Source: Clostridiaceae bacterium BRH_c20a
Lineage (GTDB): Bacteria; Bacillota; Peptococcia; Peptococcales; BICA1-8
Reading direction: 5' to 3'
Length of the DNA: 64,000 nucleotides
Assembly: GCA_000961765.1 (NCBI GenBank)
Contig: LADT01000087.1
Location: 45,409 to 109,408, forward strand
Shown piece by piece: positions 1-64,000 of the stretch (position 1 is the first letter of the stretch; every line of letters starts with the position of its first letter). Below the pieces are notes generated by a model. That model was not told the DNA's origin and searched no databases. It worked only from the letters and a program-made list of their open reading frames with translations. A program made the translations under genes and the position numbers.

Positions 1-785
1 GCTTCCTTTTGCTCATTAGAGGTGGCATTATTATTTTGTATAATTTCAAAAATATTCTTAAACTTCTGACTAAATTGTTCATTCAAGTTATTTATATTTT
101 TGGAATAAGATGAGGTTACTTCAGATAATTTCTTTATTTCATTGGCAACAACGGCAAAGCCCCGTCCATGGTCACCTGCTCGGGCAGCTTCAATGGCTGC
201 ATTAAGTGAAATTAAATTGGTTTGTTTGGCTATTTTTTCTATAAGGCTTAGATTGGTTTTGATCTCCTCCGAAATTTGGTTTACCTCTGATAGTATAATA
301 TTGCTATTCTCATTTACTTGAGATATTGACTCGGTACTTGCATATAATTCTTGAGAGGTTGCTGCAACATCAGTTATATTTTCATTTATTTTCTCACTAA
401 CATTTATGATATTTTTTTGTACCTTAATCTCTTCATATACTAGTTCTAACATGAATTTGGCCATATCTGCATAGGGTCTTACAAGATTGGGCTCTCCCGC
501 AATTCCGATAGTCCCTATCCTTTCGCCATCTGCGAGAATAGGAATGTTGATCCCAACCCGGGCATCTCTTCCTTGTTTCCTGGATTCTTCCTCCATTTCT
601 GCGGTAATAATGGCTTCGTCTATTTCATAAGCTAATATTTTTTTGGCACCATCATGTATATTACCAACTCGAGTACGGATACCAGCTTCATAAATTTCAC
701 CGCCTTCACCACATATAATTATAGGGTACGGAATTGAAGTATGTATTTTATCAAAAATAGTTTTAGCCAGTTCCTTACTAATCAT
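1..785 (-). CDS. Methyl-accepting chemotaxis protein (partial, runs off window) with N-terminal sugar-diacid-recognition-like domain and no TM segment
   Basis: Reverse strand reads [35 protein letters not shown]... then ...[41 protein letters not shown], the MCP hairpin signature; RBS GGAGGT upstream of ATG at 785. Confidence 0.85.
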
Positions 786-871
786 GTACCTACCTCCTAC
801 ACCTAGTAGTAAAACGTTTCTAATTTATCGTATCATAAACAGTAGAGTTAATTGTATAAAAGTATTTAATA

Positions 872-919
872 CAATAAGATAATTATGCTTATTTAGATTA
901 AGTATAATTATCTTATTGT
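872..919. terminator. Inverted repeat/hairpin between divergent mcp and ftsE
   Basis: CAATAAGATAATTATGCTTA-N-TAAGTATAATTATCTTATTG near-perfect palindrome. Confidence 0.5.
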
Positions 920-1020
920 CCTCATGAATTTATTGCCAGTAACGAAATCATCTAAAAGGGGAGGAAATAATTTATTATTGTCGAAAACAGTAACTATCCA
1001 TTTACAACGAGGTGAAATAA

Positions 1021-1710
1021 TTGATTCAGTTTTTTAATGTTACTAAGAAGTTTGATAATGGTACATTAGGTTTAGAAAATATAAGTGTATCTATCAATAG
1101 AGGGGAATTCGTTTTTTTAGTTGGTCCTAGTGGAGCGGGGAAGTCAACTTTTACCCGACTTCTAATTCGAGAGTTGCTGCCTACCAATGGGCAGATAATG
1201 CTAGATGGCAAAAGTATAATTAGGATGAAATCTAAAGAAATTCCTGATTTGCGTCGGAAAATTGGCTTTGTCTTTCAAGACTTTCGTTTGTTGCAGGATC
1301 GTACTGTTTATGAAAATGCAGCTTTCGCTTTAGAGGCTGTAGGAACACCGATAAGTGAAGTTAAAAAAAGAGTACCTGCAGTTTTAGAAATGGTAGGTAT
1401 TGGTGATAAATATGATTGCTTTCCAGAGGAACTTTCTGGCGGTGAACAGCAAAGGGTTGCAATTGCCCGTGCTATTGTAAATAATCCCAGCATTCTTTTG
1501 GCAGATGAGCCCACTGGCAATTTAGACCCCGATACGTCATTAGAAATTATGAAAATAATTAATGATATCAATAAACGGGGGACAACAATAATAATGGCTA
1601 CCCATGATAGTGAAATAGTCAACAAGATGCGTAAAAGGGTAATTGTTCTAAATAAAGGTGCCATTATTAAAGATGAGCTAAAAGGGGGGTATGACTATGG
1701 CATTCAGTAG
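1021..1710 (+). CDS. ftsE: Cell division ATP-binding protein FtsE
   Basis: Walker [35 protein letters not shown]; followed by ftsX. Confidence 0.95.
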
Positions 1711-2587
1711 TTATATTCGTTATACCTTCCGTGATGCCTTTCGCTCTATTGGACGTCACAAGGGGATGGCGTTTGCCTCCGTTTTGACTATTGCTATATC
1801 CTTATTTATTTTAGGTAGTACTCTTTTATTAGTACTTAATAGTCAGTATCTTGTTTCGACTATGGAGTCCCAGTTAGAAATAAACGTATTTCTACAGTCT
1901 GATATAGATCGTAAAGATGCTTTAGCCTTCCAAAAAGAGATTGAAAAAATACCGGGTTTTCAGTCATTGGAATTTATTTCAAAGGAAGATGCATTGGACA
2001 TCATGCAGGATAGGTTTGGTAAAGATACAGATATTTTAAAATCATTAGGAGGAGTGAATCCTTTTCCTGATTCCTATCGAATTAAAGCCCAAAGTTCAGA
2101 AAAGGTTGCATCCATTGCTGCCGAAGTTGAACAGTTTTCAGAAGTTGAAAGCATACGCTATGGAAAGGAACTGGTTGACAAGCTTTTAGCTTTCACGGTC
2201 TGGGTCAAAAATGCAGGACTGGCTATTATAATCGGGATGCTTATAGCCGGACTATTTTTAATAACAACAACCATCCGCTTGACAGTGTTTACTCGAAAAA
2301 AGGAAATAAGTATTATGAAATATGTTGGTGCCACTAATTGGTTTATCAGGTTTCCTTTTTTCTTAGAAGGGATGTTAATAGGCTTTTTAGGTGCTGTAAT
2401 AGCTGGATTAATAATATACTTTGGTTATGGCGTGACAATTCAGTATGTTATTAAATCAGTTCCATTTTTACCTGTTATGGCTGATTCAGATGCGTTATAC
2501 CGCATTTTAGCAGTTTTAATTATCGGTGGTACTGCTATAGGTGCTATTGGCAGTGTTATAGCAGTTCGGAAGTATTTAAAGGTGTAA
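1691..2587 (+). CDS. ftsX: Cell division protein FtsX (permease-like)
   Basis: FtsX-type membrane protein overlapping the 3' end of ftsE. Confidence 0.95.
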
Positions 2588-2595
2588 ATAAAAAA

Positions 2596-2780
2596 GCGTC
2601 TACTCGTGGGCACGTGAGCGAGTGGGCGCGATTAAGATTCATGTTAAGGTTTAAAAGAATTATTTCTTATATACCTTTTGTTAGCGCTCACAGGTAGTAA
2701 GGAGATATTTACAATGATACTTCACAATTAAATAAATTTTGGGTAAGGGTTATCGCGCCCACTCGCCCACGAATAAACGT
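2596..2780. repeat. Imperfect inverted repeat pair (GCG..CTCGTGGGC..GAGTGGGCGCGAT / ATCGCGCCCACTCGCCCACGAATAAACG)
   Basis: Arms at 2596-2632 and 2751-2780 are reverse complements with small differences. Confidence 0.7.
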
Positions 2781-2960
2781 ATTAGCGTAAAAAAGGCCAT
2801 CAGGCCTTTTTTAAATTCCCATCAATTGGTTGTATTAGCCAGGGGGATATATTAGTATATATATTATGAAATTAAATATTTGGTTAACAATAGTATTGAC
2901 TGGTTAGGAGCTGTTATCTGGCCTCTGACCTCCATTTCTGACTTATATTATGATAGGTAG

Positions 2961-4136
2961 GTGGCAGTTTTGAGCAATGGGAAAAGAGTTTTGAGGTGGT
3001 TTTTTTCACTTTTGGTACTGATTTGTTTTACGGTAACAGCATTGGTAGGCGGTGTATTTTTCACTAATTACCAAAATTTTGGGCAGCTTCTACAGGTGGG
3101 GGCACTGATAAAGTCTGAGTTTCTATGGCCTGTTCAAACAGGTAAAATGATTGAAGGTGCTATTGAGGGATTAGTTAATTCCCTAGAGGATGAATATTCT
3201 GTTTATATGAACGCTGAAAAGTTTCAGGAGCTACAGGCTCATATTCAGGGAACTTTTGGCGGTATAGGAATCTATGTAGGTCTTAGGGAAAATAAAATCA
3301 CCGTAATAGCACCCATTGAAGGCACACCTGGGGCTAAGGCAGGTATAAAATCAGGAGATGTTATTGTTAAGATTAATGATAAATCAACTGAAAACATGGA
3401 TATAGATGAAGCAGTTGGTATCATGAAAGGTGAGCCAGGTACAGATGTTAAGGTTTCTATTGAAAGGTCTGGCGCAGAAAAGATGCTGGATTTTGAAATT
3501 ACCCGAGAAATTATTAATGTTCCTACTGTTGAAGGTAAAATATTAGAAGAAAACCCTGATATAGCTTACTTAAGAATTGCAATGTTTGCTGGTAATACTG
3601 ACGAGGCCCTTGTGGAGGAGATGAAAAAGCTTACAGACCAGGGATTTAAAGCTATGATAATTGACTTGCGGGATAACCCTGGAGGAGATTTACACACTGT
3701 GGTTAATATAGCTGGGCATTTTATTCCGGCTGGACCAGTAGTACATATTGTAAATAATAATGATAAAACTGAAACTCTCCCCGCTCAAGGCAATTATATT
3801 AAGGTCCCTCTTGTTGTACTAATAAATGGGGGAAGTGCTAGTGCTTCAGAGATACTGGCAGGTGCTGTTAAGGATACTGGAGTAGGTACTCTTGTAGGCA
3901 CAAAAACCTTTGGCAAAGGGATAGTTCAGTCTATTTTCTTTCTAAACAAAGGGGCGGGACTAAAGCTAACTACTGCTAAATATTTAACACCTAACAAAAA
4001 CGATATCCATGAAAAAGGAATTGAACCTGATATTCTAGTGGAACTGCCTGAATTTACACCTGAGCAGAAAGAACCGTTAAAGGATACCCAAAAAGAAAAA
4101 GCTATTGAAATATTGGAGGGGCTAATTAATAAATAA
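2961..4136 (+). CDS. S41 family C-terminal processing peptidase with PDZ domain
   Basis: PDZ GTPGAKAGIKSGDVI, catalytic INGGSASASEILAGAVKD and GTKTFGKGIVQ motifs. Confidence 0.92.
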   Translation: MAVLSNGKRVLRWFFSLLVLICFTVTALVGGVFFTNYQNFGQLLQVGALIKSEFLWPVQTGKMIEGAIEGLVNSLEDEYSVYMNAEKFQELQAHIQGTFGGIGIYVGLRENKITVIAPIEGTPGAKAGIKSGDVIVKINDKSTENMDIDEAVGIMKGEPGTDVKVSIERSGAEKMLDFEITREIINVPTVEGKILEENPDIAYLRIAMFAGNTDEALVEEMKKLTDQGFKAMIIDLRDNPGGDLHTVVNIAGHFIPAGPVVHIVNNNDKTETLPAQGNYIKVPLVVLINGGSASASEILAGAVKDTGVGTLVGTKTFGKGIVQSIFFLNKGAGLKLTTAKYLTPNKNDIHEKGIEPDILVELPEFTPEQKEPLKDTQKEKAIEILEGLINK

Positions 4137-4245
4137 GGTTAAGGTTAAGGTTAAGGTTGAGGTTAAGGTTAAGGTTAAGGTTAAGGTTGAGGTTAAGGTT
4201 AAGGTTAAGGTTAAGGTTAAGGTTAAGGTTGAGGTTAAGATTGAG
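4134..4245 (+). repeat. Hexanucleotide tandem repeat (GGTTAA/GGTTGA)n
   Basis: Direct reading of about 18 consecutive AAGGTT units. Confidence 0.95.
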
Positions 4246-4518
4246 ATTTAAGATTTCGCTTCGCTAGACTGAGATTAAAGAATGTGAAGTATCAATTATA
4301 GAGGCAAGGCTTGTCTCTGTTCTGAGCAAGGAGAGCAGACGCAAGGCCTTCCAATATGAGTAAATGTTTATTTATCTCAACCTTAACCTAGCGAAGCGGA
4401 ACCTTAGCCTTTGTTTTCTGTAGCACTGTAGCACTGTAGCACCGACATGCTGTATAGCCTATGAGCTTTCGCACAGACCTTCTGTACACCCTGTGAGCAA
4501 TTGAGAGGAGAACTACCT

Positions 4519-5754
4519 TTGGTTTTTTTAAAACTGATACCCATGATCCTTTATAACCTTATTTCCCTGTTCAGCCAACCTATTTTTTGGTTAGTAATGC
4601 TTATTATTTGGTTTCAGTTTAGGCGGATGGCTAAAATGAAAAGCCAGTTTTTCAATGTGCCTGAAGAGAGTGTCCTTCAGCCTACATTAATTGCAACTAT
4701 CTATGGTGTTATCGGGGGAATTTTGGGTAGCTTTATCTTGGTTTTTGTAGGCATATCTGTTTTAGAGGTGGGTATTCAGTATTTATGGATGCTGGCAATT
4801 ATATTTATGCTGATTGACCAGAGATTTATGTGTTTTGCCTATGCCGGGGGTATGGTATCCATAGTAAAGTATTTCTTTGGTTACCCTGATATCAGTATTC
4901 CGCAAGTAATGGCTCTAGTAGCTATCCTTCACTTAATTGAGGCAGTACTGATATTATTTAGCGGTCATTTGGGGGCAGTTCCTATTTATGTGAAAGGTAA
5001 GGATGGTAGGCCGATAGGAGGATTTAATCTGCAAAAATTCTGGCCATTGCCAATAGTTGCTATGGTCGCAGTGGCCATGCCAGAGGCAAGTACCATAAAT
5101 GAAGTTATGAAAATGCCTGATTGGTGGCCCCTTATAAAGACCGAGTTGCTTAATAAGAATGAAAATATCGTCTACATGCTTGTTCCTGTCATTGCTGGCC
5201 TTGGTTATGGTGATATAGCTCTGACAACCAGACCTCGGGAGAAAACCAGCCGTTCAGCTCTGCACTTAGCCATTTTCAGTATAATTCTTTTAGGCTTAGC
5301 AATTCTTGCAGCTAATTATCCCAGTTTGGCTATCTTGGCTGCGGTCTTCGCCCCCCTAGGTCATGAAGTAATTATCTTTTTAGGCCGACGATTTGAATTT
5401 GCTGGTGAACCTAGATTTGTCAGCCCAGAGCAGGGAATTATGGTTTTAGATTTGCTAGCTTCGTCGCCACTAAAATCTGCAGGACTAATAACGGGTGATA
5501 TTATGTTAAATATTAATGGGGTGCCTTTAAATAACAGCAGTGACTTGGAGTATGCTTTACAGTTTGCTGGGTCTTCTTTTGAGGTAGAGTTCTTATCTGG
5601 TGATAATAAAATATTTAAAAGGAAAATAATTCGTAGGCAAAACTTTGAAAAGTTAGGATTAATTATTGTTCCTGATAGTTTCGGGCATTCCTATTTAGAA
5701 ATTTCTAAAGGAGAAAGCCTTTTTAAGAAAATATTTAGATGGCATAAGAAATAG
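4519..5754 (+). CDS. Multi-TM PDZ-domain membrane protein, MinJ-like
   Basis: Multiple hydrophobic segments plus C-terminal PDZ (SSPLKSAGLITGDIMLNINGVPLNN); follows ftsEX-ctp as in Bacillus; GAGAGGAG RBS supports TTG at 4519. Confidence 0.75.
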   Translation: MVFLKLIPMILYNLISLFSQPIFWLVMLIIWFQFRRMAKMKSQFFNVPEESVLQPTLIATIYGVIGGILGSFILVFVGISVLEVGIQYLWMLAIIFMLIDQRFMCFAYAGGMVSIVKYFFGYPDISIPQVMALVAILHLIEAVLILFSGHLGAVPIYVKGKDGRPIGGFNLQKFWPLPIVAMVAVAMPEASTINEVMKMPDWWPLIKTELLNKNENIVYMLVPVIAGLGYGDIALTTRPREKTSRSALHLAIFSIILLGLAILAANYPSLAILAAVFAPLGHEVIIFLGRRFEFAGEPRFVSPEQGIMVLDLLASSPLKSAGLITGDIMLNINGVPLNNSSDLEYALQFAGSSFEVEFLSGDNKIFKRKIIRRQNFEKLGLIIVPDSFGHSYLEISKGESLFKKIFRWHKK

Positions 5755-6055
5755 CAGTCTTAAAAACCTTATATTTAGCCACAGATGAACACTGATAAAC
5801 ACAGATGAATTAGGCTAATAGCCGACAGTCTATAGCTAATAGTAATCTCTTGCATGTCATTGTGAGCCCGGTACTTAATCAGGAGCAAGGAACCGCACAT
5901 AACAATGACAGAATAGACCATAGACCATAGACAAATTACTAATCACCAGTAAGCCACATAGCTATTAAAAAATCGCTGCAGGGCGAATTTTTTTGCACTT
6001 TTCTCCCTTTGGGTTAATAGGATATAGGGCAGCAAACTAAAAGGGGGGGAAAAGA

Positions 6056-7069
6056 TTGACTATTGCAATTGGTCAAAAAAATGACTACTTTCTTTCCAGT
6101 CATTCGGGGAGGGGAATAATCACCTATGCAAAAGATGGGTTGCGTAGTATAAATAGGCAAATACTCCTTAAAGGTGCTACCGACCAGGTTCGTTCTAGAA
6201 TTATCAGAAATTTAGGGATAGCGTTAGTTGATAGAGGCTATGATGTGGAGGTTATTCACGGTATATTTAACCCCGATAACTTGGAAGGAATAATAATACC
6301 CCAATTGAGTTTGGCTTTGGTTAGTGCAGAGAAACATTTTGAGACGAAGGCTAATGTAAGAGTGGTTAATATCGATGAAACAAGGGATTATGAAAAATAT
6401 CTAGTATACAAAAGTAAGATTGATGATCTGCTTGAACAAATGAATGTAAATCATGAGTTAGCACTAGAAGAATTGCAGCAGCTACATTTAGTCTTTGAAA
6501 ATAAATGTAAAGAGGGCTCAGGGTTAGAAGAGGGGCAGGCTCTTTATACTGTTGAGAAGATATTAAAGACTTTATGTACTCTTGATGATGGAAGGATAAA
6601 TCACAGGTTTGGACAGTGCTTAACCAGCCGGGGATTAATTGACTATTATCCTCAGCTTTTAAAAAAATGTAATCTTAAACATTATTTGAGTGGTATTAGT
6701 CAAAGTAATGGAAGCGGTATATTAGAATTGGTGGCAAGAGAAGCTGTTCTTAAAGGACTTATTGTTGATGTTTATCACAATTGTTTAGACCCCAATCTAG
6801 TAGAGATGCTTATCCTACCGGAGATGAATTTTGCCATAGGGATAAGACCCTTTACAGACGAGTTTCAAAAATTGGGTTTTTCTAAATCTATAGAGAAAGT
6901 TACAGCCCCGACTTTTAACTTGAAGGATCTAGATTTTGGCGATGTCTATAAGTGGCTTAAGGAGGTTGATAGGCTCTCTGATCAGAGCTGTATTTTTTAC
7001 CATGAGACACTGGATTTTCTAGGAATCACTAGGATAGAAAAGGACCTTTTAGCTGAAATATTAACTTGA
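6056..7069 (+). CDS. Tandem-domain NTPase-like protein of the PRK06851 type with degenerate P-loops
   Basis: Two repeats ending ALVDRGYDVEVIHGIFNPDNLEGIIIPQL / AVLKGLIVDVYHNCLDPNLVEMLILPEM; no intact GxxxxGK[ST]. Confidence 0.55.
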   Translation: MTIAIGQKNDYFLSSHSGRGIITYAKDGLRSINRQILLKGATDQVRSRIIRNLGIALVDRGYDVEVIHGIFNPDNLEGIIIPQLSLALVSAEKHFETKANVRVVNIDETRDYEKYLVYKSKIDDLLEQMNVNHELALEELQQLHLVFENKCKEGSGLEEGQALYTVEKILKTLCTLDDGRINHRFGQCLTSRGLIDYYPQLLKKCNLKHYLSGISQSNGSGILELVAREAVLKGLIVDVYHNCLDPNLVEMLILPEMNFAIGIRPFTDEFQKLGFSKSIEKVTAPTFNLKDLDFGDVYKWLKEVDRLSDQSCIFYHETLDFLGITRIEKDLLAEILT

Positions 7070-7125
7070 AGATTTAATAGTATAAACTGCATTAGCAAGT
7101 GGTTAGAATAATTCAGGGTGATAAT

Positions 7126-7575
7126 ATGGAAACACTTGTCATTGGTACTGGTAATGAGGTATATGGTGATGATAGTATTGGTATTCATATTTTGCGAAAG
7201 CTACAAAGATTGGCATTACCAAAGCGGATCACTTTATTATCAATTGGTACTGATCCCTTTATACTAATGGGGCAGGACCTAAATAGATATCAGCGAATTA
7301 TTGTGGTTGATGGAATTAAGCTTGATAGATATAAAGCAAAAATATATTTTTCCCCCGCAGAAGAACTAAAGCCTAGACCCCGTCCGTATTCTATTCACGA
7401 TATAACTTGGTGTGAGGTGCTGAAAATGGAAGGGGTACTTGCAAAAACCTGGCTTTTTTCCGTTGAAACTAAAACTTTACAAACAGGGATTGAATTAAGT
7501 CCAGCCTTACAAGAAAATTTGGAGTATTATGCAGCAAAACTTCATGTTTTACTTATGGGATATACAGTATGTTAG
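7126..7575 (+). CDS. Hydrogenase maturation protease (HyaD/HycI family)
   Basis: METLVIGTGNEVYGDDSIGIHIL N-terminal motif; adjacent to [NiFe] hydrogenase; RBS before ATG at 7126. Confidence 0.9.
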   Translation: METLVIGTGNEVYGDDSIGIHILRKLQRLALPKRITLLSIGTDPFILMGQDLNRYQRIIVVDGIKLDRYKAKIYFSPAEELKPRPRPYSIHDITWCEVLKMEGVLAKTWLFSVETKTLQTGIELSPALQENLEYYAAKLHVLLMGYTVC

Positions 7576-7810
7576 TGCTACAGTGCTACAGAAGAATCCA
7601 AGGTTAAGGTTTCGCTCATTTCATTCACTAGGTTAAGGTTGAGAAATACCTTAAATACATATTGATTTAATCCTTAGCCTTAGCCCTAACCTCAACCTTA
7701 GCTATTAATCGTTTAACCGTGTTTATCCGTGTGCCCCGGAGGGGCCCGTGGTTAAATTAAAGCTTTCTCCTCCGGGTACTGGTCACTGAACACTGGGTAC
7801 GAAATAAAGA

Positions 7811-8440
7811 TTATCTCCTTGCGTAGCCCGTAAATATGCTCTGGAGCTTGGCGGGGTCTTCTGTGATTGAAAGATACAGATGAATAGGTATAGTGGCTGC
7901 AAATATCCAGGTCGCAAAATAATGCACCTGGCGGATTTTATTTAGGCCTCCTGATAGTTTAATAAAATACCCAAAAGTATCTGGGAAAAATAGTTGTAGA
8001 CCAGTGAAGATCTGAATTAGGATTAATATAAACCAAAAAGTATACATAGCTTTTTGACCTGGGTTGTATTTTCCATAATACCCTGGGCTTTTATTGAGAA
8101 AAAAAATATATCTAAAAAAACTGGGTATATGCTTTAAATCCCGGAAGCCTACTATTAGCTCTCGGTAGTGTTTAGAAATAACACTGTAATAAATATAAAC
8201 AAGGGTATTAGCTATTAAGAGGAAATTAAAAACTCCTTTAATATTTTTGATAGTGCTATAAGGGGTTTCCAAAAATCTAGGGTAGTGAAGATATAGACCA
8301 CAAACAATTAAAGTGGTAATGATTATTACCTGAAGCCAATGGAGAATTCTCACCGGTAAAGGGTGGCGTTCTATAATAGATAATTCTAAAAATGGGCGAA
8401 TGAGCGAGTGAGCGAGATTTTTTCTAGAAGTATTGGACAT
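7811..8440 (-). CDS. Ni/Fe-hydrogenase b-type cytochrome subunit
   Basis: ERHPLPVRILHWLQ, multiple TM helices, HYFATWIFAATIPIHLYLSI; follows hydrogenase large subunit. Confidence 0.88.
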   Translation of the reverse strand: MSNTSRKNLAHSLIRPFLELSIIERHPLPVRILHWLQVIIITTLIVCGLYLHYPRFLETPYSTIKNIKGVFNFLLIANTLVYIYYSVISKHYRELIVGFRDLKHIPSFFRYIFFLNKSPGYYGKYNPGQKAMYTFWFILILIQIFTGLQLFFPDTFGYFIKLSGGLNKIRQVHYFATWIFAATIPIHLYLSITEDPAKLQSIFTGYARR

Positions 8441-8493
8441 TATTTATAACCTCCAGTAAAAAAATAGTACTCTAGTAATCTAGTATAATAAAT

Positions 8494-8555
8494 CTGTAGA
8501 ACTGTAGAACTGTAGAACTGTAGAACTGTAGAACTCTAGCACTGAAGCACTGAAA
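8494..8555. repeat. 8-bp tandem microsatellite (CTGTAGAA)n
   Basis: ctgtagaa repeated five times then ctctagca ctgaagca. Confidence 0.9.
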
Positions 8556-8571
8556 ACCGGCAGATCGGTTT

Positions 8572-9981
8572 TCAAACCAGGTATTTTCCCAAGCTCCTCT
8601 CTCCTTCAACAATATGGACGGAGCACGAAAAGCAGGGGTCAAAACAGCGGATAACTCGACCTACTTCAATTAAACTTTCTAGACTTTCCACTGGAGTGCC
8701 AATTAATGCCTCCTCTACAGGACCCCGCCTATTTTGGCTATCCCGGGGGGCGAAATTCCAGGCACTGGGTGTTATTACCTGGTAGTGGGCGGTTCGACCA
8801 TCCTCTATTTTTACCCAATGACCCAACTGGCCCCGCATAGAATCAACTAATCCTGCACCTTGCCCTTGGGACTTCAGCTCATATTTATTAAAGCTTGGCT
8901 GAGATAAATGTATTTCTTGCAGCCAGATATACATTTCCTTTATTATTTCTCTGAGCTCCAATGCTCTGGCAATATTTCTGTCATTGACAGAAATACCTCT
9001 GTGATAAATTCCATTAAGCCATAGCCTAGCTAGAGGGCCCCCTTCAAAGGGCTTGCTTTGGTATTGAGGGGTTTTAATCCAAGAATAAGCTCCAGCCTTT
9101 CCTTTGTCGGGAATAGTTTTTTCTTCATAGGGATGCCGAGCTTCCGTACTTTCTTTGTACCAGGATTTAGCTACTTCTTCTTTGATGAGCTGATAATCAA
9201 TTTCCTTTACTTCCTGATTTGAGAAGTTTTCGATATAGCCTGGTTTAAAGTGTCTGGGCTTATTTTTGGCTAGAGAGAACATCCCAAAGGACATTAAGTT
9301 TCCATAGCCTTTACCTATCTCATAATACTCGGGGTAATACTCGGCAATAGTCTGTACATCAGGTATATATTTTTCTAGAACAAATTTCTCAATATCCCTA
9401 AGTATGGAAGTAAACATATTTATTTTTTCTGCATCAGGCTTTTCTGTGACACCACCTGGTATTATTGTCTGCTGATGGGGAGCCTTAGCACCCCAGATAG
9501 CTACCATTTGATGAGCTTTGGCACTCAATTCGGTTGCCTTCCAGAAATTTTCATACATACTTTTTTCAAGCTTTCCCGGTATCCTGTAATCACCTTTAAG
9601 GAGGGGACGGAAGGGCGCGGTGTCAGGACCCCTGGCATAATCAGGTAAAGCAAGAAGATAGAATTGGCGCAAGTGGTTTTGCAAAAAGTCTGCTCCTACT
9701 ATAAGGTTACGAATGAGGAAGCCATTGGGAGTAGGATCAACTTTATAAGCCTCCTCTAAGGCTAAGGTTCCTGCTATAGCATGGGCGGTGGAGCAAATTC
9801 CGCATATTCTCTGAGAATAAATTGCTGTGTCACGGGGGTCGCGATTTTCAAGCATTAGTTCAAATCCTCTGAATAAAGTACTACTGATCCAGGCATCAGT
9901 GACCTGACCGTTATTAACTTCTACTTCAACCTCCAGCGGTTCATGGATTCTTGTTAACGGAAGTATTTTTTTTCTAACCAA
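8572..9981 (-). CDS. [NiFe] hydrogenase large subunit
   Basis: L1 motif RICGICSTAH and C-terminal DPCFSCSVH with cleavable tail IVEGERSLGKYLV. Confidence 0.95.
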   Translation of the reverse strand: MVRKKILPLTRIHEPLEVEVEVNNGQVTDAWISSTLFRGFELMLENRDPRDTAIYSQRICGICSTAHAIAGTLALEEAYKVDPTPNGFLIRNLIVGADFLQNHLRQFYLLALPDYARGPDTAPFRPLLKGDYRIPGKLEKSMYENFWKATELSAKAHQMVAIWGAKAPHQQTIIPGGVTEKPDAEKINMFTSILRDIEKFVLEKYIPDVQTIAEYYPEYYEIGKGYGNLMSFGMFSLAKNKPRHFKPGYIENFSNQEVKEIDYQLIKEEVAKSWYKESTEARHPYEEKTIPDKGKAGAYSWIKTPQYQSKPFEGGPLARLWLNGIYHRGISVNDRNIARALELREIIKEMYIWLQEIHLSQPSFNKYELKSQGQGAGLVDSMRGQLGHWVKIEDGRTAHYQVITPSAWNFAPRDSQNRRGPVEEALIGTPVESLESLIEVGRVIRCFDPCFSCSVHIVEGERSLGKYLV

Positions 9982-11265
9982 TTATTCATCATCCCTTTTT
10001 CTAACCCAAAATTTTATCTTCTTTAATAATGATCGGTTTTTCCCCGGCCTTATAGTTTCCAAGTCCCTTTTTAGGTTTTCTTGAGAGCGTGCAATCTCAT
10101 CAAGTTTTACTATAAGTAACTCTTGGGAAAATTCATTATCCTTAGAGCTCAATTCATCCTTTAAAGAATCCAGAATTATCTCATCAACAGGAACTTGTTC
10201 GCCAGGTCCAGGCTCCTGAAGCTTGGTACCCTTGATTTGGTGTCTGCCAATTCTCCCTGTAACTACAGAACCTATAGCATGGGTTGTAATTCCCAAAGCG
10301 GTTATTCCCCCTAAAGCCGCACCTATTGTTTCGACCCGGGCTGTTCCACCGGGCAAATAAATATCTGGAAGATGATGGAAAAAAGGCATCATTCCATCAG
10401 GGAAATGGGGACTAGCGCAGCCTATACAGGGTATGCCAGCTTCTACGGGCCAATTGACATGATTATTCCATTGACGAGTTGGGCAGTCGGCATAAGTTAC
10501 AGGACCCTTACAGCCTATCTTATAAAAACAACCCTCCTCACCAGGGTAGTCAGCAAAATTGCCGTTTTCAAAATCAGAACGCCTACTGCACAGGTCGTGA
10601 ATTGTTTTTCCAAAAAACATAGTAGGTGCATGATAATTATTTAACTCCGGTTCGCCGTATAGAATAAGATGGGCTATGGTTCCTACCATCCAGTCGGGAT
10701 GGGAAGGACAGCCAGGAATATTTATTACTTTGCGATTTAGTACTTCCTCTACACCTACCGCTTTTGCGGGATTGGGGTAAGCAGCACCAGGTCCTCCGAA
10801 GGCAGCACAGGCACCAACAGCCATGACATATTTAGCATGGGGAGCAATTTCCTGCAGCAGTTGGATCCCGGTCACCTCTTGCCCCTCTCTATTCATAACT
10901 ATGTTATATCTTCCTTCATCCCTTGTAACTACAGAACCCTCAACGACCAGGATGAACTTTCCTGCATCTTCTTCTACGGTTTTTTTCAGAACTTCTATAG
11001 CAGTATCACCTTGAGCCTGCATATACAGCCAGTGGTAACGGAGTTCGATCATTTCCAAAAAAAGTCTTTTTAAATCTGGATCAAAGGTGTTATCTAGTGA
11101 AATAGATTCACCAGTGCAGGACCCCAGTTCAATCCAGATTACTGGAATTCTAGAGATTTTATCTTGAGCTAATGCCTCAAAAATTGATGGCCGCAAAAGC
11201 CCAGCCAGGCCTATTCCCGCAGTAGTCTGCATGCAGATTTTTAAAAATTCCCTCCTACTTAACAC
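9982..11265 (-). CDS. [NiFe] hydrogenase small subunit, Tat-exported, C-terminal membrane anchor
   Basis: SRREFLK Tat signal, GSCTGES, GACAAFGG, GCPSHPDW and cluster-binding Cys/His motifs; hydrophobic C-terminal helix. Confidence 0.94.
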   Translation of the reverse strand: MLSRREFLKICMQTTAGIGLAGLLRPSIFEALAQDKISRIPVIWIELGSCTGESISLDNTFDPDLKRLFLEMIELRYHWLYMQAQGDTAIEVLKKTVEEDAGKFILVVEGSVVTRDEGRYNIVMNREGQEVTGIQLLQEIAPHAKYVMAVGACAAFGGPGAAYPNPAKAVGVEEVLNRKVINIPGCPSHPDWMVGTIAHLILYGEPELNNYHAPTMFFGKTIHDLCSRRSDFENGNFADYPGEEGCFYKIGCKGPVTYADCPTRQWNNHVNWPVEAGIPCIGCASPHFPDGMMPFFHHLPDIYLPGGTARVETIGAALGGITALGITTHAIGSVVTGRIGRHQIKGTKLQEPGPGEQVPVDEIILDSLKDELSSKDNEFSQELLIVKLDEIARSQENLKRDLETIRPGKNRSLLKKIKFWVRKRDDE

Positions 11266-11637
11266 AGGCTAAGCCTCCTATTTTTAAGTGACTGGTGACT
11301 AGTGACTAGTGACTAATAATAAGTTTATAGTCTTATAGGATATTTTTTACGTCTGACACGAACATTGAATGATACTTCATTAAGTAGTGGGCAATGCAAT
11401 CTCCAAAGTTCTTTATTTTTCTCAACCTCAACCTCAACCTCAACCTTATTCTTTTTCTCGCCCACTCATAGACTATTTAATATTGGTAGGGTAACCAATA
11501 ATTACATATAATATTTATCTTTAGGCAATTAGGTTTCACAGAAACCTGAAAGAAAATGTGATATAATCACAAATTAGAAGAGAATACTTTTAACTGCTAA
11601 AGGTAATGGCTCATAGTAAATAGGATGGTGGTTCTTT

Positions 11638-13620
11638 ATGTCAGATAAATTTAAACTGGTAGCTGAATACAAGCCTAAGGGGGATCAGCCTAAAGCAATT
11701 GCCCAGCTAATAGATGGTCTATACTGTGGTTTGCCCAAGCAAACCCTTTTAGGGGTTACTGGTTCTGGAAAAACTTATACTATGGCCAGTGTAATTGCCG
11801 AGGTAAATAGACCCACACTTGTAATCGCCCATAATAAAACTTTGGCTGGTCAGTTATACACTGAGTTTAAGGAATTTTTTCCGGAAAATGCAGTGGAGTA
11901 TTTTGTAAGCTATTATGATTATTACCAGCCAGAAGCATATATTGCTCACACTGATACCTATATTGAGAAGGATTCCCAAATCAATGAAGAAATAGAAAAA
12001 CTGAGGCACTCAGCAACCTCCTCCCTTTTTGACAGGAGGGACGTCATTATTGTTGCTAGTGTTTCCTGTATTTATGGTTTGGGCTCCCCCGAGGATTATA
12101 AAAATCAGACATTATCCTTACGGATAGGTCAGACATATGATAGGGACCAAATACTTAGAAAACTTGTTGGGATTCAATATGAACGGAATGATATTAATTT
12201 TGTTCGAGGTACTTTCCGGGTGCGGGGAGATGTAATAGAGGTTCTGCCTGCTTCCCTTTCAGAGAAAGCCATTCGTATCGAAATGTTTGGTGATGAGGTT
12301 GAGAGAATTCTGGAAATTGACATATTGACCGGGGAAGTACTGGGAGAGCGCAAACATGTCAGTATTTTCCCCGCAACCCACTATATCACTGCACCGGAAT
12401 ACCTGGAAACAGCTTTGAAAAATATAGAAGAAGAGCTGGAGTTGAGATTAGCGGATTTAAGGAGTGGAGAAAAGCTCTTGGAGGCTCAAAGATTGGAGCA
12501 GAGAACCCGCTATGACCTGGAGATGATCCGGGAAGTTGGCTTTTGTACAGGGATTGAGAATTACTCTCGACATTTAACAGGCAGGAAACCAGGGGAATCC
12601 CCTTATACCCTTTTAGATTATTTTCCCCAGGATTTTTTGATTATGGTTGATGAATCCCATGTTACCCTGCCCCAAGTAGGTGGAATGTATGAAGGTGATA
12701 AATCTCGGAAGACAAGTCTTGTTGGATATGGATTCAGGCTGCCTTCGGCTCTGGATAACAGACCATTACAGTTCCGTGAATTTGAGGAAAAGATGGGCCA
12801 GGCAATATTTGTTTCAGCAACACCTGGAGCGTATGAGCAAAAGCACAGTAATATTGTTGTAGAGCAAATAATCAGGCCAACTGGATTGGTGGATCCCGTA
12901 GTTGAAGTAAGGCCTATAAAAGGTCAAATAGATGATCTTTACGATGAAATGAAAATTAGAATCGAGAGGGATGAGCGGGTACTAGTTACAACTCTTACAA
13001 AAAAAATGTCAGAGGACCTCACCGACTATTTTAAAGAGGCTGGGCTAAAGATCCGTTATCTTCATTCAGAAATAAAAACTATAGAAAGGATGGAGATCCT
13101 AAGGGACTTGCGCTTGGGGGTTTTTGACGTTTTGGTAGGTATTAACCTCTTGCGGGAGGGGCTTGATTTGCCGGAAGTATCCTTGGTGGCTATTCTTGAT
13201 GCTGATAAAGAAGGCTTTCTTCGTTCAGATCGCTCCCTAATCCAGACTATGGGTCGGGCCGCTCGAAATGTTAACGGTAAAGTGATCATGTATGCTGATA
13301 AGATAACCGGCTCCATGCAGCGGGCAATTGACGAAACTAGTCGGCGCCGGACTTTGCAGATAGAATTTAACGAGAAGCATAATATCACACCTCAATCTAT
13401 TAGGAAATCAGTACATGCTGTTATCGAAGCAACTAAGGTTGCGGAAAAAGGCGCAGAATATATGCTGTCCCAAGGAAATATTAAAAAAATGTCTAAGGAA
13501 GAACTAAAGAAAATGATCAAGGATTTAGAAAAGCAGATGCAGGAAGCAGCAAAGCTGTTGGATTTTGAAAATGCCGCAATTCTAAGGGACTTGGTTATAG
13601 AATTGAAAGGAAAGCTGTAG
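11638..13620 (+). CDS. uvrB: Excinuclease ABC subunit B
   Basis: [39 protein letters not shown]-terminal UVR domain. Confidence 0.98.
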
Positions 13621-13643
13621 CTTTGGGGACATTCCTTGGGTCA

Positions 13644-14015
13644 GTGTCATCATGCATGTTAAGCTTTTTTGACGTGTCCACATGAATGTCTAGCTCACAT
13701 GACGTGTCACGATGAAAGGCAATTTGCCGGGATGTGTCATCGAATGAGATAGAGAAATATGGGCTAATATCAAGGGATGCATCCTATGCATGTGAATATT
13801 TCCTGAGCATCTGCACCTGGGTGTTGCTTAAAGGATGCATCAAAATAAACTGGCATTCATCTGATGCATCATGCAGTAAAACCTAATAGTAGATGCATCC
13901 TAAAAAGATGACATTCATCAGATTCCTTTCGGCGGCACGATGTCACGGACATGCAGAATCACTATTAAGCCGGCACACTGACATGCAGTATATCACATAA
14001 GCGACACACTGACCT
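13644..14015. repeat. Degenerate ~29-32 bp period repeat array in uvrB-uvrA gap
   Basis: GTGTC at 13644/13674/13704/13734; GATGC[AC]TC-type anchors at 13776/(13805)/13834/13863/13892; ACATGCAG at 13949/13981. Confidence 0.7.
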
Positions 14016-14050
14016 TTAAGCTAGACCCAGAAGAAAATGGAGGAGTAATA

Positions 14051-16879
14051 ATGGCAAAAGATACAATAATAGTCAAGGGAGCAAGGGTGCATAACCTGAA
14101 AAATATAGATGTGGAGATTCCGCGGGATAAGTTTGTGGTTATTACCGGACTGAGTGGTTCGGGAAAGTCATCCTTAGCCTTTGATACTATTTATGCTGAG
14201 GGACAGCGCAGATATGTAGAGTCACTTTCCGCTTATGCCCGCCAATTTTTGGGGCAGATGGATAAGCCAGATGTAGATTATATTGAGGGCTTATCACCAG
14301 CTATTTCTATTGACCAAAAGACCACCAGTCGTAACCCTAGGTCAACGGTAGGGACGGTTACGGAAATATATGATTATCTGCGTCTTTTGTTCGCCCGGAT
14401 TGGTATACCCCATTGTCATAAATGCGGCAAGACTATTGCCCAGCAGACCATTCAACAGATGGTGGATCAGCTTTTGGCTTACCCGGAGAGGACAAGGCTG
14501 CAGATTTTGGCTCCCGTTGTCCGGGGACGCAAGGGTGAGCATCAGAAGATCCTTGAAGAACTCAAAAAAAGCGGTTTTGTAAGAGTTTTGGTTAATGGAG
14601 AATTAAGGGAAGTAACAGAAGAGATAAAATTGGAAAAAAATAAGAAACATACTATAGAAGTAGTGGTTGACAGAATTGTTATTAAGGAAGGCATAGAAAA
14701 TCGATTGGCTGATTCCTTGGAAACTGCTTTAAAGCTAGCTGAAGGTCTTGTCAACGTAGATATTATTGATGGTGAAAAACTGGTTTTTAGTCAGAATTTT
14801 GCCTGTGTAGACTGTGGTATCAGTTTTGCTGAAATGGCTCCCCGGATGTTTTCCTTTAATAGTCCTTATGGGGCCTGTCCAGAATGTGATGGACTAGGGG
14901 CAAAAATGGAAATTGATCCAGATCAGGTCATTCCTGATTGGAGTCTTACTCTAGCTGAGGGTGCCATTATCCCCTGGAGTAAAAATACCAACAGCTATTA
15001 CCTTCAGTTACTTGAATCTTTAGGTAAGCACTATGGTTTTAGTATCCATACACCTGTTGATAAGCTGAAATCAGAACATTTAAACACTATTCTTTATGGT
15101 TCTGGAAATGAAAAGATAAGATTTAAATATACAAACATGTATGATGAAGCCCGAGTTTATGATACTACCTTTGAGGGCGTAATACCCAACCTGCAGCGCA
15201 GGTATCTTGAGACGCAATCTGACCACTCACGGGGGGATATTGAGCAATATATGGCTAATAAGCCTTGTCCCCAGTGTCAAGGTGCCCGCTTAAAGCCGGA
15301 GGTTTTAGCTGTAACAATCGGAGGTAAAAATATCTCCCAAGTTACCGCTTTGTCGGTATTAGAGAGCAAGGAGTTTTTTGATAAATTAGAGCTGACCGAG
15401 AGGGAAATGCTGATAGCCCGTCAGGTTCTAAAAGAAATTAAAGAAAGAATTAATTTCTTGGTAAATGTCGGCTTGGATTATTTAACACTAAGTAGAGCAG
15501 CGGGGACCTTATCAGGTGGTGAGGCACAGCGGATAAGGTTGGCTACCCAAATAGGCTCCGGATTAGTAGGTGTTCTTTATATTCTAGATGAACCTAGTAT
15601 CGGTTTGCATCAAAAGGATAATGCCCGACTCATAAAGACATTGGAACATTTGCGCAATATTGGTAACACTTTAATAGTTGTAGAGCATGATGAAGAGACC
15701 ATGATGGCGGCTGACCATATTATAGATATTGGTCCCGGAGCAGGCGTACACGGTGGAGAGGTAATAGCTCAAGGTACTGTAGAGGAAATCAAGCTAGTTG
15801 GAAACTCTATAACCGGCCAGTATCTGGCAGGCACTAAAAAAATATTAATTCCCTTAACCCGCAGGCAGCCCAATGGCAAATGGATTAATATTAAGGGTGC
15901 TAAGGAAAATAACTTAGAAAACTTAGATGTGTCTATTCCCATCGGTGTATTTACTTGTGTAACGGGGGTCTCCGGCTCTGGCAAAAGCACCCTTGTAAAT
16001 GAAATCCTCTACAAAGGATTAGTACAGAAGCTTTATAAAAATTCCAAAATTAAACCTGGTGAACACTCTGAAATAGAAGGCGTATCCTATTTAGATAAAG
16101 TTATTGATATTGATCAATCACCAATTGGGAGGACACCACGCTCAAATCCGGCAACATATACCTCAGTATTTGATACTATTAGAGAGATTTTTTCTCAGAC
16201 TCCCGACGCTAGGATGCGGGGCTATAAGCCGGGACGATTCAGTTTTAATGTCCGTGGCGGTCGCTGTGAAGCCTGTAGGGGTGATGGTATTATCAAAATT
16301 GAGATGCATTTTTTGCCTGATGTTTATGTACCATGTGAGGTATGTAAAGGCCAGCGTTATAACAGAGAAACCCTGGAGATTCGATATAAGGGTAAAAACG
16401 TCTCTCAGGTCCTAGATATGACAGTTGATCAGGCTGCAGAATTTTTCCAGAATATACCCAAAATCTACCGTAAGATAAAGACTTTGCAGGATGTAGGTTT
16501 AGGCTATATTAGACTTGGACAGCCAGCAACCACATTGTCCGGTGGGGAAGCCCAGCGGGTAAAGCTAGCTTCTGAACTCTCCCGCCGTAGTAATGGGAAA
16601 ACTCTATATATTCTAGATGAGCCTACTACTGGTCTCCATATTGCTGACATCCATAAGCTTTTAGGTGTTTTGGGACGATTGGTAGATGCAGGTGATACGG
16701 TATTAGTAATTGAGCATAATTTGGATGTTATAAAATATGCTGATTATGTTATTGACTTGGGACCTGATGGAGGTAATAAAGGCGGGCGGATTATTGCTAT
16801 CGGTACCCCAGAAGAGATCGCAGAAGTAGACGCATCATATACGGGAGAGTATTTGAAGAGGGTCATAGCTAGAGGGTAG
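14051..16879 (+). CDS. uvrA: Excinuclease ABC subunit A
   Basis: Two ABC ATPase halves, CxxC zinc motifs, [35 protein letters not shown]. Confidence 0.98.
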
Positions 16880-16884
16880 AGTAC

Positions 16885-17306
16885 TCCTGGGTGAAGATAG
16901 AGCGTCTGACAGTTAGCTTCCGGGTGAAGATAGAGCGTCTGCTATACTTCGGGGTTAATATTTTGCGTCTGACAGTGGCTTCGGAGTGAATACTGTGGGT
17001 CTGACAATACAACTGGGTGAAGATAGAGCGTCTGCTTTACTTTTGGGTTAATATTTTGCGTCTGACAATACTTATGGGTAAACATTACGCGTCTGCTAAA
17101 TGCTTTTACGTTTGTGTCAGACCCGTAAGATAGACATGTGAGTATTGTCCGACTAGCAAGCTAATCCCTTAAGTAAATGTCGGACGCAATAGTCTGTCTA
17201 CAAAGTAATTGTCAGACAGATAAATATGACCACAAAGTAGATGTCAGACGCAAAAGTATGACCATAAAGTAATTGTCTGACATGATAGACTGCCCCCATA
17301 GTAAGG
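16885..17306. repeat. Head-to-head array of 30-33 bp degenerate repeats (GCGTCTGAC ... GTCAGACGC)
   Basis: Anchors GTCTG at 16904,16937,16967,16999,17030,17060,17091 then GTC(A/G/C)GAC at 17116,17147,17179,17211,17243 and GTCTGAC at 17275. Confidence 0.92.
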
Positions 17307-17316
17307 AGGTGCCCAT

Positions 17317-19179
17317 GTGTTGCAAGATAAACTAAAAGCATTACCCAACAAGCCTGGCGTGTATTTGATGAAAAATGACGCCGAGGAAATTATTTATGTA
17401 GGTAAGGCAATCTCCTTGAAGAATAGGGTAAAGTCCTATTTTCAGAATAAAAAGCAAGATTCAGCTAAAACTAGAGCGCTAGTAAAGAATATAGCTGACC
17501 TAGAATATATTATTACTGATAGCGAAATGGAAGCTCTAATCCTGGAATGCAATTTGATTAAGAAACACCGCCCTAAATATAATGTAAGCCTAAAGGATGA
17601 CAAAACCTACCCATATTTAAAAATAACTCCCGAAGACTATCCTAGGGTAATCGTCACTAGAAATGTCTATAAGGATGGCGCTAAATATTTTGGGCCATAT
17701 ACTAGTGCAACTACCTTACGGGAAACTATTGAATTATTAAAAAGGCTTTTCCCCTTTAGAAGCTGCAACCAGAAAGTATTTATAAATGAGAGACCATGTT
17801 TAAATGCCCATATCAACAGATGTCTTGCACCCTGTGTCGGCGGAATTAATAGGGAGCAGTATAGTAAGTTAATCAAGCAGGTGATTCTCTTTTTGGAGGG
17901 TAAACAGGAGGATCTGCTGGTTAAATTAGAGAAGGACATGGAACAGGCTGCCCTTAATTTAGAATTTGAGCGGGCTGCACAGCTGCGGGATCAAATCGGG
18001 GGAATTAAGCAGGTTATTGAAAAACAAAAAATCGTATCGGGGGGTCATGAAGATCAGGATGTCATGGCTATAGCTCGAGGTTTTAATGAAGCAAGTGTAC
18101 AGGTGTTTTTCATTAGGGGTGGAAAATTGATTGGTCGGGAAAACTACTTCCTGAAAGGAACCGATGATTTAGAACGGGGAGAGGTTTTAGAAGCCTTTAT
18201 CAAGCAATACTACATCCAGCAGGACTTTGTACCTCGGGAAATACTTGTGGAGACAGAATTATCTGAAGTAAAGGTTTTAGAGCAATGGCTTACAGAGAAG
18301 AAGGGCAGTAGAGTATATATTAAGGTTCCAAAAAAAGGGGAACGGAAAGAACTATTAGAACTGGTGGGTAAAAATGCTTTGGAAGCCATGGAGAAGGTCG
18401 AACTGGAAAAACAGCAAAAGAAGGCTATGACTGAAGGGGCGGTGATGGAGCTGCAAAAGGAATTGGCATTGCAGCGGCCTCCCCTGCGGATTGAATGCTA
18501 TGATATATCCAATACTCAAGGTACGGAAAGTGTTGCATCAATGGTAGTCTTTGAAGGGGGAAAACCCAAAAAGGATCAATACAGGAGATTTAAGATTAAA
18601 ACTGTGGAAGGTTCTAATGATTTTGCTAGTATGTATGAAGTGATTAGCCGGAGATTCCGCAATGCCAACGAGGAAAAAGATATAACTGAGCAAAAAAGAA
18701 AATTTTCTATCCTCCCGGATTTAGTAATTATTGACGGCGGGAAGGGGCAACTGCAGGCGGCAAACAAAGCTATGCAGGAGCAAGGTTATGCTCACATACC
18801 TACTTATGGTCTAGCTAAACGAGAAGAATGGTTGTTTACAGAAGAACATGGAGAGCCTATAATTTTACCTCGAGCTTCTACAGCCTTATATCTCTTACAG
18901 CGTGTCCGGGACGAAGCCCACCGCTTTGCAATTACTTACCATCGTAGTCTAAGAGGAAAAAGAAATTTGGCTTCTATCTTAGATGATATTCCGGGGATTG
19001 GTGATAAACGCAAGAAAATTTTATTACAGCATTTTGGTTCTTTTAAAAAAATACAGGAGTCCAGCTTAGCAGATTTGCTGCAAGTAGAAGGAATTAATCA
19101 GAAGGTTGCCGAAGCAATATATGACTATCTTCATACACATCAGGACCTTTTATTGAGAACGAAACACAAAAAAGAGTAG
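17317..19179 (+). CDS. uvrC: Excinuclease ABC subunit C
   Basis: LPNKPGVYLMKNDAEEIIYVGKA GIY-YIG domain, UVR, RNase H-like and HhH C-terminus. Confidence 0.98.
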   Translation: MLQDKLKALPNKPGVYLMKNDAEEIIYVGKAISLKNRVKSYFQNKKQDSAKTRALVKNIADLEYIITDSEMEALILECNLIKKHRPKYNVSLKDDKTYPYLKITPEDYPRVIVTRNVYKDGAKYFGPYTSATTLRETIELLKRLFPFRSCNQKVFINERPCLNAHINRCLAPCVGGINREQYSKLIKQVILFLEGKQEDLLVKLEKDMEQAALNLEFERAAQLRDQIGGIKQVIEKQKIVSGGHEDQDVMAIARGFNEASVQVFFIRGGKLIGRENYFLKGTDDLERGEVLEAFIKQYYIQQDFVPREILVETELSEVKVLEQWLTEKKGSRVYIKVPKKGERKELLELVGKNALEAMEKVELEKQQKKAMTEGAVMELQKELALQRPPLRIECYDISNTQGTESVASMVVFEGGKPKKDQYRRFKIKTVEGSNDFASMYEVISRRFRNANEEKDITEQKRKFSILPDLVIIDGGKGQLQAANKAMQEQGYAHIPTYGLAKREEWLFTEEHGEPIILPRASTALYLLQRVRDEAHRFAITYHRSLRGKRNLASILDDIPGIGDKRKKILLQHFGSFKKIQESSLADLLQVEGINQKVAEAIYDYLHTHQDLLLRTKHKKE

Positions 19180-19204
19180 GCTTGCATATAATAATGAAAC
19201 ACAT

Positions 19205-19301
19205 ATCTTTAATTGATAGATATCGTAGGGGCGCGGATAGATATCGTAGGGGCGCGCATTGCGCGTCCGAGTGGGGACAGACGCGCAATGCGCGCCCCTA
19301 C
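19205..19301. repeat. Inverted-repeat element GTAGGGGCGCGCATTGCGCGTC...GACGCGCAATGCGCGCCCCTAC with a direct partial duplication
   Basis: 22 bp perfect inverted arms; upstream gatagatatcgtaggggcgcg duplicated. Confidence 0.9.
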
Positions 19302-19326
19302 AATTCATTAAACGGAGGTGTATATA

Positions 19327-19668
19327 ATGAAGGGTTGGGTTGTCCGATGGGTTCTCAATGGAATCGCATTATTACTTACCTCAGCCTTAATCGCCGGCAT
19401 TGAAGTAAATGGTTTTCTGGCTGCGTTATTTGCAGCTTTAGTACTGGGTATTGTCAATGCAATAATTAGACCTATAATTATATTTTTAACCTTACCAATT
19501 AATATACTTACATTAGGTTTGTTTACTGTGATTATTAATGGATTTATGTTGAAAATTACGAGCACTGTTGTTAATGGTTTTGCTGTGCGCGGTTTCTGGG
19601 CAGCAACCATCGGCGCATTAATCTTAGCACTAATCAGTGCTGTATTAAATGCTTTAGTTGAAGACTAG
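19327..19668 (+). CDS. Phage holin family 4 / YvlD-like small membrane protein
   Basis: Four TM segments, NAIIRPIIIFLTLPINILTLGLFTVIINGFML signature. Confidence 0.85.
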   Translation: MKGWVVRWVLNGIALLLTSALIAGIEVNGFLAALFAALVLGIVNAIIRPIIIFLTLPINILTLGLFTVIINGFMLKITSTVVNGFAVRGFWAATIGALILALISAVLNALVED

Positions 19669-19739
19669 CTTAAGCTTCATTTCATTCCGCTAGGTTAAGG
19701 TTAAGGTTAAGGCTTAGTAATTTGTCATACAATGCCTGT

Positions 19740-19820
19740 GTCAGACGCAATAGCTAAACCTCTTGAGTTATTGTCAGACGCTCAATCTTCACCAAGAAGT
19801 ATTGTCAGACGCAACCCCTC
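19740..19820 (+). repeat. Half array of GTCAGACGC repeats (3 units)
   Basis: GTCAGAC at 19740, 19773, 19804. Confidence 0.88.
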
Positions 19821-19944
19821 AACCTATTAGCTTTGTTTTCAGGTCCCTGGTCCCTGGTCCCTGGGTACTGAACACCGATCACCGATCACCGATCACTGAG
19901 CACGCAACTAAAGAGGTTATCCCAAATAATTATATGGAGGATTT

Positions 19945-20757
19945 ATGGATTACAAGTTAATTGCTATTGATTTAGATGATACCTTGCTGAGAGATGATTT
20001 AACAATTTCCGAAAGGGCAAAAAGGGCAATTACATCAAGTATGGAAAAAGGTGTATTGGTAACCTTTGCCACGGGGAGAATGTATCGTTCTGCTCTACCT
20101 TATGCCCTTGACCTAGGATTGGACATGCCTCTAATTACTTACCAAGGAGCTTTAGTTAAATATGCAGATGGACGGGAGGTATATCATAGACCTATAGAGC
20201 TTGATGTTGCTAAAGAGGTTATTAAATTTGGCAAACCATCAGGCTTGCATATTAATGCTTATATAGGTGATGAATTATATATGGAGGGAACAACCATTTG
20301 GGGCAAGAAATATGCCGCAATAGCTAAAGTACCTATTCATTTTCTAAATCTCCCTGGGGATTTAAAGGAAAAACCTACAAAAATATTGTTTATTGGCGAA
20401 AGTGCAGAGTTGGATGAAATGGCGCAGAAATTAGTCGAAAAGTTTTCCAATACAATAAATGTTACTAAGTCTAAAGATATTTTCCTTGAAGTATCCCATC
20501 CTAAAGCAACAAAGGGCAATGCATTAAAAGAGCTGGCCGAATCTTTAAATATCGATAGTAAGCGGGTCATTGCCATAGGGGATAATATGAATGATCTGGA
20601 TATGATAAGATATGCTGGCTATGGTGTAGCTGTAGCAAATGCTGTAGATGCATTAAAGAAAGCTGCTGACTTTGTAACAAAAAGTAATGATGATGATGGG
20701 GTAGCTGAAGTGATTGAAAAATTGGTATTAAAAGAGAATAACATAGAAATTATGTAA
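19945..20757 (+). CDS. Cof-type HAD-superfamily hydrolase
   Basis: AIDLDDTLLRDD, ATGRMYRSA, GDNMNDLDMIRYAGYGVAVANA. Confidence 0.92.
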   Translation: MDYKLIAIDLDDTLLRDDLTISERAKRAITSSMEKGVLVTFATGRMYRSALPYALDLGLDMPLITYQGALVKYADGREVYHRPIELDVAKEVIKFGKPSGLHINAYIGDELYMEGTTIWGKKYAAIAKVPIHFLNLPGDLKEKPTKILFIGESAELDEMAQKLVEKFSNTINVTKSKDIFLEVSHPKATKGNALKELAESLNIDSKRVIAIGDNMNDLDMIRYAGYGVAVANAVDALKKAADFVTKSNDDDGVAEVIEKLVLKENNIEIM

Positions 20758-20842
20758 AATAATATTTTTTTGAAAATTATGCAGGATTTTTGGCAACCAA
20801 GTCGAAAAATATATTAAATGGATAATATTGGAGGTTGCCTTT

Positions 20843-21025
20843 ATGAAAGACTCTTCGATTCTATATCTGCAGAAAGAAATGGAAAAGGTAAGAAGTAGGC
20901 TTCATGCAGCAGTTAATGGAGATGTTAGCCAATTATTAGATACAGATGCATATCAATTGAGTACTGAAATGGACAAGCTGATAGTTAAATTAATGAAAAA
21001 AGAACAGCAGATTAAGAAACTGTGA
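20843..21025 (+). CDS. Spo0E-like aspartyl-phosphate phosphatase family protein
   Basis: Small two-helix protein with LSTEMDKLIV (SxxxD) motif; RBS GGAGG before ATG. Confidence 0.6.
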   Translation: MKDSSILYLQKEMEKVRSRLHAAVNGDVSQLLDTDAYQLSTEMDKLIVKLMKKEQQIKKL

Positions 21026-21058
21026 GCCCAACTTTGTTAGTTTAAGTTGGGTTTTTGT
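21026..21058 (+). terminator. Rho-independent terminator
   Basis: CCCAACTT-N-AAGTTGGG followed by TTTTTG. Confidence 0.8.
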
Positions 21059-21186
21059 ATTAATTTAGGGAATAAAGAAGAAAGCCAGAAAACTTATAAA
21101 AAAAATGCATTAAAACGGGGTAAGATATTTTTAAAGGCAATATCTCAATAAAATAATAGAATAAAGTAATAGGGAGAGGATGAATT

Positions 21187-21933
21187 TTGGAATTTAAGGT
21201 TGATCTCCATACCCATACCATTTCCAGCGGACATGCATATAGTACCCTTAAGGAAAATTTGCAGGAGGCCAAAGACAAAGGCCTAAAAATGTTGGCCATA
21301 ACAGATCATGGCCCTCAAATGCCTGGCGGGCCTCACTTATACCATTTTGGCAACTTGCGAGTTTTACCCCGTGAATATATGGGAGTTGAACTTCTTCGGG
21401 GTGTAGAAGCAAATATAATAGATCATGATGGTAAGCTAGATGTACCTGACCATATTCTAAGAAAATTAGATATTGTTTTGGCTGGATTTCATCATGGCTG
21501 TTATGGGGGTGGTGATATTGAGGAAAATACCCAAGCTTTTATTAATGCAATGCGGCACCCATATGTTGATGTCATAGTACATCCTGGTAATCCGGATTAT
21601 GCTGTCAATCCGGAAAAATTAGTGCAGGCATCCAAAGAATTAGGAGTGGCATTGGAAATTAATAACAGCTCCCTAACAACAAGTCGAAAAGGTAGTTTAG
21701 AGAACTGCCGGATTATTGCCAGATTAGCGGCACAAAAAGGGTCAATTATTTCCTTGGGCAGTGATGCTCATTGGGCGCCATTAATAGGCGATTTTTCCAA
21801 AGCCCGGAATTTGATTGAGGAGGCAGGCTTAAAGCCGAAACAGATTTTAAATACTGACCCGGAGTTGGTTAGAGAATATCTAAAGAAAAAGAAGAGGCAC
21901 AGCCCCATCCAGCTTGAAGTTCCCCAAGTTTAG
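21187..21933 (+). CDS. PHP-domain metallophosphatase
   Basis: DLHTHTISSGHAYSTL, ITDHGPQMPGGPH, SLGSDAHWAP motifs. Confidence 0.9.
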   Translation: MEFKVDLHTHTISSGHAYSTLKENLQEAKDKGLKMLAITDHGPQMPGGPHLYHFGNLRVLPREYMGVELLRGVEANIIDHDGKLDVPDHILRKLDIVLAGFHHGCYGGGDIEENTQAFINAMRHPYVDVIVHPGNPDYAVNPEKLVQASKELGVALEINNSSLTTSRKGSLENCRIIARLAAQKGSIISLGSDAHWAPLIGDFSKARNLIEEAGLKPKQILNTDPELVREYLKKKKRHSPIQLEVPQV

Positions 21934-21984
21934 TGCCCAATTAAAGGGGCACACTAAATTAAACAAATAAAGGGGAAGTTATAG

Positions 21985-22722
21985 ATGGAATTTCATGGGG
22001 ATTACCATATGCATACACAGTATAGTGATGGACGAGCAACAGTTGCCGATATGGTTGAGGCTGCCCGTCTTAAGGGTCTAACGGAAGTGGGGATCGCCGA
22101 CCATGGCCCTGCTAATATTTGCACCGGGGTAAAAAACAGTAATACTTTTTTAAAAATTAAAGAAGAAACGAAATACTTAGCAGGTCATTTCCCCCAGCTA
22201 AAGATTAAGGTAGGCGCTGAAGCCGATATTGTTGGGCTAAAGGGCGAATTAGACATTACTAGAGAGGTAATAGAGGAATTAGATTATTTACTGGTTGGTC
22301 TCCATCCCTATGTAATGCCCGTAAACGCTGAAACTGCCTGGAATTATGTATTGGGAAATCAATTAGTAAAAATTAAAAAAGGACTAAGGGAAAAAGTAAA
22401 GAATATAAATACCAAAACTTTAATAGATACATTGTATAAGTATGATGTCCTAGCCGTAACACACCCAGGGTTAAAAATGGATATCGATTTTCAGGAGTTA
22501 GCTAAGGTATGTATAAAAACCGATACTGCCTTGGAAATAAATACTGGACATACCTTTCCAAAGGTGGATGATATAATACAAATTGCCGATAGCGGAGTTA
22601 ACTTTATAGTAAATAGTGATGCCCACTTTCCGGAAACTGTAGGGGAGTTTGACTATGGTCGTTATGTTTTAAATAAGGCAAAGGTTACAGAAGAAAGAGT
22701 ACTTAATGCAACTTCTGGGTGA
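21985..22722 (+). CDS. PHP-domain protein
   Basis: DYHMHTQYSDGRATVADMVEAARLKGLTEVGIADHGP, NSDAHFPE. Confidence 0.9.
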   Translation: MEFHGDYHMHTQYSDGRATVADMVEAARLKGLTEVGIADHGPANICTGVKNSNTFLKIKEETKYLAGHFPQLKIKVGAEADIVGLKGELDITREVIEELDYLLVGLHPYVMPVNAETAWNYVLGNQLVKIKKGLREKVKNINTKTLIDTLYKYDVLAVTHPGLKMDIDFQELAKVCIKTDTALEINTGHTFPKVDDIIQIADSGVNFIVNSDAHFPETVGEFDYGRYVLNKAKVTEERVLNATSG

Positions 22723-22980
22723 ACATATTGCGTCTGACAATAGCTTAAGGGTGAACATTATGGGTCGGACAATACTACTGGGTGAATATATTGCGTCTGA
22801 CAATTTCTACTGGGTGAATATTGAGCGTCTGAAAATACTATTGGGTGGAGATTATGCGTCTGATAAATTCTTTTATGCTTGTGTCAGACGCTCAAGCTAG
22901 ACCTCTGAGTAATTGTCAGACGCGTGAGCTTTGACCCTTAAGCAGATATCAGACGCTCAAGCTAGACCCATAAGTAAACG
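22720..22980. repeat. Head-to-head GTCTGAC/GTCAGAC 31-33 bp repeat array
   Basis: GTC(T/G)GA anchors at 22732,22764,22795,22827,22858 then (G/A)TCAGAC at 22883,22915,22948. Confidence 0.92.
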
Positions 22981-22982
22981 AG

Positions 22983-23873
22983 GTGAGTTTTTTGGCTGAG
23001 ATACGTTTCCTGATTATCACCGGCCTCTCGGGGGCTGGTAAAACCCAGGCTGTACGAAGCCTGGAAGACCTGCACTACTTTTGTGTAGATAATTTACCAC
23101 CTTCCCTAATTCCAAAATTTGCAGAGCTATGTACCCAGTCTAAGGGTGAGGTTAATAAAGTTGCTTTGGTTATAGATATCAGAGGGGGACAGTTTTTTGA
23201 TGACCTTTTTGCTGCCCTAGAAGATTTGAAGGCAATGGGAATTTATTATGAAATTTTGTTCTTAGAGGCAGCTAACGAAATACTAGTGAACAGATTTAAA
23301 GAAACTAGACGTCGTCATCCACTCTCTGCTGAGGGTAGTGGAGTTATGGAAGGGATCAAGATAGAAAGGGAACGACTTCAGGAATTGAGAGGCCGCGCGA
23401 ACAAGATAATAGATACTTCTGAGCTTAAACCCAATCATTTAAAGGAAGAAATTCAAAGCCTTTGGGGTAAAAATGGGAAAGGAAAAATACTATCTATTAC
23501 AGTAATGTCTTTCGGTTATAAATACGGGATTCCGCTAGACACCGACCTTTTGGTTGATGTTAGGTTTTTACCAAATCCCTACTACATTCCTGAATTAAAA
23601 GCTTTGACGGGCAGTGATCAGGAAATTCAGGATTATGTTTTCAAGTCGCCGATTAGCAAGGAGTTTATTGATAAATACTATGACCTCTTGAACTTTTTAA
23701 TCCCTAATTACATCACAGAAGGGAAGACCCATTTAGTAATTGCAATTGGTTGTACGGGAGGTAGACATCGCTCTGTTGCTCTGGCAAATCGCTTAGGGCA
23801 GCTACTTGCAAGTGATGACTACCAGGTAACTGTGAAACATCGAGACATTGAAAAACAAGGAGTAAATGATTGA
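22983..23873 (+). CDS. rapZ: RNase adapter protein RapZ (YvcJ)
   Basis: [43 protein letters not shown] at 22992 is an alternative start. Confidence 0.96.
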
Positions 23874-25210
23874 TGGACTTTATTAAATGGCTCTATCCTG
23901 GTTTAGGTATTAAGCGTTGGCTGGTATTAGGGGTTGTGGGATTTATCTTTATTAGTGTAGGCATGGCTATCATTAGTGAAACCCAAATACTGGGGATAAT
24001 TGAACTTGAAATTAAGGGTTTAGTTTTAAGTATTTTTGGTGATTCAATTCTGCTTGGAGGTTTTGTTGTTTTAACCCTGGGGGTTATTACACTAGTTATA
24101 AGCTTTCGGGAAGTGGTCAGGGCCTTTATTAAAGCTGTTTTTCCGGAGTTTGCCCGGAGTCAGGTCCGACCAATTCACCAGGAGCGCTTGTTAAGGCGGG
24201 GCCCAAAAATAGTTGTTTTGGGAGGAGGGACCGGACTCTCTGTATTATTAAGAGGACTCAAGGAGTTTACTAGCAACATTACGGCAATTGTTTCTGTAGC
24301 TGATGATGGAGGAAGTTCTGGTCGATTAAGGAATCAGTTGGGGATGCTTCCACCAGGCGATGTCAGGAACTGTATGGTGGCTTTAGCGGATAAGGAAGCT
24401 TTAATGGAAAAAATACTAAATTATAGGTTTAAACAAGGTGATGAATTAGCTGGTCATAACTTAGGAAACCTCTTTTTAGCAGCTATGGCTGACATGTATG
24501 GCAATTTTGAAGAAGCTGTAAGACAAATGAGTCGGGTTCTGGCTATTAGAGGAAAGGTAATACCTTCTACTTTGGAGCATGTGGTCTTAAAAGCAGAATT
24601 AACAGATGGCAGTATAATTAGAGGAGAGAGCAATATCTCCAAAGCGGAGAGAGCTATTAAGGAAATTACTATTGAACCCGAAAAGGCGGAACCTTTAGAT
24701 GAGGCATTAGAAGCTATCAGTGAAGCTGATGCAATAATTTTAGGGCCAGGCAGCTTGTATACAAGTGTAATTCCTAATCTTCTGGTTACAGGAATACCGG
24801 AAGCTATTAAAAAAAGTAAGGCAATGAAAATATATTCCTGTAATGTAATGACTCAGCCTGGTGAGACCTTATCTTATACTGCGGGAGACCATTTGGAAGC
24901 TATTTACCGGCATGCAGGCTGGGGGCTTGCTGATTATATATTGGTAAATGATCAGCCCATCTCTGATCAAGACCTTTTGAAAAAATACATCATGGATGGA
25001 GCAGAACAAGTAGAAATTGATTTTACAAGATTAAACAAGTTAGGTGTCAAAGTATTATCGAAGCCACTTTTAGATGAAACCAAACTACTTAGGCATAATT
25101 CCCGAGCTTTAGCAACAATAATTATCGAGTTAATAATTAGGCAAAAGAGGTTTCGGTCAGGCCTTAATTTTATCGATCGACTTATTTTAGTAGAAAAAAC
25201 TAAAAGTTAA
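23870..25210 (+). CDS. yvcK: YvcK/CofD-like gluconeogenesis factor with N-terminal membrane extension
   Basis: [40 protein letters not shown]; two TM helices before the domain. Confidence 0.95.
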
Positions 25211-25230
25211 CTATAGGGAGATAAGGTAGA

Positions 25231-26181
25231 ATGTCCTTTTCAGAAAAAACTAAAAATGAACTAGCCCGGATAATTCTCAAAGACCGGTGCTGTCAAATGG
25301 CTGAATTAGCGGGTCTAGTCAGGATGGATGGCACTATTTTAATTAGTTCTAAAAATCAAATTGGACTTGAGTTAACCACGGAAAATGCTGCAGTAGCTCG
25401 TAAGATTTTACGATTAGCAAAGCTAGTTTTTAATGTAGAAACAGAGCTGCGGGTGCAAAGAAAAGCCCGCTTAAAAAAGAATAATATATATCTAGTTAAA
25501 ATCCCGCCGCAAAATAAAGTTCAAGAAATTCTCAGGACTTTAGGTATAACGCGGGAAGGATTTCTAATTAATCCAGAGGTAAGTTCTCTTATTACTAAGA
25601 AAAAGTGCTGTCGCAGGAGTTATTTAAGGGGTGTTTTCTTAGGAGCAGGCTCTGTTAATGATCCAGAAAACACATATCACTTGGAGATAGCTACTACCTC
25701 CGAGGAATATGCGCAGTCCCTCGTTGCACTGATAAAGAAATTTGGATTGGACCCCAAGATAAGCACCCGTAAAAACTGGCAAGTAGTTTATTTAAAAGAG
25801 AGTGAGCAGATCGTAACCTTTTTAAATGTCATCGAGGCCCATACAGCATTGCTGAATTTTGAAAGCACCAGGATTCAAAAAGGTATTCGTAATAAAGTTA
25901 ATCGCTTGGTTAATTGTGAAACAGCCAATCTTACTAAAACAATTGATGCAGCTTTTAGACAAAAAGAAAACATTGAACTTATTGCCCAAAATTTGGGTTT
26001 AGAAAACCTACCCCTTGGACTTAGGCAGGTTGCCGAGCTGCGTCTGGAGCAGCCTGATATTAGCTTAAAAGAATTAGGGGAATTGACAGATCCTCCCCTG
26101 GGCAAATCAGGAATAAACCATAGAATAAGGAAGTTAGAAAAGATTGCGGAAAATATTCGTAACCAGAATAAAAAAAAGTAG
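25231..26181 (+). CDS. whiA: DNA-binding protein WhiA
   Basis: SFSEKTKNELARI start, rapZ-yvcK-whiA synteny, HTH C-terminus. Confidence 0.96.
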   Translation: MSFSEKTKNELARIILKDRCCQMAELAGLVRMDGTILISSKNQIGLELTTENAAVARKILRLAKLVFNVETELRVQRKARLKKNNIYLVKIPPQNKVQEILRTLGITREGFLINPEVSSLITKKKCCRRSYLRGVFLGAGSVNDPENTYHLEIATTSEEYAQSLVALIKKFGLDPKISTRKNWQVVYLKESEQIVTFLNVIEAHTALLNFESTRIQKGIRNKVNRLVNCETANLTKTIDAAFRQKENIELIAQNLGLENLPLGLRQVAELRLEQPDISLKELGELTDPPLGKSGINHRIRKLEKIAENIRNQNKKK

Positions 26182-26253
26182 TTACAAATTAAGAGGAGTT
26201 TTCTTATCCATGTAGAATTATTTAGCATTTAGCTTTGAAGGAGGTGTCTAAAA

Positions 26254-26418
26254 ATGGCCTATAAAATTACTGATGAATGTTTAGCTTGTGGTTCCTGTCT
26301 TGATGAATGTCCAGTTGGTGCTATTAGTGAAGGTGATATCTATGTAATAGATGCTGACCTTTGCACAGACTGCGGTGCTTGTGCTGAGGCTTGCCCAACG
26401 GGAGCAATAGTAGAATAA
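26254..26418 (+). CDS. 2[4Fe-4S] ferredoxin (54 aa, below ORF-track cutoff)
   Basis: Translation [65 protein letters not shown]. Confidence 0.95.
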
Positions 26419-26420
26419 GT

Positions 26421-26472
26421 TTTTTGATAAAAGAAATGCCGTGCAACCAAAGCACGGCATTTCTTTTATCAA
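26421..26472 (+). terminator. Strong hairpin terminator
   Basis: TTGATAAAAGAAATGCCGTGC-N-GCACGGCATTTCTTTTATCAA. Confidence 0.9.
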
Positions 26473-26639
26473 ACTATAAATTTATCCAACATTTACTAGT
26501 AGTTTTCCCCTCGTCCCTTTGAAACCAAATGTAATGAGGACTAGTATGGAAAGAATACAATAAACTAACAGCAGGAATTATGAAAAATTCAACGAATTTT
26601 AATATAGAGGATGTTATTAAAGTTTAGGGGGAGAGTCTA

Positions 26640-28013
26640 GTGAAGTTAGGATATCAGCTTAATATGACCCAGACCCAGAAATTGATAATGACTCCTGAAC
26701 TGCGCCAAGCCATCAATGTTTTGCAGCTATCTGCATTGGAGTTAAACAATTTCATTCAGGACCAACTATTAGAAAATCCTCTCTTAGAGGTAATTGATGA
26801 AGGTCCGCCAGTCAACAGCGAGACTGCTGATGAAGGGGAAAAGTTCGATATTGAATGGCAAGAATATTTCCATGATGGTAGTGACCTGGGTTACCGACAT
26901 CAAACCAAAGAAGCTATACCTTTTGAACATTATGTTCCCCAGACCCCTAGTTTGGAGGATTTCCTCGAAGAGCAACTCCGTTACCAGCAACTAAATGATG
27001 AAGATATAGCTTTAGTCCAATTTGTTATTGGTAACTTAGATGCCTGGGGTTATTTTTCATTCCCTACTCAGGAAACAGCCTTAGAATTAGAGGTTAGTCC
27101 AGAAAAACTGGAGGAAATTGTTAGGCTTGTTCAAACTTTTGAACCGGACGGAGTGGGAGCTAGGAGTTTATCGGAGTGCTTAATCATTCAATTGAACAAG
27201 AAAAATAAACTGACACCTTTATTAGAAAGGCTTGCCAATGAGTATCTGGAAGACATCGGGCTAGGCAAACTGCTTAAAGTAGCTGTAGCTCTAAATATCT
27301 CTGTTGAGGAACTGCAGGCCAACGTAGACATTTTAAAAAAGTTAAACCCTAAACCCAGTGCGGGATTTGGTTCTAATCAAGAAACCAGATTTATTGTTCC
27401 TGATTTACTGATTGAAAAAATTGACCAAGAATATATTGTATTAGTAAATGACAATTTCACGCCCCGTATTATGGTTAGTGAAGTTTATAAAGAAATAATA
27501 AATAATAAACAAGAGGATGACCTCACTAAAACATTTGTTGAGAGGAAACTCCATGGTGCGCTCTGGCTGATAAAGAGCATCGAGCAAAGAAGAATTACCC
27601 TATATCGGATTGCCAACGCATTAATTGACATCCAGCGCGACTTTTTAGATAAGGGTAAAAACTACCTTTTACCCTTAACCCTTAAAGATGTAGCACAAAA
27701 AGTAGAAGTCCATGAATCAACGGTTAGCAGGGCTATTGCCAATAAATATGTACAAACACCAAGAGGGCTTTATCCTTTGAAATTTTTTTTCTCAAGTGGC
27801 ATTAACAACAACACCGGGAAGAAAGTTTCATCTCAGGTGATAAAAAAGACTATTGAAGACATAATTTTTGCCGAAGATCCAAAAGAACCTTTTTCTGACC
27901 AGGCATTATGTGATTTGCTCGTTAATAAAGGTTTTAAAATTGCACGGCGAACTATAAGTAAATACCGGGAAGAACTAGGGATTCTTTCAACTGCACAAAG
28001 GAAAAGGTATTAA
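26640..28013 (+). CDS. rpoN: RNA polymerase sigma-54 factor
   Basis: LIMTPELRQAINVLQLSALEL N-terminus and C-terminal ARRTISKYREELGI RpoN box. Confidence 0.96.
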   Translation: MKLGYQLNMTQTQKLIMTPELRQAINVLQLSALELNNFIQDQLLENPLLEVIDEGPPVNSETADEGEKFDIEWQEYFHDGSDLGYRHQTKEAIPFEHYVPQTPSLEDFLEEQLRYQQLNDEDIALVQFVIGNLDAWGYFSFPTQETALELEVSPEKLEEIVRLVQTFEPDGVGARSLSECLIIQLNKKNKLTPLLERLANEYLEDIGLGKLLKVAVALNISVEELQANVDILKKLNPKPSAGFGSNQETRFIVPDLLIEKIDQEYIVLVNDNFTPRIMVSEVYKEIINNKQEDDLTKTFVERKLHGALWLIKSIEQRRITLYRIANALIDIQRDFLDKGKNYLLPLTLKDVAQKVEVHESTVSRAIANKYVQTPRGLYPLKFFFSSGINNNTGKKVSSQVIKKTIEDIIFAEDPKEPFSDQALCDLLVNKGFKIARRTISKYREELGILSTAQRKRY

Positions 28014-28046
28014 AATCCGGCTTAGGCCGGATTTTAATACCTTTTA
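28013..28046 (+). terminator. Terminator after rpoN
   Basis: AAAATCCGGC-TTAG-GCCGGATTTT. Confidence 0.85.
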
Positions 28047-28265
28047 GTGGGCGAGTGAGCGGGAAAAATTTAGGCTAAGGCTCAGGTTGAGGTTGAGAAA
28101 AGACTAAACCTTAATCTTAATATTATGGGGACATTCCCGGTTAACGGGGGTGTCCCTATTTTAAATAATGTAATAGGTGGCATCGATTATTGATGTAGCA
28201 CGTGATATTAGCTCAGGGGATACGCGCTCACGCGCCCACGGATTACGAAATAGCGGAAATCTTCC

Positions 28266-28338
28266 TTGATTTCACGTTTGCGTAGTGGTAAAATATTCCC
28301 ATCGGGACGAAAACGACCATGGTGGGACAAAAAATGCC
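28266..28338 (+). promoter_or_regulatory. Predicted sigA promoter and CggR-type operator upstream of cggR
   Basis: TTGATT-17 bp-TAAAAT, then CGGGAC-N6-GACC-N4-TGGGAC-N6-TGCC, similar to the B. subtilis CggR operator layout. Confidence 0.6.
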
Positions 28339-28351
28339 GGAGGTTGACATA

Positions 28352-29416
28352 ATGGCTGAACAGGCTTTTTTTCTTGGTAAACTAGCACCTGAACTTATTG
28401 AAGTTGTGCATAGGAGGTATAATATCCTGCGGACTATCGGGTATATGCAGCCCATTGGACGGAGAATATTGGCGGAAAGGCTTGATCTGCCCGAAAGGAC
28501 AGTGCGCAATGATGTAGAAACCTTGCGCCAGCAGGAACTAATCTCGGCGGAAGCTAAAGGTATGAGCATTACTCCTTTGGGGGAAAGGCTGTTAGAAGAG
28601 CTGAGTATATTAGTCCATGGTTTACGAGGCTTGGATAATTTAGAAAAACTACTGGGTACTAATTTAGGCGTACATAGGGTTGTTATTGTACCTGGTGATA
28701 TTGATGGCGAGTCACTGGCGAAAAAAGAATTGGGTAGGGTATCTGCCTATTATGTGAATGAAATAATAAAGGATGTCCGTACGATTGCTGTAGCAGGTGG
28801 TACGACTTTAGCAGAAATGGCTAAACATATTATACCTCAAAGCCGGCAGGATATACTAATACTCCCTGCTCGAGGGGGGTTGGGGGAACAGGTCGAAATT
28901 CAGGCCAATACAATTACGGCCAAAATAGCTGCCAGCCTAGGAGCTAACTACAGGCTTTTACATATTCCTGATTATATGAGTAGGACTTCCGCAGAACAAT
29001 TGGTTAATGACCCGTATATTGCACCTATTTTACAAATGATTCGTGGTGCAGATGTCTTGGTTCATGGCATAGGGGATGCTCTTGAGATGGCTAAGAGAAG
29101 GGGAATTAGCTGGGAGGAAATTGAGTTTTTAAGAAATGCCGATGCAAAAGGTGAAGCCTTTGGTTATTATTTTGATGGTTCGGGTTCAATTATCTATTCG
29201 ACACCTAGTATCGGTTTGAAACTTGATGACCTGGGTAAAATAAATACAGTGGTTGCTTTAGCAGGAGGAAATAGTAAAGCTCAAGCAATTGAAGCTGTAA
29301 CCAAGGCGGGATATATTGATTGGCTTATTATTGATGAAGGTGCAGCATGGCAAATAGCCAAAAACTTAAATTTGGAGAATGGGATTTTAGGATTACACTC
29401 CAATTCGTTGCGTTAG
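28352..29416 (+). CDS. cggR: Central glycolytic genes regulator (SorC/DeoR family)
   Basis: HTH plus sugar-binding domain, immediately upstream of gap-pgk-tpi-gpmI-eno; start set by GGAGG at 28339. Confidence 0.92.
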   Translation: MAEQAFFLGKLAPELIEVVHRRYNILRTIGYMQPIGRRILAERLDLPERTVRNDVETLRQQELISAEAKGMSITPLGERLLEELSILVHGLRGLDNLEKLLGTNLGVHRVVIVPGDIDGESLAKKELGRVSAYYVNEIIKDVRTIAVAGGTTLAEMAKHIIPQSRQDILILPARGGLGEQVEIQANTITAKIAASLGANYRLLHIPDYMSRTSAEQLVNDPYIAPILQMIRGADVLVHGIGDALEMAKRRGISWEEIEFLRNADAKGEAFGYYFDGSGSIIYSTPSIGLKLDDLGKINTVVALAGGNSKAQAIEAVTKAGYIDWLIIDEGAAWQIAKNLNLENGILGLHSNSLR

Positions 29417-29499
29417 ATTAAGATTTCGCTTCGCTAGATTAAGGATAAAAAGGACACTTTTGCAATTTCGAGGTAACGGAGCGAAACAAACTTGTTTGT

Positions 29500-29600
29500 G
29501 TCAGACGCAAAATGATGACCCCAAAGTACTGTCAGGCGCGTAATCTTTACTCCGTAGCAATTTTCAGACGCAATATCTTAACCCAATAGAATCCCGACAA
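29500..29600 (+). repeat. Half array of GTCAGACGC repeats
   Basis: GTCAGAC 29500, GTCAGGC 29531, TTCAGAC 29563. Confidence 0.85.
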
Positions 29601-29670
29601 TGGTCACTGAACACTGGCCACTGATCACAGAATACTGGGAACGGTACCCCAAAATTTTCATAAAACATAA

Positions 29671-30693
<1,023 letters not shown>

Positions 30694-30757
30694 TTAGTAA
30701 GCCATCGGGTTTCCGATGGCTTACTAATGGAAAGACGTATAAAAAGGAGGCTCTAGC

Positions 30758-31942
30758 ATGGGTAAACAAACCATTAGAGATGTAGATTTACAAAATAAAA
30801 AAGTTCTGGTTCGGGTGGATTTTAACGTACCTAGAGATAAAGGGGGTAATGTTACCGATGACACAAGGATTCAGGCCGCTTTACCAACCATCCAATACCT
30901 TTTAGAAAAAAAGGCTAAAGTAATTTTAGCCTCTCATCTAGGGCGACCTAAAGGAGAGGTGGATGAAAAATATCGTCTGGCCAAGGTAGCAGAAAGGCTT
31001 TCTGAACTTTTGGGGAAAAATGTTACCCAAACAGTTAACACCATTGGTCCGGATGTAGAAGAAGCAGTTAAGGAAATGGAGTCTGGTGATGTACTGCTTT
31101 TGGAAAATGTACGCTTTAATCCTGGAGAAACAAAGAATGACCCTGAGTTTGCCGGCGCATTGGCTGCTCTAGCCGAGATTTATGTCAATGATGCTTTTGG
31201 CACCGCTCACCGGGCCCATGCATCAACAGAAGGTGTAGCCAAATATTTGCCTGCTGTTGCCGGATTTCTGATGGAGAAAGAATTAAAAGCACTGGGTGGT
31301 GTCATTACTAACCCAGAAAGGCCTTTCATAGCAATTATTGGAGGGGCAAAGGTTTCTGACAAAATAGGCGTAATTGAAAATTTATTACATAAAGTGGATA
31401 TTCTTATTATTGGTGGAGGTATGGCAAATACCTTCTTAAAGGCAAAGGGATATGAACTAGGCAAATCACTCTTAGAAGAGGATAAAGTGGACTTAGCCAA
31501 AAAACTGATGGCTGATGCAGAGGCTAAAGGTATTAAGTTTTTACTGCCGGTTGATTTAGTAGTTGCTGACTCTATAGAAAGTCCCGGCGAAATTGAAACA
31601 GTGCAAGTTAACAGTATTCCAAAAGATAAGATGGGACTAGATATCGGATCTGCTACGGCTGATTTATATGCTGAAGCGATAAAAGATGCAAAAACTATAG
31701 TTTGGAATGGTCCTATGGGTGTTTTTGAAGTAGAAGCTTTTAGTCGAGGGACAAATGTGGTAGCTCAGGCTGTGGCCGAAGCTCATGCCAACTCCATTGT
31801 GGGTGGCGGTGATTCTGTGGCAGCTGTAGAAAAAGCAGGATTAGCACAAAAGATAAGCCATATTTCCACAGGAGGAGGAGCCTCCCTAGAGTTTCTAGAA
31901 GGCAAGGAACTCCCCGGAATAACAGCGTTAAATGATAAATAA
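30758..31942 (+). CDS. pgk: Phosphoglycerate kinase
   Basis: [33 protein letters not shown]. Confidence 0.98.
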
Positions 31943-32043
31943 AACTAAAATATTGTAGACGATAGACGATAGACGATAGACCAAGGAACATAAGAATGTA
32001 GAATGTAGAATGCCACTAGTTTCTAAATAAGGGGGGAAAATAA

Positions 32044-32799
32044 TTGCGAAAACCAATAATTGCAGCAAATTGGAAAATGCACAAAACTGTAAAAGAAGCT
32101 TTGGATTTTGTAGAAAAGTTCAAGGCTCTAGTGGTGAAAAATAATGAAGTTGATATAATTCTATGTGTCCCTTATACTGTTTTAGCAAGTGTGGCGCAAA
32201 GCTTAAGCGGCAGTACAGTGAATTTAGGTGCACAAAACATGTATCATCAGGATAAGGGTGCTTTTACCGGGGAAATAGCTCCGGCTATGCTTTTAGAGTT
32301 TGAGACTAGGTATGTTATTATTGGACACTCAGAACGACGGGAGATATTCGGGGAAACCGATGAATTGATTAGAGAGAAAGTTAATAAAGCTTTGCAATTA
32401 GGCATAACACCAATTTTATGTGTAGGTGAAACATCAGAAGAAAGAGAAGGAGGCTTTACCGAAGCAAAATGTAGAAAACAGGTGGAGTCTGCTCTTAAAG
32501 GACTTGATAAAAGCCTTGCAGCTCAAATCATAATAGCCTATGAGCCTATCTGGGCCATCGGTACAGGTAAAACTGCCTCAAGTAATGATGCTGAAGAAAC
32601 TATTGCCTACATTCGCCGTTTAGTGGCTGGAATTTTTGATGAAACAACAGCTCAGACCATAAGAATTCAGTATGGCGGCAGTGTAAAGTCCGACAATATT
32701 AAAGAACTTATGACTAAGCCTAACATTGATGGAGCTTTAGTAGGTGGAGCAAGCTTAGATGCTGAGTCTTTCGCAAAAATAGTAAACTTTAAGGAGTAA
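32044..32799 (+). CDS. tpiA: Triose-phosphate isomerase
   Basis: [38 protein letters not shown]. Confidence 0.98.
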
Positions 32800-32804
32800 G
32801 AAAA

Positions 32805-34355
32805 ATGGCAAAACCAACAGTATTAGTAATTTTAGATGGGTGGGGACTAGCGGAAGGTGCCAAAGGAAATGCCATATCGCAGGCTCATAAACCCAATTAT
32901 GACCATCTTTTAGCCCATTATTCCCACACAATCCTTGAATCCTCCGGGGAGTCCGTGGGTTTGCCGGAAGGGCAGATGGGCAATTCGGAGGTAGGCCATC
33001 TGAATATTGGCGCAGGTCGAGTTGTATATCAAGAATTGACAAGAATTAACAAAGCAGTCCGGGAAGGGACAATAAAAACAAATGCGGTGATTTTAGAAAG
33101 TATGCAATATGCCAAAAATAACGGTAAAGCCCTGCATCTAATGGGCTTACTGTCAGATGGGGGCGTACACAGTCATATCAATCATTTGCTTGCCCTCTTA
33201 TCTATGGCAAAAGAAATGGGACTAGAAAAGGTATATATCCATGCGTTCTTAGATGGCAGGGATGTGCCCCCGGCGAATGCTATGGACTATATTTTGTTAT
33301 TAGAAGAAAAGCTGCAGGAATTAGCTGTGGGCAGAATTGCCACCGTAACAGGGCGGTATTATGCTATGGACAGAGATAACCGTTGGGAAAGAACAGCTGT
33401 GGCTTATCAGGCTTTAGTAAATGGTGAAGGACTCAAGGCTACTATGGCTAGAATGGCTGTTGAGCAGTCTTATGACAAAAGGGTTACTGATGAGTTTGTC
33501 GAGCCTACTGTTCTTATTGATGAAGCTGGTAATCCCGTAGGGAAAATTGAGCCTGAAGATGCTGTTATTTTCTATAATTTTCGGGCCGATAGGGCTCGGC
33601 AGCTGACTAGAGCTTTTGTAGATAGGGATTTTAATGGTTTTGTTCGAGAGAACGGTTGCCTTGATGTCCGCTTTGTATGCATGACACAGTATGATGCAGA
33701 ACTAGCGGCATCAGTTGCTTTTATCCCTCAAAACTTAGAGAATACTCTTGGGGAAGTTCTAAGTGGTGCCCATATGAAGCAGCTGAGAATTGCGGAAACA
33801 GAGAAATACGCCCATGTCACGTTTTTCTTTAATGGTGGTGTAGAAGAGGCTAATAAAGGTGAAGATAGAATTTTAATTCCCTCACCTCAGGTTGCTACCT
33901 ATAACCTGTTGCCTGAAATGAGTGCCTATCAGGTCACCGATGCAGTAACCGAAAAAATATTAGGTAAAGAATATGATTTTATCCTAGTGAACTATGCAAA
34001 TCCCGACATGGTAGCCCATACTGGATATTTAGAAGCTGCTATTAGGGCTATAGAAGTAGTGGATGAATGTTTAGGTAGTATTTTTAATGCTGTAGAAGAA
34101 GTGGGAGGCAGCCTGATCATAACCTCGGACCACGGTAATGCAGAAACCATGGAAGATGAAGAAGGCAAGCCCCAAACAGCCCATTCTGCCAAACCAGTAC
34201 CCTTGATTTTGGCCGATGGAGCCCTGAAGGGTATAGAACTTAAAGCAGGTTCTTTGCGGGACATTGCCCCAACGGTTCTGGCTTTATTAGGTCTAGATAA
34301 ACCGGACGAGATGACGGGAACAAGCCTTATTTGGAAAAGTTCTAGCTTAGAATAA
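32805..34355 (+). CDS. gpmI: 2,3-bisphosphoglycerate-independent phosphoglycerate mutase
   Basis: [37 protein letters not shown]. Confidence 0.98.
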
Positions 34356-34408
34356 TTTTCCCTTAGGAACTTTTCCGAACCTACAGTGCTACAGTGCTAC
34401 AGAGAAAC

Positions 34409-34445
34409 AAGGTTAAGGTTAAGGTTAAGGTTAAGGTTGAGATCA
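34409..34445 (+). repeat. GGTTAA hexamer tract
   Basis: aaggttaaggttaaggttaaggttaaggttgag. Confidence 0.95.
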
Positions 34446-34493
34446 GACTAAGATTCCGCTTCGCTAGATTTAGATTTCGCTACGCTAGATTAA

Positions 34494-35993
<1,500 letters not shown>

Positions 35994-35995
35994 AT

Positions 35996-36034
35996 AAAAA
36001 GGTTTAGGGTAGATACTACCTTAAACCTTTATTG
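35996..36034 (+). terminator. Terminator after eno
   Basis: AAAGGTTTAGGGTAG-N-CTACCTTAAACCTTT. Confidence 0.85.
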
Positions 36035-36194
36035 GTTTAAACGTATAGACGATTCGCTAATATTTTGTTAAAATAATAATTATGGACTAATACAATACTA
36101 ATAAATATTGGTAGTTTAGTGATGAATTGACTTAAATAGTCCAGTCACCAGCCACTATTCACCAGTCACTATTTCATGTAGGGAGGTGTAAGAA

Positions 36195-36416
36195 TTGAAA
36201 ATTTTCTTGGTGATTCTACAGGTTATAGCATCTATCGGTGTTATTTCTACTGTTTTATTACAGTCCGGGAAAAGTGCTGGTATGTCAGGTGCTATCGCTG
36301 GGGGTGCAGAAACCATGTTTGGTAAAAAGAAAGGCATGGATAATGTACTAAGCAAGTTATCAACTATTTTTGCAATTGCATTTATGGTATTTACATTACT
36401 TATTTCTTTGTTCTAA
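36195..36416 (+). CDS. secG: Preprotein translocase subunit SecG
   Basis: Two TM helices, VLLQSGKSAGMSGAIAGGAETMFGKKKGMD. Confidence 0.95.
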   Translation: MKIFLVILQVIASIGVISTVLLQSGKSAGMSGAIAGGAETMFGKKKGMDNVLSKLSTIFAIAFMVFTLLISLF

Positions 36417-36469
36417 TTTGGTAATGATATAGGCATAATGAAAAGGGTTTAAGGAGGATGAATTAGATA

Positions 36470-38479
36470 ATGAATTTTACAATATGGGCACCTGCTGCAG
36501 GGATTTTAGCCCTATTATTCGCGTTTTATTTAGCCACAAAGGTTAATCGGGTAGATCCAGGCACTGAAAGGATGCAGGAAATTGCTGCAGCTATTCATGA
36601 AGGTGCTATGGCGTTTTTATTTAGAGAATATAAAACCTTAGGTGTTTTCGTTATTGTACTTGCTGGAATAATCTTTGCCGCAGGAGCTTTTACAGCGGGG
36701 CAAGACAGCTTACAGCCAGAAACAGCTATTGCATTCATTATTGGAGCAGCTTGCTCTACATTAGCTGGCTACATTGGCATGAATATTGCCACAAAAGCAA
36801 ATGTGCGCACAGCAAATGCTGCGCAGGAAAGTGCTAATAAGGCCCTGGGGGTTGCTTTCTCCGGGGGAGCGGTTATGGGTATGTCTGTTGTAGGCTTAGG
36901 ATTATTGGGTTTAGGTATCGTGACATTCTTTTTTGATAACCCCAATACAATTAATGGTTTTGCTTTAGGTGCCAGCTCCATTGCTCTATTTGCTCGGGTT
37001 GGCGGAGGTATCTATACTAAGGCTGCTGACGTTGGTGCTGACTTGGTTGGTAAAGTGGAAGCCGGTATTCCCGAAGATGACCCTCGTAACCCAGCCGTTA
37101 TTGCTGACAACGTAGGTGACAACGTTGGTGACGTTGCCGGTATGGGTGCAGATTTGTTTGAATCATATGTAGGTTCTATTATTGCCGGGATGGCCTTAGC
37201 TGTTGCTCTAAATCTGGGACAAGGTGCTATCCTGCTGCCCTTCATGATTGCTGCTGCTGGGATAGTTGCTTCTATCGTTGGTACTTTCTTTGTCCAAACA
37301 GGAGAGGGTGCTAATGCAGCTAAAGCCTTAAATATGGGTGAAGTTGTTTCCATGCTACTAGCTTTAGTTGCTACTTATTTCTTAAGTACAAGTATGCTCT
37401 CAGCTGAAGGTGATGTGACAGGTATGGGAGTATTTGTGGCAACAATTGCCGGATTAATCGCAGGTTTCGCTATTGGTAAAATTACTGAGTACTATACTTC
37501 TGGTGATTATAAGCCTGTAAAAGATATTGCTAAAGCATCACAAACAGGCGCAGCCACCAATATTATTTCTGGTCTTGGTGTGGGTATGCTTAGTACTGCC
37601 CTACCAATATTGGTAATTGTTGTTGCCATTCTGATTGCCTTTAAGTTTGCCGGATTATACGGTATTGCATTAGCGGCTGTGGGTATGCTTTCTACTACTG
37701 GTATGGTTGTTGCTGTAGATGCTTATGGTCCTATCGCGGATAATGCCGGTGGTATTGCGGAAATGGCTCACTTAGATCCAAAAGTTCGTAAGATTACTGA
37801 TGGCTTAGATGCAGTAGGTAACACTACAGCAGCTATCGGCAAAGGTTTTGCTATTGGTTCTGCTGCTTTAACAGCTCTTGCATTATTCAGTGCTTACACT
37901 AAAGCTGCAGGTATAGATACTATTGATATCTTGAACCCATCTGTTATTGCCGGTTTATTTATCGGCGGTATGCTGCCATTCCTTTTCTCTGCCCTTACTA
38001 TGAATGCAGTTGGTAGAGCAGCGGGGGATATGATTGATGAGGTAAGAAGACAATTTAGAGAGATTCCTGGTATTATGGAAGGTACAGCTAAACCTGAATA
38101 TGCTAAATGTGTTAGTATAAGTACTGCTGCAGCTTTAAGAGAAATGGTTATTCCTGGTCTATTAGCGGTGGTTGTACCTATTGCTGTTGGTTTAATGCCT
38201 GGCTTAGGCAAAGTTGCTTTAGGTGGCTTATTAGCTGGTGCGCTGGTTTCCGGCTTCCTATTAGCTATCATGATGGCTAACGCCGGTGGTGCTTGGGACA
38301 ATGCTAAGAAGTACATTGAGGGCGGCGAATACGGCGGCAAGGGTTCTGATGCCCACGCAGCAGCAGTAACCGGTGATACCGTAGGTGACCCCTTCAAAGA
38401 TACATCAGGGCCGTCCATAAATATTTTAATTAAATTAATGACAATTGTTTCCTTGGTTTTTGCACCACTGTTTATGTAA
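36470..38479 (+). CDS. hppA: Membrane-bound cation-translocating pyrophosphatase (K+-dependent type)
   Basis: [67 protein letters not shown]. Confidence 0.97.
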
Positions 38480-38486
38480 TATAACA

Positions 38487-38528
38487 AAAAAGCAAAGCAG
38501 TTGGCCTACAGGGTCAACTGCTTTTTTT
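38487..38528 (+). terminator. Terminator after hppA
   Basis: AAAGCAGTTGGCC-N-GGTCAACTGCTTTTTTT. Confidence 0.85.
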
Positions 38529-38668
38529 CAGTGAAATTTAGAACCCATTCATTTGCCCATAATAGAGGGTCCTTGACTATTTTGAAAGGTAAAAAGAAGG
38601 TAAAGTATTTTTGGTAGCGAAATTAAAATATACGATATTTCTTTTGAGTGCATAAGGGGGGTATTAAC

Positions 38669-39679
38669 ATGGAGTTCAGAACTCTAGGCAAAACACAACT
38701 GAGAGTATCGGCAATTGGTTTTGGCGGTATTCCTATCCAGAGGGTTAGCCTAAAGGAAGGGGTAGAAATTGTACACGCAGCCTTAGCCTACGATATAAAC
38801 TTTTTCGATACCGCTCGGGGATATACTGATAGTGAAGAAAAAATTGGCTTAGGGTTGAAAGGAAAAAGACACAAAGCTATATTAGCAACAAAGACTATGG
38901 CCAGGGACGAAAGGTCTATGGCTAGGGATATAGATATAAGTTTAAAAAAACTTCAAACTGATTATATAGACCTATATCAGTGTCATAATGTTAAAACAGA
39001 AGAGGAATTAGCGGAGATTACTGGTCCAGAAGGAGCGCTGGTGGCTCTTGTTAAAGCAAAGGAAGCAGGAAAAATAGGACATATTGGTATTACTGGGCAT
39101 ATTGATCAAACTGTAATCAAAGCTTTACAAGTTTATGATTTCGCCACAGTTCAATTCCCACGAAATGTTATTGAAGATGCAGCGGAAAAAGAGTTATTCC
39201 CCTTAGCCCGAAAAAAAGAAATGGGAGTCATCATCATGAAGCCTCTGGCGGGAGGGGCCTTTAAAAATCCAGTGTTAGCATTACGCTATCTATTAGGCTG
39301 GGATTACTCATCAATTATTCCTGGTATGGACAGTGTAGAACAGGTAAAAAATAATGCTGCATTAGCTGTAGATTTAAAACCATTAACAGATATCGATATT
39401 CAAAGACTAGAAGATGAGGCTCAAACAATAGGTAGTAAGTTCTGCCGCAGGTGTGAGTATTGTAAACCTTGTCCCCAAGGTCTGGATATCCCGTCGTTCT
39501 TCATTTTACATAGTTATTTTGAAAGATACGGTTTGGGTGACTGGTCTATCAGCCGTTATGGCAGCATACAACCTAATGTAGTAAACTGCATTGAATGCGG
39601 CATTTGTGAAAGCCGCTGTCCATATGAGTTACCAATAAGGGAAATGCTACGACAGGTCCATAAAGACTTAGGACAATAG
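38669..39679 (+). CDS. Aldo/keto reductase with C-terminal 4Fe-4S domain
   Basis: MEFRTLGKTQLRVSAIGFGGIP; CRRCEYCKPCPQG and CIECGICESRCPYELP. Confidence 0.92.
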   Translation: MEFRTLGKTQLRVSAIGFGGIPIQRVSLKEGVEIVHAALAYDINFFDTARGYTDSEEKIGLGLKGKRHKAILATKTMARDERSMARDIDISLKKLQTDYIDLYQCHNVKTEEELAEITGPEGALVALVKAKEAGKIGHIGITGHIDQTVIKALQVYDFATVQFPRNVIEDAAEKELFPLARKKEMGVIIMKPLAGGAFKNPVLALRYLLGWDYSSIIPGMDSVEQVKNNAALAVDLKPLTDIDIQRLEDEAQTIGSKFCRRCEYCKPCPQGLDIPSFFILHSYFERYGLGDWSISRYGSIQPNVVNCIECGICESRCPYELPIREMLRQVHKDLGQ

Positions 39680-39699
39680 TTTGTTAGGTAGGGTGCTGA

Positions 39700-40449
39700 A
39701 TGCAAATTAGACGTAGAGATATAGAACCTTTCGATTTCGTTGGAAACAAAACGGGTTGTTTATTAGTCCATGGCTTTACAGGTTCCCCGGGAGAGATGCG
39801 TCCTTTAGGAGAGTACTTACATAAAAAGGGATATACGATAAAGGGGATTCTTCTGCCTGGGCATGGCACCAAGGTAGAAGATTTGGCCTGTACTAATTGG
39901 GAAAGCTGGTATCAAGAAGTAGTTAAGGGTTATGAAAGTCTAAAGGCTTGTTGTGAAGAGGTTTTTATTATTGGTCTTTCTATGGGTGGGGCTTTAGCAC
40001 TCCATTTAGCGGCTAATGAAAAAATTAACGGTGGGATTGTATCGATATGTGCCCCGATTTTTTTGGCAAAGAAAAAAGCCTACTTTTCACCAATTTTGCA
40101 GCACTTTGTTAAATTTTCAAAAAAGAAAAGTTATACCAGTAAAAGTTATGAATCTTTTTGGTATGACCAATACCCTATTAGCTGTACAGCCAGCCTGGTC
40201 AAAATGCTTCCTGTAATTAAAAAAGAGTTGAAAGTTATAAAAAATCCAGTTCTTATTATTCAATCTACCCTGGATAAAACAGTTAATCCTGCTAGTGCTC
40301 AATACATTTATGATAAAATAGGAAGTAGAGTAAAAGAAATTTACTGGCTACATAATTCAGGCCATGTAGCTACTCTAGATATTGAAAGAGAGCAGGTTTT
40401 TCTCTGGACAGAAGAATTTATTACCGTTTATTTAAAGGGGGAACGATAA
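39700..40449 (+). CDS. Alpha/beta hydrolase (carboxylesterase)
   Basis: VHGFTGSPGEMRPLGEYL, GLSMGGALAL, HNSGHV. Confidence 0.9.
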   Translation: MQIRRRDIEPFDFVGNKTGCLLVHGFTGSPGEMRPLGEYLHKKGYTIKGILLPGHGTKVEDLACTNWESWYQEVVKGYESLKACCEEVFIIGLSMGGALALHLAANEKINGGIVSICAPIFLAKKKAYFSPILQHFVKFSKKKSYTSKSYESFWYDQYPISCTASLVKMLPVIKKELKVIKNPVLIIQSTLDKTVNPASAQYIYDKIGSRVKEIYWLHNSGHVATLDIEREQVFLWTEEFITVYLKGER

Positions 40450-40450
40450 T

Positions 40451-40876
40451 ATGGAATTTTATTATGATCATATGTGTTTTGCTTGTGGCAATCAGAACCC
40501 TATAGGTCTTAGCTTAAAATTTGAGGTACAAGGGGGAAAGGTTAAGACCCATTTTACTCCTCAACAGGTACATGAAGGTTACCCCGGCGTAATGCATGGT
40601 GGTTTAATTACTACCATCTTAGATGAGGTTATGGCTAGAAGCGTCAATATGCTAGGCTCCCACGGTGTAACGGCTCGCTTAGAGGTTAGGTATAGGGAAG
40701 CAGTACCTATTGGACAGGAAATTACTTTTGAATCCACTATTACTAATGCTCGAAAAACAATAATTGATTTAGAAGCCAAAGCTTTTTTGCCAAGCGGTAA
40801 AGTAGCGGCTGAGGCCCTTGCTAGATTTATGGTAATGGGCAAAATAGAAGAAGGCAAGAAGATTCATGAAGAGTGA
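40451..40876 (+). CDS. PaaI-like hotdog thioesterase
   Basis: CFACGNQNPIGLSLKF, HEGYPGVMHGGLITTILDEVM. Confidence 0.85.
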   Translation: MEFYYDHMCFACGNQNPIGLSLKFEVQGGKVKTHFTPQQVHEGYPGVMHGGLITTILDEVMARSVNMLGSHGVTARLEVRYREAVPIGQEITFESTITNARKTIIDLEAKAFLPSGKVAAEALARFMVMGKIEEGKKIHEE

Positions 40877-41000
40877 TTATCTACTTTTGAGTTAGTTTTA
40901 GGGTCTCGTGTTCGGTGCTCGGTGACTAGTGCCCAGGAAAAGATTGTTAGGCCCACAGTACACGCGCCCACGTTAATACGCAAAAAGGGGATGGACAAGC

Positions 41001-41552
41001 ATGGAGAGACAGGAAGCATTGGATTTTGTAAAAAGACATGTACAAAATAAAAATTTATTGAAGCATATGTTGGCCTGTGAGGCAGTAATGGTTGCTTTAG
41101 CCAATTATTTTGGAGAAGATGAGGAAAAATGGGCTTTAGCTGGACTGCTTCATGATATTGATTATGACCAAACTAAGGATAACCCAGACAAACATAGCCT
41201 TATTGGAGGAGAGATGCTTGAAGGAGCAGGGCTTTCTCATGATATTGTCTATGCGGTTAAGTGTCATAATGAAGTTCATGGTTTAGAGCGTAAGGGTAAA
41301 ATAGATATGGCTTTATTCTGTACTGACCCCTTGACAGGACTAATTGCTGCTGGGGCGTTAATAAAACCGGAAAGAAACTTAGCTTCTATCGATGTTGAGT
41401 TCCTAAAAAATCGTTTTGAAGAAAAGGGCTTTGCCCGAGGGGCTAGTAGGGTTCAAATTGCTGCCTGCCGGGAGTTGGGTTTAAGCTTAGAGCAGTTCTT
41501 TGAGATAGGGCTTAAAGCAATGCAGGGAATACATAAAGATTTAGGTTTATAG
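41001..41552 (+). CDS. HD-domain phosphohydrolase
   Basis: ALAGLLHDIDYDQTKDNPDKHSLIGGEML. Confidence 0.88.
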   Translation: MERQEALDFVKRHVQNKNLLKHMLACEAVMVALANYFGEDEEKWALAGLLHDIDYDQTKDNPDKHSLIGGEMLEGAGLSHDIVYAVKCHNEVHGLERKGKIDMALFCTDPLTGLIAAGALIKPERNLASIDVEFLKNRFEEKGFARGASRVQIAACRELGLSLEQFFEIGLKAMQGIHKDLGL

Positions 41553-41673
41553 AAAGTATATTTACGGGTAGACTAATAATATATTTGTCTACCTTTTGCT
41601 TTAGTTTGGTGAGAGGCTAAGAATTATTATGTTGACGAAAAAAACTATTAGAGGATAAAAGTTGGAGGTTATT

Positions 41674-43806
41674 ATGGATAAAAGTAAAGATGTCCTGGAG
41701 TTTATGGCTACTCAAGCTTATCGGCCATTGACTCAGGAGGAGCTAATTAAGCATTTTTCAATTGAAGCGCCACAAGAAATCAAAGAGTTCAGTATGACTC
41801 TAAATGAAATGGAACTAAAAGGGCAGATTATATTAACAAGAAAGATGCGCTATGGATTGCCTAAGCAAATGAATTTAGTGGTAGGTCGTATTCAGAGACA
41901 TGCTAAAGGCTTTGCTTTCTTAATTCCTGATGATGCAAATCAAAGAGATGTTTACATTAAAAGTGATGATCTTAGTGGGGCTATGCATAATGACCGAGTA
42001 GTGGTCCGCTTGCATAATCAATCAGACATAAAGAAAAAGCAAGAAGGGGAAGTAATTAGAGTCCTGGTTAGGACCAATAAAACACTAGTGGGTACCTTTG
42101 ATAGTAGTAGGCAATTTGGCTTTGTTATTCCTGATGATTCAAGGATAGGTCAAGATTTCTTTGTAGGTAAAGAAGACTTTAATGGTGCAAAAAGCGGAGA
42201 CAAGGTGGTTATTGAGGTTACCCGTTGGCCTGAAAAAAGGCGGAGCCCTGAAGGTAAAGTAATCGAAGTAATTGGTAAAAAGGGTGACCCTGGTGTAGAT
42301 GTAGTATCTATTGTCCGTAAATTCCAGCTTCCCGAAGATTTCCCCAAAGATGTATTGGAGGCTGCTGATAAAGTACCACTAAGTATATCTCCGGATGAGC
42401 TAAAAAACCGGAGGGATTTGCGGACTTTACCAATGGTAACTATTGATGGAGAGGATGCAAAAGATTTAGATGATGCAGTTACCCTAGAAATATTAGATAG
42501 TGGATTGTACCGTCTAGGTGTACATATAGCTGATGTTGGTCACTATGTTCCCGAGGGATCAACTTTAGATAAGGAAGCTTTAAAAAGGGCTACTAGTGTT
42601 TACTTGGTAGACAGAGTTATTCCCATGCTTCCTAAGCGTCTATCAAATGGGATATGCAGCTTAAACGCAGGTGAAGACCGCTTAGCCATGACCTGCTTTA
42701 TGGATATAAATAAAAAAGGTGAAATTGTCGACCATGAGATATGTGAGTCAGTTATTCATGTTAACGAACGGATGACCTATAAAAATGTTACAAAAATTCT
42801 AGAAGAGGAAGACAAAGAGCTTATTGAACGATATAAAGACTTTGTTAATACTTTTAAACAAATGAGTGAGCTTTGTTTAATTTTAAAGAATAAACGTCTA
42901 GTTCGAGGCTCCATAGATTTCGATTTTCCGGAAAGCAAAGTAATTCTTGATGAACAAGGGAAACCAATAGAAATAGCATGGCGAGAAAGGACTTTAGCTG
43001 ACCAGATTATTGAGGAGTTTATGATCTGTGCCAATGAAACTGTTGCAGAGCATTATTATTGGACAGAAACGCCCTTTTTATATAGGGTCCATGAAGAGCC
43101 TGACCAAGAGGACTTGGGGGATTTAAATAACTTTTTAGGAATTTTTGGTTTGCATATTAAAGGGATTACTGAAAAGGTTCATCCTAAAGCCTTCCAACAA
43201 ATAGTAGAGAAGGTTGTGGGTAGTCCCGAGGAGAGGGTAATTACCACAGTAATGCTCAGGTCAATGAAGCATGCTAGATATGCAGCAGATGCCTTAGGCC
43301 ATTTTGGTTTGGCTTCTAAGTATTATTCTCATTTCACTTCACCAATAAGGCGTTATCCGGATTTAGCTATTCATCGAGTAATAAAAGAAATGCTTCGAAA
43401 AGGTGAAAAACTAGAGGGTAAAAGGCTAGAACAGCTAAAAGCTAAAATGGGTGAATATGCACAACAATCCTCCTTGCAGGAGAGAGTGGCTGAAGAGGCT
43501 GAACGGGAAAGTGTGGACTTGAAAAAGGTTGAATATATGAAGCAATTTGAAGGTCAAGCATTTAAAGGTGTAGTAAGCAGTGTTACTTCCTTTGGTCTAT
43601 TTGTTGAATTAGAAAACTCCGCGGAGGGATTAGTTCATGTATCAACTATGACCGATGACTTTTACCAATATGTAGAGAAAAAGTTAACCCTTCTTGGAGA
43701 AAATACTAAAAAAGCATATCAGCTTGGTCAGGCAGTTAAGGTGCTAATAACCAGGGTAAATACCGAAGATCGACAGATAGATTTGGAGCTGGTAGAAGAA
43801 GAGTAG
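41674..43806 (+). CDS. rnr: Ribonuclease R
   Basis: TIDGEDAKDLDDAVTLE RNB motif, C-terminal S1 domain, upstream of smpB. Confidence 0.97.
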   Translation: MDKSKDVLEFMATQAYRPLTQEELIKHFSIEAPQEIKEFSMTLNEMELKGQIILTRKMRYGLPKQMNLVVGRIQRHAKGFAFLIPDDANQRDVYIKSDDLSGAMHNDRVVVRLHNQSDIKKKQEGEVIRVLVRTNKTLVGTFDSSRQFGFVIPDDSRIGQDFFVGKEDFNGAKSGDKVVIEVTRWPEKRRSPEGKVIEVIGKKGDPGVDVVSIVRKFQLPEDFPKDVLEAADKVPLSISPDELKNRRDLRTLPMVTIDGEDAKDLDDAVTLEILDSGLYRLGVHIADVGHYVPEGSTLDKEALKRATSVYLVDRVIPMLPKRLSNGICSLNAGEDRLAMTCFMDINKKGEIVDHEICESVIHVNERMTYKNVTKILEEEDKELIERYKDFVNTFKQMSELCLILKNKRLVRGSIDFDFPESKVILDEQGKPIEIAWRERTLADQIIEEFMICANETVAEHYYWTETPFLYRVHEEPDQEDLGDLNNFLGIFGLHIKGITEKVHPKAFQQIVEKVVGSPEERVITTVMLRSMKHARYAADALGHFGLASKYYSHFTSPIRRYPDLAIHRVIKEMLRKGEKLEGKRLEQLKAKMGEYAQQSSLQERVAEEAERESVDLKKVEYMKQFEGQAFKGVVSSVTSFGLFVELENSAEGLVHVSTMTDDFYQYVEKKLTLLGENTKKAYQLGQAVKVLITRVNTEDRQIDLELVEEE

Positions 43807-43974
43807 GCGTATAGACGAACAGGTGCTATTGACTTATATATAAACTCTGCTATAATTGATATACAACATAAAATTTCTTGCAATATTTTATTGTTTTGTG
43901 TTAAAATATAACCCTGACTCTTTAAGACTTGGGGTCTTATTTTGCCTAAAGTGTGCTAAGGTGTGGTGTTTTAA

Positions 43975-44433
43975 ATGGAAAATGCAAAGGTTGTCATTGA
44001 AAATCGAAAAGCCAGGCATGATTATCACATCCTAGAAACCTATGAGGCAGGGATGGAGTTAAAAGGGACAGAGGTTAAATCTTTGCGCTCCGGTAAAGCC
44101 AATTTAAAGGATAGCCATGCTCATGTGGAAAATGGTGAACTATACATCTTCAACATGCACATTAGCCCCTATGAACAGGGAAATAGGTTTAATGTTGACC
44201 CTGTTAGAAGACGGAAGCTCTTAATGCACAAAAAAGAAATAATGCGTCTTTTGGGAAAAACCAAAGAAAAAGGCCTAACTTTGGTCCCGTTAAGGGTGTA
44301 CTTTACACGGGGTAAAGTTAAAATTGAACTAGCTCTAGCCCAAGGGAAAAAGCTCTTCGATAAGCGGGAGGCTGCAGCAGAAAAATCAGCCAAGCGAGAT
44401 ATTGAAATAAGCCTCAAGGAAAGAATGAGATAG
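43975..44433 (+). CDS. smpB: SsrA-binding protein SmpB
   Basis: VIENRKARHDYHILETYEAGMELKGTEVKSLRSGKANLKDS; adjacent to ssrA. Confidence 0.98.
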   Translation: MENAKVVIENRKARHDYHILETYEAGMELKGTEVKSLRSGKANLKDSHAHVENGELYIFNMHISPYEQGNRFNVDPVRRRKLLMHKKEIMRLLGKTKEKGLTLVPLRVYFTRGKVKIELALAQGKKLFDKREAAAEKSAKRDIEISLKERMR

Positions 44434-44683
44434 CATTATCATAGTGGAAGAGTGGAACAGTGGAACAGTGGAAAAGTGAAATAATATCTACTGAGCCTAC
44501 AGTTCTACAGTTCTACAGAAAAAACAGGAAATTAGAGACTATTGACTAACGACCTAACCTATATCTTTTCCTGGGCACTGGTCGATGGGCAACTGGGTAC
44601 GTAATCCAATAGGTTGATCCAAGCTAGTGACTAGTCACTAGCCACTAGTAACTGACCATGAAGTTTAGCGTATAAGTTATCAT

Positions 44684-45378
44684 GGGGGTGTACTGGTTTC
44701 GACGGGGGAATTCGGTGGCTTGAGAAGCGAGTCGAGGTCGCACTAGCTCGATAAACGGTGCAAAACATTTAAACGCTAAACCAAATTACGCTTTAGCTGC
44801 TTAGGCAGCTTTACCTCTTACCTGTTGTGCCTGCGGTACAGGATAAGGGGCCACTTTAGCAGGCTACTCTTAAGTAACCGCCTTGTAACTTAGGGGAAAA
44901 TTAACATGGCTGGCTGAAGGAAATCTTGTTTGTGGGAGTTCTGGAGGCGAGACAATAAATCACAAACTACACTCGTAGATGCTCAGGTGGTCAGTCCTTC
45001 GGACAGGGGTTCGATTCAAGAAGAGTCGCCCTACCCGGTGACGGGTAGTGGAAACATCCGGCTTAATCGGTGAAACCTAAGTCCTTAAATGGATAAGGCA
45101 ATACCGAGGGGTATGAGGCGAAAGCCTACAGCCCTGTATCGACTCATAGACTGCTAAGTCAATTGATACGCAGTACTAGGATGGAAGCGGAATACATCCA
45201 TAGGGGTGTGTCCCCTTACCTTATCGCTTCCATAACACGCCGGACAACTATTAGTTGGGGACATTCCCCAACACAAGAGGAATACATTCATAGGGGTGTG
45301 TCCCCGTTCCTTGGCTAGTTGAAGATATAGTCAGCGCCTATAGAAATATAGGAACAAAGCGTCCCCTCACCTCCACCA
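44684..45378 (+). ncRNA. ssrA: tmRNA gene (ssrA), interrupted by a group I intron
   Basis: 5' GGGGGUG pairs with 3' CACCUCC-ACCA; conserved tactggtttcgacggggg; tag frame ends AKPNYALAA-stop at 44775-44804. Confidence 0.93.
45016..45361 (+). ncRNA. Group I intron inserted in tmRNA T-loop
   Basis: 5' exon ends ...GGGGTTCGAT, intron ends in G, 3' exon TCCCCTCACCTCCACCA restores the T-arm; P1 CGAUU/AGUCG with U.G; R-like agactgctaagtc and S element AAGATATAGTC. Confidence 0.88.
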
Positions 45379-45384
45379 AAATAT

Positions 45385-45422
45385 AAAAGCACTTAACAAA
45401 GTGAGTTTTGTTAAGTGTTTTT
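45385..45422 (+). terminator. Terminator after ssrA
   Basis: CACTTAACAAA-N-TTTTGTTAAGTGTTTTT. Confidence 0.85.
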
Positions 45423-45466
45423 AATTCAGTAACACTAATACTATTAATCTAATATATTAATAATGT

Positions 45467-45543
45467 CGGGGCGTAGCGCAGTTTGGTAGCGCACATGGTT
45501 TGGGACCATGGGGCCGAAGGTTCGAATCCTTTCGCCCCGACCA
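45467..45543 (+). tRNA. tRNA-Pro (TGG)
   Basis: CGGGGCG...CGCCCCGACCA cloverleaf, anticodon loop TTTGGGA. Confidence 0.96.
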
Positions 45544-45556
45544 TTTAATTAATCAT

Positions 45557-45631
45557 GGCGACATAGCCAAGTGTTAAGGCTAAGGACCGCAAGTCCTTGA
45601 TCCCCTAGTTCAAATCTGGGTGTCGCCTCCA
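45557..45631 (+). tRNA. tRNA-Cys (GCA), atypical
   Basis: GGCGACA/TGTCGCC acceptor, TCCA end; anticodon loop CCGCAAG (C33), D-loop AAGTGTTAA. Confidence 0.85.
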
Positions 45632-45634
45632 ATT

Positions 45635-45680
45635 AAAAGAGACTAAGTTTACTAGTAAATGTAAACTTAGTCTCTTTTAT
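45635..45680. terminator. Bidirectional terminator
   Basis: AAAAGAGACTAAGTTTAC-N-GTAAACTTAGTCTCTTTTA. Confidence 0.9.
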
Positions 45681-45682
45681 TA

Positions 45683-46102
45683 TTATAGTGACATAAATGT
45701 TGCATAAAATTTTTCCTTCTTTTGCAATAATTCTTCTGAATATCGACCGTTTCTAGGAGTGATTCGTTTGTACTCGTTGATAATAAGACTACAGCGGCTC
45801 TTCTTTTTATTTATTATAAGGTAAGGTTCAATACATTTTAGAAGTTCGTATGCACAATTATGGCGAATCATAAGAGCCCATGAATCTTTATGCTTTTCTG
45901 GATTGTAGTTTCTTTTCTTAACAATATTACCTGCTCCAAGGGTATCTCTTAACCACTGGAGGAGTTCATAATCCGTAGAAGCAATTGTAATTGTAGGAGA
46001 TGGGTAACATCCCTTTTTATGAGTAGTTAAGGTTATCGTTCCTTCCCCATCAATAATACCCGCAATATATGCATATTGAACTGAACTTAACTCTTTAAGC
46101 AT
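45683..46102 (-). CDS. LAGLIDADG-family homing-endonuclease-like protein
   Basis: MLKELSSVQYAYIAGIIDGEGTITLTTHKKGCYPSPTITIASTDYELLQWLRDTLGAGNI; one LAGLIDADG motif; RBS GGAGGGG before ATG at 46102. Confidence 0.85.
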   Translation of the reverse strand: MLKELSSVQYAYIAGIIDGEGTITLTTHKKGCYPSPTITIASTDYELLQWLRDTLGAGNIVKKRNYNPEKHKDSWALMIRHNCAYELLKCIEPYLIINKKKSRCSLIINEYKRITPRNGRYSEELLQKKEKFYATFMSL

Positions 46103-46434
46103 AAACCCCTCCGAACAAACGTTCTTTATTTTTATTATAGCATAAATAAAAGTAAGTTTTGAATACAAATGTTTCCTAGACTAACAATATCTATAGACTT
46201 TCTCTTAGAACCGGAATCAATTTTGAGGAAGGTTGGTGATTTGTCCAAAATGCTTTATCCTTTGGCTTACAAGGGATAAAGCATTATTTATTCTGCTAAA
46301 AATGCTAATATTGTGCAAAGGCTTTTTAAAGCGTTATTTTTGTCGAAATTATCTGGTAATTCAGGAAGGAAATAGAAATATTAAGAAGAATATCTAATAA
46401 TTAGGAATTAGCAATTATACAAAAATAAATAAAT

Positions 46435-46560
46435 GTTTATTCCCTAAGGCATTCATTTGCTACATATTTGTTAGAGGGGGGAACTGATTTAAGATATATT
46501 CAAGAATTGCTAGGTCATATAAGTTCTAAAACTACAGAAATTTATACCCAGAAAGAACCC
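46435..46560 (+). pseudogene. C-terminal remnant of a tyrosine recombinase (XerC/D-like integrase)
   Basis: Translates as [38 protein letters not shown]; no upstream domain, cut on the right by the RAYT element. Confidence 0.85.
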
Positions 46561-46643
46561 TTGGAACCCTTGGGGTCAGGCTTGAATAATTCCCTAATTT
46601 GCCTTAATCTATCTATAGAAGTCTTAGTTAAGGTGGTGATAAA

Positions 46644-47189
46644 ATGGCGCGAAGACCCAGGGTGGAGTACCCCGGAGCATTATATCATGTTATTTGCAGG
46701 GGAAATAATGGTGAAGACATTCTAAGCCAGGAAAAGGATAAAATAGAATACATAGAAATACTGAAGAAATACAAAATCCGTTATGGGTTTAATCTCTATG
46801 CATACTGCATTATGGATAATCATGTCCACTTGCTAGTGGAAACAGGGGTTATCCCCCTGTCAAAAATCATGCAGGGCATCCAACAGAGTTTTACCCAAAG
46901 GTATAATAAACGATATCAGAGGACAGGCCACGTATTTCAGCAAAGATATAAGGCTAAATTATGTGATATGGAAAATTATTTGCTGCAGTTGATAAAATAT
47001 ATTCACCATAATCCGATAAAGGCACGGATTAGCGGTCTTTCCTATAATTGGAGCAGCCATTATAACTATGCAAAAGGTCTAGGAAATAGTTTAGTGGATG
47101 TGGAATCTATTCTAAATTTACTTTCGGAAGACCGTAATCGGGCTATAAAACTGTATAGGAGTTTATGGAATTTCAGGAGGATGAATTAG
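46644..47189 (+). CDS. Y1_Tnp (HUH) REP-associated transposase
   Basis: [41 protein letters not shown] (HUH), YIHHNPIKA. Confidence 0.93.
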
Positions 47190-47551
47190 AATTAGAACAA
47201 TGTATGCTGGAAATTGATAGTTTTGAAGATTCAAATACGGAACACAAACCTAAGAATAATATTAGAAGCTTATTAGATTGTGACTACATAATAGATCATG
47301 TATGTGAAATAACGGGACTGGCTAGAGAAGACCTTATTAGGAGGAGTAGGGTACAAAAGCTTTCTGACGCCCGAAAAATAATCGTATTATTGTGTAATAA
47401 ATATAGCGGTATTTCTTCTTCGGTTCTAGCCAATCAATTAAACACTCCTTTGTCGATGGTATCCAAAATTAGAAGTGAGGATAGTAAGTTGTCCCAGAGT
47501 GCGGAATTACCGCTGCAAGAAATTGAGAATAAGGGAATTATTCAAGCCTGA
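47165..47551 (+). CDS. DnaA domain IV-like helix-turn-helix protein, probable split C-terminus of the transposase
   Basis: LIRRSRVQKLSDARKIIVLLCNKYSGISSSVLANQLNTPLSMVSKI resembles a DnaA C-terminal HTH; overlaps transposase 3' end in another frame. Confidence 0.65.
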   Translation: MEFQEDELELEQCMLEIDSFEDSNTEHKPKNNIRSLLDCDYIIDHVCEITGLAREDLIRRSRVQKLSDARKIIVLLCNKYSGISSSVLANQLNTPLSMVSKIRSEDSKLSQSAELPLQEIENKGIIQA

Positions 47552-47605
47552 CCCCAAGGGTGTTTCCCTCAGGGGTCAAGGGTGTGCATTGTACCATTTT
47601 ATAGT

Positions 47606-47705
47606 AGATTAGCCAAGATACAAAAAACACACCGCAAGGTGTGTTTTTTGTATCTTGGTGGAGAATAGAGCAGAGATCGAACCCTTTCGGGGGATTGGGG
47701 GAAAC
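47606..47705. repeat. Repeat: TAGATTAGCCAA + hairpin CACACCGCAAGGTGTG + cgaaccc...gggggattggggga
   Basis: Matches 53267-53385 over hairpin and gggggattggggga blocks. Confidence 0.65.
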
Positions 47706-47974
47706 TAAATGTTTCGCTCCCAGGAATATACTTGTGAGAATTAGTTCTTCCGTCATGTTATGGGGTGAAAAATATTGTTCCAGTATACATAACATTTCCC
47801 TGGAGGAAAATGGAACTTTAAAGAGTTATAATGTGGTTTCTTAGCAGGATATTTGTAATCTCAAGTGTAATTCTAAATAAATGCATTAATAAAGATGATT
47901 TAATCTTATAAGATAGCGAGCCACTTAGAAAAAAATTTGCCTTAATGCTAACTATAAAGAAGGAGGATGTGCTT

Positions 47975-48898
47975 ATGAATAATAAACTGAAGAAAACAGT
48001 CACGACAATATTGTTAACCTTATTTTTTATTACCTTGTTCAATACCCAAAAAGTTGAAGCTGCAGATGTCACCGCCCAGGATCTTATGGGGTCCTGGGAT
48101 GCCCGGCTGAAGATCAATAAGCTGGAAGTGTTCGGAACCATGCAGAAACAGAAAGATGCCGCCTACAAACAGGAACAGGAGCCCCAAAAGGTAACTTTTT
48201 CAATGCATGAGGGAAAACTGGCGGTCAGCTTCGGCTCAGTTCCGGTGCCTATTTCACTGAGCGGCGGAAAGATAAGCGGCACAGAAGCAGTAAGTGTAGG
48301 CTTTTTCCCCATTAATGAGATGATACTGGAAGGAACGGTAAAAAAGACCGCAAACGGAATTGATTTCACCATTAACACATGGGGCGAAGCATTCAACAAA
48401 GACCGGAAAAACGGCTGGATATACTCTTATACTTATACGAATGCACCGGCGTCTGCCGAGCCGTCAGCATCCAAGCCGCCTGCGGCCGAAGAACCAGCAG
48501 AAGTTGAGGAACAGGCCGTTGAAGAGGTGATTCCTGTTGAATTAATTACCATCGAACCGGGACTTTTTCGTCTTAAAGTAGGTGCCCAAAGACAGCTCAA
48601 TGTAAAGATTAAGCCGCCAGGCGCCAATGCTGCTGATGTCATCGTCAAATCCTACGATTCAAATGTTATTGACATCAATGGGCAAGCCGTGGTTACAGGA
48701 CGAAATGCAGGATATTCAGAAATCGTGGCTTCCACCCGTGATGGTAAGATTCAAACCAAAAGCAGGGTATTCGTGGGTAGTGAAACAGAAGTAGTGAGCG
48801 CGGTACTGGACAATATCTGGACCAAATCAAAAGAGTTCCTGGCTGGCGAATCCTTTAAGGTCAAGGTATCAGATGGTAATTGCGGGGTGAGGGGATGA
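47975..48898 (+). CDS. Secreted protein with Big2-like (Ig-like) domain
   Basis: Signal peptide MNNKLKKTVTTILLTLFFITLF; VELITIEPGLFRLKVGAQRQLNVKIKPPGANAADVIVKSYDSNV. Confidence 0.7.
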   Translation: MNNKLKKTVTTILLTLFFITLFNTQKVEAADVTAQDLMGSWDARLKINKLEVFGTMQKQKDAAYKQEQEPQKVTFSMHEGKLAVSFGSVPVPISLSGGKISGTEAVSVGFFPINEMILEGTVKKTANGIDFTINTWGEAFNKDRKNGWIYSYTYTNAPASAEPSASKPPAAEEPAEVEEQAVEEVIPVELITIEPGLFRLKVGAQRQLNVKIKPPGANAADVIVKSYDSNVIDINGQAVVTGRNAGYSEIVASTRDGKIQTKSRVFVGSETEVVSAVLDNIWTKSKEFLAGESFKVKVSDGNCGVRG

Positions 48899-49491
48899 TG
48901 CAGATTATGAATAGAAGCAAAGCTGATTCCAGATTTATGCTGGCATTGTGCGTACTGATATTAGCTGTGGTACTCGCCGGGTGTTCGGGCAAGACTGGGG
49001 ACACAGAGCAGCAAGTTTCTGAGCAATATGATTATAAGGGAGAACTAAAGGGTAATCTAGCTCACGGTTACGGAACTATGCATGAAAAAGGAGCTTTAAT
49101 CTATGAAGGGGAGTTCAAAGACGGTATCATTCATGGTCAGGGTAAACTATATGAGAACAATGTACTGAAATATGAAGGTGAATTTAAGGATGCTAAGGCT
49201 TTAGGAAAGGGGATAATTTATAGTAAGGCTGGCAAGAAAATGTTTGAGGGGACTATTACAGAAAACGACGGAGAGAATTACCAAGGAACGGGCACTCTTT
49301 ATAATGAACAGGAAGAACCGGTCTACCAGGGAGAGGTATCGGTAAAAGGCAGCAAGGTGGATTTTGCCGCCAAAGGTAAAATCCTCTATCCCAACGGCGC
49401 AGTGTTTTATAACGGAGAGTTGAAGGATGGCATGCCGGCAGGGAAAGGGACCTACTATGATCCGGAAGGAAATATATTGGAGAACAATTAA
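48895..49491 (+). CDS. MORN-repeat lipoprotein
   Basis: Lipobox LAGC; repeats YEGEFKDGIIHGQGKLYENN; ATGA overlap with previous gene. Confidence 0.85.
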   Translation: MMQIMNRSKADSRFMLALCVLILAVVLAGCSGKTGDTEQQVSEQYDYKGELKGNLAHGYGTMHEKGALIYEGEFKDGIIHGQGKLYENNVLKYEGEFKDAKALGKGIIYSKAGKKMFEGTITENDGENYQGTGTLYNEQEEPVYQGEVSVKGSKVDFAAKGKILYPNGAVFYNGELKDGMPAGKGTYYDPEGNILENN

Positions 49492-49567
49492 TCTATACAT
49501 AGCTAATGGATTTTAATTGTTTGTAAATATTGCCCAGTGCAGATTGTGTGTTGAACACATGAAAAAC

Positions 49568-49724
49568 ATATAGCGGTATTTCTTCCTCGGTTTTAGCCAA
49601 TCAATTAAACATTCCTCTGTCGATGGTATCCAAAATTAGAAGTGGGGATAGTAAGTTGTCTCAGAGTGCGGAATTACTGCTGCAAGAAATTGAGAATAAG
49701 GGAATTATTCAAGCCTGACCCCAA
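49568..49724 (+). mobile_element. Truncated right-end copy of the RAYT element
   Basis: atatagcggtatttcttc..gggaattattcaagcctgacccc matches ~47400-47556 with scattered substitutions. Confidence 0.9.
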
Positions 49725-49777
49725 AGATTAAAATTAAAAAATGGTGTTTTATAACTCCTTACTATAAAAACAAAGAC

Positions 49778-50386
49778 TTGCTAGAACATCTTAATACAAA
49801 AAAAGAAGAAATAATTCTAGAAATAACTAAGAAAAGACTTGATTACTTAGATGTTAATTTTGATGTAGTGGTGATGGTGGCAGATGACTTTTTAAAGGAG
49901 ATAGGGATTTTAATTAACTTAAAAAAGTACAAGCTTAATATTAATGTAGAGCATATTAGGTCTAATAGGAGTTGGCGTGAATGCTCCTCCCCCTTAGTAC
50001 AGAACTTATTTAGAAAAATATCAGCTGTTACACCTGAGCGAGAAACCGAAGACGGCAAAAAGCGTGTTGATACGGTTGTATCGATATATATGGATTATTA
50101 CCTCAAAGGCATTAAAATATTAAACCTACTACAGACAGAATTCCCCGATTATTATGAAAAGCTAATTGAAATAAAGGATGTATGTGAAAGTGATGTTCAG
50201 GTTAAATGTTGTTTAAATGAAGCAGGAATTGATAATAACAAAGCTGTTCTCACTACAATTATTAAGGAATTCCAAACAACGTTGATGACTGAATTTGGAA
50301 ATGTAATGTCGATAAACATGATCGAGGAATTAAAAAATCAGATAATTAGTAGTTGGTTACTATACTGTCCAATGGATTTTAGGTGA
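49778..50386 (+). CDS. Putative ABC-3C-like effector C-terminal region, 5'-truncated
   Basis: First gene of a 3-gene tightly packed operon with SMC ATPase; in-frame upstream reading KKWCFITPYYKNKD up to the RAYT remnant, no good RBS. Confidence 0.5.
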   Translation: MLEHLNTKKEEIILEITKKRLDYLDVNFDVVVMVADDFLKEIGILINLKKYKLNINVEHIRSNRSWRECSSPLVQNLFRKISAVTPERETEDGKKRVDTVVSIYMDYYLKGIKILNLLQTEFPDYYEKLIEIKDVCESDVQVKCCLNEAGIDNNKAVLTTIIKEFQTTLMTEFGNVMSINMIEELKNQIISSWLLYCPMDFR

Positions 50387-50390
50387 TAAA

Positions 50391-50879
50391 ATGAATGATA
50401 ATTTGTTATTTGAAGATATTAATAGCTTTACTTTTACAAAAAGACCAATGCCTGTACCATATAATTATAGAATAATGTATAAAGTAGCTCAAATAACTTT
50501 GATTATTGGTATTTGCTGCCGTAAGGGTTCCTCTTGTTCATTATTAAAATTACACTTTATTTCTTGGGGTTTAACTTCTAAAAAAGAAATGGATGCTTTA
50601 GCCTACTTCGCAAATAAAAAAAAGGGGAGTGTATATCCTTATATTAAGTTTGATCCAGCTTTAAATAGAGCGCTTGCTTTTGCAGTATCTGAGCAAATAA
50701 TTCTACAACAATCTAACGGTAAATACTTATTAGGCGAAAAGGGGAAGAAATTTTTTGACGAGTTAATTGAAAATCAAGATCTTTTAAAGATTGAAAAAAA
50801 TTTTTTAGCAAGTATCTCAACCAAACTACCCGAAAATAAAATCCATAGTATTTTAGGTGACTGGAGGATTTATACATGA
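50391..50879 (+). CDS. Putative ABC-three-component system middle component
   Basis: Small HTH-like protein between effector-like gene and SMC ATPase; stop/start overlap with 50876. Confidence 0.55.
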   Translation: MNDNLLFEDINSFTFTKRPMPVPYNYRIMYKVAQITLIIGICCRKGSSCSLLKLHFISWGLTSKKEMDALAYFANKKKGSVYPYIKFDPALNRALAFAVSEQIILQQSNGKYLLGEKGKKFFDELIENQDLLKIEKNFLASISTKLPENKIHSILGDWRIYT

Positions 50880-52918
50880 TTAAAATAAACGCTCTTAAAA
50901 TTATTATAGAATCTGAGAAGGGGCAGTTTGGCATACGAGAGACCTTTAATGATAAGATTAATTTTATCGCAAGTTATAAAAATACTCGAGGTAAAAGTTC
51001 TGTTATCGAGGCTATATATTATTGTTTAGGGTTGGAGGAGTTACTTGGTGGAATAAATGACCACGCTTTAAGACCTGTTTTTAGGAAGGAATTAGAATAT
51101 CTGGATGCTAAATTAGCAGTTATTGAAACTGATTTTTTTTTAGAAATAGAAAATAGTATATCCGAGTGTGTTACTTTACGTAGAAGTGCAAATAAAGAGG
51201 GTAGAAAACCTGCATTGATTTCAGTTTATAATGGGAATTTAATAGAATCATTAGAAGGAAAGGCTCTTTATGAGGATATGTATGTGCACTCCCCTGGTTC
51301 GGCAACCAATGAAAAGGGGTTTCACAAATTTTTGGAGGAATTCATAGAATGGGATTTACCGTTAGTACCCACATATGAAGAAGAGGAGAGAAAATTATAT
51401 TTACAAACTATTTTTTCTGCACTGTTTATTGAACAAAAGCGTGGATGGTCAGATGTTTTAGCCACTATACCTACCAAATTTAAAATTAAAGATGTACAAA
51501 AAAGGGTAATAGAATTCCTAATAAATCTGGAAACTCTAGAGACAAAAAAAAAGAAACAAGTGTGTAAGACTACTGAAAAAAAGTTAAAAAATTTATGGGA
51601 CGAGAATATAAAATATATTATGTCTACTCTTTTTCGAAGCAATTGCTTAATATATGGATTGCCTAAAAACCCGGAGATACTAGATAGTAACTTTGAAAGT
51701 AAAATATCACTAATTAAAAAATTAGGGCAACAAAATGATATGTTATTAGCCGAATATATTCAGAAATGCCAGCTTGAACTTGATAAACTAAATGTACAAG
51801 AAAATATTGCTGTTGGAGAAACTTCGGATCAACTGGAGATTGAACTATCTTATAAGAATGAGGAATTATTAACTTTAGAAAACGAGTTAGTAGAAGCAAA
51901 TAATAAAGTTGTTTTTGAGATAGAAAATCTTGAGGTGTTAGAAGAAAGGTTAGAAATAATAAAAAATGATCTAAGTAATAATAAGGATGCGTTAAAGATT
52001 AAAAATCTGGGTTCTACTCAAGGGTGGGAAATAAATAAAGACTTTTGTCCGACCTGTCATCAAAAAATACATGATAGCTTACTTCCGCAGAATATAGAGT
52101 ATAATCTAATGACTATTGAAGAAAACATTAAGCATTTAGTTGCTCAGAAAGAAATGTTAGAATTTACTATCGGAAATAGCAAAACTCTTATCGAAAAACT
52201 CAAAATCAATATAGCTACTGTCGAATCACAAATGATAGCTAATAGAAAAATAATACGATCTTTAAAAGCTGATTTATCTTCCAATGAGCAGAATGTATCG
52301 GAAACATATATACGTAGAAAAATCTATTTAGAAAATGAAATTGAGAAATTCAATGATCTAGTGGAAGATATTGAATCCAAAATCAAAGAGCTTGGTGAAT
52401 TATCAAGTAAGTGGAAACAATTGGAGATTAAAAAAAGCCAGTTACCAGAAAAATTTACTGAATTAGACATAAAAAAATTAAAGTATTTTGAAGAAATTTT
52501 TAAAAATAGTCTTAGTTTATATGGATTTAGCAGTACTAAACCTGAGGATGTTGAGATATCTAAGGAAAAATATCTACCAACAATAGAAGGTTTTGACATG
52601 AAATTTGATTCTTCAGCGAGTGATAATATTAGAGCTATATGGGCCTTTACAGTTTCAATCCTTAATATCTCTAATTATTTTTCAGGCAATCACCCTAACA
52701 TATTAATTTTTGATGAGCCTGATCAACAAAGTATTGAATATGCACATATGGAGAAGTTTATTAAAAGTCTGATTACTCTCAAACCAAGATGTCAAGTTTT
52801 TATAGGTATCACTTTAAAGGATGAAAAAATAGTTAAGTTAATTGAAAAAATGGATAAAAAGGATTATAAGCTAATTTTATTTAAAGATAAAGCAATCCAA
52901 CCGTTAAAAAACAATTAG
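50876..52918 (+). CDS. SMC/Rad50-like AAA ATPase with CPTC zinc-hook-like motif
   Basis: Walker A-like SYKNTRGKSSVIEAIYYCLGLE, coiled coils around DFCPTCHQKI, Walker B NILIFDEPDQQS. Confidence 0.8.
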   Translation: MIKINALKIIIESEKGQFGIRETFNDKINFIASYKNTRGKSSVIEAIYYCLGLEELLGGINDHALRPVFRKELEYLDAKLAVIETDFFLEIENSISECVTLRRSANKEGRKPALISVYNGNLIESLEGKALYEDMYVHSPGSATNEKGFHKFLEEFIEWDLPLVPTYEEEERKLYLQTIFSALFIEQKRGWSDVLATIPTKFKIKDVQKRVIEFLINLETLETKKKKQVCKTTEKKLKNLWDENIKYIMSTLFRSNCLIYGLPKNPEILDSNFESKISLIKKLGQQNDMLLAEYIQKCQLELDKLNVQENIAVGETSDQLEIELSYKNEELLTLENELVEANNKVVFEIENLEVLEERLEIIKNDLSNNKDALKIKNLGSTQGWEINKDFCPTCHQKIHDSLLPQNIEYNLMTIEENIKHLVAQKEMLEFTIGNSKTLIEKLKINIATVESQMIANRKIIRSLKADLSSNEQNVSETYIRRKIYLENEIEKFNDLVEDIESKIKELGELSSKWKQLEIKKSQLPEKFTELDIKKLKYFEEIFKNSLSLYGFSSTKPEDVEISKEKYLPTIEGFDMKFDSSASDNIRAIWAFTVSILNISNYFSGNHPNILIFDEPDQQSIEYAHMEKFIKSLITLKPRCQVFIGITLKDEKIVKLIEKMDKKDYKLILFKDKAIQPLKNN

Positions 52919-53266
52919 AAAATCATGGATTGAATTTAATTGTTGCTTAACCTTCATTGACCAAATAGTGGTTACTAGTTTGATGAAAACATCAGAAAGG
53001 ATGGATTATAAACTTATAGTGTAGCTTGGTAAACATTGAGAAGAATATTCACGAATACGGTATCCTTAACCCCAAAAATCCTGAAAATAGAAATATGCTA
53101 ACACCAGAAAATGTATTATTTTAACAAGTGTTAATGACAATAGACAAAACTTATCGGTCAAAAGAATATGAAAAGGGTAGTATTTGATTACTATATGATT
53201 TAAGTTTTCCGTTTAGATTGGAAATTATTTGCTATAGCAAATTTTGTGGGGTAAAACAACGTGTAT

Positions 53267-53490
53267 CTAAATTAACCAAACAACACAAGAAACCAAACAC
53301 ACACCGCAAGGTGTGTTTTTTGTTTCTTGACGGTTTTAATGGGCGAACCCATGACCTGAGGGGGATTGGGGGAGAGGCTCCCCCATTATAATAAGGAGGG
53401 GCACAGCGAAGCGTCCTGGGGAACGCATGGGTTCCCCGGGAAAAGGGCCTTGCCCTTGGTAAGGCGGTTCGATCCCCCTTAGCTCCACCA
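53267..53490. repeat. Second copy of hairpin repeat followed by a tRNA-Ala/tmRNA-like 3' end (GGCGGTTCGATCCCCCTTAGCTCCACCA)
   Basis: Hairpin CACACCGCAAGGTGTG, gggggattggggga, then T-arm + CCA-like end at ~53463-53490. Confidence 0.55.
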
Positions 53491-53622
53491 AATGAAAACG
53501 AAATTTAATGTTTGTTAAGCGTTTTTATTTATTTATGCGAAAGTATCACTACCTCTGACCCGGAATAACCTACCGCTAAATTGGAAAATAGAACATGTTA
53601 ACCCCAAAATATAGATTTTTAC

Positions 53623-53666
53623 CAGAATCCTGTAGTAATATCAGATATTATTACAGGATTCTTTTA
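53623..53666. terminator. Hairpin/terminator
   Basis: AGAATCCTGTAGTAATA-N-ATATTATTACAGGATTCTTTT. Confidence 0.75.
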
Positions 53667-53687
53667 TTTAACAGGAGGAGGTAAAGC

Positions 53688-56600
53688 ATGGGGAAGAGGT
53701 TTTTAGCTGTTATGTTAGTATTTTTAATGATGTTTTCCTTACTGCCAGTGGGAGCCTTTGCCGCAAGTAAGGGTAATGAGGGTAACGAAGGTAGTGAAAA
53801 AACCGTTGTTTTTACTATTGATCAAAAAAACTATCTAAGTGGCGGCAACATAGTCCAAACAGATGTAGCCCCATATATAAAAAGCCTAGGGGATGGTACT
53901 ATCGGTGGTAGAACCATGGTGCCGGTAGCCTTTTTAGCCCCAGCTTTAGGAACGGAGCCGGCGGTTTGGCATCCTCAAGAGAGAAGGGTAACCATCAAAA
54001 AGGGTAATGACCTTATCTCTATAACCATTGGCAGCAAAGAACTAGTGATAAACGGCAAAAAACTGTTAATGGATGTGGAAGCAGAGATCAAGGATACAGG
54101 GGATGGCACCGGGGGAAGAACTATGCTGCCTATATCCTTTATAGCCAAGGCCTTGGAAGTAGCCTATCAATGGGAACCTATTAGTAGAACAGTATCATTC
54201 TATGGCTATACAAAAACCTATAGCGAAAAAGGAACCTTTGGCCCCCAATCAGGGCTTGAGACCATAGATGGCAGTGTAGTGGTAAAAGCCGATGGAGTTA
54301 TATTACAAAACCTAGTTATCAAAGGCAATCTCACCATCGCTGAAGAAGTAGGTGATGGTGATGTTACCCTGAACAATATTACAGTAAATGGTGAGACCTA
54401 TATCCGCGGAGGCGGTAAAGACAGTATCCATATCAATGGCGGTCAATACAAAAATATTACCGTGCAAAATGTAAATGGTAAAGTTAGAGTAGTAGCCAAG
54501 GACGTAAACAATCTCCCTGTAGTCATCTCGGAAGATGCTAAAGGAGAAGAAATAATTTTGGAGGGTAATTTCTCCAGTGTAAAAGTAGAGGCAGAAGGAA
54601 TAAATATTTCAACCCAAGGCAATACAACCATCAAAGAAATCATAGTTTCAGAAACAGCCAAAGAAACTAAGCTAAACCTGGCTAAAAACACAACTGTTGA
54701 AAAGGTGGTACTGGACAGTAAGACAGAAGTGAAAGGTACAGGTACCATTAAAGAAGCCGAGATAAAGGCGGACGGGGTACAGTTTGAGAAAAAGCCAGAA
54801 AAGCAAACTGTATCAGAAAAAGTAAAGGAAGCACCTAAGGTGGAAACCCCTGCTTCCCAGCCATCAACGGGTGGTAGCAGTGGCGGTGGCGGAAGCTCTA
54901 CTAAACCCGTTACAGGAGTAAGTTTGAATCATTCCTCAGCAACAATGATCCTGGGAGGAGAAACATTAGAGCTGATACCCACGGTGACACCGGATAATGC
55001 TACCAATAAAAGTGTAACATGGTCTTCCGACGTGGAAGATGTAGCCACAGTAGATAGTAATGGAGTAGTAACAGCAGTAGGAGTCGGAACGGCTACTATT
55101 ACTGTAACAACAGAAGATGGCAATAAGACGGCTACTTGTACTGTTACTGTAGTTCAAGCTGTGCCTGTAACAATAACCGGTTACGAAGGTAGCGAAACAG
55201 AGGTAGTAATACCGAAGTTTATAGAAGGAAGTAAAATAGATACTATTGATTTCACAATAGCAGAAACCTTGGGAGCTGATGAAGTAGGGATAGTGACAAA
55301 AATCGGCGATTGGGCACTTTCATATCCAGCTGTACCCAAAACCAAATTTACCATACCCGACAGTGTAAAAATTATAGGAGAGGGTGCCTTTTCAGGAAAT
55401 GCCCTTACTCATATAGAAATACCTGACAGTGTGACAGAGATTGGGTATTGGGCTTTTTCCTACAATAATCTTACTAGTATTATAATACCCGATAGTGTTA
55501 CTAGCATTGGTGAAGAAGCATTTGAAAATAACCAACTTACTGGGATAACAATACCAGACAGCCTTAAAATCGATAAATCCAACGGTATAGTGAGCTTAAA
55601 TATAGGTCCTGGGGCATTCGGGTACAATTCCTTTGCTGACTTTGCAAATATCAAGCTACCTGATGGAATAACAATCATAGAAGACTGGTTTAGTAATAAT
55701 GAGCATCTTACTAGCCTAGATTTACCAGAGGGTATAACCACCATAGGAAACAACGCCTTTCAAAACTGCGGGCTTAAAAGTGTATCTATACCTGACAGTG
55801 TAAAAAGTATCGGTAATGAAGCCTTCGCATACAATGCACTTACCAGTATAGTGATACCCGATAGCCTCAAGATAGAAAAAGATGGGGAAACAAGCCTAAA
55901 CATTGGAAGAAATGCTTTTTCTTTTAACGAATTTACTAATTTTTCCAACATAGAGATGCCTCATGACATCACAATTATAGAAAACTGGTTTCAAGGCAAT
56001 AACGAAATAACCGATTTAAGCATACCTAGCAATATTAAGAAGATTGGCCATGGGGCCTTCCAAAGCTCAGGCCTTGAAACAGTAGTGATACCAGATGGTG
56101 TTACTGATATTGGATTTAATGCTTTTAATTATAATAAACTTATTTCTATTAATATACCTAATAGCGTAACTAGCATTGGCGGTAGTGCTTTTGCTTGGAA
56201 TAAGCTAACTGCAGTTGAAATACCGGATAGTGTAAAATCTATTGGTAGTTTTGCTTTTCAATATAATAATATTACTAGCATCACCATAGGTGAAGGAGTA
56301 GAGTTAGGAAATAAAATAATTAATAACAACGATGATAACGTTGCTGATTACTTCCTTGATGTGTATAACGGTGCCGGCACCTATACAGGTACTCAAACAG
56401 GACCTTGGACCAAGGTAATGCCTGATACTTCAGTATCAACTGCCAGCCTAACATCTGCCCAATCAGTACAGGCAGGGGATAATAATGTAACTATAGCTAT
56501 CCAACTTAAAGATAGCCAGGGAAATGCCTTAGGGGGGACTTACGATATTTGTGTATCAGGTCAGTTAGGACAGTCATCTGTGATGCTCAAGGAATCTGAT

Positions 56601-57710
56601 AAAGTTCATTTTAACTCTCAAGGTGAAGCAACTATTAATCTATCTATACATACAGCAGGTACTTATAATGATGCAAAGGTAGAATTAAAGACGGCATCAG
56701 ATACATGGAGCACAATAGGGAATACCTTTAGCATAGAAGTAACTCGCGGAGAGGCAGCAAAGCTTGGTATAGCACGCCAGCCCTTTGCTGATAAGGATAA
56801 TCCTCAGCCTATAATCCATGTGCTAGATGAGTATGGCAACATTGTTACCGATTTTAATCTGGAGGTTACAGCAGCAGTAGGAGTAGGAGTAGGAGACTGG
56901 ACATTAGAAGGAACAACCCCTGTAACAGCCTTAGGAGGAATAGCTACATTTGGAGATTTAACACCTAAAACGACTTCAGATGTTTTAAATGCAACCATTG
57001 TTTTTAGTGGGGTAGATTTGACACCGGTTGAATCCGAACCTTTTCAAGTCCTTACCCCTAAAATCCTCGCAGATGAATCCTACACAACTGGTCAATTTGG
57101 AAAAATTGAATATGTCAATGTTAAGTTCTCTGAACCAGTTACATATAGCACAAGTGTAGCTGATTATACAGTAGCTGATGCGGTGTATAGTCAGTCTATT
57201 ACGGTACAAAATGTTACATCAATAAGCTTCGATGAAGTTCGTTTAACCCTCGATACGTTGGATGAAGATAATTATACAGGTGTTGTATCAGTAACCCCTG
57301 CTGAAGGTGCAATTACCAACTCATTTGGTAATACAGTGGCTAGTGCTCCTGTGAATATTAAAGATAAAGTAAAACCAGCTATGTCACATGCTGTGATTGT
57401 TTCTGATGATACAGCAAGGATATATTTTTCTGAACGGATAACAATTGATAATCCTGAAAAGGGCCGCTTCCAATATGATCCTGTTGGTGGTCCAGGTTCG
57501 ACGCGGCTAGATGAAGATGCTCCACCTAATATTATTTCTGACAGAGAAGTACTCGTCACATTTACAGGTGCCTTTTCATCGGAGATTACAAGAGATAGTT
57601 TGTTTGCTTATTCTCCGGATGAAGGAGGAAGCTCTTCTAATATCAAGGATTTAGCTGGGAATGAAGCAGAAGGTTATACAATTTATGGTCGCTATATTAG
57701 TAGAAACTAA
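53688..57710 (+). CDS. Large secreted surface protein: copper-amine-oxidase N-terminal-like domain, beta-helix region, Big2, BspA-like LRR, Ig-like domains
   Basis: Signal peptide; GGRTMVPVAFLAPAL / GGRTMLPISFIAKALE; VTGVSLNHSSATMILGGETLELIPTVTPDNATNKSVTWSS; repeated IPDSVTSIGEEAFENNQLTGI. Confidence 0.85.
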   Translation: MGKRFLAVMLVFLMMFSLLPVGAFAASKGNEGNEGSEKTVVFTIDQKNYLSGGNIVQTDVAPYIKSLGDGTIGGRTMVPVAFLAPALGTEPAVWHPQERRVTIKKGNDLISITIGSKELVINGKKLLMDVEAEIKDTGDGTGGRTMLPISFIAKALEVAYQWEPISRTVSFYGYTKTYSEKGTFGPQSGLETIDGSVVVKADGVILQNLVIKGNLTIAEEVGDGDVTLNNITVNGETYIRGGGKDSIHINGGQYKNITVQNVNGKVRVVAKDVNNLPVVISEDAKGEEIILEGNFSSVKVEAEGINISTQGNTTIKEIIVSETAKETKLNLAKNTTVEKVVLDSKTEVKGTGTIKEAEIKADGVQFEKKPEKQTVSEKVKEAPKVETPASQPSTGGSSGGGGSSTKPVTGVSLNHSSATMILGGETLELIPTVTPDNATNKSVTWSSDVEDVATVDSNGVVTAVGVGTATITVTTEDGNKTATCTVTVVQAVPVTITGYEGSETEVVIPKFIEGSKIDTIDFTIAETLGADEVGIVTKIGDWALSYPAVPKTKFTIPDSVKIIGEGAFSGNALTHIEIPDSVTEIGYWAFSYNNLTSIIIPDSVTSIGEEAFENNQLTGITIPDSLKIDKSNGIVSLNIGPGAFGYNSFADFANIKLPDGITIIEDWFSNNEHLTSLDLPEGITTIGNNAFQNCGLKSVSIPDSVKSIGNEAFAYNALTSIVIPDSLKIEKDGETSLNIGRNAFSFNEFTNFSNIEMPHDITIIENWFQGNNEITDLSIPSNIKKIGHGAFQSSGLETVVIPDGVTDIGFNAFNYNKLISINIPNSVTSIGGSAFAWNKLTAVEIPDSVKSIGSFAFQYNNITSITIGEGVELGNKIINNNDDNVADYFLDVYNGAGTYTGTQTGPWTKVMPDTSVSTASLTSAQSVQAGDNNVTIAIQLKDSQGNALGGTYDICVSGQLGQSSVMLKESDKVHFNSQGEATINLSIHTAGTYNDAKVELKTASDTWSTIGNTFSIEVTRGEAAKLGIARQPFADKDNPQPIIHVLDEYGNIVTDFNLEVTAAVGVGVGDWTLEGTTPVTALGGIATFGDLTPKTTSDVLNATIVFSGVDLTPVESEPFQVLTPKILADESYTTGQFGKIEYVNVKFSEPVTYSTSVADYTVADAVYSQSITVQNVTSISFDEVRLTLDTLDEDNYTGVVSVTPAEGAITNSFGNTVASAPVNIKDKVKPAMSHAVIVSDDTARIYFSERITIDNPEKGRFQYDPVGGPGSTRLDEDAPPNIISDREVLVTFTGAFSSEITRDSLFAYSPDEGGSSSNIKDLAGNEAEGYTIYGRYISRN

Positions 57711-57722
57711 ATAAAATAATCA

Positions 57723-57762
57723 AAATCCTTTCTCCGTAACTAAATGGAGAAAGGATTTTTTT
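57723..57762 (+). terminator. Rho-independent terminator
   Basis: AATCCTTTCTCC-N-GGAGAAAGGATTTTTTTT. Confidence 0.9.
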
Positions 57763-57849
57763 TATTGCAAGAAACTGTCATAACCTACTGCAGGTTTTTA
57801 AAAGAACTTTGTCGTAATAGAGTATAAAGAAAAAATATCTGGAGGCTCC

Positions 57850-60800
57850 ATGAAGCGAGACAAAAAATTTAAACAAACTTTCATAAAAATTATACTATTA
57901 ATCTTTTTCCTAAATATTTTCCCGCCCTTTAATGCCTATGGACAAAATAATTCTTCTAATGAATCTGAGCCAAGGGCAGTGAATGGTGTTATTGATTTAA
58001 GTGACTTTACGGAAAATACATATAAAAATATCAAGCTCGACGGTCAATGGGAATTCTATTGGAATGAATTATTTACTCCCGAGGAGTTGGACAAGCCCAG
58101 GGAAAAATCATATATCTCTATCCCCGGGTCATGGAACAGCTTTGAAGTTGACGGTGAGCCCATAGGGGGAGACGGATATGCTACTTTCAGGCTGACGATA
58201 AAACTGCCGGAAGATGCAGGGGCTTTAGCCTTGAAGCTTCCTTCTATCTATACAGCCCATAAATTATGGGTGAATGGGGAGTTAGTCAGTGAAGAAGGAG
58301 AGGTAGGTCAATCAAAAGAAGAAGCTAGGGCAAGGCACTATCGTAAAGTAGTGCCTATTCAACCAGAGAATGGTGAGGTTGTTCTTGTTTTTCAGGTTTC
58401 TAACTTTATGCACAGAATGGGAGGAATCTGGCAGCCAATACTCATTGGCGACTACAATACCATAAAAAATAACTATGATATGAGTACGGTTTCTGATGCA
58501 TTTCTTTTCGGTATCCTATTTGTACTGGGATTTTTCTATATGGCATTTTACTTTATAAGAAGACGGGAAAAAAGTGCCCTATACTTCGGTATTTTTGCTC
58601 TGATTATGTCCTTTAGAATTATTTCAGTGGGCAATATTTTGATTGTTAGGTTTTTTGAAACCATACCCCAAGAAGCTGTTTTAAGATTGGAGTATATGAC
58701 CTTTTATGGAGGTATGGTGGCATACACAGGGTTTGTTTATTCTATGTTTCCAAAAGAAGCATCAAAAAAAGTCTGGTTTGTGGTTGGGGTAGTAACCCTT
58801 ATTGAGACTCTAGTGGTTTTATTTACTTCACCCAGCTTCTTTTCCAGGATACTATACATATATCAAATTTTTGCAGTCATTCTCCTGGCCTACTTAGTGT
58901 TTATTATCATTAAAGCAGCAGTAAGAGGAAAAAAAGAAGCATGGCTGGTTATGATAAGTGGAGTTATTTTCTTTGGCACAGCTGTTAATGACATGCTATT
59001 TTATAATGAAAAAATCAATACAGGTAACCTATATCCACTGGGTCTTTTGGCACTGGTATTTACCCAAGCCCTGTTGTTATTAAAAAGATTTACCAATGCC
59101 TTTTCAACGGTGGAAATCTTAAATACAAAACTTATTGAAAAGGATAAATTAAAGGATGAATTTCTTGACGATGTGGCCCATGGGATTCTAACGCCTACCA
59201 ATGGTATGGTGGGTATAGCCGAAGCCCTTTACGATGGTAAGGATGGAGGATTGAATGAGGCGCAAAAATCAAATCTAGAGCTTATAATTTCCAATGGTAG
59301 ACGACTTGGCAACTTAGTGAAGGACATACAGGACTTTTCCAGGTTGAAAAACAGGGACATTGAGCTTAAAATGGATAATTTAGATTTAAACTATGTGTCT
59401 GAATCGGTTATGGCCATATGTAGAACCTTAGTTGATAATTCCAAGGTAGAATTGGTAAATGAAATATCCCCAAATGAGTTTTATATTAAAGCAGATGAGA
59501 CTAGAATTTACCAAATCTTCTTTAATCTTGTTGAGAATGCCATTAAGTATACAACTTCCGGTAAAGTAGGTATTTCCGCAACTAAAAAGGGTAAGGATGT
59601 GGAAGTTACAGTATATGATACGGGTATTGGAATACCTAAAGATAAGCTCCATACCATATTTGAACCCTATGTTCAGGTTTCTGAAGGTCAGAACATAGGC
59701 TATGGTGGTTTTGGGTTGGGACTATTTATTACTAAAAATCTTATAGAGTTACATGGAGGAAGGATAAAGGTACACTCTGAAGAAGGCAAAGGTACGAAGT
59801 TTGTATTTTCATTCCCTGGGGGAGAGAAACCCATTGAAAGCAAGGACAATCTCCACCTAACCACTGCCAATCATTTAAATTCACACTGGGCACAAAATAA
59901 AGAGATGGAGCAGGATAAAACCTATAGGATTCTTGTGGTTGATGATGAAGCTGTTAACAGACAGGTTCTGGAAAGTCATCTCACCCATGAAGGCTATACT
60001 GTCCATACTTTGGCCAGTGGTGGGGAGGCCCTTAGTCTAATCAAGGGAGGCAAAGGCTACGACCTTATTATTCTTGATATTATGATGCCAGAGATGACTG
60101 GGTTTGAAGTTTGTCAGGAAGTTAGGAAGATACATACCCTTTCTGAATTGCCTATACTGGTTATTTCAGTAAAAAATAGAACAGAAGATATTATAAAGAT
60201 TTTAGAACTTGGAGCCAATGACTATTTATCTAGGTCCTTTGACAAAAAGGAATTATTGGCTAGAGTAAAAACCCTTATTATGATGAGAAAATCTGTAAGA
60301 GAGGCTTTAGAAGCCCAGATAGGTTTCTTACAGGCCCAAATAAAACCCCATTTTTTATATAATGCTTTGAACAGTATTATGGGGTTGTGCATTGACCAGC
60401 CTGAGAAAGCCTATAATCTTTTGGGTGAGTTTAGCAACTACCTTAGAGGAAAATTTGGACTGAAAAGTATGGATAGTCCTATCTCCCTGGGGAAAGAAAT
60501 TGATTTTATTAAATCCTATATGAGTATTGAGAAAGCGCGATTTGGAGACAAACTTGAATTTGAGCTCAACATAGAGGCAGGTCAAAATTTGCTTATACCT
60601 CCTTTGATTCTTCAACCCCTTGTGGAAAATGCGGTTAAGCATGGGATTTATCCTAAACCCGATGGAGGAAAGGTTGTAATATCGGCGAAAACGGAGGAGA
60701 AAGAGACTATAATCTCAGTGGAGGATAATGGGATAGGGATGTCCAGGGAAAGAATTACCGCTATACTTACAGGTTCTAGCTCTGGGCAAGGAATAGGACT

Positions 60801-60912
60801 TAAAAATGTTGATGAACGGTTAAAGCTTTACTACGGGCAAGGGCTTATTATTGAAAGTTCTCCCGGCAAAGGGACTAAAATTTATCTAAAGATTCCGGAT
60901 TACTTACCTTAA
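57850..60912 (+). CDS. Hybrid sensor: 7TMR-DISM + HisKA/HATPase + REC + LytS-type His_kinase/HATPase
   Basis: VAHGILTPTNGMVG, NAIKYT/GFGLGLFITKNL, REC LIILDIMMPEMTGFEV, QIKPHFLYNALNSI, LVENAVKHGI. Confidence 0.88.
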   Translation: MKRDKKFKQTFIKIILLIFFLNIFPPFNAYGQNNSSNESEPRAVNGVIDLSDFTENTYKNIKLDGQWEFYWNELFTPEELDKPREKSYISIPGSWNSFEVDGEPIGGDGYATFRLTIKLPEDAGALALKLPSIYTAHKLWVNGELVSEEGEVGQSKEEARARHYRKVVPIQPENGEVVLVFQVSNFMHRMGGIWQPILIGDYNTIKNNYDMSTVSDAFLFGILFVLGFFYMAFYFIRRREKSALYFGIFALIMSFRIISVGNILIVRFFETIPQEAVLRLEYMTFYGGMVAYTGFVYSMFPKEASKKVWFVVGVVTLIETLVVLFTSPSFFSRILYIYQIFAVILLAYLVFIIIKAAVRGKKEAWLVMISGVIFFGTAVNDMLFYNEKINTGNLYPLGLLALVFTQALLLLKRFTNAFSTVEILNTKLIEKDKLKDEFLDDVAHGILTPTNGMVGIAEALYDGKDGGLNEAQKSNLELIISNGRRLGNLVKDIQDFSRLKNRDIELKMDNLDLNYVSESVMAICRTLVDNSKVELVNEISPNEFYIKADETRIYQIFFNLVENAIKYTTSGKVGISATKKGKDVEVTVYDTGIGIPKDKLHTIFEPYVQVSEGQNIGYGGFGLGLFITKNLIELHGGRIKVHSEEGKGTKFVFSFPGGEKPIESKDNLHLTTANHLNSHWAQNKEMEQDKTYRILVVDDEAVNRQVLESHLTHEGYTVHTLASGGEALSLIKGGKGYDLIILDIMMPEMTGFEVCQEVRKIHTLSELPILVISVKNRTEDIIKILELGANDYLSRSFDKKELLARVKTLIMMRKSVREALEAQIGFLQAQIKPHFLYNALNSIMGLCIDQPEKAYNLLGEFSNYLRGKFGLKSMDSPISLGKEIDFIKSYMSIEKARFGDKLEFELNIEAGQNLLIPPLILQPLVENAVKHGIYPKPDGGKVVISAKTEEKETIISVEDNGIGMSRERITAILTGSSSGQGIGLKNVDERLKLYYGQGLIIESSPGKGTKIYLKIPDYLP

Positions 60913-60928
60913 GGGAGGAGGTAGAATT

Positions 60929-61690
60929 TTGCTTAGGGCAATCTTAGTAGATGACGAGGTTTTAGCATTAAAAAATCTAAAGTTTGTATTAAGTCAATTT
61001 GCAGATATAGTAATTGAAGCAAGTATTGCTAATCCCCTGGAGGCTCTGGTGAAAATTGGGGGCATTAAGCCCGATGTGGTTTTTTTGGATATAGAAATGC
61101 CTCGAATAAACGGATTTGTTGTGGCCGAGGAAATACTGAAGGTTTCGGCACAAACCTTAGTTGTTTTTGTTACCGCTTATGACGAATATGCAGTCAAAGC
61201 ATTTGAAACAAATGCTATAGACTACATTCTAAAACCGGCATCGCCAGAAAGGATAAAACACACATTAGAGAAAATAAGAGAAAGATATAGTATTAGGAAA
61301 TCCTTAGAAGAATATCAGAGTTCAATCAGGAATGCCTCGGGTATGTTGGATTTTAAAATTGACAAGGTGATAGCCTGGAAAAATGATCGGATATTTCTTT
61401 TTGGTACGGAGGAAATACTGTATTTTACGTTAATGGACGGGGAAGCTGTGGTGGTTACCGAAGGTGATACATACAAGGTCAAGGGAACACTAAATAGTTG
61501 GGAGGAAAGTCTTAAAAAATTAGGGTTTTTTCGATGTCATAAAAGCTATCTTATCAATATAGATAAGATAGCTGTCATAAGTCCCATGTTTAAAAATACC
61601 TTTGCCATCAGACTAAAAAACTGCGCCACGGAAATTCCTGTAAGCCGCCGCTATGCCGTAGAGTTTAAGAAAAATTTTATATGGGGGTGA
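60929..61690 (+). CDS. LytTR-family response regulator
   Basis: REC DVVFLDIEMPRINGF; C-terminal LytTR domain RCHKSYLINIDKI; downstream of LytS-type kinase. Confidence 0.93.
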   Translation: MLRAILVDDEVLALKNLKFVLSQFADIVIEASIANPLEALVKIGGIKPDVVFLDIEMPRINGFVVAEEILKVSAQTLVVFVTAYDEYAVKAFETNAIDYILKPASPERIKHTLEKIRERYSIRKSLEEYQSSIRNASGMLDFKIDKVIAWKNDRIFLFGTEEILYFTLMDGEAVVVTEGDTYKVKGTLNSWEESLKKLGFFRCHKSYLINIDKIAVISPMFKNTFAIRLKNCATEIPVSRRYAVEFKKNFIWG

Positions 61691-62019
61691 CAAGGATGAT
61701 AAGCAAGAGTGGAATATATCATACGATTTCTACTAATTTAGTTTTGATCTCATGAAAAAAACTGAGTTTTGGAAGAAAGATGCCTGCATCTAGATTAGCC
61801 AAACAATACATAAAAAATTGAAACAAAAGGACTTGAACCCTCGTGGTTTAAGTCCTTTTGTTTTCCCATAAAAAAATATAGACAATTATACGCTCGTTTT
61901 GCGGAATTAAAATGATAGACTCTTGCCTGAAAGAAAGAATACAAAAACATATATACTCGTTTTGACAACGTATCAATATTTTGATAAAATGTGAGTACAA
62001 ACCGAATGGAGGTGTTGTA

Positions 62020-62292
62020 ATGGCTACTATTAGACCAAGTTCGGACTTACGCAATAAATACAATGAAATATCAGAGTTTTGCAATAAATATAATGAACCA
62101 GTGTTTATCACTAAGAATGGTACAGGGGATCTCGTTGTCTTGTCAAATGAGGAATATGAGCGTTTGAGCGGAAAATACGAACTGTACCGCCTACTTGACG
62201 AAGGTCTGGCATCCATGAAAAAAGGAACAGGCCGTCCAGCGGAGGAAGTATTTGCTGAGATAGCGAGGGAATTTGGCTTTGACAGAGTATAA
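62020..62292 (+). CDS. Phd/YefM-type antitoxin
   Basis: MATIRPSSDLRNKYNEISEFCNKYNEPVFITKNGTGDLVVLSNEEYERL; overlaps ParE/RelE toxin. Confidence 0.88.
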   Translation: MATIRPSSDLRNKYNEISEFCNKYNEPVFITKNGTGDLVVLSNEEYERLSGKYELYRLLDEGLASMKKGTGRPAEEVFAEIAREFGFDRV

Positions 62293-62593
62293 GATTGTCA
62301 TCGAACTCCCCGCTCAAAGAGATTTGCAAGGTATTCTCCGTTATATAACGGACACGCTGAAAGAGCCTGTTGTTGCTAGGCGAATTTATACATCAATCAA
62401 GGAGCAGATTCTGATGCTGAGTCAAATGCCGTTGCGGCACAGCGTTGTTCAGGATCAACCGTATGCTGCAATAGGAGTCCGCAGGTTGTTGGTTGAAAAT
62501 TATATCGCATTCTATATTATTAATGAAGCAAAGTGCGAAGTACACGTTCTGCGTATCCTCTATAACCGCAGAGAGTGGCAGAATATTTTATAA
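62273..62593 (+). CDS. ParE/RelE-type toxin
   Basis: KIVIELPAQRDLQGILRYITDTLKEPVVARRIY ... VRRLLVENYIAFYIINEAKCEVHVLRILYNRREW. Confidence 0.88.
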   Translation: MALTEYKIVIELPAQRDLQGILRYITDTLKEPVVARRIYTSIKEQILMLSQMPLRHSVVQDQPYAAIGVRRLLVENYIAFYIINEAKCEVHVLRILYNRREWQNIL

Positions 62594-63443
62594 AACCAAA
62601 TAGGAAGATGATGAGGCATCTTTTTTAGATGCGTCGGGCGCTATACCTTGAGCTATTCAGCTCTTTGACACCGGACCTATGCTGAATTCTTCCCCACTTG
62701 GGAATATCGCCCTGTTCACGGAATTGACTTGGAGACGTATTACGAAAGCAACATGGACGATGAAAAATACGTCAGTAAAATTCTGGATACCCGTCAGAGG
62801 AAGTAACTCACATCATAATAGAAATCCATTGTGAGTGGCATCTATATTCACCTAGCTTGCCAAATAATCTACCATCTATTGATAAGAAGTATTTGTCAAT
62901 AGATGGTTTTTATTTTGCCCTGGATGTCCCGGTAATAAAGCCGTTCCTGCCAATTTTGAGGAGCGGCTTTTACTGTTTAGTGCTGTTTTGAACGGAATAT
63001 TATTGGCGGTGATTGGATTAAGCCACGCTTTTTCAGTGGTCATGGCAAGAATAATTGTTGAAAATTAGGCAGGGGTGCGCATATCTAAAGGCATCGTTAA
63101 AAGATAGGGATAATCGTTAAAAATTAGCTAATCGTTCAATGGGGTCATTAGATAATATTTGGATATTTTCCGTAGACGTCGCACGTTGAGACAGTCGTGT
63201 TGATAGGGAAGGAATAGCTTGGTACCAAAGGATTTAGAGGTTTTTAAGTAAAAACGAGAGTGTCTTTTATGTTCCCTCAGACGGATAGTTTGAGGGTTTT
63301 TTGAACCCCTGGGGGTCTACTTTTACGCAGAAATATACTATGGCGCAAAACATAATGGGAGTTTTGTATAAATGTATGATTTATTTGAAGGGTTTTCTTA
63401 TTCGAGAAAGAACAATTAAAAATTAGAGTTTTTTATTATTAAC

Positions 63444-63825
63444 TCAACTTTCGCAGACTGAAATAGGCAGGTAAGCCTTGATGTAGTTAGGTAAGTCTGC
63501 GAACCATTGTTGTAGTTGACTTTTAATTAATCTTTGCATATTTTTGTTGCTCTTCTTTAACGTATCTTCAATAAGCTCAAGTAACTGCTGTAGAGCAACA
63601 GCCCAATCAAGGTCATTGATTTCATCACAAAGTTCATAAAACATACCACCCAGTGTTCGTTGATCACTGCTGCAGCGGTTTTGCCATGAAAGAACAATAT
63701 ATCTAGCAAAGACAATGGTTGTATGGCTAATTAAAGTATCATAAGAACGACCTTGAAACTCCTTTTGGAGCTTCAATAAAGATTTAGTCGTCTTGAAAAA
63801 AACTTCAATATCCCTTATGCCGATA
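63444..63825 (-). pseudogene. C-terminal fragment of IS4-type transposase
   Basis: Reverse strand reads IRDIEVFFKTTKSLLKLQKEFQGRSYDTLISHTTIVFARYIVLSWQNR...; N-terminal part absent. Confidence 0.8.
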
Positions 63826-63845
63826 TTTTTTAAATGCCGACTTTT

Positions 63846-63887
63846 TGATATTTGCCGTAAAAATACGTTATCTTTACGGCAAATATC
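63846..63887. terminator. Hairpin GATATTTGCCGTAAA...TTTACGGCAAATATC
   Basis: Perfect inverted arms downstream of the partial minus-strand CDS. Confidence 0.7.
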
Positions 63888-63894
63888 GGCATTA

Positions 63895-64000
63895 TTATTT
63901 CAGCCCACTCAGTCTTCTTAATGTTTCGTCATCATCTGCATATTTAAATGTAACATCATCCTTGAAAACGGAATCTCCATTTTCCGCAAGCTTTCTTTGC
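63895..64000 (-). CDS. Unidentified CDS C-terminus (partial)
   Basis: Open frame QRKLAENGDSVFKDDVTFKYADDETLRRLSGLK followed by two stops; runs off the window. Confidence 0.4.
   Translation of the reverse strand, partial: QRKLAENGDSVFKDDVTFKYADDDETLRRLSGLK

Follow-up and report, generated by a model that had tools for sequence, protein, structure and literature searches.

In the genome of Clostridiaceae bacterium BRH_c20a, uvrA and uvrC are separated by degenerate repeats arranged in two opposed halves. This raises the question whether the array is a set of binding sites for a protein, a giant hairpin or a member of a known repeat family. We analysed the window, a stretch of 64,000 nucleotides to which the coordinates below refer unless a genome is named, together with the rest of this genome (G000) and those of its relatives, including the congener Peptococcaceae bacterium BICA1-8 (G001, a contig of which matches relative L061).

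An opposed repeat array fills the uvrA-uvrC gap

The flanking genes were read from the list of open reading frames as uvrA, with its stop codon at 16879, and uvrC, with its start at 17317. The space from the stop codon to the uvrC ribosome-binding site is filled by a head-to-head array of 7+6 units (16885-17306). The left arm (16885..17095, plus strand) starts 6 bp past the uvrA stop codon and consists of seven units of the type termed dialect A, the heads of which (GCGTCTGAC) face right. Its anchors lie at 16902, 16935, 16965, 16997, 17028, 17058 and 17089, and the resulting spacings of 33, 30, 32, 31, 30 and 31 bp reproduce exactly those given for seven units in a preliminary description of this DNA. 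The right arm (17110..17303, minus strand) contains six units in the opposite orientation, where five or six had been proposed, with anchors at 17116, 17147, 17179, 17211, 17243 and 17275 (spacings 31, 32, 32, 32 and 32 bp), and ends at the uvrC ribosome-binding site. The short centre between the arms (17089..17122) reads GCGTCTGCTAAATGCTTTTACGTTTGTGTCAGAC, and its right side resembles a 'cap', (CATGCAATGCTTG)TGTCAGACGC, that other arrays repeatedly carry at their inner end.

With at most one mismatch allowed, the anchor GTCTGAC/GTCAGAC has 22 matches in these 422 bp. This number exceeds every one of 1000 dinucleotide shuffles (mean 1.3, maximum 7), where one anchor may count twice in real and shuffled sequence alike.

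Several further arrays were found in the window. A second full head-to-head array of dialect A (5+3 units, 22711..22981) lies between a PHP-like and a RapZ-like open reading frame. Half arrays on the minus strand comprise the cap and three A units at 19737..19835, the cap and three A units at 29498..29592, and the cap and two A units at 34546..34612; the second of these aligns at 94% to the orthologous gap of G001. A single A unit with cap (11349..11375, plus strand) is located between uvrB and the divergently oriented gene for the hydrogenase small subunit. The uvrB-uvrA gap (13621..14050) carries GATGCATC-anchored units (dialect E) in its middle and older degenerate units outside, and the same gap in relatives L061, L063 and L064 holds clean dialect-B arrays.

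In addition, microsatellite families crowd the intergenic gaps, namely (AAGGTT)n, (CTGTAGCA)n, (GGTCCCT)n and (CACCGAT)n (4134-4255, 19692-19712, 34409-34438 and others), and such tracts are also found in the middle of several arrays. A second repeat element, a composite about 100 bp long (ATCAGACTAAGATTCCGCTTCGCTAGATTAAGTACCGAGCACCG...CCCAACACT), recurs in several arrays, where it lies either between the arms or next to the cap (window 34442-34545; G000:C81:209186-209279, 220620-220720 and 232400-232508).

Architecture of the arrays across the genome

The genome scan proposed in the preliminary description revealed that the unit recurs throughout the genome. Dialect A, CTTnnGGGTnAAnnTnTTGCGTCTGACA, is the dominant unit and builds dozens of arrays; the consensus from about 300 units of this genome is CTTttGGGTcAAgaTtTTGCGTCTGACA. 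Of its 33 columns, about 11 are strongly conserved, and the others vary. A pattern of three phased anchors gave 67 matches in this genome, 20 in G001, 17 in G004 and 1 in G005, and the remaining genomes of the class included in the search gave none; a reversed control had no match throughout. These counts come from draft genomes, in which several contigs stop within arrays and a gap is masked in one relative. Moreover, the unit profile was trained on the window, so that divergent units are undercounted. Most arrays of other dialects lie outside the counts.

The anchor-to-anchor spacing is 31.22 bp (sd 1.10, n=309), with 94% of the values within 30-32 bp. It corresponds to about three turns of B-DNA with a phase of -8 degrees at 10.5 bp per turn, in line with the helical phasing suggested earlier. 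Among about 100 arrays analysed, all 59 with two arms are head-to-head. Full arrays mostly sit between co-directional genes and stop 20-30 bp short of each (medians 27 and 23 bp). On either side lie paired housekeeping genes, for example those for the two halves of transketolase, for the two subunits of electron-transfer flavoprotein, for MraZ and RsmH, for GlmM and YbbR, and for HtrA and RlmH. One-armed arrays, some of which may hide an undetected second arm, are divided 18:18 between the two senses relative to transcription, and in 16 that abut one gene the head is directed away from it (counted by eye from a table). This strand balance, together with the 59 of 59 head-to-head arrays, points to a rule that acts on the DNA and not on the mRNA.

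Unit scores show no gradient along the arms (p=0.62), and growth from the centre that leaves the older units on the outside was therefore rejected. With regard to their distribution, the arrays cluster regionally on contig C81 of G000: A and B arrays are absent from C81:1-200000, a region of which a 20 kb sample is conserved in relatives, and the next 45 kb holds eight.

A neutral origin, that is, tandem repeats generated by slippage in a microsatellite-rich intergenic genome without any factor recognising them, would fit the (AAGGTT)n, (GGTCCCT)n and (CTGTAGCA)n tracts in the same gaps as well as the ordinary substitution rate inside the arrays described below. However, only some columns are common to dispersed copies and to different genera, the head-to-head rule is strict, the cap recurs, and the spacing is held to about 1 bp. 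We therefore regard a neutral origin as rather improbable.

Dialects and distribution in the family

A second dialect, B (GTCGGCATGACGGC), was fully characterised and has the same architecture as A; its consensus, GTCGGCATGACGGCTTAcGGGTtAAaaTtttgG, aligns with that of A across the GGGTnAA part. A profile-free scan of 629 gaps for a periodicity of 27-37 bp yielded candidates with GATGCATC and TGACACGTC anchors, which probably represent further dialects of shared architecture. In G003 it also uncovered a clean B array between uvrA and uvrC. The GATGCATC-anchored arrays have units of about 29-30 bp (G000 contig C7:102972-103352; G005:C184:38748-39143 and 42619-43075); two spacer types alternate in them, the anchor is a perfect palindrome, and the orientation is less clear than in A and B.

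Both A and B are present in BRH_c20a as well as in G001, and the idea of one genome-specific anchor per relative was dropped for this congener's sake. The consensus and the information profile of dialect A are the same in G000, G001, G004 and G005, with a rank correlation of column information of 0.90 between G000 and G004.

The uvrA-uvrC gap carries an array in six of six genomes of the bacterial family; in the four named relatives most of these arrays have another anchor. In outgroup genomes in which uvrA precedes uvrC, the gap is short or its periodicity is not clear. As judged from this distribution, the arrays most likely entered the junction within the family.

Turnover at orthologous junctions

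Array positions are shared between genomes. Comparison of G000 with G004 revealed 8 shared junctions, 5 and 1 private ones and 78 that are empty (odds ratio 125, p=1e-7), and 17 arrays are shared between G000 and G001 (p=6e-13); conserved gap length contributes to both tests, and the contigs were partly picked for holding arrays. Units of G000 and G004 are no more similar at orthologous loci than between other loci, which indicates that units turn over inside a fixed position. The dialect (A versus B) differs between G000 and G001 at 4 of the 17 shared junctions, including uvrA-uvrC, whereas all 8 junctions that G000 and G004 have in common kept the same dialect.

Between the congeners, some gaps show wholesale replacement of the intergenic DNA with the genes intact, as seen in G000:C26:555-632 and C19:148231-148372 compared with G001, where the replacement junctions lie near stop and start codons. 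Other loci were vertically inherited, with about 93% identity and exact gain or loss of single 31 bp units between orthologs. Moreover, arrays were lost or switched in congener comparisons. Genome-specific concerted evolution was not seen within dialect A.

Selection and possible host function

The preliminary description envisaged a role in protein binding or DNA architecture. Anchors under selection by the host would be expected to change more slowly than spacers. The main rival of our preferred reading is that a nucleoid or boundary protein binds the arrays at the junctions and that purifying selection keeps the anchors, a proposal that we consider plausible, if clearly short of probable.

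A first constraint test yielded an apparently strong difference (4.3% versus 14.4%), which was, however, inflated by the consensus-based choice of units and by paralogous alignment; little was left after correction. When orthology was assigned at the level of units, high-information columns differed less between orthologous units (2.6% versus 5.9%, p=0.014, pairs counted in both directions), and the full arrays gave 1.8% versus 7.3%. In addition, small indels tend to be rarer in arrays (0.63 versus 1.49 per 100 columns, p=0.09), and the constant dialect at the eight junctions shared by G000 and G004 likewise speaks for maintenance by the host. In contrast, cleanly aligned half arrays show no constraint (3.4% versus 4.7%, p=0.48), substitution within arrays equals that of other intergenic DNA (8.0% versus 8.1%), and the loss and switching of arrays between congeners also count against this rival. 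Between congeners, the anchors thus show weak selection that is not robust. A host function of the arrays is possible, and the binding or architectural role proposed earlier may apply, the evidence for anchor selection being weak once ascertainment was corrected.

Predicted folding of the opposed arms

The inverted halves had also been thought capable of forming a very large hairpin. As an RNA element, the opposed arms would fold onto each other in the operon mRNA, and the resulting long hairpin would control stability or processing. Predicted folds are indeed very stable, with a z of -7.3 for 16880-17310, where the imperfect complementarity of the two arms is real, and a median z of -6.6 over 33 arrays; most arrays also lie between co-directional genes of evident operons. 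However, z is about -6.5 on both strands because of the inverted layout, and the sense strand folds better in only 15 of the 33 arrays. Unit-by-unit pairing between the arms is no better than after permutation (p=0.21), a test for an arm-to-arm deficit gave p=0.15, and half arrays without a partner are common, equally on both strands. An Rfam scan of the window matched a tmRNA gene followed by two tRNA genes (44692-45628) and nothing else, leaving the array without a match. Taken together, these results speak against a selected giant hairpin, and we judge a function at the level of RNA to be very unlikely.

A model for the arrays

The reading that we favour, and to which we give an even chance, is that the arrays are a lineage-specific non-autonomous repeat composed of phased recognition sites for a putative DNA-binding protein. 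A unit of 31 bp with a putative recognition site (GTCNGA core plus GGGTnAA) is repeated every three helical turns in two opposed half arrays, the tails of which abut the flanking genes and the heads of which meet at a short capped centre. A sequence-specific protein, recombinase/transposase-like or nucleoid-like, may bind cooperatively to the phased sites along one helical face. Slippage by unit lengths would let arrays grow and shrink, copies from other arrays would homogenise or replace them, and they may settle at gene junctions since they would be harmless there. The spacing of 31.22 +/- 1.10 bp, the head-to-head layout in 59 of 59 cases, the common consensus, the orthologous junctions and the dialect switches support this reading. 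Anatomy, orientation, phasing, copy number, restriction to the family and persistence in place despite unit turnover and dialect switching are observed, whereas the protein, the mode of spread and any use by the host are inferred. Against it, the flanking genes examined are ordinary housekeeping genes and include neither a binding protein nor an autonomous element, and simple slippage and recombination could keep the arrays without any protein.

More speculatively, and in our view improbably, families of DNA-binding proteins, one for each dialect, might coat the phased junction arrays and thus insulate genes or organise the chromosome. If so, the dialects would be rivals for the same junctions in the course of evolution.

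Intergenic DNA in bacteria is expected to be lean and short; this family keeps up to about 13 phased sites within conserved operons, and does so at the same junctions across genera despite sequence turnover and dialect switching. It can now be asked directly whether the arrays serve the host or are a repeat that returns again and again to safe sites, and by which protein the sites are recognised.

Comparison with known systems

We found no paper describing such arrays and, in line with the Rfam result, no match to a known repeat family; plasmids and phages gave no match either. Viral contigs contained 84 matches to a two-anchor pattern, none of which scored with the unit profile, and in three of these contigs the phased anchors lie within a shorter tandem repeat.

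CRISPR arrays likewise have periodic repeats of about 30 bp and one distinctive end; their repeats, 23-50 bp long, are nearly identical and alternate with unrelated spacers. The arrays described here differ in that a long invariant repeat is missing, only about 11 of 33 columns being strongly conserved, as well as in their shared degenerate spacers, two opposed arms and location in housekeeping operons; the array neighbours examined, housekeeping genes or unknowns, include no cas genes. CRISPR was rejected on the missing invariant repeat, as it had been from the outset.

REP/BIME elements are short, dispersed intergenic units, often in inverted groups and with folding potential, and the arrays resemble them in each of these respects. 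The genome also has 19 Y1_Tnp matches, which would favour mobilisation by a RAYT (Y1) transposase. However, the 80 kb around 30 Y1 stretches yielded a single B unit and no A unit scoring >=8 bits, in agreement with the view that this is no ordinary REP. The clean B array of G003 is accompanied by no Y1 match in that genome, and the many arrays of G004 by one. REP clusters are built of palindromic units of 20-40 nt in alternating orientation; here orientation is uniform in each arm, the palindrome is limited to the anchor core GTCNGAC, and the 31 bp phasing and several dialects set the arrays further apart. We regard REP/BIME-type elements moved by RAYT as highly improbable.

BOX and MIRU elements are modular and intergenic, vary in the number of inner repeats and often lie within operons, as the arrays do; the latter are distinguished by two opposed arms of one unit, degenerate around fixed anchors, and by dialect switches at one site. 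DNA uptake sequences (e.g. GCCGTCTGAA of Neisseria) have a short anchor, clade-specific dialects and often inverted pairs. The arrays share the dialects and inverted pairs, and the likeness to GTCTGA is superficial; unlike uptake sequences, they are phased, have a long unit in up to 13 copies, and are confined to intergenic DNA at far fewer loci.

Foldback (FB) elements and Tn7/Mu-type ends carry inverted arms of tandem binding-site repeats around a centre, and the FB repeat of Drosophila measures about 31 bp. Inverted arms around a centre, a hallmark of MITE and foldback elements, are present here as well. In contrast to these systems, no transposase, target duplication or conserved outer terminus was seen, the cap is inside, and the array neighbours examined include no autonomous partner with the same ends; orthologous gaps that lack an array exist, and their junctions are imprecise without a visible target-site duplication. 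Membership in none of these groups is established, and the closest analogues of the arrays are BIME/BOX-type repeats and foldback or Tn7-like multi-site ends.
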